Source: a virus
Length of the DNA stretch: 35,372 bases
IMG/VR virus record: IMGVR_UViG_3300046331_000020
Location: 1 to 35,372 of that record
Strand: one strand, 5' to 3'
In this document: piece by piece, positions 1 through 35,372 of the stretch
Numbering within the stretch: the stretch's first letter is position 1
Layout of the letters: each line of letters opens with the position of its first letter
Notes under the pieces: generated by a model
What the model saw: the letters and a program-made list of their open reading frames with translations, nothing else
The model's database searches: none
What the model was told of the DNA's origin: nothing
Position numbers and translations under genes: made by a program

Positions 1-2108
1 ATAAAGTTGATAGAACGGTTTGGCTTAACGAAGATGTCAGCAACAAAGTTATTAGAGTCAATTACTTGACCAGTGTTGTTAGACTCATCGCACTTAACAG
101 CGAACTCTGTAATACCACGACGACCTTGAATGTCACGTAGGAATGGCTCGATCAAATTCTTGAACTGAGCACGAGTAAACGGATCATTGAATTCGAACAA
201 TTGATATTTAGCAGCAGTAGCGATAGCTTTTTCCATAACAATGAACAAGCGACGAACGTTGATACGATCAAACGCAGATGGCTTAGCCAACAATGTCTTG
301 TCACCGAATAGAACAGTACCTTCTCCTGGGAATGTCACAACTGGGTTCACGCCAGCTTTGTACAATACGTCACGGTCTACTTTAGTTGGGTTCAATGCCA
401 ACTTAACAACGTTCTTGATTTGACCACGGTTTAGACCAGATGGAGAGAACCATGGATCGTTAGTGTAGTCAGTGCGTGCACATAGACCAGCAGTATCACC
501 GTTCAATGGAATCCAACGATACTTGTCGTTGTAACGATCGTATTGGTACTTGTAGCCAGAGTCAAGAACAGCGTAAGAAGTGCTTGGAAGAGCATTACGG
601 TAAGCAACCATAAGGTCAGTAGCAGCAGAACCAGTACCGATGATTGGTTCACCAGTAGTAACGTTCTGAGCAGAAGCGAATACAACGCAGTCTAAACGAA
701 CTTCAGCAACGTTGCTGATAACATAGTTAACAACAGTAGGAGAAGCCTTACCTGTTGCAATTAGAGAGATGTCATATTGTGCATCATCAGCAAATAAAGA
801 GTATGCAGTTTGCAGTTGACCATCAGTAGCAGTAAGGTTATCTACACCACCAGATAGTGAACGAGTAATAGCAGTACCGAGAGTAGTGAATGCTTTGTTA
901 GCAGAAGCCACACCCCAGTCAGAATTACCAGTATGATCCATCCAGTAAATATATTGAGAACCAGTATTGATAGCGTCTTTATAGTAATTGTTCGTACCAT
1001 CAGATTTCTTAACATCAGATGCTTTAGAAACAAACGCAAACTTTTCTAGAACAGTACCTGGGATACCAGTCCACAATCCATCTTTATCAACCACAACTAC
1101 ATGTAGTTCATCATTAGATCCGCCTACATTAGAAGCGTGTGTTGATGTGGATGGAGCAGAATCAAAGCTGTCTTTGTATGACCAAGACGTAAAAGATGTT
1201 GAATCTGCCATAGAAACTAGCAAAGAGTTTCCTAGAGAACCTGGATAGCGTGCTGCCCATTCACCAGTAACACCTTCACCATTAGCAAAAGACATTAAGT
1301 AATCATTAGTGTTGTTGATTTTTACACCACCAACAGTAACAACGCCAGAATATACAGCTGTAGTTCCAGAAGATGGAGGAGCAATAGTAATAGATGGAGC
1401 ACTAGAATAACCAGTACCAGCATTAGTGATTGTTAGACCAACAATAGTAGAACTAGAAATAGTCACTGTACCAGTAGCAAAACCATTACCACCTCCAACA
1501 GTAACTGTTGGTATAGAAGTGTATCCTGTACCAGCAGTAACAATAACGATATTGGTAATAGAACCACCAGAAACCTCAACTGTAGCAGTTGGTTGTGTGC
1601 CACCAGGAATTTGTGGGGCACTGAATGACACAATAGAACCTGAAGTGTATCCAGAACCACCTTGAGAAACTGTGACACTAGTAACACCACCACCAGACAA
1701 ACGGGCAGTAGCAGTAGCTTGAATACCTGATACATCATTAGGAGCACTAATAGAAACTACTGGAACAGAAGTATATCCAGAACCAACGTTAACTTGAGTA
1801 ACACCAGTAAGTGTTCCAGTTTGAATTGCAACAGCGTTGCGTTGAGTGCCAGTGTCAGCACGGCTGATTAATAGGCTATTTGTATAAGACAGGAAGTTCG
1901 CTGCAGTAAAGAAAGACTGTGCATTAGCGTCTTGTGGCTTACCGAAGATACGAACTAATTCGTTCTCGGAAGTAACAGATGTAGGAGCCAAAACTGGACC
2001 CCATGCAAACGCACCAGCAAAAGCTCCACGTGAGCTAGACACGGCTGGAACGATTGATGAAAAATCTTTTTCTACGACTGCAACGCCTGGAGATAATTGG
2101 AAAGGCAT
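1..2108 (-). CDS. gp18: Tail sheath protein gp18 (C-terminus cut by window edge)
   Basis: Contractile tail sheath subunit, which stacks around the tail tube and drives DNA injection. The frame is open from an ATG at 2108, preceded by a strong AAGGAG site, to base 1, giving about 702 residues; T4 gp18 has 659. The N-terminus MPFQLSPGVAVVEKDFSS, the FAWGP segment near residue 35 and the FGKPQ and NFLSYTN segments fit the sheath family. Near the left edge VIDSNNFVADIF and KPNRSINF match the conserved C-terminal region, so only about 20-30 residues should be missing. Residues about 104-247 are four roughly 40-residue repeats with G-[ST]-G-Y-[TS]-S cores, placed where T4 gp18 has its protruding surface domains. 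The gene follows gp17 after an 80-base gap that holds a late promoter. Family assignment is strong. Confidence 0.95.
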   Translation of the reverse strand, partial: MPFQLSPGVAVVEKDFSSIVPAVSSSRGAFAGAFAWGPVLAPTSVTSENELVRIFGKPQDANAQSFFTAANFLSYTNSLLISRADTGTQRNAVAIQTGTLTGVTQVNVGSGYTSVPVVSISAPNDVSGIQATATARLSGGGVTSVTVSQGGSGYTSGSIVSFSAPQIPGGTQPTATVEVSGGSITNIVIVTAGTGYTSIPTVTVGGGNGFATGTVTISSSTIVGLTITNAGTGYSSAPSITIAPPSSGTTAVYSGVVTVGGVKINNTNDYLMSFANGEGVTGEWAARYPGSLGNSLLVSMADSTSFTSWSYKDSFDSAPSTSTHASNVGGSNDELHVVVVDKDGLWTGIPGTVLEKFAFVSKASDVKKSDGTNNYYKDAINTGSQYIYWMDHTGNSDWGVASANKAFTTLGTAITRSLSGGVDNLTATDGQLQTAYSLFADDAQYDISLIATGKASPTVVNYVISNVAEVRLDCVVFASAQNVTTGEPIIGTGSAATDLMVAYRNALPSTSYAVLDSGYKYQYDRYNDKYRWIPLNGDTAGLCARTDYTNDPWFSPSGLNRGQIKNVVKLALNPTKVDRDVLYKAGVNPVVTFPGEGTVLFGDKTLLAKPSAFDRINVRRLFIVMEKAIATAAKYQLFEFNDPFTRAQFKNLIEPFLRDIQGRRGITEFAVKCDESNNTGQVIDSNNFVADIFVKPNRSINF
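1368..1799 (-). repeat. Four glycine/tyrosine beta repeats inside gp18
   Basis: Codons about 104-247 of the sheath gene encode four units of roughly 40 residues with cores GSGYTS, GSGYTS, GTGYTS and GTGYSS. Each is followed by a P-x-V-x-[IV] strand and a glycine-rich turn. The same unit type occurs in gp14, gp8 and weakly in the gp7-position protein. The location suggests outward-facing sheath decoration; that is inference from the T4 sheath layout. Confidence 0.8.
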
Positions 2109-2137
2109 TGTAATTCTCCTTGTTAATAAGTTTACTT

Positions 2138-2157
2138 TAGACAGAAAATCGTGTCTA
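2138..2157 (-). other. Stem-loop in the gp18 leader
   Basis: On the minus strand TAGACA and TGTCTA form a six-pair stem with an eight-base loop, starting five bases after the late promoter box at 2163-2169. With the usual T4 late start point the hairpin would sit at the very 5' end of the gp18 mRNA. An mRNA-stabilising role is inference. Confidence 0.5.
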
Positions 2158-2162
2158 CATTT

Positions 2163-2169
2163 TATTTAG
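2163..2169 (-). promoter_or_regulatory. T4-type late promoter box for gp18
   Basis: CTAAATA on the minus strand in the 80-base gap between gp17 and gp18, 55 bases before the gp18 start. It resembles the T4 late box TATAAATA. Its intergenic position ahead of a very highly expressed gene supports it. Confidence 0.65.
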
Positions 2170-2187
2170 TTTTTACAAGTTTTCAAC

Positions 2188-3768
2188 TCAGAAATTCAAT
2201 GGCTCGGCATCGCCGTCTCCATTATCATAGAATCCGAATGGCGTCAGTTCCTCTTCGATAGCTTGCATCTGTTTCTTATACATAATCTCTCGGAGGTTTA
2301 CATTATTTAGCTCTTTAAAATACGGGTTAGTTGTAAGCCAACCAAAGAGAACCAAAGGCATTACCAAGTCATCGTGATAACCTTCGTCTGCTGCATATGA
2401 ACCCTTAACCTCAATGAAAGTAGAGATCTCGGAGATCGTATCGGCATCGTTGACAATCAGCTTATTTTCTTCGACCATAGCTTTGAAGTTTTGACATCCA
2501 ATGCGTTTGACCTTTTTATCAGTGTTAACACCCAGCTGAGTTTTACCTCCACCGAAGCCACCACCGATAACTTGACCATTTGTGTGTCGGTTCACCATTA
2601 AAATGTTCTCATATTCGAGTTCACTATAAAGGATGTGCGCAACCTGTTCACTAATGTTCGTTTCAATTAAGATATAAGCCTCGTTGTATTCCTTACCAAT
2701 CTTGTATAAAACGTTAGGATACAACAGTGGGCTAATCTCGTTATTTCTGTACTTACCAACAATACGGTAAGGCACTTCTGTGATGTCGATAATTTGGAAG
2801 GCAGAGTGGTCTCCACCAACACCCTTAGCAACGTCAGCAATAATACAATATGTGTGCCCAGCAGATGGACGTACATAAATGTCTAGACCATCTTTCTGAT
2901 AGATGATTGGGTCTACAGACATCTTAGCAATAATATCGGCAGTAACCAATGTTAAGCTAGAACCCAAGAACTTACATGCAACCTCTTGGTTGTATTTGAG
3001 TTCTCCGAGCATCATCTTTTGCTCTAGCGCCCACTTTTCATCACGACCTGGAATTTCCCAGTAAGGGATGAATAGAGGGACGAATCCATTACGACCCTTC
3101 TCAGCGTCATTCCAGAATTTCCAGAAGTGATTGTAGCCGAGTGGAGTAGAAGATAGTAGAATCTTTGTTGTTTGACCCGCAGAAATAGTGGGGTAAACAG
3201 AAGTGAAGAACTGTTCAGCAACAGTATTTGGAATAATTGCAGCTTCGTCAACATACAATAAGTTAACAGACTTACCACGAATACCAGAGGCAGATGTCGC
3301 TGCAGTGAATACCTTAGAACCGTTTTCTAGTTCAATATCACCCTTGTTCCAAGTAGTAACACCTTGCTGTAGCCACAGTGGAAGAGCCTCATACATAGTT
3401 TGATAACGATCCAAAACTTCACGAGCAGCAGTGGCTTTGTTAGCCAAAATGGCTACGTTCTTGTTTGCTTGGAATAGAGTATACCAAAGGATGTAGGCAG
3501 CAGATGTAGTAGTCTTGCCTTGCTGACGACCTTCCATAAGAATAACACGACGGTTATTATGGATGATATTTATTTTGTTTTTCTGACAATCATATAAGGC
3601 GAACTTAATCAAACCATGATCTAGAGAAACGATGTAACAGTAATTTTCAATAAAGTAGATAGGGTCTTGGGAGCACTTCATATACTCCTGAACTTGTTCA
3701 GATGTATAGTTTACCTGAACTCCAGCTGCCTTTAAGTTACCATTTGAATTATAATTTTCTGATGCCAT
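2188..3768 (-). CDS. gp17: Terminase large subunit gp17 (packaging ATPase and nuclease)
   Basis: Motor that pumps DNA into the prohead and cuts the concatemer. The 526-residue product carries a Walker A motif EGRQQGKTT at 79-87, Walker B LLYVDE at 170-175 and the coupling motif SSTP at 206-209. The C-terminal RNase-H-like nuclease shows D312 in IIADVAKG, E369 in ILIETN and D466/D467 in YHDDLVM, the expected acidic triad. T4 gp17 is longer (610 aa). The start overlaps the gp15 stop as TAATG, so the two are translationally coupled. No small terminase gene (gp16) lies between gp15 and gp17 as in T4. All key catalytic residues are present. Confidence 0.97.
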   Translation of the reverse strand: MASENYNSNGNLKAAGVQVNYTSEQVQEYMKCSQDPIYFIENYCYIVSLDHGLIKFALYDCQKNKINIIHNNRRVILMEGRQQGKTTTSAAYILWYTLFQANKNVAILANKATAAREVLDRYQTMYEALPLWLQQGVTTWNKGDIELENGSKVFTAATSASGIRGKSVNLLYVDEAAIIPNTVAEQFFTSVYPTISAGQTTKILLSSTPLGYNHFWKFWNDAEKGRNGFVPLFIPYWEIPGRDEKWALEQKMMLGELKYNQEVACKFLGSSLTLVTADIIAKMSVDPIIYQKDGLDIYVRPSAGHTYCIIADVAKGVGGDHSAFQIIDITEVPYRIVGKYRNNEISPLLYPNVLYKIGKEYNEAYILIETNISEQVAHILYSELEYENILMVNRHTNGQVIGGGFGGGKTQLGVNTDKKVKRIGCQNFKAMVEENKLIVNDADTISEISTFIEVKGSYAADEGYHDDLVMPLVLFGWLTTNPYFKELNNVNLREIMYKKQMQAIEEELTPFGFYDNGDGDAEPLNF

Positions 3769-4511
3769 TAAAAGTTGTTCAGCCAGTCTTCACTGGATAC
3801 TGTTGATGTAGTAGTGTCGCCTTCAGCCACAAATGACTGATTAGGATTACTAAAATTTTCATTGTTACCGAGATTAGCATTAACTTGAGTAATAACATTT
3901 TTGTCAGTGACTGCGCCATATAGATTTAACTTCATCTGGAAGTTTAACGTATGTGTCACAAAACGACGGTCTTGAAAAGAACCATCATAATTATCTTCTA
4001 CCTGTACGCTATTTAGAATGATTGGAGTATCAGATTGGATACCCATATCTGGAATAGCATTTATCGTTAGGGTATACTCTGGAGTAAACGTTGGAAGAAT
4101 TTGCTCAAGAATTTGAAGACCATCTTCTTGCGTTTTTGTTAAAATGTACAATGACATATCTAACGTGTATGGAACTGGAGTGTAGACAGCTTGTTGATTT
4201 GTACCAGTGCCAGATCTAACTTGCTGCATACGATTAACTTTACGTGAAGAATCGTAATTATAACCAGTAATCTCAAAAGACATTCTGGGGAGAGTAGTAT
4301 AGGTATTGTTTTCTAGATTCGGATCAGAGTCTAAACGTACGATCCACTTTTCTTTTGGTGCGTAAGCTAGAGGAATTTGTAATCGCTGGGCTGTAGTACC
4401 ATTAACTGAGTCGCCAACTTTACGATCGATATAGATGTCACTGAATAGTCGCCCGAATGCTACAATGCTTTTGCGGATGATGCCGTGATAGAAGATATTT
4501 CCGTTAAGCAT
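3768..4511 (-). CDS. gp15: Tail sheath stabiliser/completion protein gp15
   Basis: Terminator that caps the top of the tail and joins it to the neck. The 247-residue product opens with NIFYHGIIRKSIVAFG and then LFSDIYIDR, followed by a PLAYAPKEKW segment, all typical of T4-like gp15 (272 aa in T4). It sits between gp14 and gp17 in the T4 order. It is coupled on both sides by one-base TAATG overlaps with the gp14 stop and the gp17 start. No signal peptide or membrane segment is seen. Assignment rests on sequence resemblance plus gene order. Confidence 0.9.
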   Translation of the reverse strand: MLNGNIFYHGIIRKSIVAFGRLFSDIYIDRKVGDSVNGTTAQRLQIPLAYAPKEKWIVRLDSDPNLENNTYTTLPRMSFEITGYNYDSSRKVNRMQQVRSGTGTNQQAVYTPVPYTLDMSLYILTKTQEDGLQILEQILPTFTPEYTLTINAIPDMGIQSDTPIILNSVQVEDNYDGSFQDRRFVTHTLNFQMKLNLYGAVTDKNVITQVNANLGNNENFSNPNQSFVAEGDTTTSTVSSEDWLNNF

Positions 4512-5410
4512 TATTTAATCTCACCGAATGGGTTAGCTTCATCGAAGTTGATGATAGAAGATGCTTCTTCTTTGAACTTATTGTTGTCGCCATATGAATC
4601 TGATTTATCAATATTGATTTCGATCTCACATGTAGCATTTGCACCAATACCATCACCTATGATACTTAGTATAGGTGCTGTTTGATATGCAGTACCACTA
4701 TTTTCTATAGCGATAGAAGTTATTCTACCTGCTTCAATAACTGGTGTTAACACGGCACCGAAACCAGCAGAACTAACAATTGATACTGTAGCGTGTGTAT
4801 ATCCAGAACCATTGTTAGTCATTGTAACTTTACTGATGCCACCGTTTGGATTTCGTGTGGTATTTGTATTAAATGTCTTCAATGTCTCAAACGTATCAAT
4901 GGCAGAGATTCCTGTGTCGATAGTTTCAGAAGCATACTGGAATAACTCAACTTGCAGTTTGTAAACATATAATTTACCTAACTGATAGAAAGGATCTTGG
5001 TGTTGGACAAACTTGATCTCAAATAATCCCTTTGATAGTGGGAAATAAATTAGATCACCCTCATTTGGACGATTGGGTAACTGAGTCACGCCATAACGAC
5101 CAATGAATTGATCCCATCGACGACGAGCAACAACTAGAGTTGCAGATTGTTCTACCATGAGACCAAACTTTTGGATAAATGCTCCCTGTCCACCGAAAGA
5201 ATCTACATTCTCAAAGTACATCTCAATTGGAAACGCTGACTTAAATTCACTTAGACGGTCTTCTCCAAGGATGTTATCTTTTGAAACTAATGTTCTTGGA
5301 ATGTACATAACCTCATTGCCATACATGCGCAATGATTCGATGATTAGATCTTCTACAAGATACTGCTCATTACGAGTACCGTGTGTGAAATAAACATTAG
5401 TTGTTGACAT
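4511..5410 (-). CDS. gp14: Neck protein gp14 with inserted beta repeats
   Basis: Head-completion/neck protein that joins the portal side of the head to the tail. The 299-residue product begins MSTTNVYFTHGTRNEQYLVE and contains RMYGNEVMYIPRTLV and a YPF-type FPIEMYFENVD stretch characteristic of gp14. T4 gp14 has 256 residues. The extra length is a glycine-rich segment at about 190-266 with NGSGYTHATVSIV and NSGTAYQTAPILSI units, the same kind of repeat as in gp18 and gp8. The acidic C-terminus ends FDEANPFGEIK. It starts one base after the gp13 stop and overlaps gp15 by one base. Confidence 0.92.
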   Translation of the reverse strand: MSTTNVYFTHGTRNEQYLVEDLIIESLRMYGNEVMYIPRTLVSKDNILGEDRLSEFKSAFPIEMYFENVDSFGGQGAFIQKFGLMVEQSATLVVARRRWDQFIGRYGVTQLPNRPNEGDLIYFPLSKGLFEIKFVQHQDPFYQLGKLYVYKLQVELFQYASETIDTGISAIDTFETLKTFNTNTTRNPNGGISKVTMTNNGSGYTHATVSIVSSAGFGAVLTPVIEAGRITSIAIENSGTAYQTAPILSIIGDGIGANATCEIEINIDKSDSYGDNNKFKEEASSIINFDEANPFGEIK

Positions 5411-5411
5411 C

Positions 5412-6368
5412 TTAGCCCATCATAAAGTTAAGTGGCGCAGACTTGTTTTGCAAGTCATCTTCTAAGACAGCAATCTCTTGAGTGGCTTCTAGGTATAACT
5501 TATCACCATCTAGCGTAACACCACCTGGAAGTTGAATGCCAGTAAATTTCTTAATATTGATTGCCCACTGTTTCTTGAACTGCGCAGTTACATAACGCTT
5601 TAGCCATTGCTCGTTCCAAATTTTAGACCACTGAGTTGGATCCATTGCACGATAGCATTTGATAATAACGTAGTCACCGAACGCAACATCAGACTGCCAG
5701 TTGATATCAAGATACATACGATCTTGCAATCTATTAAAACGGAAATTATTTTTACCGTTAAGAGTCCAGTCTAGTAAGTCTAGATGCTGCATAACAGTAG
5801 TATAGTAAATGATAGATGTAGATGTTAAATCATACAAGTCATTTAAACGTAATTGATATTGTAAGTCGAAGATGTTCTTAGAAGAAGATGCTTGACCAAT
5901 AGACAGAACATCTGTGATACCATAAACATAGTCTGGAATATTGATGTAACGGTTATCATACTCACGTGGAGTAATAGAAACAGTAGTAGCTGTTACAGTA
6001 GTGCCTTGAATAGCTTCACCATTGATGAATGTTCCAACAATATTCTTAACAAGCAATAAATTGCCAGCAGACATACGCTGAGATTCACGAGTTACTGTAG
6101 CTTTAGCTCCAGAAGTCGCTCCTGTAATGTGTTCTTCTAATACAAAATCTTGAGCGTTATTGGAAGATAGAACGATCTCAGATGCACGAATTTGTTGCTT
6201 TAGATAAATCTCTTCAATACCATCATAGTGGTATAGACGCCAGTAGTCTAAGCATTCGTCAATGCGGTCTTCTAGTTGATCATCGTCAACGTTAATCTCT
6301 AATACTGGAGCACCAAGTGCTCTTAGACAGTATTGTTTTAGACCTTCTCTAGATGTTGGGATAGCCAT
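5412..6368 (-). CDS. gp13: Neck protein gp13 with inserted module
   Basis: Head-completion/neck protein acting with gp14. The 318-residue product starts MAIPTSREGLKQYCLRALG and continues with EINVDDDQLEDRIDECLDYW and a YHYDG motif, the hallmark N-terminus of T4-like gp13 (309 aa in T4). Residues about 81-131 (ITGATSGAKATVT to GTFINGEAIQG) look like an inserted small beta module that also appears in the 2083-aa virion protein. The rest, including the WSKIWNEQW and AQFKKQWAINIKKF segments, fits the family. It starts two bases after the 389-aa fibre gene and is followed by gp14 one base on. Confidence 0.92.
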   Translation of the reverse strand: MAIPTSREGLKQYCLRALGAPVLEINVDDDQLEDRIDECLDYWRLYHYDGIEEIYLKQQIRASEIVLSSNNAQDFVLEEHITGATSGAKATVTRESQRMSAGNLLLVKNIVGTFINGEAIQGTTVTATTVSITPREYDNRYINIPDYVYGITDVLSIGQASSSKNIFDLQYQLRLNDLYDLTSTSIIYYTTVMQHLDLLDWTLNGKNNFRFNRLQDRMYLDINWQSDVAFGDYVIIKCYRAMDPTQWSKIWNEQWLKRYVTAQFKKQWAINIKKFTGIQLPGGVTLDGDKLYLEATQEIAVLEDDLQNKSAPLNFMMG

Positions 6369-6370
6369 TT

Positions 6371-7540
6371 TTATACCTTGAATAGAGTCGCTTGACCTTT
6401 AATCGCAGCAGTTCCAGAAGAACACGTTGCGAAAATAGTTAAAGTTCCAGAAGAAATAGAACCAGAGAAAGTAGTGTTACTGTTTGCGCTTTGCATTTCA
6501 GTTGCTACTGTATAGTTTTCATTAAATGTTACTGTAGTACCATCATGCATAAACAACATTTCCATAATCCTGTATGCACTACCATTTGTGACAGAAAAAA
6601 TCACTTTGCCAGAACGGTAAGTAGCAGATGGTATAGCTAATATTGCAGTTGGCGATGTACCAGAAGTAGAAACAGTCAACCCTCTTGTTGTCATTATATG
6701 ATCGTCAGTTTGCCATCCAGTCGCAGCCCCCCAAACGATAGTCTTATCAGTAGCACCCTTTAGGGTAATACCGCCACCTTCAGCAGTAGTATCGGTTGGG
6801 CTAGCCACATCACCAATAATAACGTTCTTGTCTTCAACGACTAAGTTGACTGTATTGATGTTTGTAGTAGTACCGTTGACAGTCAAGTTACCATTAACAG
6901 TAAGGTCTACAGTTGTTACTGATGTTAATCCAGCAAGATTAGTAGAAGCACTACCCAGAGAAATAACTGTAGTGCCAATTGTAACGTCGGCAGTTGCCCA
7001 TGTAGGAGCATAACCTGCACCAGCAGATTTCAAGAATGTTCCAGAAGCACCAGCTGTAATGAATGTAGATAAACCAGTATCAGCCTGAATAATCAACTGT
7101 CCAGCAGAACCACCAGCAATGTTTGTTGCTGTTGCAGCCAGATTAGATGTACCAGCAGAAATTGTAGAAGCAGAAACCCAAGTCGGAGCACCAGTACCAC
7201 CAGATACTAACAACTGACCAGATGTACCAGCAGAAGAAAGAGATAATCCACCAGAAGTAGAATAAGCAACAGCACCTGCCACTGCAGATAGTGAAGATCC
7301 TGTACCACCGTAAGCTAATGCTACAGCGTTACCTTGCCAAGCAGAACCAGTACTGAATGTTTTGTTTAGAGCAGTCTGTGCAGAAACGTTATTAATCATG
7401 ATGGCACCACCACCAGCGGTAGTACCATCATGTAGACGAATTGTTTTAAGATCGGTGTCAACAGAAATTTCACCAATAGCGCCTGTAAACGCATTGTTCT
7501 GTGTTGTTGTACCTCTTCTAAATTGTACTTGTGTTGACAT
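6371..7540 (-). CDS. Tail fibre-like protein with Mtd-type N-terminal domain
   Basis: Predicted fibre or virion adhesion protein, 389 residues. Residues 1-45 (VQFRRGTTTQNNAFTGAIGE, then LKTIRLHDGTT) form the short attachment domain found at the N-terminus of many phage fibres and of the Bordetella phage tropism determinant. The middle is low-complexity Gly/Ser/Thr/Ala beta repeats including AYGGTGSS and LTVNGNLTVNGTTTNINT. The C-terminal 110 residues (from about TGWQTDDHIMTTRG) are less repetitive and could be a globular head. A late promoter box overlaps the upstream stop codon and a GAGG site precedes the start. The exact fibre type (gp12-like or whisker-like) cannot be told. Confidence 0.75.
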   Translation of the reverse strand: MSTQVQFRRGTTTQNNAFTGAIGEISVDTDLKTIRLHDGTTAGGGAIMINNVSAQTALNKTFSTGSAWQGNAVALAYGGTGSSLSAVAGAVAYSTSGGLSLSSAGTSGQLLVSGGTGAPTWVSASTISAGTSNLAATATNIAGGSAGQLIIQADTGLSTFITAGASGTFLKSAGAGYAPTWATADVTIGTTVISLGSASTNLAGLTSVTTVDLTVNGNLTVNGTTTNINTVNLVVEDKNVIIGDVASPTDTTAEGGGITLKGATDKTIVWGAATGWQTDDHIMTTRGLTVSTSGTSPTAILAIPSATYRSGKVIFSVTNGSAYRIMEMLFMHDGTTVTFNENYTVATEMQSANSNTTFSGSISSGTLTIFATCSSGTAAIKGQATLFKV

Positions 7541-7560
7541 AGTTTTCCTCTAATTCGATA

Positions 7561-7567
7561 TATTTAG
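7561..7567 (-). promoter_or_regulatory. T4-type late promoter box
   Basis: CTAAATA on the minus strand overlapping the stop codon of the 960-aa gene and 20 bases before the 389-aa fibre start. It would give a very short leader ending in a GAGG ribosome site. The match is to the late box only; there is no upstream element to check. Confidence 0.45.
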
Positions 7568-10446
7568 GCTTGGGCTTCAGACCAGAATAAGTTAATGTTA
7601 GTGTTCGATGTGCTGCCAGTTGCAGCGATATTTTTAATGACGACTGCTAAAACGTCTGGACCGTCTGGATAGTTTGAATAACCACCAATAGCGGAGTTGG
7701 TTAATTCTTTCAAGTTCTTCAAGTCAATCTCAGCGAAACCTGCTGGTTGTCCAAGCGTGGAGAAGTTTTGTTCACCTGGGGTTGCTGTAGTAGAAACGCT
7801 TGTAGAAACTTGAGCGAATGATGGTTGTGATCCAAGACCAACAGTGTTAACCGCAGTCCAAGTTAATGTAGATGCGTCAATATTTCCAGGGTTTAGAATA
7901 CCATAAACCTGAACTGAAACGTCTGATTGAATCTGTAAGTTTTGTAGTAGTAACTGAGATCGGTTGATCAAGTCACGATCTCCGAAGTTGCCAGCAATCG
8001 AGTTTGATACTGAAGGAGCTAAACGTAAGAAGAATGCAGTCTTAGACTGTCCAGCAGCCAAAGAAATGTTAGTTGCAGCATAGTTAAAGTAATAACCACG
8101 ATCTGAGTCAAAGTTACCGTCCATGATGTAAGAAGAACCCCAGTGGTTAATAATCGGAGAACAAGTGCAGCTAATTAAAGTTACTGAATTAAATCCATTA
8201 CCAACAGCATGCACAGCAGCGCCACCACCAGAGAATGTTTTAGTAGAACCACCAACAAACATGGTGAACGACGCACCACGAGTTAAACCAGTTAGCTGGT
8301 TACCATTTCTGCCTGTATAAGAGATGTATTCACTATCAACTAAGATTACACCACCAGTAGATGGGAAACGAGAAGCATCAACTAGATTCATCGTTGTCTG
8401 AGTATTAGTCATAGTTGCAGCTAAACGATCTCTTGCAGATTCATTGATAGCCTGATAACGAACAGCAGTGTTACCTGTGCGCATGTACGCTTCATCGTTA
8501 ATGTTATTTTGTTTCATGCGGTGGACTTGGATCATGTTACCATCACCACCACGACACATAAAGTCAATGAAACCAGCACCGTACCAAGAGAACGAGATAC
8601 CAAGCATCTGCATCTTGTTCAGGTTAATGTTGTAACCTGAGATACCTGTACCGTCAATCTTATCGATGTTGAATTGAGATTGTGGAATACGTTGGTCTAT
8701 AACCTGTGCAATTTTAATACCTGCCGAATTATTAACACCACGATATTCTGGGTTGATAGACATAGTGTTATCATCAGTGACAGAACCAACACGATATGTC
8801 ATACCACGAATAACGATAGAATCTCCAACTTTAAGTTGTTGTGTGAAACGACAACCGTTTCCAGTAACGTTTTGTGAACCTGATGCAACAGAAACGAAAC
8901 CAGACAACTGATAAGTTGCTGAACGTTTAACCACTGCTAATTCTTGTCCATCGTACTCCCAGAAAATGCCGTTTTGGTCATCGAATGGACCACAACGAGT
9001 AGAAGCACCAACCCAATTTTTAACAGTTACACGTGGTAGGTTTGTGATAACAGCAGCGGTTGATCCAAGTGTAGTTGTGGCGTTAACGGTAAATGTAGAT
9101 TCGTTGACAATAGAAGACACGCCGTAGGTTCCATTGTATCCTGCTGTTACAACACCAGCGATCTGAATAGTTGCACCAGCTTGAAGACCGTGGTCAATTT
9201 CAGTAGAAACTGTAATGATAGAACCAACACCAGTCGCAGTGGCAGAAATTTGGTCCAAGTTCATAACTGGGTTAAACAAAACACCAGAAGTCCACAACAT
9301 ACCTTTACCAGATTGGTAACGCATATATTTCTTAGTTTGACGAGAAACAGAAGCACCATGTGATGGCAAGAATGTACCAATGTTAACACCGCCATCAAAT
9401 GGACGATGTTGAACATAAGCATCTGATCGAGTATAAGTCTTGGCAATGATACCAGAGTTTGCAACCGCACCACCAACTCGAGCAGTGAATGTGAATGTAG
9501 TGCCAGAAGGTACGGTTTCAACGAAGAAGTTACCGCCCATTAAAGCGTGGTTTGTTCCACTAGAAGTAATGATGTTAACAATCGGAGCACCAGCAACTAA
9601 ACCATGATTAGCAGAACATGTTACTGTAATCTTAGATGGAGAGTTAGCGTCAGAAACATATCCAGTAATCGGTAGATCTGCTCCTGCATAGAAACCACCA
9701 CGACGAGCATATGTTGATTGGTTGTAAACAGATGTTCCATTTACACCAACGATACCTTTAGCGAAGAATGTAAATGTATTAGCGTCAGGAACTGAAGATA
9801 CTACGAATGCACCTTCAGCACGTGCAGCGTTTGAAACACCAGCTGCACCGAATATAATAACGGGTTGAGCCAAAGAAAGACCATGAGCTTGTGAACAAGT
9901 GACAGTCATAACAGATGGATTACCACCGTCTGATGTAATGTTAGTCATGAATAAGTCAAGACCTGGCTTTTCGTAAATACCTGGAATACCACGAATGTCA
10001 GAATAGTTCTGCCACTTAGTTGGCTGTAGACCATATTCAAAGTCGGCATCAATCATGGCCATTGGCTGGGCAACACGTTGTCGTTCGATAGCATCAACAC
10101 CGAATGCATACGGGCGAACAATGTTACCGATTTGTTTTGGAGCGTCTGTGTAGATAGCAATCTTATCAGAAGACAACATAGAAGCTGTGTCAGCAGCGAA
10201 TGTTACTGTACTTGCACCCACTTGCTCAGAATACTGGGAAGAATCTCCAGTGAACGTAGTGTCATCTGGATTGTATGTGATGGTACCATTCTTAGTAGGA
10301 TCACCAATCGCATAGATGTTTGTTTGCTGTGTCTTGTTCGCAATAATTAGTAGTTGAGTCAGATCAACTTTTCCAGGGAATTTTAAACTACCAATACCTG
10401 CTGCATTTGGAGAGAAGATGTATTTTTCAATTAACTGACGTGCCAT
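7564..10446 (-). CDS. Large virion structural protein with repeated HGL modules
   Basis: A 960-residue protein of the kind found among tail/baseplate genes of marine T4-like phages; its role is not known to me. The N-terminus MARQLIEKYIFSPNAAGIG is non-repetitive to about residue 170. Three modules of about 58 residues follow, at about 173-231, 266-323 and 402-461. Each has a [IV]TV..-HGL core, then G-x-[FY]-V-x-[ST]-[IV] and TFT[FV]. Near residues 680-710 ILVDSEYISYTGRNG and LTGLTRG form another phage-common motif. The last third, from SYIMDGNFDSDRGYYF on, looks like a single folded domain. It lies between two fibre genes, so a fibre-anchoring or baseplate-periphery role is inferred. An AAGGAT site precedes the ATG. 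Confidence 0.75.
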   Translation of the reverse strand: MARQLIEKYIFSPNAAGIGSLKFPGKVDLTQLLIIANKTQQTNIYAIGDPTKNGTITYNPDDTTFTGDSSQYSEQVGASTVTFAADTASMLSSDKIAIYTDAPKQIGNIVRPYAFGVDAIERQRVAQPMAMIDADFEYGLQPTKWQNYSDIRGIPGIYEKPGLDLFMTNITSDGGNPSVMTVTCSQAHGLSLAQPVIIFGAAGVSNAARAEGAFVVSSVPDANTFTFFAKGIVGVNGTSVYNQSTYARRGGFYAGADLPITGYVSDANSPSKITVTCSANHGLVAGAPIVNIITSSGTNHALMGGNFFVETVPSGTTFTFTARVGGAVANSGIIAKTYTRSDAYVQHRPFDGGVNIGTFLPSHGASVSRQTKKYMRYQSGKGMLWTSGVLFNPVMNLDQISATATGVGSIITVSTEIDHGLQAGATIQIAGVVTAGYNGTYGVSSIVNESTFTVNATTTLGSTAAVITNLPRVTVKNWVGASTRCGPFDDQNGIFWEYDGQELAVVKRSATYQLSGFVSVASGSQNVTGNGCRFTQQLKVGDSIVIRGMTYRVGSVTDDNTMSINPEYRGVNNSAGIKIAQVIDQRIPQSQFNIDKIDGTGISGYNINLNKMQMLGISFSWYGAGFIDFMCRGGDGNMIQVHRMKQNNINDEAYMRTGNTAVRYQAINESARDRLAATMTNTQTTMNLVDASRFPSTGGVILVDSEYISYTGRNGNQLTGLTRGASFTMFVGGSTKTFSGGGAAVHAVGNGFNSVTLISCTCSPIINHWGSSYIMDGNFDSDRGYYFNYAATNISLAAGQSKTAFFLRLAPSVSNSIAGNFGDRDLINRSQLLLQNLQIQSDVSVQVYGILNPGNIDASTLTWTAVNTVGLGSQPSFAQVSTSVSTTATPGEQNFSTLGQPAGFAEIDLKNLKELTNSAIGGYSNYPDGPDVLAVVIKNIAATGSTSNTNINLFWSEAQA

Positions 10447-10455
10447 TGTATATCC

Positions 10456-11070
10456 TTAGAAGCCGAAAATAATAGAGTAACCGAGATAGTCTGATTTGAC
10501 TGACTGGTCAATGTTGTTCAACGAAATAATACCTGTGAAACTTAGAACACCTAAGTCATAGATGTTATTTGTAGTTCCTGATACTAAACCCTCATCTTCG
10601 CTAACAGTGATCACACCATCTGTGACCAACCCCATATCATATTGCGAAGATGCGAAAACAGCAGAAGCAACAACAGCATTAGAATCAGCGTTGACCCATT
10701 GTGTGCCGTTGTATGTAAGAACTTGTTGTGTTTTAGGGACAGCGAGGTTAACGTCACTAAGAGTAGCCAACGCACCTGCATTTGGAGAAGACCACTGGAC
10801 ACCAGATCCAGTAGACATAAGAACTTGTCCAGAATTACCAATACTACCATTAACAGATAGTGTTCCTGCTAGAACAGGAGAAGACAGAGTTTTATTTGAC
10901 AGTGTTTCGGTTGCAGAAGATGAACCGAGATATGCTATAGTATTGGAAGAGTTCTTGAAATACAGTTTACCATCAGCATAGTTTAATGCTAACTCACCGT
11001 AAGCCAAGTCTGTCGTCAGTGGCACCTTTGCGGCGACTGAGGACTTCTTGAGTATGATTTGATTACTCAT
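10456..11070 (-). CDS. Short tail fibre-like protein with Mtd-type N-terminus
   Basis: A 204-residue virion protein. Residues 1-45 (IILKKSSVAAKVP, then AYGELALNYADGKLYFKN) match the attachment-domain type seen in the neighbouring 389-aa and 750-aa fibres. Next come LSNKTLSSPVLAGTLSVNG and QVLTYNGTQWVNAD repeats typical of fibre shafts. The C-terminal 70 residues (from about VFASSQYDMGLV) are a compact beta-rich segment ending in GYSIIFGF. An AGGAAG site precedes the start. It is separated from the 750-aa fibre by a strong hairpin and a late promoter box, so it begins a new transcription unit that continues into the 960-aa gene 10 bases on. The precise role is unknown. Confidence 0.7.
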   Translation of the reverse strand: MSNQIILKKSSVAAKVPLTTDLAYGELALNYADGKLYFKNSSNTIAYLGSSSATETLSNKTLSSPVLAGTLSVNGSIGNSGQVLMSTGSGVQWSSPNAGALATLSDVNLAVPKTQQVLTYNGTQWVNADSNAVVASAVFASSQYDMGLVTDGVITVSEDEGLVSGTTNNIYDLGVLSFTGIISLNNIDQSVKSDYLGYSIIFGF

Positions 11071-11080
11071 TCATCTTCCT

Positions 11081-11114
11081 AAAAAGGTTAAACGCTGGGG
11101 TAAAAACCCCAGCG
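11081..11114 (-). terminator. Terminator-like hairpin after the 750-aa fibre gene
   Basis: On the minus strand CGCTGGGG and CCCCAGCG (11093-11114) form a perfect eight-pair stem with loop TTTTTA, followed by a T-rich run TTTAACCTTTTT. It sits 19 bases past the fibre stop codon. A late promoter box lies just upstream at 11124-11130, so new transcripts would carry this hairpin near their 5' end. Confidence 0.7.
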
Positions 11115-11123
11115 GACTAATTG

Positions 11124-11130
11124 TATTTAG
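11124..11130 (-). promoter_or_regulatory. T4-type late promoter box
   Basis: CTAAATA on the minus strand, just after the 750-aa fibre stop and 54 bases before the 204-aa gene. It is placed immediately upstream of the terminator-like hairpin at 11093-11114. Confidence 0.5.
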
Positions 11131-11132
11131 TC

Positions 11133-13385
11133 TTAGTATGTACCACCGTCGATGTTGAATCCATCGAGAGTAGAAGTTGCAGCACCAGCACCAGTAATAT
11201 TAGCAGCAACTGTTACGTTACCAGAAACACCAAGAGTGGAGTTAAGAGTTGTTGCACCGCTAACTGTCAATGTAGAAGTTAGTGTAGCTGCTCCGTTAGC
11301 TGCAAGAGTTGTGAACGCACCAGATCCACGAGTAGTGGCACCAATGTTAGAAGCGTCGATAGTCTTGTTTGTTAAAGACTCAGCTCCAGCTAAAGTGGCC
11401 AGTGTACCAGTAGTTGGTAATGTGATGCTTGTGGCACCAGTCATTGTCAATGTAGTGGAATATGCACCTGCAGTTGTAAGGTTACCACCAAGAGTGATAG
11501 TCTTAGAACCGTTATTAACACCAGTACCACCATAAGTTGGAGATACGATAGTGGCATTCCACACACCAGTTGTAATTGTACCAAGTGTAGTTAGTGAAGT
11601 CTGACCAACATAAGTTGATGCGATATCAATAGAGTCTGAGTTAACTGTGATGCGGTTATTAGTACCAACAACATCTAGAACACCAGAACCGTAAACTAGA
11701 CCAGCGCCAGCCAATGAAGATTTTAATTGTAGCGCATCAGAAACGATTTCGATACCACCAGAACCTGCAACAACTACATCAAGAGTATTACCAGATTTTG
11801 TTAAGGCGTTACCAGCAACGATCTGTCCAGCACCAGAGAACTGAGTGAAGACGATTGCGTCAGTGCCAACTGTGAGTGGAGCATCAGAAGTGATAACGAA
11901 ACCATTGTCACCATTTAATGTACCTTGTTCAACGAACAAGAATAGACCTGGAGATACTTCGTTTGGAGCATCAGCATCAGAAGCACGTGCCCATGCACCA
12001 GAAGCAACAACGTAGATACCGTTTTGAGAACCAGTTGTTTGGTCTTTAACTAGAACACGATCGCCAACACTAAGAGCAACACCGTCAATAGTTTGAGTAT
12101 TACTTAGAGTGATGTTACCAGTAGTGGCAGCACGAACAGATTGTTTAACATCCAAACCAGCACGAGCAGCGTCAACATAAGCCTTTGTGGCAGCATCTTG
12201 AGCATTAACTGGATCTGCAAGACCAGTGATGGTATTTGAACCCATCGCTAGGTTACCACTTAGAGACATACCAGCGAATGCTGGAGTTGCGCCAGAGTGG
12301 ATGTTCTGTGGTAGGCTTAATGTTACTGCAGCAGTTTCAGTTCCAGAACCAGATACGTTTACTTGGTTAGCAGTACCTGCAATAGTAGCAACATAGTTAC
12401 CAGTAGTGTCAGATCCAAGAGCAACTGAGTCTGCTTGGATAGTTGCAGTGATAGTTACGTCTGAAGAACCATTGAATGACACAGAACCAGCTACGTCGCC
12501 GCTCAATGTGATTGTACGAGCAGTTTGTAATGTAGTCGCAGTTGATGCGTTACCAGCCAAAGCTGCAGTAATTGTACCAGCAGAGAAGTTACCAGAAGCG
12601 TCACGCTTAACGATGGCAAGCGCAGTATTTGCGTTAGTGGCGTTAGAAGTGATTGTTACTGCGTTATTTGTAACAGCGGCACTCAACCCATTTGTACCAG
12701 CAAACGTTAGAGTGTCACTTAATAGTGCTACGCCATCTGTACCAGTATCGCCAGCAATGTTTAGAGTAGTCGCTAATGCTGCAGTACCAGCTGCAGTTAA
12801 TTGACCTTGAGCATTAACTGTGAATGTTGGGATAGCAGTAGCAGAACCATAGCTACCAGCAGTAACACCAGTATTAGTGATAGAAAGAGTTGTTGTGTTG
12901 CTAGCATCACTTACATTAGAAGTGATACCAGTACCAGCAGTAATAGTACCACCAACTGCATCATAGATGAACTCAGTTAGGGATGTATTGTTGTCGCCGA
13001 TGTATAAGTTAGTAACAACTGTCTTACCAGTACCGTTTGGTGTGATTAGTAAATCACCATTGGTATTAGTTGTGCTTAGCGTGTTACCGTTAAGTTGTAA
13101 GTTATCAACTAATAGGTTGTCGATCTTGCTATCAACGTCAGTGATAATAGCAGATGACGCTGTTAGAGTTCCCTTGTTGTGATCCAACATGTCGGTAAAG
13201 AACTTACCGCCGATAACCACGTGATTGACTGCGTTACCAGCAGTCTCTGTACCCATACCAATGTATAAACGATCACCGCCGTTTGAACCATTGTCTGTTA
13301 AGGCTGAATACGCTAATTCACCTGCTCCCAATGTACTTGGGTTGCCAGATGTACCAGAACGTTTAATTCTAATAATAGATGCCAT
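11133..13385 (-). CDS. Long tail fibre-like protein with Mtd-type N-terminus
   Basis: A 750-residue fibre protein. Residues 1-50 (IRIKRSGTSGNPSTLGAGEL, then DRLYIGMGTE) are the short attachment domain. The shaft is built of repeats such as GVTAGSYGSATAIPTFTVN, TATTLQTARTITLSG and GTITTGVWNATIVSPTYGGT, and near residue 390 carries MGSNTITGLADPVNAQDAAT. These are standard phage-fibre elements. It ends LDGFNIDGGTY, a C-terminal pattern shared with the 81-aa protein just upstream. It is preceded by a GGAG site 14 bases after that gene. It probably contacts the host surface or links such proteins; whether it is the main receptor-binding fibre cannot be read from the sequence. Confidence 0.82.
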   Translation of the reverse strand: MASIIRIKRSGTSGNPSTLGAGELAYSALTDNGSNGGDRLYIGMGTETAGNAVNHVVIGGKFFTDMLDHNKGTLTASSAIITDVDSKIDNLLVDNLQLNGNTLSTTNTNGDLLITPNGTGKTVVTNLYIGDNNTSLTEFIYDAVGGTITAGTGITSNVSDASNTTTLSITNTGVTAGSYGSATAIPTFTVNAQGQLTAAGTAALATTLNIAGDTGTDGVALLSDTLTFAGTNGLSAAVTNNAVTITSNATNANTALAIVKRDASGNFSAGTITAALAGNASTATTLQTARTITLSGDVAGSVSFNGSSDVTITATIQADSVALGSDTTGNYVATIAGTANQVNVSGSGTETAAVTLSLPQNIHSGATPAFAGMSLSGNLAMGSNTITGLADPVNAQDAATKAYVDAARAGLDVKQSVRAATTGNITLSNTQTIDGVALSVGDRVLVKDQTTGSQNGIYVVASGAWARASDADAPNEVSPGLFLFVEQGTLNGDNGFVITSDAPLTVGTDAIVFTQFSGAGQIVAGNALTKSGNTLDVVVAGSGGIEIVSDALQLKSSLAGAGLVYGSGVLDVVGTNNRITVNSDSIDIASTYVGQTSLTTLGTITTGVWNATIVSPTYGGTGVNNGSKTITLGGNLTTAGAYSTTLTMTGATSITLPTTGTLATLAGAESLTNKTIDASNIGATTRGSGAFTTLAANGAATLTSTLTVSGATTLNSTLGVSGNVTVAANITGAGAATSTLDGFNIDGGTY

Positions 13386-13399
13386 CTTTTATTTCTCCA

Positions 13400-13645
13400 T
13401 TAAAATTCTCCGCCTTCCATGTTTTGCGCATCGAGGGTGGTTGTGGATGTCCACTTATTTGTTGTTGTTTTGTATACCAAAATAGACCCATTAACTCTAA
13501 CGCTGGTATCAACGTCCGCAATATTGGACACTGATTCTACGACGGCAGGGTTGGCCACGTTTGATGAAGAAAGTGTAAGAACACCCTCAGAGACTGCTAT
13601 CTGAAGTGCTTCATCTGCTTGTACAATAGCTATTGTATCTGTCAT
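13400..13645 (-). CDS. Small virion-associated protein with fibre-type C-terminus
   Basis: An 81-residue protein without a known name. After about 45 residues comes SVRVNGSILVYKTTTNKW, a shaft motif common in phage fibres, and the chain ends LDAQNMEGGEF. That ending aligns with LDGFNIDGGTY of the 750-aa fibre (pattern L-D-x-x-N-x-[DE]-G-G-x-[FY]). It sits four bases after the 111-aa gene and 14 bases before the 750-aa gene, with consistent spacing and a ribosome site for the latter, so it looks like a real member of the operon. It could be a short fibre adaptor; function unproven. Confidence 0.7.
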   Translation of the reverse strand: MTDTIAIVQADEALQIAVSEGVLTLSSSNVANPAVVESVSNIADVDTSVRVNGSILVYKTTTNKWTSTTTLDAQNMEGGEF

Positions 13646-13649
13646 TATT

Positions 13650-13985
13650 TTAAATCTGTGTTATTTGAGCATTCACTGTTACAATGCCTTCTACCACTCT
13701 TGTTTTAGTGCCAGAAGGTGAGGTAATTTCTACGTCATATAGCCATCGACCCGCAGGGATGGCTGATGATTGATCTGAATCGAGTTGGAGGCGAACTTTT
13801 CCGTTCGCTGCGTCGTAGATAGACGCTGTGAAATTATAGGCTACAGATGAGCTATATGACTTTCTCATCTGAGAATTAGCCATGTACCCAGTTAAATTTA
13901 GTGCTTGTCCGTTAGTCGCAGCTACAGTGATAATGTTACTGTAGTTCGCTCCCGCATCCACAAACAGATTGCTTATTGTCGCCAT
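13650..13985 (-). CDS. Small tail/baseplate protein (BppU-N-like)
   Basis: A 111-residue, all-beta-looking protein. The segment NGKVRLQLDSDQSSAIPAGR, then WLYDVEITSPSGTKTRVVEG, resembles the N-terminal domain of upper-baseplate and fibre-attachment proteins of tailed phages. That domain usually describes a small beta-sandwich with a G-R-[WY]-x-Y-D-V-x-[IV] core. No catalytic motif is visible. It is the first gene after the PP-loop ATPase and has its own perfect TATAAATA late box about 30 bases upstream. The 81-aa protein and the 750-aa fibre follow closely, so I infer a part in attaching that fibre. The family name is tentative. Confidence 0.65.
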   Translation of the reverse strand: MATISNLFVDAGANYSNIITVAATNGQALNLTGYMANSQMRKSYSSSVAYNFTASIYDAANGKVRLQLDSDQSSAIPAGRWLYDVEITSPSGTKTRVVEGIVTVNAQITQI

Positions 13986-13999
13986 CGTTCAATCCTAAA

Positions 14000-14013
14000 A
14001 TGATTCTTATCAT
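14000..14013 (-). other. Weak stem-loop between the PP-loop gene and the 111-aa gene
   Basis: Minus strand ATGAT, loop AAGA, ATCAT, followed by TTT. The stem has only five AT-rich pairs, so termination would be weak. It starts two bases after the late box at 14016-14023, so a transcript from that promoter would begin inside its left arm. Confidence 0.3.
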
Positions 14014-14015
14014 CT

Positions 14016-14023
14016 TATTTATA
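14016..14023 (-). promoter_or_regulatory. Perfect T4 late promoter box TATAAATA
   Basis: TATAAATA on the minus strand in the 55-base gap between the PP-loop ATPase and the 111-aa gene. It is an exact match to the T4 late consensus and is the best promoter in the window. Confidence 0.75.
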
Positions 14024-14040
14024 AACGAGGAGATTTGTAA

Positions 14041-15078
14041 TTAGTCGTCCAGAATGTTATGGAATCCTTTTAGTAGGAAAATCCACTGTGGTCTATTAAC
14101 GTTAAAATTTGAAATTTTCTTGGGCTTGTTCAAAGAGTATTCATGTTCACCAAGTTCTGCCAAAGTTTCTCTCATTTGCCATCTGTGAGTATTCGGGTTT
14201 CCTTTGATTTTGGTGAATGGTTCATTGGTATTAATAGCCCATCTTTGGAAATCATCAGTATTAAAGAATCCAATAATTCTTTCTGCTTTTTCTCCTCCTT
14301 GAATCATAGTCCTGTGTTCATATAATGCAGTATACCAGTCTAAGTTGAAGATACAATACCATCTAAGATCATTTACAGTTTCTAGCTTCTTGGGAGAAGC
14401 CTTAATCATCGGATCAAAAAACTCTAATAGATTAGAGTCGATATGTTTCTCGTATGACTCATAAATTGTCTTTGGTGTGCCAAGAGTATGGTGAAACATT
14501 GCAGTTTCTCCTGTGGCAAAGAAATCGTCTGTTGGTCCAAATAGTTGATTACCACACATCCCACTAACGTAAATACAATCAGTTTCCTGATACGCTAACT
14601 CATTATCTGTTGCAGTTTGTATAATGTATTTGAATTCGTGCTTTAGTCTTCTATCGAACATATCGCCAGATTCGATAATAGAATTATATGTACCATATAT
14701 CCTAACTTGTTCTGGATCATTAGCATAATGTCTTAAAAGAAGAAGGATATATGTACTGTCGATTCCACCTGACCATAGAACATAGATGGTCTTACCTGTA
14801 GCTAGAAGTTGTTTGGCTCTTTCTTCAGCTACTGCATTAAAAGATTTTGTAGAAAACCCTAATGGGATTGGATGGATATCTTTAGCTATGTTTAAGTAGT
14901 GTGGAATAGACTTAGTTCTATCATACACCATATTATGTTTGTTCAACCCAAACTTGTTGTATGTGTCGAGAAGGTTATCGCTATATTCTTCTGACAAGAA
15001 TGGTGCCATAAGATGTTTTTTACTTTGAATTATCTCTGGTACGATGTGGGTGTTATAGTATAGAATCTCTGGTCTCAT
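14041..15078 (-). CDS. PP-loop ATPase, asparagine-synthase-like
   Basis: A 345-residue nucleotide-binding enzyme. LWSGGIDSTYI at 101-111 holds the PP-loop signature SGGxDS, which binds ATP and adenylates a carboxylate or similar group. VSGMCGNQLFGP at 171-182 resembles the second conserved loop of asparagine synthase domains (SG-x-x-x-[DN]-x-LFG). There is no N-terminal Ntn glutaminase domain: the chain starts MRPEILYY with no Cys at position 2, so it would need free ammonia or another nucleophile. The product is unknown; amide formation, tRNA or peptide modification are all possible. The gene has its own GATAAATA promoter and an AAGGAT site, and is preceded by a strong terminator, so it is a separate cassette within the fibre region. 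No signal peptide, so cytosolic. Confidence 0.8.
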   Translation of the reverse strand: MRPEILYYNTHIVPEIIQSKKHLMAPFLSEEYSDNLLDTYNKFGLNKHNMVYDRTKSIPHYLNIAKDIHPIPLGFSTKSFNAVAEERAKQLLATGKTIYVLWSGGIDSTYILLLLRHYANDPEQVRIYGTYNSIIESGDMFDRRLKHEFKYIIQTATDNELAYQETDCIYVSGMCGNQLFGPTDDFFATGETAMFHHTLGTPKTIYESYEKHIDSNLLEFFDPMIKASPKKLETVNDLRWYCIFNLDWYTALYEHRTMIQGGEKAERIIGFFNTDDFQRWAINTNEPFTKIKGNPNTHRWQMRETLAELGEHEYSLNKPKKISNFNVNRPQWIFLLKGFHNILDD

Positions 15079-15093
15079 GATATCCTTAAAACG

Positions 15094-15114
15094 AAAAAGG
15101 GAGCCGAAGCTCCC
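15094..15114 (-). terminator. Rho-independent terminator after the TRAP-type gene
   Basis: Minus strand GGGAGC, TTCG tetraloop, GCTCCC (15099-15114), then TTTTT. This is a textbook intrinsic terminator located 20 bases past the solute-binding-protein stop. The late box at 15118-15125 overlaps it functionally: a start about six bases downstream would fall inside the left arm. Confidence 0.88.
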
Positions 15115-15117
15115 TAG

Positions 15118-15125
15118 TATTTATC
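15118..15125 (-). promoter_or_regulatory. T4-type late promoter box for the PP-loop gene
   Basis: GATAAATA on the minus strand, one base off the T4 late consensus, 40 bases before the PP-loop ATPase start and directly upstream of the terminator hairpin. Confidence 0.6.
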
Positions 15126-15133
15126 GCATCAAA

Positions 15134-16081
15134 TTAGTGTAGTTGAATCTTCTCAACTAGACCTGGAGTGAAGTAGTCAGCAAACTTAGCGTAAACTGGA
15201 GCAGTGACTTCTTTGAAACGTGCTTCTTGTTCAGCAGTCATCTTAACAACTTCAACACCCTCAGCTTCACATTGAGCCAAGATGTTTGGAATATCAGCAA
15301 CAGATTCACGACGCTCTTGACGAGCAGCATTGAATGCAGCAGTAGACAAGATTTCTTGAGTTTCAGCATCGAACTGCTTGAAGAAGTCTTGGTTAACGAT
15401 GATAGAAGTCAAGAACAAGCTATGTGCTGTATCATTAACAACTTTGAAAGACTTATGTTGATCTAATGGGAACACACGAACGTAAGTAGATTCACCAGCT
15501 TCAATAACTCCAGAGTCAGCTGCAGCGTTCATTTCTTCTAAAGCGATGTGCTCATTAGGAATAGCGCCAAGCAACTTGAATGTCTCAACAGCAACAGGAG
15601 AACGGCTAGTGCGAACAGTGCGACCTTGCCATGCTTCTACAGTATCAGCCTTAAAGTTAGCTGGAACAACACGGTATCCACCAGAGTAAGTGAAAGACAT
15701 AGCGTGAGTGTTAGAATTAGCAGCAACGCCAGCCAATAGATCCATACCAATAGAACCTTCTAACACTACATCAGCGTGATCGTGGTCACGGAACAGGAAT
15801 GGAAGATCTAGGGCGTGCAGGTCTTTGTTGTAATCAGCTAACCAAGTAGTGTAGATATGGCTCATTTCAATAGTGCCATTATCAACTAATTGCATCAAAG
15901 CATCTTTAGTGATTTTCTTGCCACCGTTATATTTGTTAGTATAGTCAGTTAAAGAAAGAACTTCGATGTCGAAAGCACCATTAGTTTTCTCATTAACTTC
16001 TTTAGCGAAACGCTCCGCTACTTTTAAAAATAAGCCAATAGGTTCGTGTGCGATCACCCATTTTACATGCTTAATAGTCAT
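15134..16081 (-). CDS. TRAP-type (DctP family) solute-binding protein without signal peptide
   Basis: A 315-residue protein with the whole fold of periplasmic solute-binding proteins of TRAP transporters. It has the VKWVIAHEP first strand, KVAERFAKEVNEKTNGAFDI, the LDLPFLFRDHDHA segment at 91-103 and WQGRTVRTSRSPVAVETFKL at 151-170. R157 sits where the family keeps the arginine that grips the ligand carboxylate. NQDFFKQFDAETQEIL follows near 230. Such proteins normally have an export signal; here the chain begins MTIKHVKW directly at the mature fold, with no hydrophobic N-terminus. No DctQ or DctM membrane gene is nearby. It overlaps the 103-aa gene by four bases (ATGA) after a good AGGAG site, and ends at a strong terminator. 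A virion-displayed or ligand-sequestering role is inference. Confidence 0.88.
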   Translation of the reverse strand: MTIKHVKWVIAHEPIGLFLKVAERFAKEVNEKTNGAFDIEVLSLTDYTNKYNGGKKITKDALMQLVDNGTIEMSHIYTTWLADYNKDLHALDLPFLFRDHDHADVVLEGSIGMDLLAGVAANSNTHAMSFTYSGGYRVVPANFKADTVEAWQGRTVRTSRSPVAVETFKLLGAIPNEHIALEEMNAAADSGVIEAGESTYVRVFPLDQHKSFKVVNDTAHSLFLTSIIVNQDFFKQFDAETQEILSTAAFNAARQERRESVADIPNILAQCEAEGVEVVKMTAEQEARFKEVTAPVYAKFADYFTPGLVEKIQLH

Positions 16082-16389
16082 TCGGTTTCTCCTAATTTGC
16101 TGGTATCAAATATCCAGCTTTGTGTTTGTTCTTTAAAATTCATAAATCTTTTAATCACAGTTACTCTGTTATTTATAAGATTTCTCATTGTATTTATGTC
16201 AGGAATCTCTTCCTTATTTAGGATATCAGAGACTGGAATCACCGTGTCTCTGTGTCCATATTCTTTAGTGTTCGAGTCGTATATAAAGTAATCTTTCATC
16301 GAAAACCACTCCAAGTTACCGTCCCCTTGTTCAATAGATCTTGGAAACTGTCTAATCTCGATTACATATCCATTAATAAATGAACTCAT
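16078..16389 (-). CDS. Small protein of unknown function between the radical SAM and TRAP genes
   Basis: A 103-residue protein I do not recognise. It has no cysteine, no signal peptide and no membrane segment. The N-terminal half alternates hydrophobic and polar residues (GYVIEIRQF, LEWFSMKDYFIYDS), suggesting beta strands, and the second half (TMRNLINNRVTVIKRF) looks helical. It is translationally coupled on both sides by ATGA overlaps: with the radical SAM stop at 16386-16389 and with the TRAP-type start at 16078-16081. Such coupling suggests the three products work together. Its size would suit a substrate-carrying or leader-binding adaptor for the radical SAM enzyme, but no sequence motif proves this. 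Confidence 0.75.
   Translation of the reverse strand: MSSFINGYVIEIRQFPRSIEQGDGNLEWFSMKDYFIYDSNTKEYGHRDTVIPVSDILNKEEIPDINTMRNLINNRVTVIKRFMNFKEQTQSWIFDTSKLGETE
16170..16177 (-). promoter_or_regulatory. Possible internal late promoter ahead of the TRAP-type gene
   Basis: An exact TATAAATA on the minus strand inside the 103-aa gene, about 90 bases before the TRAP-type start. Two related boxes lie just upstream (CATAAATA at 16191-16198 and CTAAATA at 16215-16221). The DNA is AT-rich, so chance matches are possible. Confidence 0.4.
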
Positions 16390-17774
16390 GCTGCTACAAT
16401 AGGAATGATTTTTTTAGGTTTTCTAACCTTCTCTGGTTTACCTTTAGTCCACCAGAAGATATCTTTACGGTCTTCTCTTAGTGGACCATCAATATACTCT
16501 GGAATGCAACCTGTCATTTCTTCGATAGCAATACAAAATTCTACAATATTGTCACTATATGCATTGTCACAAGAGGCTTCCCATAGTGGTCCAGTTAAGA
16601 ACATACAAGCACCCTTACAAATATGAATAACTGGGCAGCTTGGGCATTCTTTACGATCACTCCAGTGTGTTCCAGTATCGAGCCTTGTATTAGCTAAGTC
16701 TGAAACAGTACCTAGTTTGTGTGAAAATCCAGATGGATTGTTAGACACAGAACTAACGTTTTGGCAAGTTAAAACATTTCCGTTTAAGTCTACTGCTATG
16801 TTTTCTGCTTTGTCCATACCACATTTTTGTGGCAGAGATTCTATTCGAGTACCATCTATAATAGAGGTAACAAAACCTGAAACCTTTTGGCCAATCGTGG
16901 CAAATCTACTAACCTTACCAGTACGTAACTCGTCCAGCGCCACAGATCTAAATCGAATATCTTCTTCACCATCCAACAACGAATTGGCCATACCACCTTC
17001 GTCATAAGCATCAACAAACGTGCCTTCGCCTATAACCAAATGTTGAATATAATCTGCACCGATTTCATTAGCTACAAATTTAACAAAGAATGCTTCTATT
17101 CCCGCACGACTAATATTTTTAGAGTTAATCATAGAATTAAAACTAAACATCTTCTTTGGGGCGAGACGTTTGTATAAATCTATGATACCGATTTTAGAAT
17201 CTGGATCATCTAATGGATCTGGACCACGCACTGGTTGTCCTGGTCCATCATGGGATACTGCCACCCCGAATCCCATTGATTCTAACCAATCATTCTTTTC
17301 TTTATCTAATAAACTACCATTGGTAATTACTGACATAGACCCGTTAGGATACTTAGCCTTAATAGCTTCTGCTAATGGCTTAAATGTTTTCCAATAGACA
17401 AAAGGTTCTCCACCCCAAAACTCGAAGTGTGAACCTTTTCCTAAACCATCTTCTCCACCTTCATACCAATTGCTCATATTAGCAACAAACGGATCTACGT
17501 CATTAAGATTAGTAGAATCTGCATGTGGAACAAAACGCTGATTGCAGTAATCGCATTCAAAATTACAAGAAAGACCCAACTGAATTTTAATAGTCTTTAG
17601 GTTTTTCTTACCATGCTCAATCTTAGCTGGCTCTTTAACTTCATCTTGTATCTTAACGTTACTAAGAATTGGTGTATCATCACCCCACTTTAGTAAACTT
17701 AATGAACTATCATAAGTTATTTTTTTATGAGTACTGTCCGCTGGGCACCATGCTGTAATATCAAAAATCGCCAT
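16386..17774 (-). CDS. Radical SAM/SPASM protein- or peptide-modifying enzyme
   Basis: A 462-residue enzyme. The radical SAM cluster motif CX3CX2C is at C70, C74 and C77 (SCNFECDYC), followed by the SAM-binding FWGGEP at 119-124. The C-terminal SPASM domain is complete: C318, then G332-x4-C337, then C377-x2-C380-x5-C386-x3-C390, then C402, as in enzymes holding two auxiliary Fe4S4 clusters. Family members cross-link or oxidise side chains in peptides (RiPP maturases) or mature sulfatases. No sulfatase with a C/S-x-P-x-R site is in the window. The nearest Cys-rich candidate substrate is the 393-aa fibre encoded two genes upstream. The gene has its own promoter/terminator element and a GAGG site, and is coupled to the 103-aa gene. 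The substrate is unproven. Confidence 0.93.
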   Translation of the reverse strand: MAIFDITAWCPADSTHKKITYDSSLSLLKWGDDTPILSNVKIQDEVKEPAKIEHGKKNLKTIKIQLGLSCNFECDYCNQRFVPHADSTNLNDVDPFVANMSNWYEGGEDGLGKGSHFEFWGGEPFVYWKTFKPLAEAIKAKYPNGSMSVITNGSLLDKEKNDWLESMGFGVAVSHDGPGQPVRGPDPLDDPDSKIGIIDLYKRLAPKKMFSFNSMINSKNISRAGIEAFFVKFVANEIGADYIQHLVIGEGTFVDAYDEGGMANSLLDGEEDIRFRSVALDELRTGKVSRFATIGQKVSGFVTSIIDGTRIESLPQKCGMDKAENIAVDLNGNVLTCQNVSSVSNNPSGFSHKLGTVSDLANTRLDTGTHWSDRKECPSCPVIHICKGACMFLTGPLWEASCDNAYSDNIVEFCIAIEEMTGCIPEYIDGPLREDRKDIFWWTKGKPEKVRKPKKIIPIVAA

Positions 17775-17783
17775 ATTATCCTC

Positions 17784-17823
17784 AAAAAGATTATCCTAAC
17801 ACGTATTTATGCTCGTTAGGATA
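17784..17823 (-). terminator. Terminator-like hairpin with a late promoter in its loop
   Basis: Minus strand TATCCTAAC and GTTAGGATA (17792-17823) form a perfect nine-pair stem around a 14-base loop that contains CATAAATA. ATCTTTTT follows. It lies 10 bases past the 309-aa gene stop. Read-through RNA would form the full stem; RNA started from the loop promoter would lack the left arm. Confidence 0.7.
17804..17811 (-). promoter_or_regulatory. T4-type late promoter box for the radical SAM cassette
   Basis: CATAAATA on the minus strand, one base off the T4 late consensus, 30 bases before the radical SAM start and inside the loop of the hairpin at 17792-17823. Confidence 0.55.
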
Positions 17824-17832
17824 GCCTGAATA

Positions 17833-18762
17833 TTAAAGTGTCTTAGTGAACGTGTTTCTGTTTACCCAGTATTTGAAACCCATCTTCACTCTAACTAAAT
17901 CACCAGAATTCATACCAGTTGTTACAACTTTAAATGAACCAGAACCATTGGTTACTGGAATTTTCAATTTAGGTAAGTATCCACTGTCTTGTACCAAGTA
18001 GATAAAGTCGACTTTATCTGATGTGACATCGAAATTAACTGTCAAAATATCATCAGTTTGTGCAGAAGAAGTGACATTAATTTCTGGCATTAGTTCAAAT
18101 GTTAATCTGATAATAGGATCCAGCGGATGTTTAGTTAAATTACCAGTAAAAGTCACTGTATGCTCTGCATAGTTAGTACCAGCTAAATCAATGTTGAAGT
18201 ATTCAATTTCTGGAGTGTTATTCCAATATTCACCGTCAGCTTTAACTGCTGGTCTAATGATAACAGGAATAATATCATCTGCAGATGGGTTATCTTTAGT
18301 TACAAAGAACGCAATCACTGTAGCATCACCAAAGGTGTTAAAATCTTTTGTTGGTAATGTATTAGCATATGAGTTGATTAAATCACCCTCAAGTACAGTG
18401 TGTTCTTGTGCATCTGCAGTTTCATCGTCTGGAGTGTTTGTATTAACAACAGAATCTTTAATATACCATAAAGTTTGTCCATCAGCAGTGCTAAACATGC
18501 TGGTGTCAATTTTAAATTTATTGATTACTCTGTTCGAAGTTTCATTTTTGAAAACAACATTCAATATTGTTCCAGATAAATTCAAATCCCAATTAAATGT
18601 TACAGGAATTTCCTGAAAGTTAGTATCAGTCCACTCTGTCTCTGTTGGAAACTCTCCAGCCCACTCTACATCGGGTAGAGACTGTTGGAACAATGTGTTT
18701 GGAATAGCACCCTTTTGTGAAAGATATCTTCTTTTGTATTGTATTTTAGTTACGTATTGCAT
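17833..18762 (-). CDS. Virion-region protein of unknown function, 309 aa
   Basis: I do not recognise this 309-residue protein. It has no cysteine, no signal peptide and no repeated shaft elements. Alternating strands such as IPVTFNWDLNLSGTILNVVF, ATVIAFFVTKDN and HTVTFTGNL suggest an all-beta protein, perhaps two or three sandwich domains. The C-terminus VRVKMGFKYWVNRNTFTKTL is basic and aromatic. It starts 10 bases after the Cys-rich fibre stop behind an AAGGAT site and ends just before the terminator-like hairpin, so it shares a transcript with that fibre. Position suggests a fibre partner, chaperone or distal adhesin; none of these is shown by the sequence. Confidence 0.72.
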   Translation of the reverse strand: MQYVTKIQYKRRYLSQKGAIPNTLFQQSLPDVEWAGEFPTETEWTDTNFQEIPVTFNWDLNLSGTILNVVFKNETSNRVINKFKIDTSMFSTADGQTLWYIKDSVVNTNTPDDETADAQEHTVLEGDLINSYANTLPTKDFNTFGDATVIAFFVTKDNPSADDIIPVIIRPAVKADGEYWNNTPEIEYFNIDLAGTNYAEHTVTFTGNLTKHPLDPIIRLTFELMPEINVTSSAQTDDILTVNFDVTSDKVDFIYLVQDSGYLPKLKIPVTNGSGSFKVVTTGMNSGDLVRVKMGFKYWVNRNTFTKTL

Positions 18763-18771
18763 ATGTTATCC

Positions 18772-19953
18772 TTAGCAGTTGCAATTACAGTTAGTGCAAT
18801 TGTAGTAATGGTGATGCGGATCCATGTTGTGGTTCGTATCTAAGTGCAGACGCATATAACAGTTGATGATAACGTTACCGCAGTTACCACCAGCGGCACC
18901 AGCGCCACGCCCAATGGAGGCGTTGTTGTGGTTACCATGCTTAGTGTTATGTGGAACCCATCCACCGTAGTTACCTAAGTCGTTTGCAAACTGAGATAGG
19001 TGCCCCGGACGACCAGAGACATTACCCCATGCAACAGAAGAAGCAGAACCAGCGTTGCCACCAATGTTTGTTACTGTAACAGCACCCGTCATACCTTGTA
19101 CAGATGTGACTGGGACAGAAACTACAACAGCACCCGTCATACCTTGTACAGATGTAACGTTTGCATTGATAGTTGGATTGCCAGCAACACCATTACCATT
19201 ATCAACAGTAATACCAGCGCCTGCAACGATAGAACGTGCAGCAGCGACACCAGAAGATGTGATAGTAGTAAGACCAGCACCAACACTAGACAGTGCTGCT
19301 AAGTTAGCAGCGTAAGCCTGGACATCTGTACCAATACGAACACCCAATGTTCCACGAGCAGTGGCAGCATCAGCATCGTCAATTAATGTACGACCATATG
19401 ACGAAAGAGTAGTTGTGCTCGCAGTACCTGAACCAGTGAAGTATGGCAGAGCATCAACGCCAGAAGTAACAGAAGCTAATGCTGCTAATTCATAGTCAAA
19501 TGCTTGTACGTCTGTGCCGATAGCTAAACCAAGAGCAGTGCGAGCACCAGCAGCAGTACTAGAACCAGTACCACCGTCAGCAATAGACAAGTCTGTAATA
19601 CCAGTAATAGTACCAGAAGTGATTGCAGCAACTCCAGTATGAGTACCAGAGAAGTTGGTAGCTGTAATAACGTTAGCTGAGAAGTTACCACCAGAACGAG
19701 TTACAACGCTATTACCAGCTTGGTCTGTGGAGCTAGTGTTTAAGCCATCAAGTAAATCAGCGTCTAGCCCAGAGCCAGATCCATCGACAGTTACTAACTT
19801 AGCCAGTACATCTGCAGCAGTATAGCTAGCAGCAGTTTGGGCTAATTGAAGTTGTGTGTTTAAGTTATTAAAGTTTGCATCGACTTCAGCGTTAGTAAGA
19901 GGACTACCCTTACCAGCACGAGTCGTGATTGTTGCAGCGTTAACTGATGCCAT
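18772..19953 (-). CDS. Tail fibre protein with His/Asn/Cys-rich C-terminal tail
   Basis: A 393-residue fibre. The N-terminus ([20 protein letters not shown], then NNLN) is a common fibre start. The shaft contains [20 protein letters not shown], two copies of IGTDVQA[FY] and two copies of [31 protein letters not shown] element near 308-327 leads into the tip. The last 60 residues are unusual: [38 protein letters not shown] and a final NCTNCNCNC. All six cysteines (358, 365, 386, 389, 391, 393) lie in the last 36 residues, and each directly follows Asn. HxH pairs recall the metal-binding tip of the T4 long fibre. It follows the 75-aa coiled-coil gene and is two genes upstream of the radical SAM enzyme. 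The stop codon directly follows the final Cys codon. Confidence 0.87.
19079..19155 (-). repeat. Direct repeat in the Cys-tailed fibre gene
   Basis: A 29-base segment at 19079-19107 recurs exactly at 19127-19155, a 48-base period. It encodes two copies of [11 protein letters not shown] spaced 16 residues apart, an element common in phage fibre shafts. The near-identity at DNA level suggests a recent duplication. Confidence 0.8.
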
Positions 19954-19971
19954 TTTTAGATTTCCTTTAGT

Positions 19972-20199
19972 TCAATCTTTGTTCAAGAGTTGAAGAATTA
20001 ACGATTTTATGTCTTGCAATTCGTTCTTTATGTTATTTATCTCAACTGTATGTTGAGAAATAGCGTTTTCACGCTGTTCAGCTTCTCTCATACGAACCAT
20101 ATATTCTTCGTACTCAGTTCTGTTTGTGTTTATGATAGCTCCGCTAGAGGAGTCTCTAACCAAACCATCATGTCCTATCACCTTCAAAAAATCAGTCAT
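19972..20199 (-). CDS. Small coiled-coil protein
   Basis: A 75-residue protein with a short N-terminal head (MTDFLKVIGHDGLVRDSSSG) and a long charged helix from about residue 27 to the end. The segment HTVEINNIKNELQDIKSLIL shows clear heptad spacing, which predicts a coiled coil. It has no Cys. The start overlaps the stop of the 2083-aa gene as TAATG, and the 393-aa fibre starts 19 bases after its stop. Small coiled-coil proteins in this position often help fibre trimerisation or attachment, but I cannot assign one family. A possible late box for the fibre gene lies inside it. Confidence 0.72.
   Translation of the reverse strand: MTDFLKVIGHDGLVRDSSSGAIINTNRTEYEEYMVRMREAEQRENAISQHTVEINNIKNELQDIKSLILQLLNKD
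20034..20041 (-). promoter_or_regulatory. Possible internal late promoter ahead of the Cys-tailed fibre
   Basis: GATAAATA on the minus strand within the 75-aa gene, about 80 bases before the 393-aa fibre start. It is the same variant as the box at 15118-15125. Being inside a coding region, it is less certain. Confidence 0.35.
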
Positions 20200-23100
20200 T
20201 ATGGGCAGGCAATAACTCGCAAGTCTTTAACGATTGGAACCGCACAGCTGTTTGTAGACTGCAGAACAATTTTAACTACCAAACCATCAAACGGTGTTAA
20301 ACCAGTTAACGTGAAATCGATATCTGAGAAAGAAGGGTTACCATTTTCCACCTTAACGATAGTAGAATCTGGATTCATCTGTGTATATTTAGTCGCCGCT
20401 AATTGCTTAGTATCACCAACGCTAGTCTTGTAGAACACCTTTACTGTAGCTTCAGAAGGGATATTAGCTGCAAAACGAACACGTAGGTATGTAGAAGAGT
20501 TTGCAAACTTGATAGGTGTAGTTACATACTTACCAAGAGAAGAAGAACCTTCTGGTGTAATTTCGTCGAAGAACAACTCACGAACAGATACCACAGAACC
20601 AGAAAGAGCAGTTTCTGCAGTTCCAGAGAATCCGCTTAGAGTGATCGTAGCAGTAGTGCCATCGTCTGTGAAACCAGTAACTAAGAATGTTCCCAAGTTG
20701 CCTGCTGTAGTGGCAGAACCAGAGATAGTCACGTAACGACCGATACCAATAGCAGCCATGGAGCCACGGATCGTAGCGTTTGTAGAGCTAAAGCCAGTTG
20801 CAGTGAATGCCCAGTTAGTAGAACCAGAGACGATAGATTTAGAATCTAGAGCAGCCACGTTAGTGTTTGCTTCGGTAGGTTGGTTAATCTTATTAGAGAT
20901 AGCAACCAAGCTAGTACGTGCAGTGTCAATAACTGGAGAAACAGCATCGTTAGTAGTAGAAATCTGAGCAGAGAACGTCACAGACTTGTTACCGCCCATC
21001 AATATATTTTCATTGATCTCAGATGCAATCACACGTGGAGAATAGAAGAAGTTATTCTCTTTAACTAAACATGGAGTGTATGTGGTATCAGCAACATATG
21101 GTGTTTGAGAACCATCAATAGCTTTACCAGAAGAAGTCAAGATAGAGAAGCTAGACTTAGTATCAGAGAAAGTCTGCATCTGGATAGATGGGTTGATAAT
21201 GTCGTAAGATACATTACGAGTGGCCATAACTGCAGAACCGCCACCGTAACCACTAGATGTACCAGCAGTAGTAGTTGTGATTGTATAGCTGTTGGCGTCT
21301 ACATTAGAAATAACATGGTCACCGTTCAACTCAGCTGCAGGGATACCGTTAATCGCATCAGCAACACCTTTGATGTTAACACGTGAACCAGAGTACATAC
21401 CGTGATCATAGTGCCACACACGAACTGTAGTAGAACCGCTTACGATTTGGAATGGATCAACTTCGATATTGTCATATTGCAATACATCATTAACGAAGCT
21501 AATGTTACCGACAACGCTAGTGTCGAATTGAGCACGGTAAATAGTGAACTTAATGTCTTGGTTTTGATCTGGAGTCCATGTAGATGCGTTCTGTGATTTG
21601 AACAAAACACCAGCGTATGGTTGCTCAGAGATAGTTCTTCCAGAAGTTCCTGGGATTGTATCACCAACGTTAGAGATCCAAACTTTGTAGTTGTTAGAGT
21701 CAGACTGAAGAACAAAGCAGTACTCAGTATTGTCTTGAACGTAAACAGGAGTCTTGAACGTAAACTTAGTAGGTGTATCGTAAGATGGGTAATCTGCGCC
21801 ATCTAGAGAAACTACATTAGAAGACAAGCTAACTTGAGATGGGTTGAGAGTAGTGCGGCTAAAAGCAAGCACGTTCTTTCCAGGTGTTCCATTTACCATC
21901 TCACGGATTTCTAATGTAACAGGAATACGATCGTCTTTTGAGGCGAAGAAAATATCAACGCTAGTCAAGAATGCTCCACCTTTTTGCTCGACCAAGAAAG
22001 ATTGCGCCAGTGGATCGTACCAACCAGTATCAGAAACTACACGGCTGCCAGCACCTTGATAGATTGTCTGGCGAGCAGCTGGATCGTCGTTTGGACCGAT
22101 GATTTCTTTAACCAACTCTGCATTACGGACAGCGTTAACAGATGCTTGTTTAGTTTCAAGAACACCTTCAGCACGATAGATACCACGACCACGTGAAGTC
22201 CATTGTCCAGTAGAAGTAGAAGCGTCAATTAGTTTCAACTCACGAGCACCAGTACGGAAACGGATAGCATCTGTGTTTGGAATTTCAAACAAGAAGTTTA
22301 ATTCACCGTTTTTATTAGTGATTAGAGTCGTAGGTGATGTAATTGAAACAACAGTACCAGAAGCACCAGAAACAGAACCTGTGAATGTTTGTCCATTGGC
22401 AAATGTGCCGATAACGTTTGCCAACTCAAGAGTCAGAGCACCAGTATCTGGATCAATAAACTTACCGACAACAACCGCAGATGCAGTATTTAATGAGTTA
22501 GATATAACATCACCACGGTTCAAACAAACCTGAGAATCACCACCAATACGGCGTTTAGTTTCAGAAGCTGATCCACCAACGTTGGTAGAAAAGTCAAATA
22601 TACCAGAACCTGCTGTGTATACTAACTTGACCGAAGGTGTCACAAAGGCACTAACATCGATGTCATCGAAATATGCATAGAAACGAGTGGCTGGTTTTAG
22701 ACCCTTAGTCTGTACCAAGATGTTTCTAGAACGAATGTAAGGGATAACAGCAGTAGAAACAGTGCGGTCTGCAACAGTTTCATAGTCAGTTTTAACTGCT
22801 AAAGAAGTCTTAACACCAGTACGAGACTGTCCGACTGCTTGTGCTAGATTTTCAACTTTAACTACACGATGTGCCCAACCAGATGCATCTGGTCCAAGAC
22901 CAAACTGAGCATCAAGTGCAGAGCCACCGTCACCGTAACGACGGTCAGCTTCCAGAGTTTGAATACCAGTAGAAAATGCAGTGCCCAACCATTCAGTCTG
23001 CCAAGCACCCCACACAGTACCAAAACCAGCATCGCCGATAATACCAGCACGAGTTGCTAGGTCTTTGATAGTGTTATAGTTGCCTTCTACTTGCTGCACT

Positions 23101-26100
23101 AGGTCAGGCATACGTGTAGTTTCAAACCAATCATCAGATGGTGGGTTGATTTCTACGTTACCTAAGAATGTGTAGATAGCAAATGGGTTGATGTTTTCTA
23201 AGCGAGAAGCGTAGTCTTGCTTTATCAATACTGGAGTATTGATAATTGGAAGAGTGATAATATCACCATTCAACTGATAGTTAGAAGCAGCACGTTGACC
23301 AGAGTTAGAGTTTTTCTCTAGTAGATTAACGTTGTAAGAAGTGTAGAATGGGCGAAGTTGATTCTTCTCCATATCAATAGAGCAGAAGTAGTCTTTAGAC
23401 TTGCTGTTACCAATATTGTTACCGCTGAAGTTATCGACAACGAAACCATTCTTCATACGATCTAGACCACCAGTTGTGGTGATTTTCATAGACTGTGTTT
23501 CTTGCTCTAATAGAGAAAGAGAAGTGTAATATTCAAGGTTGTTGATACGAGACTCTAGTTTTCCGATATCACGCATTGTGTAACGCTTGTTCTCCATCTT
23601 TTGAACAGCAATACTATCAGAAGAAGTAGAGAATGTATATGGCTCAAGAGTTAGGTTGTATAGAACCATACCCAACGCTGGATCTTGTGGATCACCTGGA
23701 TGTGTAGATGGAACACCAGTGATATCAAAGAACTTGCCGTTAAAATCCAGAGCAATTTTATCTTTACGTGCTAGGTAGTAGCTGTAATCAGATGTTACGC
23801 TTTCGCCACGCTTTGGAATACCAGTGATAGAACCACCAGTAGAAATAAAGTTCTTGGCAGTACCAGCAGACTTGTTTGCAACACGTGGGCGGAAATCTAG
23901 AGAGTCACGCAATACTGCTGGAACTTGATTATAGTCTACGTTGCTATAAGAGTTGATATCAAAGTAATCACCGACACCATGCTCAAAGTATTCGTATGTA
24001 ACTTGCACTGGATTAGATGGTGCAGTAAACGATGGAATTAGATTTAATCGACCCCAATCATAATGGCTTTGGCGCTGGCCATTATCAAACTCATAACGAT
24101 CAGAGATATCTTGAGTATATGCATTAGAAGCTGGTGTTGTACCAAACGCTGCTGATGGCGCTGTCTTGATAGAAACGATGCGGAATACGTCAGCTTTATC
24201 TAGGTAGACAATAGCAGCTTGTGCTGCTGCAGCTGTAGTAAATGTTTCAGTAGCAGATGTGAGAGTTTTAGTTTTTTCGTAACCAGAACCATTGCGAATA
24301 ACTGCTGCAATTACTGTGATAGAACGGCCAGACTGCGCAGATGGAACAGTAATGGTACATGTAGAACCAACAGCAACGATAGAAACTGGGTTAATAATAG
24401 CACCACCAGCTGTTGCATCATTGTCAACTACGATATAGTTTGTAGTTCCAGAAGCAGAAGAGAATGTTCCCGATGTAGACAAGTTAACTGTAACACCAGA
24501 AGCAGTTTGTGTAAATTTCTGATAACAGATATATGTTGTGTTGTTTACACCAGAAGTTCCAGCGCCACGAACAGAACGGATAGCATAATCAGGTAAAGAG
24601 AATACTAAGCTAGAGTTGTTAGCTTCTAGTAACTGAGTACTTGCTAAAGAGTATGCTTTACCAGTGAAAGAGCTAGTTGTGATTGCAACAGCATTTTGAG
24701 ATGATGGTGCTCCAGTAATACGAATCATAGTACCATCAACAACAATATAATCACCAGAGATCAAATCAGTTTGGAATGAAGTGCCAGTACCAGTTAATGA
24801 TGTAGAAGAAGCGGTGACAGATCCAACTAATGTAGTGGAAATTGCATTGATGTCAGAACTAAAGCTGAGGTTAGCATCAGCACTTGAAACGCTATAGAAG
24901 AAAGATTTAACGCTACGGTTAAAATCTTTACCATTATTCATTTGAATATCAAACAAACCTAATTTGTAAACAGCAGTAGAACCAAACAATGCACCACTAT
25001 GCCATTCCATGAAACGAACACGAGCAGTACCAATTTGGTTACCAGCAGCAGTACCAACAGAAGAACCTGTTATTTGATCACGCAACGAGATAATATCGCA
25101 TGTGTCAAGAGGAGGTAAGTTATTGACATTGGTGACTAACACATAGTTACCAACAGTGGGTTGAATGATACTGTTTAGAGCTTGATCATATGCACGTGCT
25201 TTATCGACAGCTACATAAGTTGTAGAATCTTTTTGAATCTCATAGCCACGAACATATGCTTTTCCTGGTTCTAAACCGATAGCAAGTTTAGACTCAGAAC
25301 CATCTGTATAGATACCACGGTTATACGCTGGTGTTACGTCAAATTCCCATTTAATACCAGTAGAACCTGGACCATCATATGCAGTACCAGAAGTGTGCGT
25401 TGGAGCAGTAGTAACAGATGTACCACTTAGTTTAGCAACATATGTATTACCACCACTAGTAACAATATCACCAGTTAGGTATGCTGTGTTTTGAGCCCAA
25501 GCACCACGGGCATTATTGCGGTGTTCACGAACGTCAATAGAGAATTCACGAACAGTATAATCACCAGATTCATCATATGTACGACGAGCCAATTCATCAC
25601 CGAGCATAGAGTATGCAGTGCTATCAACGATAGTCTTAATCTTACCATCTACAACACGGATAAGTTCAATGAAGTCTTCATCGCTGGTGCTGTCAATGCT
25701 TAACTTGGTTAAATTTAAGTCGATATAGAAACGATGAGCACCAGGAGCTGCAAAGTTATAGCTATTCTGAGCATTATCTAGCAATGTCTCATCTTCTTCT
25801 GGAGTGACAATAGATTCATTAACGCTCAAACCGATGCGGTAAGAAGGTGTATTACTATATTTGTCCAGAACAATAGTCTGTTCTTCAACTAAACAAAAGT
25901 GTTGGTTAATGTAGTAAACGCCACGTTTAATGGTAGCTAAAGAACCTTTACCAACAGCATTAGAAGTAGAAGCTTGAAAAGAATAAGTTCCATCTTCAGT
26001 AGTAATAACTTCAGAGTTAGAAAATGTTTGAGTTGTGTTATTGCTGCCAGTAGTTGTATATCGAATATACAGTGTAGTTGGGTCTGTGTTTTCTGCGTCT

Positions 26101-26450
26101 TGTGCTACAACAACTTCAGCAGTTACACCAGAAGAACCAATGATCGTCTTACCCTTAAGAGAAGATACAAACGTTTGAACTGCTACACCATTATAAACTG
26201 ATTGTAGAGTAACGTAATCTGCGCCCTTATTTGGTTGTGTGATAGTCTCAACAGATGACTGACCTGGGATTACCATCGCACCTTGTTTGAAAATCGCATC
26301 ACCATGACGAGAAATTTGATTCTGCAGAATGGTCTGCATCTGAGTAAGTTCACGAGCCTGAACCGCAAACGATGGACGATACAGAATACGATAGAACTTT
26401 TTGTTCTCATCGTAATCATCATTATACGGTTCGGTATTGAAATCGATCAT
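20199..26450 (-). CDS. Giant virion structural protein (DUF4815 type)
   Basis: A 2083-residue protein, the largest in the window. The N-terminus FNTEPYNDDYDENKKFYRIL, then RPSFAVQARELTQMQTIL and GDAIFKQGAMVIPG, is the hallmark of the DUF4815 virion proteins of marine T4-like phages. Inserted modules follow: a W-x-Y-x-G..PTHTSG module at about 316-375; a TFANGQTFTGSVSGASGTVV module at about 1323-1373, related to the gp13 insert; and an HDHGM-type unit (WHYDHGMYSG) near 1680-1725. Segments such as GWYDPLAQSFLVEQKGGAFL look like conserved virion-protein cores. It lies after gp8, where T4 has genes 9-11, so a baseplate-periphery/fibre-linking role is inferred. A late box overlaps the upstream stop, and GAAGAG precedes the ATG. 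Confidence 0.85.
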   Translation of the reverse strand: MIDFNTEPYNDDYDENKKFYRILYRPSFAVQARELTQMQTILQNQISRHGDAIFKQGAMVIPGQSSVETITQPNKGADYVTLQSVYNGVAVQTFVSSLKGKTIIGSSGVTAEVVVAQDAENTDPTTLYIRYTTTGSNNTTQTFSNSEVITTEDGTYSFQASTSNAVGKGSLATIKRGVYYINQHFCLVEEQTIVLDKYSNTPSYRIGLSVNESIVTPEEDETLLDNAQNSYNFAAPGAHRFYIDLNLTKLSIDSTSDEDFIELIRVVDGKIKTIVDSTAYSMLGDELARRTYDESGDYTVREFSIDVREHRNNARGAWAQNTAYLTGDIVTSGGNTYVAKLSGTSVTTAPTHTSGTAYDGPGSTGIKWEFDVTPAYNRGIYTDGSESKLAIGLEPGKAYVRGYEIQKDSTTYVAVDKARAYDQALNSIIQPTVGNYVLVTNVNNLPPLDTCDIISLRDQITGSSVGTAAGNQIGTARVRFMEWHSGALFGSTAVYKLGLFDIQMNNGKDFNRSVKSFFYSVSSADANLSFSSDINAISTTLVGSVTASSTSLTGTGTSFQTDLISGDYIVVDGTMIRITGAPSSQNAVAITTSSFTGKAYSLASTQLLEANNSSLVFSLPDYAIRSVRGAGTSGVNNTTYICYQKFTQTASGVTVNLSTSGTFSSASGTTNYIVVDNDATAGGAIINPVSIVAVGSTCTITVPSAQSGRSITVIAAVIRNGSGYEKTKTLTSATETFTTAAAAQAAIVYLDKADVFRIVSIKTAPSAAFGTTPASNAYTQDISDRYEFDNGQRQSHYDWGRLNLIPSFTAPSNPVQVTYEYFEHGVGDYFDINSYSNVDYNQVPAVLRDSLDFRPRVANKSAGTAKNFISTGGSITGIPKRGESVTSDYSYYLARKDKIALDFNGKFFDITGVPSTHPGDPQDPALGMVLYNLTLEPYTFSTSSDSIAVQKMENKRYTMRDIGKLESRINNLEYYTSLSLLEQETQSMKITTTGGLDRMKNGFVVDNFSGNNIGNSKSKDYFCSIDMEKNQLRPFYTSYNVNLLEKNSNSGQRAASNYQLNGDIITLPIINTPVLIKQDYASRLENINPFAIYTFLGNVEINPPSDDWFETTRMPDLVQQVEGNYNTIKDLATRAGIIGDAGFGTVWGAWQTEWLGTAFSTGIQTLEADRRYGDGGSALDAQFGLGPDASGWAHRVVKVENLAQAVGQSRTGVKTSLAVKTDYETVADRTVSTAVIPYIRSRNILVQTKGLKPATRFYAYFDDIDVSAFVTPSVKLVYTAGSGIFDFSTNVGGSASETKRRIGGDSQVCLNRGDVISNSLNTASAVVVGKFIDPDTGALTLELANVIGTFANGQTFTGSVSGASGTVVSITSPTTLITNKNGELNFLFEIPNTDAIRFRTGARELKLIDASTSTGQWTSRGRGIYRAEGVLETKQASVNAVRNAELVKEIIGPNDDPAARQTIYQGAGSRVVSDTGWYDPLAQSFLVEQKGGAFLTSVDIFFASKDDRIPVTLEIREMVNGTPGKNVLAFSRTTLNPSQVSLSSNVVSLDGADYPSYDTPTKFTFKTPVYVQDNTEYCFVLQSDSNNYKVWISNVGDTIPGTSGRTISEQPYAGVLFKSQNASTWTPDQNQDIKFTIYRAQFDTSVVGNISFVNDVLQYDNIEVDPFQIVSGSTTVRVWHYDHGMYSGSRVNIKGVADAINGIPAAELNGDHVISNVDANSYTITTTTAGTSSGYGGGSAVMATRNVSYDIINPSIQMQTFSDTKSSFSILTSSGKAIDGSQTPYVADTTYTPCLVKENNFFYSPRVIASEINENILMGGNKSVTFSAQISTTNDAVSPVIDTARTSLVAISNKINQPTEANTNVAALDSKSIVSGSTNWAFTATGFSSTNATIRGSMAAIGIGRYVTISGSATTAGNLGTFLVTGFTDDGTTATITLSGFSGTAETALSGSVVSVRELFFDEITPEGSSSLGKYVTTPIKFANSSTYLRVRFAANIPSEATVKVFYKTSVGDTKQLAATKYTQMNPDSTIVKVENGNPSFSDIDFTLTGLTPFDGLVVKIVLQSTNSCAVPIVKDLRVIACP

Positions 26451-26479
26451 TCTTATACTCTTCTTTAAATGTTATTCTT

Positions 26480-26487
26480 TATTTATT
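26480..26487 (-). promoter_or_regulatory. T4-type late promoter box for the DUF4815 gene
   Basis: AATAAATA on the minus strand overlapping the gp8 stop codon, 30 bases before the DUF4815 start. One base differs from the T4 late consensus. No hairpin follows it. Confidence 0.5.
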
Positions 26488-29062
26488 AGAATTTTATAAC
26501 AGTTCTTAATGTAACTGTTTGGTCTGCTGTAGGCGTAAACGCTTGTTTGTTATCAATAAACAAGATATGACCAGAATACTTATCTGCAGTTGGAGGAGTA
26601 ACTCCAGAACATGCGAATGTTTGTCCAGTAGGATTAACAAATACAGTTCCAACAACTGGGGCATAGTTATCTAGTGATTGTATCAACATACCAGTAGTTG
26701 TAGTAGAAACAACACGGAAGCGGCGAGCAGAATCACCAACAATTAACAACATATCTGGTTTAAATGCTGCTGTATCAACAAATCCTGTAACAACATAACA
26801 AGCAGACGCAAGTGCTGTTTTTAGGTTACCGTACTGTCCAAACTGACGAGGGTTTTTAATAATACCTAACTGACGGAAATCGTTGTTAACGTTAAATCCT
26901 TGGTTGGTGTCTTTAGAAATATTAGTATAGAACATAAGAGTTCTAGCAAACATACCAGTAATTGGATCTTTGCCATGCCCACCGAATGGTGCCATGACAG
27001 CACGAGCCTTAGCTCCAAACCCACCACCAGAAATTGTAACAGTAGCCCAACGATATCCAGTACCATAACCTCCAACGACTAATTTCTTAACGGCACCACC
27101 TTCAATAATAGCAGTAGCTGTTGCGCCTTGACCATCTCCATCAATAGTAATAGTTGGGTTTTCACCGTAACCAAACCCACCAGAAATCACTGGATACGCC
27201 ATGACACGACCATCTGGAGTCAACAACTCTGTGTTTGCTTGCATAGTATTGATATCACCTGGAGACAAGTCAGCTGAAATAACAGCATTGGTACCATCTC
27301 CTTGCACTACCAAGTTGGCGTAAGTATAACCAACACCACCATTGTCGATTTGCACGCTGTCAATCTGTCCATTTGAGATAATTGGAATTAACTTAGCTTC
27401 AGACTTAAGACCGACGAAATAACCAGTTGCACCTGCTCCACCAGAAACTGGTTGGATTTGAATATTTGGTAAAGTCGAGTAACCTGACCCGTACTTTAAA
27501 ACAACAGTACCTGTGGCTGGTGAGCCAACATATGTCAGTGTAGCAGTACCATTGGTTGCTGCACCACTTGTGTGTGTCGGCGCAACAGTACTAGTTGTTC
27601 CTTGAGATGTTACTGTGTATAAACGGCTAGAATAAAATATTTGTGTGCCAACTGTATATGTAGTAGATGGTGCCCACTGTGTACCAAAGTTGGCAGTAGG
27701 AATAGAAGTATACAATTCACCAGAATCAGAAACATAAACTTTCTGAACGCCAGTACCATTCATCACAACAGCACCAACGAATCCGTTACCCCCACCACCA
27801 GTTAATGTTATAGATGGAGCAGAAGTATATCCAGAACCTGGATTCGTAATGTTAACATCTAAAACAGAACCATTTAGTGTAATACCAGTAACTGCACCTG
27901 AAGATACGTTTACTGTTCCAGTAGCACGAGTACCAATATACTTTAATGACGCAGTGCCATTTGATACTATACCAGATTTATGGGTCGGTGCTGGAGAAGC
28001 GAGAGTTCCAGAAACTGTAGCTTCATACAAGTTGTTGTTATATTCAACTTTTTGACCCAATAGAATACCGACACCATTTGTCCAAGAGTTTGCACCTGCA
28101 AATGGAGGAGCAATAGTGATAGTAGCACCTGAAGTATAACCAGTTCCAGGCGCAGAAATTTGAACGTTCTGTAATAATAATGGATCAGATTCACGATACC
28201 CGTCACCAGATACAGAGATTGATGCGAATGTGTAGTTTTGTCCACTGTTTTCTAAAACAACGTTTAAAATCTCACCATTGGAGTAAAACTGAGAACGGAT
28301 AGAGTTCACAACTGGCATGTAAACATCAGTTAAGAATTTGTTGCGCAGGGCGATTGGAATACTATACAAGTATTTCCACATATACCCGTCTGGCATATTA
28401 ACTGGATCTACAACAGTTCCGATTGGCTTGTAAGTAGAAATAGCATTGTTGTTATTGTCCAGACACTTGTACACGTTGTACTCGTCTGTCATAACGACAC
28501 AGTTAATGTCTTCTAATCTTTGAGCACCTGAGTATGCAATAGCAGTTGTAGCTAAAGCTGATGCTCCTTCGCCACCACCACCTGTAATTGTTACTGTAGG
28601 TGTAGAAGTATATCCTCTGCCACGAGAAACCATATCAATAGAAACTACAACACCATCAAGTACTGTTGGAACGGCGACGGCACCAGTTCCACCACCACCT
28701 GTAATACTGACAGAAGGTGGATCTGAATACCCATATCCACCTGAAACTAGATTAATACCTTGAACTTCATCACTGTACTGATCATCATACATATCCCAAA
28801 TTTGACCAGTAACCCAGTCTACACGTGGAATGACGAATGATATGTCTGTACTCTTAATTTCTTTTAGAGTGATAATTTCGTTACGTGTTTTTAATTCATA
28901 GTCGAAACTATCAATTGGATATGGAGGAGTTGTATCGTCCACCCAATTAACAGTTCTTCCTAAAAAGTAGTAGTAACGGGCATTTCGGTTCTGAATCTCA
29001 TCGAACAGTGCCTCTGCAATAGAGTTATGTAGCGGAGACTTCAGTAAAGAAGATGAGCTCAT
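26486..29062 (-). CDS. gp8: Baseplate wedge protein gp8, enlarged by repeats
   Basis: Wedge subunit of the baseplate. The N-terminal part has the T4 gp8 landmarks in order: FLGRTVNW (33-40), PPYPIDSF (46-53), VIPRVDW (77-83), VYKCLD (197-202) and PDGYMWKYLYSIP (224-236). The C-terminus HILFIDNKQAF, then DQTVTLRTVIKF, also fits. T4 gp8 has 334 residues; this one has 858. The excess is glycine-rich repeats of the GYT-P-x-V-x-[IV]-TGGGG type, at about 104-172 inside the gp8 fold and in a long block at about 260-690. Two PTH[TK]SG modules also lie in that block. The reading frame stays open throughout. It follows the 150-aa gene with an AGG site. Confidence 0.9.
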   Translation of the reverse strand: MSSSSLLKSPLHNSIAEALFDEIQNRNARYYYFLGRTVNWVDDTTPPYPIDSFDYELKTRNEIITLKEIKSTDISFVIPRVDWVTGQIWDMYDDQYSDEVQGINLVSGGYGYSDPPSVSITGGGGTGAVAVPTVLDGVVVSIDMVSRGRGYTSTPTVTITGGGGEGASALATTAIAYSGAQRLEDINCVVMTDEYNVYKCLDNNNNAISTYKPIGTVVDPVNMPDGYMWKYLYSIPIALRNKFLTDVYMPVVNSIRSQFYSNGEILNVVLENSGQNYTFASISVSGDGYRESDPLLLQNVQISAPGTGYTSGATITIAPPFAGANSWTNGVGILLGQKVEYNNNLYEATVSGTLASPAPTHKSGIVSNGTASLKYIGTRATGTVNVSSGAVTGITLNGSVLDVNITNPGSGYTSAPSITLTGGGGNGFVGAVVMNGTGVQKVYVSDSGELYTSIPTANFGTQWAPSTTYTVGTQIFYSSRLYTVTSQGTTSTVAPTHTSGAATNGTATLTYVGSPATGTVVLKYGSGYSTLPNIQIQPVSGGAGATGYFVGLKSEAKLIPIISNGQIDSVQIDNGGVGYTYANLVVQGDGTNAVISADLSPGDINTMQANTELLTPDGRVMAYPVISGGFGYGENPTITIDGDGQGATATAIIEGGAVKKLVVGGYGTGYRWATVTISGGGFGAKARAVMAPFGGHGKDPITGMFARTLMFYTNISKDTNQGFNVNNDFRQLGIIKNPRQFGQYGNLKTALASACYVVTGFVDTAAFKPDMLLIVGDSARRFRVVSTTTTGMLIQSLDNYAPVVGTVFVNPTGQTFACSGVTPPTADKYSGHILFIDNKQAFTPTADQTVTLRTVIKF
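26995..28285 (-). repeat. Long glycine-rich repeat block in gp8
   Basis: Codons about 260-690 of gp8 hold serial units such as NPGSGYTSAPSITLTGGGGN and NGGVGYTYANLVVQG, interrupted by two modules ending PTHKSG and PTHTSG. A shorter pair of the same units sits at 28547-28753 inside the wedge fold itself. Boundaries are approximate. Confidence 0.75.
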
Positions 29063-29078
29063 TGAATTTACCTAAAAA

Positions 29079-29531
29079 TTAGCTTACTGTAACAACCCAA
29101 GTGATAGCGATAGAGTCGCCAGCTGCCTTGTTAACAACTGGGAAAGTTGTGCGGCATAGCATTGTACCTGAAGAGTTGGCATTAAAAATACCAGCTTCAG
29201 TAATGGCACCAGTACCTGTACCAGCTGGGAAAGTAGCTGTAGCAGTAACTTGGTTAGATGAAGATGAGAAAGAAGCTAATGCTACACGACCAGCTTCAAC
29301 ACCTAGAGTAGTATTACCTACAGCTGGAGTTGCAGTACCAGTACCGATAGCCATATAACTCATAACTGTTGGGATAGATGATCCCTGCATACGAGCAGCG
29401 ATATAAGTCTTACCTGCAGAAACAACTAAGTTCTTAACTTTGTGTTCTTCTTTTACATTACCAGCTGCGTCCAATAGTTGGATCTTTACTTCACCTGTAG
29501 CTAGTAAGTCGTCTTGTTGTTGAAATTCCAT
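29079..29531 (-). CDS. Small tail-type structural protein, 150 aa
   Basis: A 150-residue protein of a type seen in many tailed phages near tail and fibre genes. Recognisable elements are MAIGTGTATPAVGNTTLGVE, the strand VTATATFPAG, TGAITEAGIFNANSSGTMLC and a final IAITWVVTVS. It is predicted all-beta with no catalytic motif. The start follows a strong AGGAG site 13 bases after the gp7-position gene. It is followed 17 bases later by gp8, so it is inside the baseplate-wedge operon, where T4 has nothing comparable. It may decorate the wedge or help attach a fibre; this is inferred from context only. Confidence 0.75.
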   Translation of the reverse strand: MEFQQQDDLLATGEVKIQLLDAAGNVKEEHKVKNLVVSAGKTYIAARMQGSSIPTVMSYMAIGTGTATPAVGNTTLGVEAGRVALASFSSSSNQVTATATFPAGTGTGAITEAGIFNANSSGTMLCRTTFPVVNKAAGDSIAITWVVTVS

Positions 29532-29543
29532 ATAATTCTCCTG

Positions 29544-31748
29544 TTAGATTGTAATTGCCTCGCCGACATATAACCCACTATCATTTAAGAAGAAGCCAGC
29601 CTCTCCGTATGGGTTAAGTTCAAGTAAACCGCCAGAGTCTACTGCTGCGGCATTATCGTCACCACCATAGTATGTCGGATCTATAGTGGTCGTATAAACA
29701 AATGCTGGTGTCGTTCTATTTAGGTCTGTAGGACTTGTTGCGTCAGTGTCCGACATAACAACTTGTTCTAGATCTTGGTCATTACCATTATTTAAGTAGT
29801 GATTGGCTTCGAGTAATTTGTTAAAATCGAATACATCAGCACCAATTCTAGTTGCGCCACCAGCATATCCAATAGCTTGTTCAACCATTGTAGCAGTTTC
29901 ATTATCATATGCTAAATCATAATTTAAATGGGTTGCGTCAAGTAATTTAGTTTGATCAAAATATGGAACAGTACGAGATCCATTAGATCCAACTGTGTCT
30001 AAAGTGAATACAGATTCAGAGTCTACTGTAGTTCCATCATTAATAACGTGATTTAGAGTGAGCGCCTTTACCGTATCGAAATATGGCATTATTCTGGTAG
30101 AATCAGTCACATCACCACCGTCAGCTAATGAAATAGACTGCGGTTCGACATTTCCATCATAATTTAAGTTGGTGCCATCAATAGGTTTAGACAATGTTAG
30201 ATATGGCATTGTTCTGGTTCCATCCAGAGTCAATCCTGTTTCTACCATTGTTACATAATGTCCTTCAACTGCACCGTCAAAGTTGGCTGTCTGATCATCA
30301 AAATACTTACCAAAATCTTTAATCTCAGTTAAAGCATCAATAGTAACTTCATCTTGAACTGTAACCGCCAAAATCTTAACTAATGATTCCAGAGCTAAAC
30401 TAACATCAAATTCATTACGAATATCATATTCACCAAATATGGCCATACCAGCAGGATGAATCAAATTCTTAACTGCAGTCTTGTAAGAGTCAAGAGCCTC
30501 ATCGATCTTAATAACATAAGAGTATGCTTGATAGTAACGACTATCTTGGATATAGATAGCATCATCTAAGAAGCCATCGTTATTAACGTAGTAACCTGGA
30601 TATTTTGCAAGAGGTCCAAGAGAACATTTGATAATCGCTGGATCGTTATCTGTGATAGTAGAGTCTACGCTAGAGATACCAAATTCACGTAGAACCAAAC
30701 CAGCAAATGTGCCGTCTAGTGCTGGTCCACCAGTCTCACCAACACCTGCCATGTTATAGTCTGCTGTGTTAATTGTACCAGATTCAGCAAAACCATCTAG
30801 TCTTTCGCTAATACTCAATGTAGATAGAGTTCCACCAATTTGTGGTGTATCGATACGTTGAATAATAGTACCAGCTGTTCCAGCAACATCTTGACCAGAT
30901 TTAGCAGAAATTGTAGTTGTAAAATCTGTCGTATAACCGACACCATACTTAATAAATTGTCCTTGTGCGATACCACCGTTAGAATCGACACGAGAGATCT
31001 TCAAGATGGAACCATATCCATCAAAGTTCTTAATGTTATATAAGTCACCAATTTTAAAACCAGATCCAGGTTTCTGAATCTCTAGTTGCGATGTTGTGGC
31101 TAGAATCTCACCAGTAAAGTAGGTGCCAGCAGCGTCATCACGATAACGAAGTCTATCTCCGACTGAAATATTACCAAAGAATCGACGATCGATGTAATAT
31201 TCGTAAACGTTATCTGCAATGTTAACTACACGATCAATTTCAACTTCAACGTATTGACGACGATCGACTAGAACACGAATAATCTTGTTTGGTGTGACAA
31301 CGTCAACTAACTTACCGATTGGATCATTTGGATGACCAGTAAGAATCTTAACGAAAACAGAAACGTCTTGATTCCACTTACCATCAGAAGCACGGAGCAT
31401 CTGCTTGGCAGGATATTCAACCGTAACTTCTTTATTGAATAGAATACGAAATAGTAACTTAAAAGAAGCCTCAGAACCTTTGGCACCGTAGTGTTCTTTG
31501 ATATGCTCCATTAAGAAGCGAGGTTCTACTGTAGTATAAGGTAGCTTAGAAGCTAACTCATCTTTAAAATATCTAATGAATGAATCTAAGGTCTTGTCCA
31601 GATCTCGAAGATCTTCTAAGTCCTGTTGAGTTGTTCCAAGATAATCATAATACGCTTGCAAGAATGATACAAACGCAGGATAATCTGATCTTACGAATTC
31701 AGGTAGCTGCGACGCTACCAGAGATGATAACTTTGGCTTGGTAAGCAT
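29544..31748 (-). CDS. Baseplate protein at the gp7 position, with C-terminal tandem repeats
   Basis: A 734-residue virion protein between gp6 and the gp8 region, the place of wedge protein gp7 in T4 (1032 aa). The N-terminus LSSLVASQLPEFVRSDYPAF, then VSFLQAYYDYL, and HYGAKGSEASFKLLFRILFN near 87-106 are typical of marine T4-like phages. Residues about 226-280 (PGSGFKIGDLYNI, KYGVGYTTDFT) contain the same beta-repeat type as gp8 and gp18. Residues about 472-716 form roughly six tandem units of about 40 residues with TR-x-[MV]-PYF..K.L....LN[YD] cores. It ends NPYGEAGFFLNDSGLYVGEA. It overlaps the gp6 stop by one base (TAATG). Equivalence to gp7 rests on position. Confidence 0.7.
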   Translation of the reverse strand: MLTKPKLSSLVASQLPEFVRSDYPAFVSFLQAYYDYLGTTQQDLEDLRDLDKTLDSFIRYFKDELASKLPYTTVEPRFLMEHIKEHYGAKGSEASFKLLFRILFNKEVTVEYPAKQMLRASDGKWNQDVSVFVKILTGHPNDPIGKLVDVVTPNKIIRVLVDRRQYVEVEIDRVVNIADNVYEYYIDRRFFGNISVGDRLRYRDDAAGTYFTGEILATTSQLEIQKPGSGFKIGDLYNIKNFDGYGSILKISRVDSNGGIAQGQFIKYGVGYTTDFTTTISAKSGQDVAGTAGTIIQRIDTPQIGGTLSTLSISERLDGFAESGTINTADYNMAGVGETGGPALDGTFAGLVLREFGISSVDSTITDNDPAIIKCSLGPLAKYPGYYVNNDGFLDDAIYIQDSRYYQAYSYVIKIDEALDSYKTAVKNLIHPAGMAIFGEYDIRNEFDVSLALESLVKILAVTVQDEVTIDALTEIKDFGKYFDDQTANFDGAVEGHYVTMVETGLTLDGTRTMPYLTLSKPIDGTNLNYDGNVEPQSISLADGGDVTDSTRIMPYFDTVKALTLNHVINDGTTVDSESVFTLDTVGSNGSRTVPYFDQTKLLDATHLNYDLAYDNETATMVEQAIGYAGGATRIGADVFDFNKLLEANHYLNNGNDQDLEQVVMSDTDATSPTDLNRTTPAFVYTTTIDPTYYGGDDNAAAVDSGGLLELNPYGEAGFFLNDSGLYVGEAITI
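29603..30335 (-). repeat. Tandem repeats of about 40 residues in the gp7-position protein
   Basis: About six degenerate units covering codons 472-716. Cores are TRTMPYLTLSKPIDGTNLNY, TRIMPYFDTVKALTLNHVIN, SRTVPYFDQTKLLDATHLNY, then FDFNKLLEANHYLNNG and TTPAFVYTTTIDPTYYGG. The spacing is regular although the sequences have diverged, so the array is old. Confidence 0.75.
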
Positions 31749-33580
31749 TATGAGCGACTAGAAGTAAACTGATAATTGTATCCACCACGTAAGTCACCAG
31801 ATGCTGTCTTATCAGCAATCGCAGTAATCTTCAAGTGGTCTAGTGCAATTTCTGCAACTTGCGTTAGGGCAGAAACAACGTCGTTAGATTGTGGGGCGAT
31901 AGAAAGTTCAAAATCAACATCTGCTAGAGCAGTAATGTGCAAGTTCTTAATATCAACGATACCTTTAGAGTAATCAATCGTACCAATTTGGTCATTAACG
32001 ACAATTTTAGTAGCATTAGTTCCGAGACGATACAAACGCACATAACGAATACCATCATCATCCAAATAATGTACTTGATCTGAACCAGCAATGTAGAATC
32101 CAGTTGACTGGAATGATTCTTCAGCCACACCAGAATAATAGATCGGGTTAATCATATTCAACAGATATTGCGCTGACACATTGTAACGTGGAGTCATCTT
32201 ACGACGAAGCAGTACTGTTGTAATATTATTAACAATAGATGGATCAGTCTCATCGATAAGTTTGCTTAACTTAGAGAAACGGAATATACCATCAAATGTT
32301 TGTAAATCAGAATCGTTGTAAGAAATAATTGTCTGACGGACTAAAGTGGCAATTTCAGCAGCAGTGCGAGATGTATCTTGTTCATTGAAATAAACAGTAA
32401 CATCGAGGGCTATGTTAATATATTCTGGGTCTACAATTTGAGGGATAACAGAAACAACGTTACGGTTGCTAAGGATAGAAGAAGTGATGGCAGCTTTCTG
32501 AACTGTAGTCAGTTTAGTTGCATCTTTTGGTTTAATACAGATAAATGTCTTACCATAAACAGGAGGATTATTATCTTCACCACCCCAAACAGAAACAGAC
32601 TTTGCTTCTGGTACGTTAGCGTAAATTAGAGCTTTATAGTCATCTGGAGTTACCGCACGGTTCTGTGCGGCATAGAATTTTGGAGCATTAAAACGGATAG
32701 AGTCATTTGCTTCTTTATCAGATCCATTTGATGCAATTCCAGTAGTTGTTACTGTAACTGTGGCACCAGCAAGAATTGTTGCACCATTATATGAGAATGC
32801 ACGAGCGCCATTGGTTGCGTCTAAGCTAGATACAAAATAATCTAAGTGAATAACATTACCTATATCTAAAGCACGACCGATATTACCATCGCCAAATGTG
32901 ATTTCATAAAGACCATCATCAATTTCTTTAACCCAAAACGCTTTAGTAACAGGTGTAGCGTTGACTACAGAATCTGTATTCGACCAAGTCTCATACATAG
33001 AAGAAGTTGGGTTTTCTTGAATACGTACTTTTAGAGTGTTGATGTCTACGTTACTGTTTGGTATAATGTAACGAGAACCAGCAGAAGCCGTATATTTAAA
33101 GTTTAGTGGGCGACCTTCTGTGATTTCTAAATTTGTAAAAGTATATACGTTATTAGAACGAGTAGTAGTTACTGAACCTGTATTATAGAACGTGTATTGA
33201 GTTCCATCTACATTAGTGGTAAATTCTGAGTATGCAGGTAATGTGATTGTAGAGGGTGAGTTAACTCCACCAGAAACCGTTACTGTCACAATAGCCTTGG
33301 CACATGATGCAGAACGTGGTGTATATCCAAGCATTTTAGCAAGAGAAACAATACTGTTACGCTTGCGTGCTGAGTCTAAAAACATTTCATTAATAGCCAT
33401 GTTATTATACAGGGCATTATAATGAGTATTATATGCTAAGACATCTAGTAAGACAGACATGGCAGAACCTTCGAAGTCGTAGTCCTGAAACTGTTCTTGT
33501 CCCTTTAGGAAGTTCTTTAGGTTAGACTTGATATTATCAAAGTCTAACTCTGTTACATTGATTTTCTTATTGGATGCCAT
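31748..33580 (-). CDS. gp6: Baseplate wedge protein gp6
   Basis: Wedge protein that forms the inner iris of the baseplate and belongs to the baseplate-J-like fold. The 610-residue product (660 in T4) has KINVTELDFDNIKSNLKNFL, QDYDFEGSAMSVLLDVLAYN, THYNALYNNMAINEMFLDSA and LAKMLGYTPRSA in the first 90 residues, a highly conserved gp6 block. Around 230-245 YEITFGDGNIGRALDIG is the typical J-like FGDG motif. AVTPDDYKALIYANVPEAKS near 310 is the matching C-terminal element. The start directly follows the gp25 stop (TAA then ATG), and the stop overlaps the next gene as TAATG, so expression is tightly coupled. Confidence 0.94.
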   Translation of the reverse strand: MASNKKINVTELDFDNIKSNLKNFLKGQEQFQDYDFEGSAMSVLLDVLAYNTHYNALYNNMAINEMFLDSARKRNSIVSLAKMLGYTPRSASCAKAIVTVTVSGGVNSPSTITLPAYSEFTTNVDGTQYTFYNTGSVTTTRSNNVYTFTNLEITEGRPLNFKYTASAGSRYIIPNSNVDINTLKVRIQENPTSSMYETWSNTDSVVNATPVTKAFWVKEIDDGLYEITFGDGNIGRALDIGNVIHLDYFVSSLDATNGARAFSYNGATILAGATVTVTTTGIASNGSDKEANDSIRFNAPKFYAAQNRAVTPDDYKALIYANVPEAKSVSVWGGEDNNPPVYGKTFICIKPKDATKLTTVQKAAITSSILSNRNVVSVIPQIVDPEYINIALDVTVYFNEQDTSRTAAEIATLVRQTIISYNDSDLQTFDGIFRFSKLSKLIDETDPSIVNNITTVLLRRKMTPRYNVSAQYLLNMINPIYYSGVAEESFQSTGFYIAGSDQVHYLDDDGIRYVRLYRLGTNATKIVVNDQIGTIDYSKGIVDIKNLHITALADVDFELSIAPQSNDVVSALTQVAEIALDHLKITAIADKTASGDLRGGYNYQFTSSRS

Positions 33581-33973
33581 TTATCGTGTTCTCTCTAGCG
33601 TTAAATCAAGAGTTAGTGGTTGGTTTGTATTTAAAATTTGAAACTCTATAGTCACACTAACGTCATATTCATCTTCAGAAACCACTACGATTACGTCTAG
33701 TACTTGAACACGAGGTTCGAAGTTATCGATAGTATCGATGATTGATCTGCGGAGCATAACTTCGAGCATTGGAGTAACTGGCTCGAATAATAATCTTTTA
33801 ATTGGGCTACCGATTTCGCTGTGGAATGGTCGCTCATAATTAGCAGTCATAATCAAGTTCTTCAGACTAGTCTTGATAGCGTTCTCATCAAAACGACGTA
33901 CAATATCACCAGTCACTGGGTGAGGAGTGAAATTGAAGTCTAAGTCCGAGAAGATTCTTGTATTTCTTGCCAT
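33581..33973 (-). CDS. gp25: Baseplate wedge protein gp25
   Basis: Small wedge protein of the gpW/gp25 family that, with gp6 and gp53, links wedge to hub and nucleates sheath assembly. The 130-residue length is close to T4 (132). DLDFNFTPHPVTGDIVRRFD at the start, NLIMTANYERPFHSEIGS in the middle and the diagnostic NFEPRV with E86-P87-R88 are all present. It starts 14 bases after the PAAR gene and is followed without a gap by gp6. No extra domains are seen. Confidence 0.96.
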   Translation of the reverse strand: MARNTRIFSDLDFNFTPHPVTGDIVRRFDENAIKTSLKNLIMTANYERPFHSEIGSPIKRLLFEPVTPMLEVMLRRSIIDTIDNFEPRVQVLDVIVVVSEDEYDVSVTIEFQILNTNQPLTLDLTLERTR

Positions 33974-33979
33974 ATTGTT

Positions 33980-33986
33980 TATTTAG
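33980..33986 (-). promoter_or_regulatory. Weak candidate late promoter box before gp25
   Basis: CTAAATA on the minus strand in the 14-base gap between the PAAR and gp25 genes, seven bases before the gp25 ATG. A start point six bases downstream would give an almost leaderless mRNA, so this may be a chance match. Confidence 0.25.
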
Positions 33987-33987
33987 G

Positions 33988-34281
33988 TTATTCTATGAAA
34001 GTCTTTGCATTTCCGCTGGAAATTGCATCGCCATCTGCAATTAAATCATCAACTCTTGCAGCCAGATGACCCTCAAAATAAGTCTTTGCAGCACCAGTCG
34101 AAATCTTTCGTTTAACTCCTGTGTGTTGAGGTGATGGTCCATGATCGTCAAACTGGTCACCAATCACACCGATAATATTTCCACCAACATAACTTTTAGA
34201 GCACTGCATAACAGTAAGGGCAGATGGAGGATATCCATCTTGTCCTTTACTCATTGCACCCTTATAAGTTAAGGCTGTCAT
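33988..34281 (-). CDS. PAAR-type spike tip protein (gp5.4-like)
   Basis: Small conical cap that sharpens the central membrane-piercing spike. The 97-residue protein has the PAAR layout: an N-terminal glycine/proline-rich strand region, then TGAAKTYFEGHLAARVDDLI, DGDAISSGNAKTF and the C-terminal end. The HLAARVDD segment corresponds to the PAAR motif of the family, and histidines and a cysteine (MQCSKSYVGG, DDHGPSPQHTG) could bind the usual metal. It overlaps the gp5 stop by four bases (ATGA). This matches the spike-tip partnership and is the same neighbourhood as in other contractile systems. T4 carries its equivalent as gp5.4. Confidence 0.87.
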   Translation of the reverse strand: MTALTYKGAMSKGQDGYPPSALTVMQCSKSYVGGNIIGVIGDQFDDHGPSPQHTGVKRKISTGAAKTYFEGHLAARVDDLIADGDAISSGNAKTFIE

Positions 34282-35372
34282 ACCCTTTTAGCTTTCGGTG
34301 GAATTGTATCTAGAAGAATAAAACCAGATGGAATACCTTTGGAGTCTCTTTTATATACAGAGTCATTTACCATAGTGAATGCCATCTTACGATTACCTTG
34401 TGGTTTATACGCTGTGTGAATCCATACCGAATCTGTGGCACGATATTCTAAAATTAGTTGATCGTATGTGATTAACTTTTCTAGCTGTTGGACCAGTGCG
34501 TATGTCTTGTTATTACGGTCTGGCAGCATCAAAGCTATATCGAAACAGTGCCCTTTGCAATGATCAGAGAATGGTGACTCAGTTGGAACAACACCCTTTA
34601 GACGATATCCAGAAGAAATCTTCCATTGTTTGTTATAACCACCGATACCACCTGGAAGTGCCTCAAGATATGGTTCAAGAATGTTCTGAGCCGACATCGC
34701 CAAGTTACACACAATTTCTTGAACCGTATATACACGTTCTTGTGTGTTTGGACCATCTTTCAGCATCTGATCAACTAGCTTATGCTTACCATTAACACCA
34801 CCATCCATTAACATACCAAGAGTGAAGTTTTTGGATATAGTATAATCATTCGTGAAGTTTTTAGTGCCGTAGATAATTTTGCAATCAACTGGGATCTGCT
34901 TACCAGACCCACCAGATGGTGTTCCAGCTTCTTCTGTGGCTGCTGGCGCTGGAGCGTTTGGTACACCAGCAATTACGGCAGCGTTTGATGCAGCACGTCC
35001 CTCTGGTGTATTGAAGTCTTCTGGCGTTTCGTTCGCAGCTAATTCTTCAGTCTTACGTTCTGGTGGGATTAGATATGGAACAACAGCATTGATTGGATCA
35101 CCAACAGGCGGTGCTGTTAATTCAACTGGAGATACATCTGTAGCACCAGCGGCACCGTTGCCGAATTGACCTTCAGCGTAGTCTGCAGATAGAGTACCGC
35201 CTGCAAGAAGATCCATAGAACCAGCAGATTCTACATTAACTGTATTACCTTTAGTACTTACAGCACCAGTGCCCTGCATGGTTAAATCTGCATCAGCTAA
35301 CACAGAAACATCATTAGCTTGTACTTTGAATGTACCACCCGCTTTAACAAGGACATCTCCTCCAGCTGCAAA
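34278..35372 (-). CDS. gp5: Central spike/baseplate hub protein gp5 with C-terminal M15-type peptidase (N-terminus outside window)
   Basis: C-terminal part of the hub spike protein; the frame is open to the right edge, so the true start is beyond base 35372. The visible part begins with short repeats (DVLVKAGGTFKVQANDVSVL, then VNVESAGSMDLLAGG) typical of the triple-stranded beta-helix of gp5/VgrG. A proline/alanine/glutamate-rich linker follows, then a domain with the zinc-peptidase M15 signature. SGYR lies near 34605-34616, S-D-H-x2-G-x3-D follows with zinc-ligand His at 34560-34562 and Asp at 34539-34541, and W-I-H has the third ligand at 34416-34418. Such enzymes cut peptidoglycan cross-links. 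T4 gp5 uses a lysozyme domain; none is visible here. It is followed by the PAAR tip in a four-base overlap. Confidence 0.9.
   Translation of the reverse strand, partial: FAAGGDVLVKAGGTFKVQANDVSVLADADLTMQGTGAVSTKGNTVNVESAGSMDLLAGGTLSADYAEGQFGNGAAGATDVSPVELTAPPVGDPINAVVPYLIPPERKTEELAANETPEDFNTPEGRAASNAAVIAGVPNAPAPAATEEAGTPSGGSGKQIPVDCKIIYGTKNFTNDYTISKNFTLGMLMDGGVNGKHKLVDQMLKDGPNTQERVYTVQEIVCNLAMSAQNILEPYLEALPGGIGGYNKQWKISSGYRLKGVVPTESPFSDHCKGHCFDIALMLPDRNNKTYALVQQLEKLITYDQLILEYRATDSVWIHTAYKPQGNRKMAFTMVNDSVYKRDSKGIPSGFILLDTIPPKAKRV

Follow-up and report, generated by a model that had tools for sequence, protein, structure and literature searches.

The fibre tips of phages determine host range and are usually regarded as unmodified protein; in T4-like phages, the gp37-gp38 adhesin/chaperone arrangement has a small, variable gene immediately following the fibre gene. 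Among radical SAM enzymes, CteB is a thioether maker and anSME is a Cys-oxidising protein maturase. The published SPASM motif reads CX9-15GX4C-gap-CX2CX5CX3C-gap-C (PMC6231123), and the Cys23-Asn20 thioether of NxxcA and the Cys-Asp thioethers of freyrasin provide precedents for cross-linking (PMC8326336). A literature search of open-licence papers returned no paper that connects radical SAM enzymes with the modification of phage fibres. The locus described here is, taken as a whole, probably best explained as a phage fibre-tip maturation system.

The window is the whole stretch of DNA that was analysed, the 35,372 nucleotides of IMG/VR virus record IMGVR_UViG_3300046331_000020. The open frames reported between positions 14041 and 19953 in the initial annotation were all confirmed as described (Table 1), and the T4-like context holds as well, with terminase, sheath stabiliser, head closure and baseplate wedge genes around the locus. 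The closest cultured and prophage relatives of the enzyme/tail gene pair have their home in the Burkholderiales.

Table 1. Features of the fibre locus, in window coordinates.
Feature	Position	Strand	Details
p75, small conserved gene immediately upstream of fibre	19972..20199	-	neutral anchor; outside claimed mechanism
Cys-tailed fibre protein, proposed substrate	18772..19953	-	393 aa; PHROG tail-fibre matches
Tail-coding part of fibre gene	about 18772-18882	-	fibre C-terminus up to stop
p309, beta-rich, Ig-like C-terminal region; proposed tip/assembly partner	17833..18762	-	between tail gene and enzyme
Radical SAM/SPASM enzyme, proposed fibre-tail maturase	16386..17774	-	462 aa; phrog_1802 7.9e-59
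103-aa protein, optional cassette, non-core	16078..16389	-	start overlaps enzyme-gene stop; no family match in profile searches
TRAP/DctP-type binding protein, optional cassette, non-core	15134..16081	-	PF03480 6.8e-44
PP-loop ATP pyrophosphatase-like protein, optional cassette, non-core	14041..15078	-	SGGxDS; weak PHROG matches, PAPS reductase/QueC-like

The enzyme carries both cysteine sets first noted for it, the radical SAM CX3CX2C (C70, C74 and C77) and a seven-Cys SPASM domain (C318-x13-G332-x4-C337 ... C377-x2-C380-x5-C386-x3-C390-x11-C402), and the seven SPASM cysteines together with Gly332 fit the motif of PMC6231123. All ten cluster cysteines (three radical SAM and seven SPASM) and Gly332 are invariant in an alignment of 32 relatives. 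The NCBIfam SPASM domain TIGR04085 was matched at 32.0 bits (cut-off 27), and Pfam PF04055 reached 26.1, just below its cut-off of 29.5; the best NCBIfam match was the PapB model (5.1e-14, far under its cut-off), and TIGR03906 (QhpD) matched the N-terminal part, also under cut-off (5.2e-13). For the AF2 model of the enzyme (pLDDT 92, pTM 0.90), the nearest folds were CteB (5why/5wgg), first by E-value, followed by a second group of anSME structures (4k36-4k39), with the epimerase EpeE lower in the list. The confidently modelled N-terminus consists of three strands at residues 3-30 with no helices after them, and a complete leader-binding RRE domain was not predicted in this model.

The enzyme gene lies two genes downstream of the fibre gene, whose six encoded cysteines do all fall in the last 36 residues, as originally observed (358, 365, 386, 389, 391 and 393 of 393), the C-terminus ending ...NCTNCNCNC-stop. 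The chance of this clustering alone is (36/393)^6, or about 6e-7, and the link seen across relatives is stronger by far. The candidate tail-bearing proteins range from about 80 to 1,000 aa, carry the tail C-terminally, are encoded in phage tail loci and fall into 33 families at 60% mutual coverage. Residues between the tail cysteines are 72% Asn, then Ala and Asp, and, through the alternation, most cysteines are preceded by an Asn at a distance of three residues (NxxC). Synonymous codons are mixed in 46 of the 49 distinct (NC)n tails, which shows that the NC repeat is kept at the protein level and rules out a DNA microsatellite as its origin.

Relatives were counted as distinct enzymes of at least 400 bits with at least 4.5 kb of upstream sequence present, giving 84. 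Under a strict rule (a C-terminal Cys-X-Cys-X-Cys or alternating Cys tail just upstream), 79 of the 84 have a tail, and three more have variant tails (a shorter NCRNCNC in L011 and L013, and a tail 35 aa from the protein end in L213); therefore, only L205 and L230 are real misses. Enzymes regularly occurring without a Cys-tailed fibre, named at the outset as evidence that would speak against the proposal, were looked for, and 82/84 close relatives were instead found paired with a Cys-tailed protein, a count that includes many related loci and not independent events. The same scoring gave 2/141 when applied to the opposite strand over the same stretch, and 2/103 downstream. Among divergent enzymes (200-400 bits), only 9/21 have a tail nearby, and some chromosomal subclades adjoin ABC transporters instead.

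When T4-like loci were picked by the neighbouring gene p75, tail and enzyme were co-present or co-absent in 34/34 (22 with both, 11 with neither and one scored as tail without enzyme; Fisher 4e-8), the enzyme of that one locus, L280, being found a few genes further along the record. Every T4-like relative with a complete fibre adjoining the enzyme has a tail. The fibre ends in a chaperone-like coiled coil in five loci, and there the tail is found on a separate protein of 117-133 aa or, in Achromobacter phages, ahead of a Hint domain; therefore, it is the tail and not the fibre body that follows the enzyme. The T4-like untailed fibres beside the enzyme are in this way resolved as exceptions, the tail lying on the next small protein. 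A Polynucleobacter locus (L256) has a broken enzyme together with an eroded tail (NCNCDRNCGC). Of the initial proposal that the enzyme acts on the fibre Cys tail, the association stands on the pairing in 82/84 and the co-occurrence in 34/34; the modification itself we still infer, as very probable.

The more constant partners of the pair are the Ig-like p309 and, elsewhere, 2OG-Fe(II) oxygenases, which accompany the enzyme in other loci. In Foldseek, the AF2 model of p309 (pLDDT 85) gave weak matches to Ig-domain proteins and strong ones to uncharacterised phage proteins, and a PDB search gave weak Ig-like matches only. Tails with a self-splicing-type Hint domain after them occur in at least two separate clades of the enzyme. 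In the fibre of Achromobacter phage JWF, PF05203 scores 47.5 bits against a cut-off of 32.1 (Hom_end_hint 3e-12), with the match beginning at the Cys directly after the tail; in Rhodospirillaceae L250, the Hint match is under cut-off. For Achromobacter phage JWF or 2-1, the tail region lies around QNCNCDCNCNCS and Hint cleavage is predicted before CFPAGT. Judging from these sequences, Hint self-cleavage would expose the tail as a new C-terminus.

In the proposed mechanism, the enzyme would bind the fibre-protein tail post-translationally, its radical SAM cluster would cleave SAM, and hydrogen would be abstracted from the residues between the cysteines, whose sulfurs would then close thioether bonds to give a compact cross-linked knob at the extreme fibre C-terminus. 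In Hint-bearing relatives, self-cleavage at the first Hint Cys would turn the tail into the mature C-terminus, a position that the window tail occupies from the start. A probable role for the Ig-like p309 is to present or cap the tail, which in other loci may additionally be hydroxylated by the 2OG-Fe(II) oxygenases. Once complete, the tip could be stiffer and protease-resistant, or could make the host-receptor contact; a role of the modified tail in adsorption or tip stability is moderately favoured.

By fold comparison and by analogy with described maturases, a Cys thioether is the most likely product rather than that of another radical chemistry, at about an even chance. The tail might instead undergo epimerisation of alternate residues or Cys-to-formylglycine conversion of the anSME kind, which is considered less likely though still credible. 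Its residues do alternate with period two, as in the 1,3 pattern of PoyD (PMC8326336), and anSME structures form the second-best fold group with EpeE further down; however, CteB ranks first by E-value. Epimerisation would also lack a spare catalytic cysteine of the epimerase type, since no cysteine other than the ten of the clusters is invariant among the 32 rows, whereas for formylglycine formation the extra Aux I position of anSME is Cys in 0/32 rows (an acidic or polar residue stands there instead) and the sulfatase motif CxPxR is absent from the tails. A further reading, held to be improbable, is that the tail binds a metal or Fe-S cluster or forms a disulfide clasp, and that the enzyme has a different target, such as p309. 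The tail is Cys-rich, and the HHH of the window tail would suit metal binding, but His is not conserved in other tails. In-frame NCNCNC-stop occurs in 50 records, 21 of them without the enzyme: four of the 21 hold very short chance frames, seven end within 1.5 kb of the tail, and the remaining ten are real exceptions that belong to three other phage protein families. Therefore, the tail can exist without the enzyme, in agreement with a ligand or clasp. As a target, however, p309 is the more dispensable partner: a p309-like gene occurs in 66/92 distinct tail-positive enzyme loci and is unrecognisable in 26/92, while tail and enzyme stay paired, and its sequence varies widely (other copies share 21-54% identity with that of the window).

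The remaining two explanations concern the gene neighbourhood, and thioether maturation of the tail by the enzyme is preferred over both. The initial annotation had grouped the enzyme with the 103-aa, TRAP and PP-loop genes in a wider island acting jointly on the fibre, a reading now regarded as very improbable. The translational coupling behind it was confirmed, the 103-aa and TRAP frames each overlapping their upstream neighbour by 4 bases, and the cassette travels as a block that recurs near the enzyme. Its position is variable, however, and it is missing from many loci that keep enzyme and tail (L010, L012, L016, L017, L026, L028 and L030-L032), where no change in the tail is apparent, whereas 18 records of 15-250 kb that lack the enzyme contain TRAP or PP-loop genes, in some cases close to other genes of transport type. 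The TRAP protein belongs to the DctP fold family (150.7 bits against a cut-off of 23.4); a signal peptide was found in 0/10 relatives, all ten starting at the mature N-terminus, and no gene for a DctQM membrane partner was present in the window region examined. The PP-loop protein has an invariant SGGxDS motif and matched no family above its cut-off in profile searches. The cassette was rejected as a core component; it is a separate, optional and movable unit, often found without the enzyme. Mere co-inheritance, with the enzyme gene simply carried along in a conserved fibre locus, would be consistent with the many loci that come from related T4-like phages sharing one gene order. It is scarcely credible, since the pairing extends across siphophages, T4-like phages and prophages, 33 tail families, several gene orders and a relocated tail, and the p75-anchored presence/absence test largely refutes it. 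Chance or pure synteny was rejected on the pairing counts, the tail families and the same test.

If the proposed maturation is true, receptor binding or tip stability would partly rest on chemistry invisible to sequence and structure prediction, the peptide-maturase world would be linked to virion assembly, and a function would be provided for phrog_1802 and some fibre-linked 2OG-Fe(II) oxygenases. These predictions are readily testable in cultured Achromobacter phage JWF or 2-1. Tentatively, and at slightly less than an even chance, the locus may represent a widespread maturation class in which many phages cross-link the receptor-facing fibre C-terminus via a portable Asn-Cys tag, with Hint and 2OG-Fe(II) steps as accessories, so that the tip would be a ribosomally made, chemically tailored peptide.

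Compared with known systems, p309 resembles the gp37-gp38 arrangement in being a small variable gene directly after the fibre gene, but it has an Ig-like C-terminal region and is conserved across unrelated phages together with the enzyme and Cys tail. QhpD, the maturase of quinohemoprotein amine dehydrogenase, likewise directs radical SAM chemistry at a protein subunit, although it cross-links a bacterial enzyme subunit and has no relation to fibre tails. With anSME, the phage enzyme shares the SPASM radical SAM architecture and a proposed action on Cys of a large protein, and the JWF homologue is annotated with the anSME name; anSME, however, has eight auxiliary-cluster cysteines, whereas the phage enzyme has seven and its putative target is a repeat instead of one residue, and no sulfatase partner was found in the loci inspected. 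The sactipeptide and ranthipeptide maturases CteB, NxxcB and PapB share the CX3CX2C and seven-Cys SPASM motifs and a Cys-rich substrate with Asn/Asp neighbours. Their substrates are small leader-core peptides, whereas the phage enzyme is proposed to act on the C-terminal end of a virion-type protein; it is encoded in phage tail loci, and its predicted structure shows no complete RRE domain. The NxxC spacing of the Cys-Asn beta-thioether made by NxxcB is the same as that at most cysteines of the alternating tails.

Genes for terminase, sheath stabiliser, head closure and baseplate wedge mark the window as a fragment of a T4-like phage; all of these genes lie on the minus strand. In the downstream direction, a gene for a 2083-aa structural protein is followed by the small gene p75, a 393-aa fibre, the Ig-like protein p309 (309 aa) and a 462-aa radical SAM/SPASM enzyme, and then by 103-aa, TRAP/DctP-type and PP-loop proteins and more fibre genes. 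As the initial annotation had read, all six cysteines of the fibre fall inside its last 36 residues, the C-terminus being an alternating Asn-Cys tail (NCTNCNCNC-stop), and the enzyme carries CX3CX2C and a complete SPASM motif (as defined in PMC6231123). The enzyme is a SPASM radical SAM protein whose ten cluster cysteines are invariant among 32 relatives. It belongs to phrog_1802, 'radical SAM domain-containing protein'; every match to NCBIfam full-length models fell under the model's own cut-off, and no NCBIfam, Pfam or PHROGs family describes the tail-enzyme pair.

Coordinates of the features discussed
Feature	Record	Position	Strand
p75	window	19972-20199	-
Cys-tailed fibre	window	18772-19953	-
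p309	window	17833-18762	-
Radical SAM/SPASM enzyme	window	16386-17774	-
103-aa protein	window	16078-16389	-
TRAP/DctP-type protein	window	15134-16081	-
PP-loop protein	window	14041-15078	-
Two fatty-acid-desaturase genes (PF00487) and two to three acetyltransferase-like genes	L279	10738-12242	
Two fatty-acid-desaturase genes (PF00487) and two to three acetyltransferase-like genes	L280	10553-12063	

Starting from the enzyme, 50 viral and 79 bacterial loci were fetched, and in T4-like loci with a complete fibre the gene two upstream of the enzyme was always Cys-tailed. The Achromobacter siphophages JWF and 2-1, whose enzyme identity is only 43%, encode a different fibre two genes upstream, with the tail QNCNCDCNCNCS and a Hint domain (CFPAGT...) directly after it. 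The count took in each distinct enzyme that scored 400 bits or more and had 4.5 kb or more of upstream sequence, and 79 of 84 had a same-strand alternating Cys tail upstream; a shorter or internal tail accounts for three of the remaining five, leaving L205 and L230 as misses. Such a frame was seen in 2/141 loci on the opposite strand over the same span and in 2/103 loci downstream. Divergent chromosomal relatives of the enzyme without a nearby Cys tail were also noted (L230, L236, L240, L242, L244, L249, L255); ABC-transporter genes adjoin those of L230 and L236 and very large proteins lie nearby in L236 and L240, a context that suggests a separate cellular enzyme branch acting on exported proteins.

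The pairing was also approached in reverse, using p75 as an anchor chosen independently of tail and enzyme. Among 34 loci with sufficient flank, 22 had both tail and enzyme, 11 had neither and one had the tail alone (Fisher 4e-8), the single tail-only locus (L280) having the enzyme further along its record. In five seemingly discordant loci the fibre ends in a chaperone-like coiled coil and the tail sits on the next, separate protein of 117-133 aa. A scan of 2.9 million viral contigs for NCNCNC-stop returned 106 stretches, with the enzyme present in 29 of 50 tested records; the 21 enzyme-less records comprised 4 chance short frames, 7 ending within 1.5 kb of the tail and 10 in three other families from other phages. 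Fibre-type tails thus have a near-obligate partner in the enzyme, but proteins ending in NCNCNC are also seen elsewhere without it. NCNCNC-ending structural-type phage proteins with no enzyme on the record measure 202-203 aa (L066, L088, L103, L116, L128, L149), about 185 aa (L063, L098, L109, L145) or 184 aa (L092), and the neighbour in L098 is a 2230-aa protein with 62 cysteines.

The tail is portable. The proteins that bear it form 33 families when grouped at 60% mutual coverage, or 7 if linked by any local similarity. Asn directly precedes the first Cys in 109 of 122 tails and predominates among the 449 inter-cysteine residues (Asn 323, Ala 52, Asp 41). Synonymous codons are mixed in 46 of 49 distinct (NC)n tails, and selection therefore acts at the protein level. 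In two or more separate clades of the enzyme, a Hint domain lies immediately C-terminal of the tail; if the predicted cleavage occurred at the first Cys of the Hint domain, the tail would be left as the mature C-terminus, as in the window fibre now. In Polynucleobacter necessarius (L256) the enzyme is in fragments and the upstream fibre tail is eroded. Separately, a Halomonas sulfidaeris locus (L263) has the enzyme split into several frames, with tail and Hint start intact.

Of 92 distinct loci, 66 encode, between tail and enzyme, a p309-like protein whose C-terminal region is Ig-like, and 42 encode a 2OG-Fe(II)-oxygenase-like protein there; the window has p309 and no 2OG-Fe(II)-oxygenase-like protein. 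One phage type (L039, L048, L136, L140) has three consecutive Cys-tailed proteins of 81-93 aa, then two p309-like and three 2OG-Fe(II)-like genes, then the enzyme. In the T4-like L279 and L280, the desaturase genes lie between Cys-tail gene and enzyme, together with two to three acetyltransferase-like genes. The 103-aa, TRAP and PP-loop genes, initially placed in the enzyme-fibre island, are better regarded as an accessory cassette in its own right, because they are missing from many tail-bearing enzyme loci, vary in position and occur in 18 records of 15-250 kb without such an enzyme. The window TRAP/DctP protein belongs to a phage family without signal peptide, related to phrog_31178 (also L432, L445, L448, L470) and often accompanied by PP-loop proteins; some records with this family also encode further binding proteins of transport type that do carry a signal peptide.

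In the open-licence literature searched, no paper describing phage fibres modified by radical SAM enzymes was found. The predicted enzyme structure is a confident model (pLDDT 92, pTM 0.90), and its nearest folds are CteB, a thioether maker, and anSME, an oxidiser of a Cys in a large protein. anSME has an extra Aux I cysteine, whereas the window-type enzyme, with its seven-Cys SPASM pattern, does not, a pattern that would be compatible with an open site like that of CteB (PMC6231123). Additionally, one radical SAM enzyme joins Cys to an Asn three residues earlier in NxxcA and another links Cys to Asp in freyrasin (PMC8326336), and the NC repeat supplies Asn and Asp at just such positions. Because of this fold, these precedents and these positions, we propose, as the most likely mechanism, that the enzyme cross-links the Cys tail, its putative substrate, at the fibre tip through thioether bonds. 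p309 and the oxygenases may have a role, and the product could favour adsorption or tip stability. The system is filed with maturases of Cys-rich substrates, here with a virion protein as the putative substrate.

Follow-up and report, generated by a model that had tools for sequence, protein, structure and literature searches.

The window analysed here, a 35,372-nt stretch of viral DNA (IMG/VR record IMGVR_UViG_3300046331_000020), encodes on its minus strand, at positions 15134..16081, a 315-aa protein which is a homologue of the TRAP solute-binding protein DctP by sequence, fold and family arginine, and which is without the two features that define a transporter component, export and membrane partners. 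Failing on both counts, it should not be classified among the receptors of TRAP transporters. The protein belongs to a large, mostly phage-borne subfamily marked by the N-terminal motif W[VL][IL]AHEP (IAHEP-type DctP hereafter), and the unexported form is intact in many large T4-like phages. Given that the export tag was lost long ago, that expression is probably late and that the gene usually lies beside an ATP-using enzyme predicted to join carboxylates, the protein is most likely intracellular and not a component of nutrient uptake.

Fold and export status of the phage DctP

The gene product scored 150.7 bits against the Pfam DctP model (PF03480; E 6.8e-44, cut-off 23.4), with residues 20-301 aligned to positions 13-284 of the 286 in the model. 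It was above the cut-off of the NF037995 profile (110.3 versus 50) and below that of TIGR00787 (111 versus 175), and a sequence search matched it to dozens of solved TRAP receptors. An AlphaFold model built with 36 family members as input reached a pLDDT of 95.1 and was placed by Foldseek on TRAP receptors (4ovs, 8t9t, 4ovr and others) at TM 0.85-0.90, displaying the two-domain receptor fold. Alignment to solved DctP proteins placed R157 at the arginine typical of the family, equivalent to Arg-147 of SiaP, a residue that 96.8% of DctP-type receptors possess and by which carboxylates are selected (PMC4646407). Of the representatives compared, 27 of 28 from phages and all seven unexported bacterial ones retain this arginine. 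A first-pass annotation, made from the sequence alone, had placed at these coordinates a full-length DctP-like fold with R157 whose chain starts at the first strand of the mature domain; both points held, the gene being on the minus strand and the first modelled strand spanning residues 4-10.

Compared with DctP-type TRAP receptors (PF03480), such as HiSiaP, IseP (8t9t) and 4ovs, the phage protein is alike in fold, length, R157 (SiaP Arg-147), R137, E197, DLPF and H220, but it has neither a signal peptide nor an accompanying DctM, carries its own IAHEP/TYSGG cleft signature, is linked to a synthetase and is preceded by a late-type promoter motif. An unnamed phage DctP family, phrog_31178, matches it over nearly the full length (E 1.6e-32); since the aligned part starts only at position 35 of the profile, its members probably have some 34 additional N-terminal residues which the window protein lacks. 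No close homologue was found in a collection of isolate phages, where the best match was 26% identical, and in a viral structure library DctP was represented by only two entries of half length, both from uncultured phages, alongside distant Bug/TTT-type matches. Phage-borne TRAP and Bug-type receptors had been annotated before in uncultured phages in that library, and no description of a phage DctP without export was found in the open-access literature.

The start codon (16079..16081, minus strand) lies within a four-base overlap, ATGA at 16078..16081, with the stop of a 103-aa gene (F3; 16078..16389, minus strand), and a Shine-Dalgarno-like AGGAG is located at 16089..16093. An in-frame TGA at 16106..16108, eight codons upstream of the start, leaves at most eight codons before the ATG, so that the missing signal peptide reflects the sequence itself and is no artefact of the start codon chosen. 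Across 59 distinct viral N-terminal regions of the family, no signal peptide is encoded and the longest open stretch upstream of the N-terminal motif is 32 codons. An upstream start yielding a signal peptide, raised in the first-pass annotation, is ruled out in the window by the in-frame stop and in the family by these N-termini. A frameshifted fusion of F3 with DctP as the signal source is likewise ruled out, F3 beginning with MSSFINGYVIEIRQ and having no hydrophobic leader.

Typical Sec-type signal peptides are found on the TctC-type receptors (F15) and on a second DctP (F35, in L040 and L041) encoded in some of the same loci, so that these phages retain export signals where needed and the loss of export is specific to IAHEP-type DctP. 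The phage TctC/Bug receptors, and TctA/TctB in locus L117, resemble IAHEP-type DctP in representing phage-borne carboxylate receptors and sometimes adjoin it; what sets them apart is the presence of signal peptides and, in L117, of membrane partners. L117 is a phage contig which carries TctA, TctB, TctC, two unexported DctP genes and two F1 genes at about 7000-15950 (locus coordinates). Having the fold and arginine of a working receptor, IAHEP-type DctP might still leave the cytosol by an unrecognised route and feed the host's own TRAP transporter. This is very improbable, however, because none of the 59 distinct sequences has a hydrophobic N-terminus, some of the loci also encode TctC or F35 with a Sec-type signal, and a search restricted to the DctM subunit found none in any of 14 phage records of up to 250 kb. 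The last result also agrees with the earlier observation that no transporter membrane genes accompany the gene.

A T4-type late-promoter-like motif, TATAAATA, is located at 16170..16177 (minus strand), 96 nt upstream of DctP and inside the 103-aa gene. The total count of TATAAATA in the window is not above chance, and the case for late expression therefore rests on the family. There, 34 of 63 distinct upstream regions carry the motif within 250 nt of DctP, with 1.8 expected from its frequency in the loci and 52 occurrences at 775 other ORF starts, although the regions counted are not fully independent, many of them belonging to a single syntenic tail cassette. In L089, L092, L100, L115 and L128, where DctP is not part of that cassette, the motif is likewise found, 33-60 nt ahead of the gene. 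As judged from this motif, DctP is probably expressed late in infection. Such timing would suit either action on late products or a place in the virion, and would speak against an early anti-defence sponge. A counter-defence protein that sequesters a small host signal molecule inside the cell would suit a cytosolic product with an intact cleft from a phage-enriched family, but we regard it as highly improbable, since it is at odds not only with the late-type motif but also with the bacterial homologues in non-phage loci, the recognition of carboxylates by the family arginine and the steady linkage to synthetases instead of anti-defence genes.

Phage and bacterial members of the subfamily

Two IMG/VR scans for DctP relatives, the first giving 53 stretches and the second 327, of which the best 80 were taken, provided about 130 viral loci. 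Pairwise dN/dS values in the family were 0.03-0.25 with a median of 0.135, indicating strong purifying selection, and together with the conservation of the protein they rule out a pseudogene or erosion. The erosion of pocket residues in phage copies that the first-pass annotation had considered was thus not observed; the cleft residues are conserved.

One genome scan recovered nine bacterial sequences with the IAHEP motif (40-50% identical). Profile searches indicated that bacterial IAHEP-type DctP is rare, with 10 of 290 Bdellovibrionota genomes carrying it and, in the classes of two proteobacterial matches, 1 of 369 and 1 of 385 genomes, each being the seed genome. The bacterial proteins fall into two types, twelve with a signal peptide, from Bdellovibrionota, and seven without. 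Four of the seven unexported members are encoded in a cluster of an MFS transporter, F165 (a 200-aa HxD-type oxygenase-like protein) and DctP. In Bacteriovoracaceae (L131 and L139) this unexported cluster is located beside flagellin, with RsmE-like and PrmA-like genes around it and no phage genes. The order is DctP-F21-F1-F165 in L135, F71 is present in L136, and DctP adjoins F1 in L173, the DctP of the latter having an ambiguous upstream start without a clear signal. Neither F165 nor F21 received an identity from Pfam. The exported IAHEP-type DctP adjoins genes for an acyl-AMP ligase and an MBOAT protein in two Bdellovibrionota loci (L133 and L137), with an ACP gene in L133; near this Dlt-like set, NMT1/SsuA-type ABC genes were also observed.

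In a maximum-likelihood tree, the IAHEP subfamily formed one group against canonical DctP (100/100), and the exported Bdellovibrionota proteins branched outside a cluster of 35 rows from phages and bacteria, all unexported (91/88; 99/97 for 34 rows). The exception is a divergent, long-branch second DctP copy of phage locus L042, which groups with the exported rows. As the exported members branch outside the unexported clade, export was probably lost in one main event, the unexported bacterial members standing beside the phage ones. The exported proteins (L133, L137, L138 and others) are members of the same subfamily and differ in the presence of a signal peptide; of the 54 positions conserved in unexported DctP, 40 are likewise conserved in 80% or more of the exported members. 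W8, A11, H12, P14, T131-Y132-S133-G134 and R202 are common to exported and unexported IAHEP members and absent from canonical DctP. By alignment to solved receptors, and not from coordinates, W8, A11, H12, P14, T131-G134 and R202 appear to line the cleft. The presence of this signature in both forms suggests that the same ligand may have been kept in a new compartment.

The synthetase-like protein F1 and other neighbours of DctP

In the window, the gene order is tail fibre (F4; 18772..19953), radical SAM (F2; 16386..17774), F3, DctP and F1 (14041..15078), all on the minus strand, and the same order is found in most first-scan loci, 34 of 53 of which hold both F2 and F3. The tail operon described in the first-pass annotation is therefore correct for the window, where the surroundings of DctP are tail genes, but it does not extend to the family as a rule, only part of which has this setting: DctP was also observed in unrelated phage contexts with F21, TctC, sulfotransferase-like and oxygenase-like genes. 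Location within the tail-fibre operon in a large part of the relatives, the late-promoter-type motif upstream and a loss of export that suits a protein assembled in the cytosol would all accord with a virion component, either in the tail or adhesin tip or ejected, which would serve as a receptor handle by binding a small molecule or a TRAP transporter of the host. We consider such a role unlikely, because unexported homologues are found on bacterial chromosomes without tail genes and the gene recurs in several unrelated phage contexts. In addition, no fusion of DctP to a tail, trimerisation or adapter domain was found in about 130 viral loci, the length being constant at about 315 aa, and the cleft signature is common with exported Bdellovibrionota relatives, which would be unexpected for a surface handle.

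The first-pass annotation had offered either a virion part or a cytosolic ligand binder tied to the radical SAM enzyme. The cytosolic binder is favoured by the unexported chromosomal relatives (L131 and L139) and by the lack of fused tail or adapter domains. The tie is not one to the radical SAM enzyme in particular. A PP-loop gene (F1 or F71), mostly asparagine-synthetase/beta-lactam-synthetase-like, is located within 6 kb of DctP in 22 of 28 phage representatives, as against 9 for an F2-type radical SAM gene; the other 19, some of them short contigs, are without the latter. An obligate tie of DctP to radical SAM is ruled out by this count and by the fact that most radical SAM loci have no DctP. 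The radical SAM gene follows F1 in L009 and L111, where the F3-DctP-F1 unit is intact, F3 thus staying with DctP and F1 when the radical SAM gene moves. F3 itself, to which no function is assigned, gave no match in Pfam, PHROGs or NCBIfam.

F1 is the steadiest partner of DctP. A PP-loop gene was also found near DctP in three of seven unexported bacterial representatives and near none of the exported bacterial genes, just three of which have long flanks. The six phage representatives without one lack it in the available sequence, which for L094 and L092 comprises about 8 kb on both sides. Eight large phage records contain one to three F1-like genes each, and in every one of them the best F1 match is no more than about 2.4 kb away from DctP. 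The AlphaFold model of F1 (pLDDT 91.6) matched TsnB9 (Z 12.9), beta-lactam synthetase (12.8) and asparagine synthetase (12.7), followed by GMP synthetase (10.8) and LarE (9.9), entries of the asparagine synthetase B (AsnB) group (Z 12.9-11.3) lying above other PP-loop enzymes. F1 thus resembles asparagine synthetase B, beta-lactam synthetase and TsnB9 in its PP-loop synthetase fold (Z 12-13) and SGGxDS motif, and differs from them in its size (about 350-430 aa in the group of F1 proteins), in the absence of a Pfam match and in having no glutaminase domain. The window protein has 345 aa, and the alignments cover the synthetase part of the AsnB-group entries and not the N-terminal glutaminase domain. 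Invariant residues are S103, G104, G105, D107 and S108 of the PP-loop and a lysine near the C-terminus. As the Pfam asparagine synthetase model misses F1 by sequence, its chemistry is deduced from the fold and PP-loop; by analogy with these enzymes, F1 would be expected to activate a carboxylate by adenylation and to create an amide-type bond.

Other genes accompany DctP in individual phage loci. Genes for an acyl-AMP ligase, an SDR and a beta-keto acid cleavage enzyme (BKACE) occur together in L071, L082, L083, L088 and L130, joined in L130 and L071 by F21, F1, TctC and DctP. Putative fatty-acid-desaturase-like, FkbM-type methyltransferase-like and GNAT-like genes (g19, g51 and g29) are located near DctP in some of the loci L114-L130.

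The radical SAM protein F2, whose gene overlaps F3 by four bases, contains a CX3CX2C motif and SPASM cysteines, of which C70, C74 and C77 as well as C318, C337, C377, C380, C386, C390 and C402 are invariant. It scored 32 bits against TIGR04085 (cut-off 27) and falls in no named maturase equivalog, the best being PapB at 52 bits versus a cut-off of 340. Its probable substrate is the tail-fibre protein F4, which ends in NCTNCNCNC; a protein of no assigned function (F13; 17833..18762, minus strand) is encoded between the two in one subgroup of relatives. An IMG/VR scan for NCNCNC followed by a stop gave 128 matches, 93 of them at the end of an ORF of 50 aa or more and the other 35 in short chance ORFs. 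An F2-type radical SAM/SPASM gene is found within 6 kb of 62 of the 93 NCNCNC-ending ORFs, and of 48 of 52 once those followed by less than 3.5 kb of sequence are set aside, compared with none of the 35 chance ORFs; DctP is visible in the available stretch of about 10 of the 62 loci. RiPP-like maturation of cysteine-rich tail-fibre ends, independent of DctP, is thereby suggested as probable. In a second subgroup (L025, L008, L046 and others), an NC/AC cysteine-rich repeat is carried by a separate small protein (F14, about 122 aa) adjoining the tail fibre, and in L092 the cysteine repeat is on a 61-aa protein ending in NNDCNCRCNC, again with a radical SAM gene. Radical SAM cassettes have been noted in the host-recognition region of pelagimyophages (PMC7029224), for which no substrate has been named so far as we found; nor did we find a report of radical SAM action on tail fibres in the open-access literature.

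Possible role of the phage DctP

Taken together, we tentatively propose that DctP is a cytosolic, late-expressed ligand-binding protein which serves the carboxylate-activating synthetase F1, perhaps for modification of late products or the tail. DctP would bind a small carboxylate in the cytosol and hold or present it to F1, a relationship seen as gene linkage and not as physical interaction. F1 would adenylate the carboxylate to form an amide or ester bond, the target of which would probably be a late phage product, for example a tail protein. The ancestral role in transport would be gone. Least certain are the ligand of DctP, its contact with F1 and the final target. That the former TRAP receptor has become a cytosolic carboxylate-presenting (or catalytic) subunit which, with the AsnB-like ligase, attaches a small organic acid to a late protein such as the tail fibre, in parallel with radical SAM crosslinking of the cysteine-rich tail of the fibre, is a speculation to which we give low probability.

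It is also conceivable, if doubtful, that DctP is a cytosolic auxiliary metabolic gene, buffering, delivering or converting a carboxylate in the carbon metabolism of the host during infection; it might even be an enzyme descended from a binding protein. Precedent exists for binding proteins becoming enzymes, as in cyclohexadienyl dehydratase (PMC7683729), and the acyl-AMP ligase, SDR and BKACE genes near DctP in some phage loci, the full TctA/TctB/TctC set in L117 and the clustering of unexported bacterial members with an MFS transporter and F165 point in this direction. Most phage lineages, however, pair DctP with PP-loop and tail or tailoring genes and with no catabolic pathway, and a late-type motif, though compatible, is less expected for a metabolic booster. 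The service to F1 proposed above is our preferred reading.

Transporter solute-binding proteins are treated as extracytoplasmic by definition. The phage DctP subfamily has dropped export, apparently once, yet its cleft is under strong selection beside an enzyme predicted to join carboxylates. Such phage DctP genes should accordingly not be annotated as auxiliary metabolic genes for nutrient uptake. They offer a testable system for a receptor fold relocated to the cytosol and reused, possibly in the modification of the phage tail.

What the first reader, a model, noticed from the sequence alone, without database searches (positions are those of the whole stretch)
18772..18966. Fibre C-terminus in which every cysteine follows an asparagine
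Seen: in the 393-aa fibre all six Cys (358, 365, 386, 389, 391, 393) are preceded by Asn, ending NCTNCNCNC at the stop codon, with DPHHHYY and several other His just before. The rest of the protein has no Cys. Known: the T4 long-fibre tip binds iron through HxH motifs. Inference: a metal site, a redox or crosslinked knot, or an enzyme-recognised tail. A run ending exactly at the C-terminus is unusual for a fibre.
Basis: partly seen in the sequence, partly recalled or inferred. Interest (0 to 1): 0.78.

Follow-up and report, generated by a model that had tools for sequence, protein, structure and literature searches.

The report
Phage fibre tip with paired modification enzyme
A marine bacteriophage fibre ends in repeated asparagine-cysteine pairs, and this ending is almost always encoded beside a radical SAM enzyme of the kind that rewires cysteines in peptide antibiotics, so these viruses probably modify the tips of their own receptor-binding fibres chemically, which to my knowledge has not been described.

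Summary
In detail: all six Cys of the 393-aa fibre follow Asn, and the chain ends NCTNCNCNC at the stop codon. It is not chance. Only 1 of 58 Cys in the other window proteins follows Asn.

The key lies outside the given coordinates. Two genes downstream is a radical SAM/SPASM enzyme (16386-17774) whose best relatives are peptide thioether maturases (PapB, QhpD, CteB). In loci chosen by this enzyme alone, 26 of 27 viral and 36 of 42 bacterial clusters carry an (x)C-run protein, mostly ending NCNC, within 6 kb. In loci chosen only for a DNA pattern encoding NCNCNC-stop, 63 of 74 fibre-type genes have the enzyme in the same record; the other 11 stop within 1.5 kb of the contig end. Fibre, enzyme and neighbours are exchanged as one cassette between phages whose flanks are 93-96% identical. 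In other clades the tail is followed directly by a self-cleaving Hint domain, or oxygenase genes join the cassette.

Best explanation: the enzyme modifies Asn-Cys dyads of the fibre tip, probably forming thioethers. The chemistry is inferred. The metal/His idea fails: the histidines are replaced by tyrosines in relatives; the N-C dyads are kept.

The parts
18772..19953 (-). tail fibre, 393 aa; proposed substrate
   Evidence: ORF; PHROG tail-fibre hits; relatives with 59-99% identity
18775..18801 (-). terminal run NCTNCNCNC (residues 385-393)
   Evidence: sequence; kept in relatives
18772..18966 (-). C-terminal region with all six Asn-Cys dyads (residues 330-393 and stop)
16386..17774 (-). radical SAM/SPASM enzyme, 462 aa; proposed fibre-tip maturase
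   Evidence: PF04055 1e-5; phrog_1802 8e-59; SPASM TIGR04085 above cut-off, best specific model PapB; AF2 model pLDDT 89.6, closest to CteB
17544..17567 (-). radical SAM cluster motif C70-x3-C74-x2-C77
   Evidence: invariant in 36 sequences
16569..16823 (-). SPASM domain with seven Cys (C318, C337, C377, C380, C386, C390, C402)
   Evidence: all invariant in 36 sequences
17833..18762 (-). 309-aa protein with a shared C-terminal ~75-aa domain, between fibre and enzyme
   Evidence: domain found in 64 of 84 enzyme loci and otherwise only beside NC tails
16078..16389 (-). 103-aa protein of unknown function, overlaps enzyme and next gene by 4 bases
14041..15078 (-). 345-aa ATP-pyrophosphatase-type protein with the fold of the synthetase domain of beta-lactam/asparagine synthetase; possible second tailoring enzyme
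   Evidence: SGGIDST motif nearly fully invariant; AF2 pLDDT 91.5; fold matches
15134..16081 (-). TRAP-type solute-binding protein (DctP family) inside the cassette, role unclear
   Evidence: PF03480 7e-44; exchanged with the cassette

Best explanation
The fibre and the radical SAM/SPASM enzyme are a substrate-maturase pair carried as one exchangeable host-recognition cassette. During infection the enzyme acts on Asn-Cys dyads in the C-terminal domain and terminal (NC)n run of the fibre, as related enzymes act on Cys-rich peptides, most likely forming carbon-sulfur (thioether) links from Cys. This would give the distal fibre tip a rigid, reduction-proof cap below the variable receptor-binding domain. 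Shown: the tail, its conservation, the enzyme family and the near-complete co-occurrence. Inferred: that this enzyme modifies this tail. More weakly inferred: thioether chemistry and a structural or receptor-binding role.
For: Forward test: loci chosen by the enzyme alone have a tail protein within 6 kb in 26/27 viral and 36/42 bacterial clusters (<90% identity); two of the seven misses (L122, L271) do carry such runs, outside the strict rule. Reverse test: loci chosen by a DNA pattern alone; 63 of 74 fibre-type genes have the enzyme in the record, the other 11 lie within 1.5 kb of a contig end; control matches outside genes 1/35. 57 fibres that share the N-terminal part but lack the tail have no enzyme in the held DNA. 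Cassette exchange: flanks 93-96% identical, fibre 67, 309-aa protein 30, enzyme 66, 103-aa 53, DctP 67, 345-aa 63%. All 36 aligned enzymes match PapB and QhpD maturase models; fold closest to CteB, Z 23.6 over 348 residues. Cys upstream of the terminal run also follow Asn (46/57 and 232/277), so the dyad is the unit. 93 of 103 counted tails end with Cys as the last residue; in nine clusters the run is followed directly by a Hint domain, whose self-cleavage would expose it. Cys-Asn S-Cbeta and Cys-Asp thioethers by such enzymes are known (PMC11002830).
Against: No biochemical data. Co-occurrence does not show catalysis. The enzyme is far below the cut-off of every named maturase family (52 against 340 bits for PapB), so its chemistry cannot be read off. 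The N-terminal extension has only three strands in the model, not a clear RiPP recognition element. Asn before Cys is often replaced by Ala or Asp in distant clades. Five enzyme loci with enough upstream DNA show no tail (L263, L286, L295, L304, L311).
Confidence: 0.75

Rival explanations
1. Same enzyme-substrate pair, different chemistry: the enzyme epimerises the Asn residues, oxidises Cys to formylglycine as anaerobic sulfatase maturases do, or makes backbone heterocycles, rather than thioethers.
For: anSME and the epimerase EpeE are also fold matches (Z 19.3 and 12.8); phage JWF's copy is annotated as anaerobic sulfatase maturase; alternating residues recall alternately epimerised peptides (own knowledge).
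Against: Best sequence models are thioether formers PapB and QhpD; CteB is the best fold match, Z 23.6.
Confidence: 0.3
2. The tail is an unmodified Cys/His metal or Fe-S site at the fibre tip, like the iron sites of the T4 long fibre; the radical SAM gene is linked for another reason.
For: HHH next to the tail in the window and close relatives; Cys every second residue could bind metal (inference).
Against: His not conserved, replaced by Tyr or lost while the NC dyads stay; does not explain the near-complete link to one enzyme family across phage and bacterial contigs.
Confidence: 0.1
3. The Cys form ordinary disulfides, within the chain or between the three chains of the fibre, after lysis.
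For: Multiple Cys at the tip of a presumably trimeric fibre (inference).
Against: Does not explain the Asn requirement or the enzyme.
Confidence: 0.1
4. Low-complexity DNA repeat or assembly artefact.
For: Short repeated codons.
Against: Synonymous codon variation between relatives; found in many independent assemblies and in isolated phages JWF and 2-1.
Confidence: 0.01

Closest known systems
Ranthipeptide/QHNDH maturases PapB, QhpD, CteB (radical SAM/SPASM thioether formers)
   Same: Radical SAM plus seven-Cys SPASM domain; encoded beside a Cys-rich substrate; best sequence and fold relatives
   Different: Substrate is a full-length phage fibre modified at or near its extreme C-terminus; no small leader-core peptide; enzyme below the curated cut-offs of these families
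Streptococcal Cys-Asn ranthipeptide (PMC11002830)
   Same: Radical SAM enzyme joining Cys to Asn
   Different: Small quorum-sensing-linked peptide, not a virion protein; spacing and sequence family not compared here
T4 long tail fibre tip with iron-binding HxH motifs
   Same: Fibre tip rich in metal-binding-type residues in the window phage
   Different: His not conserved; Asn-Cys dyads and a linked enzyme instead
Radical SAM gene cassettes in the host recognition cluster of pelagimyophages (PMC7029224)
   Same: Radical SAM genes noted near tail fibres as variable cassettes
   Different: No substrate or function was proposed in the passages read
Hint/intein-type self-cleaving domains
   Same: CFPAGT-type domain directly after the NC run in nine clusters, including phages JWF and 2-1
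   Different: Not present in the window fibre, which ends at the stop codon

Membership tests
Radical SAM superfamily | CxxxCxxC cluster motif and TIM-barrel core | tested here: met
   C70, C74, C77 invariant in 36 sequences; fold
SPASM subgroup | seven Cys binding two auxiliary clusters | tested here: met
   seven invariant Cys with the usual spacing; TIGR04085 32 bits, cut-off 27. Cluster binding itself was not tested
PapB ranthipeptide maturase (NF047865) | score above curated cut-off of 340 bits | tested here: not met
   52 bits, best match limited to residues 59-178
QhpD (TIGR03906) | score above curated cut-off of 453 bits | tested here: not met
   48 bits
Anaerobic sulfatase maturase (TIGR03942) | score above curated cut-off of 349 bits | tested here: not met
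   33.5 bits
Ranthipeptide/RiPP system | Cys-rich substrate encoded next to the maturase | tested here: met
Ranthipeptide/RiPP system | thioether crosslinks in the product | not testable with these tools
   needs mass spectrometry or NMR
Ranthipeptide/RiPP system | RiPP recognition element in the enzyme | tested here: inconclusive
   residues 1-50 modelled as three strands without the helices; aligned range with CteB starts at residue 1
Ranthipeptide/RiPP system | small precursor with leader removed by protease | tested here: not met
   substrate is a 393-aa fibre; in some relatives a C-terminal Hint domain would be removed instead
T4-type iron-binding fibre tip | conserved HxH motifs | tested here: not met
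   HHH replaced by YYY or absent in relatives

The most novel reading that the evidence does not exclude
Phages carry exchangeable RiPP-like cassettes (radical SAM/SPASM enzyme plus optional 2OG-Fe(II) oxygenases, a second radical SAM enzyme, an asparagine/beta-lactam-synthetase-like enzyme or Hint self-cleavage) that turn the C-terminus of a virion fibre into a covalently modified, multi-ring receptor-binding cap: a natural phage display of modified peptides and a new layer of host-range variation.
Probability: 0.5. Interest if true: 0.95.

Novelty: new variant of a known kind. Interest (0 to 1): 0.86.

Why it matters
No radical SAM-modified virion protein is known to me, and none turned up in the literature searches made here. 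If right, it gives a function to a widespread and unexplained group of phage radical SAM genes (PHROG 1802), and adds a chemical step to how phages recognise hosts. It is directly testable in isolated phages (Achromobacter JWF and 2-1), and would provide an enzyme family that modifies a simple, terminal, portable Asn-Cys tag on large proteins.

Tried and rejected
His/metal site: His not conserved. DNA-repeat artefact: synonymous codons vary. Jumbo phage CR5, which has radical SAM genes near virion genes, was checked for Cys tails in the neighbouring genes: none found, so it is probably a different system. Three unrelated families with an NCNCNC end and no radical SAM gene (202-aa, 185-aa and L178 types) were set aside as not fibre-type; they show that the tail can occur without the enzyme. 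One script misfiled L231 as unrelated; it is fibre-type with the enzyme in its locus, and I count it so. The NxxC spacing (own knowledge of the streptococcal family) does not fit every Cys of the window tail: only the -1 Asn is constant. Literature searches for radical SAM together with tail fibre, RiPP, ranthipeptide or peptide modification, and for Hint with tail fibre, gave no report of this link. PDB sequence search with the fibre: no match. Monomer structure prediction of the fibre tip was not run because a trimer is needed.

Full report
The observation. The fibre ORF at 18772-19953 (minus strand, 393 aa) has six Cys, at 358, 365, 386, 389, 391 and 393, all preceded by Asn, and ends NCTNCNCNC at the stop codon. 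Shuffling the protein 50,000 times never gave six NC dyads; shuffling the last 80 residues gave six once. In the other 24 window proteins 1 of 58 Cys follows Asn. PHROG matches place the window in a T4-like myovirus structural region (terminase, sheath stabiliser, baseplate wedges).

What lies next to it. The gene order downstream is fibre, a 309-aa protein, a 462-aa radical SAM/SPASM enzyme, a 103-aa protein, a DctP-type solute-binding protein and a 345-aa protein with an SGGIDST motif. The enzyme has the radical SAM motif C70/C74/C77 and seven SPASM cysteines, all invariant in 36 aligned relatives. Its best named models are PapB (ranthipeptide maturase) and QhpD, followed by other peptide maturases, all far below their curated cut-offs, while the general SPASM model is above its cut-off. 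The AlphaFold2 model (mean pLDDT 89.6) is closest to CteB, the SCIFF thioether maturase (VIA-align Z 23.6, 348 residues, rmsd 4.2), then ChlB, anSME and TigE.

Link between tail and enzyme, forward. I scanned viral contigs and bacterial genome contigs with the enzyme alone. After clustering at 90% identity and requiring 4.5 kb of upstream DNA, 26 of 27 viral and 36 of 42 bacterial clusters have an ORF with a terminal (x)C run or a Hint-fused run within 6 kb. Of the seven misses, L122 and L271 carry such runs outside the strict rule, L311 is a fragment, and L263, L286, L295 and L304 have none that I could find.

Link, reverse. 83 lie in an ORF of at least 80 codons. Nine belong to three unrelated families without the enzyme. 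Of the 74 fibre-type cases, 63 have the enzyme in the same record; the other 11 lie within 1.5 kb of the contig end in the direction where the enzyme would be. Of the 35 matches outside real genes, one record has the enzyme. Many contigs are near copies of each other, so these reverse counts are not independent events; the forward counts are clustered. Among loci found by fibre similarity, every enzyme-bearing locus has the tail, and 57 fibres that share only the N-terminal part have neither.

The cassette moves as a unit. Compared with the window, the phage in L118/L005 has flanking proteins 93-96% identical (2083-aa, 75-aa, 111-aa, 81-aa and 750-aa proteins), but fibre 67, 309-aa 30, enzyme 66, 103-aa 53, DctP 67 and 345-aa protein 63%. 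L107, L115 and L112 show a similar pattern, with flanks of 80-97%. This is what exchange of a host-recognition cassette that includes the enzyme would give. Gene overlaps (fibre/240-aa and 240-aa/enzyme in phages JWF and 2-1; enzyme/103-aa in the window) also point to joint expression.

What the tail is like elsewhere. Terminal runs have 1 to 8 xC units; the residue before Cys is mostly Asn, with Ala and Asp in distant clades. Cys upstream of the run also follow Asn (46 of 57; 232 of 277; background 11.5-13.7%), so the dyad rather than a fixed spacing is the unit. In 93 of 103 counted tails the last residue is Cys. In phages JWF and 2-1, Burkholderia paludis and several Rhodospirillales the run is followed at once by CFPAGT..., the start of a Hint domain; self-cleavage there would expose the run at a C-terminus (inference). 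Carriers fall into six sequence families after removal of the tail, from short proteins of about 90 aa, sometimes two or three in tandem, to one of more than 1000 aa. The DPHHH motif of the window is shared only by close relatives; others have YYY or nothing.

Other tailoring genes. In many freshwater and bacterial loci the gene just before the enzyme is a 2OG-Fe(II) oxygenase (PF13759, phrog_81), and L102 has three such genes; L274 has a second radical SAM gene there. In the window clade the 345-aa protein has the fold of the synthetase domain of beta-lactam and asparagine synthetases (Z 13.4 and 12.8), which activate carboxylates to form amides. These look like interchangeable tailoring genes, as in peptide natural-product clusters, but nothing shows that they act on the fibre.

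Mechanism. Shown: tail, conservation, enzyme family, co-occurrence and cassette exchange. Inferred with good support: the enzyme acts on the Asn-Cys dyads of the fibre. Inferred with weaker support: thioether links, because PapB, QhpD and CteB make them and a Cys-Asn S-Cbeta link is known in a streptococcal ranthipeptide (PMC11002830). An NCNC stretch contains NxxC, but not every Cys of the window tail has Asn at -3, so the partner atom is open. A rigid, reduction-proof cap at the distal fibre tip, under a variable domain, would fit a role in receptor binding or tip stability.

Prior knowledge. Radical SAM cassettes were noted in the host recognition cluster of pelagimyophages without a function (PMC7029224), and eight radical SAM genes lie in the structural gene cluster, with five tail fibre genes, of Aeromonas phage 332-Vera (PMC12390700). 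I found no paper linking phage radical SAM genes to a Cys tail on a fibre; subscription journals and preprints were not searchable.

Noticed in passing
window 15134-16081: A TRAP-type solute-binding protein (DctP) with no obvious signal peptide lies inside the fibre cassette; across phages it is about 66% or, in some, up to about 95% identical to the window copy, out of step with its neighbours.
   Followed up: partly
L129 9814-11265 (Achromobacter phage JWF gp028) and L128, L270, L285, L298-L301: Hint domain directly after the NC run; it could also ligate the fibre end to another molecule instead of only cleaving.
   Followed up: partly
L143, L171, L189, L204, L222 (202-aa protein); L140, L184, L196 (185-aa protein): Unrelated phage proteins ending NCNCNC without a radical SAM gene in the record.
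   Followed up: no
L286 and L304: Relatives of the enzyme without a tail protein; L286 has an ABC transporter-like gene upstream, possibly an ordinary peptide natural-product locus.
   Followed up: no
L125 2790-3600, L231, L237: Three small NC-tailed proteins of about 87 aa in tandem, sharing one radical SAM gene in L125 and L231.
   Followed up: no
window 17833-18762: The 309-aa protein has a conserved C-terminal ~75-aa domain and a variable N-terminal part; the domain occurs in 64 of 84 enzyme loci and elsewhere only beside NC tails.
   Followed up: partly
window 19075-19160: Direct repeat encoding [11 protein letters not shown] twice in the fibre shaft.
   Followed up: no
Aeromonas phage 332-Vera (PMC12390700), not in the window: Eight radical SAM genes reported within the structural gene cluster that holds five tail fibre genes; not compared with this family.
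   Followed up: no
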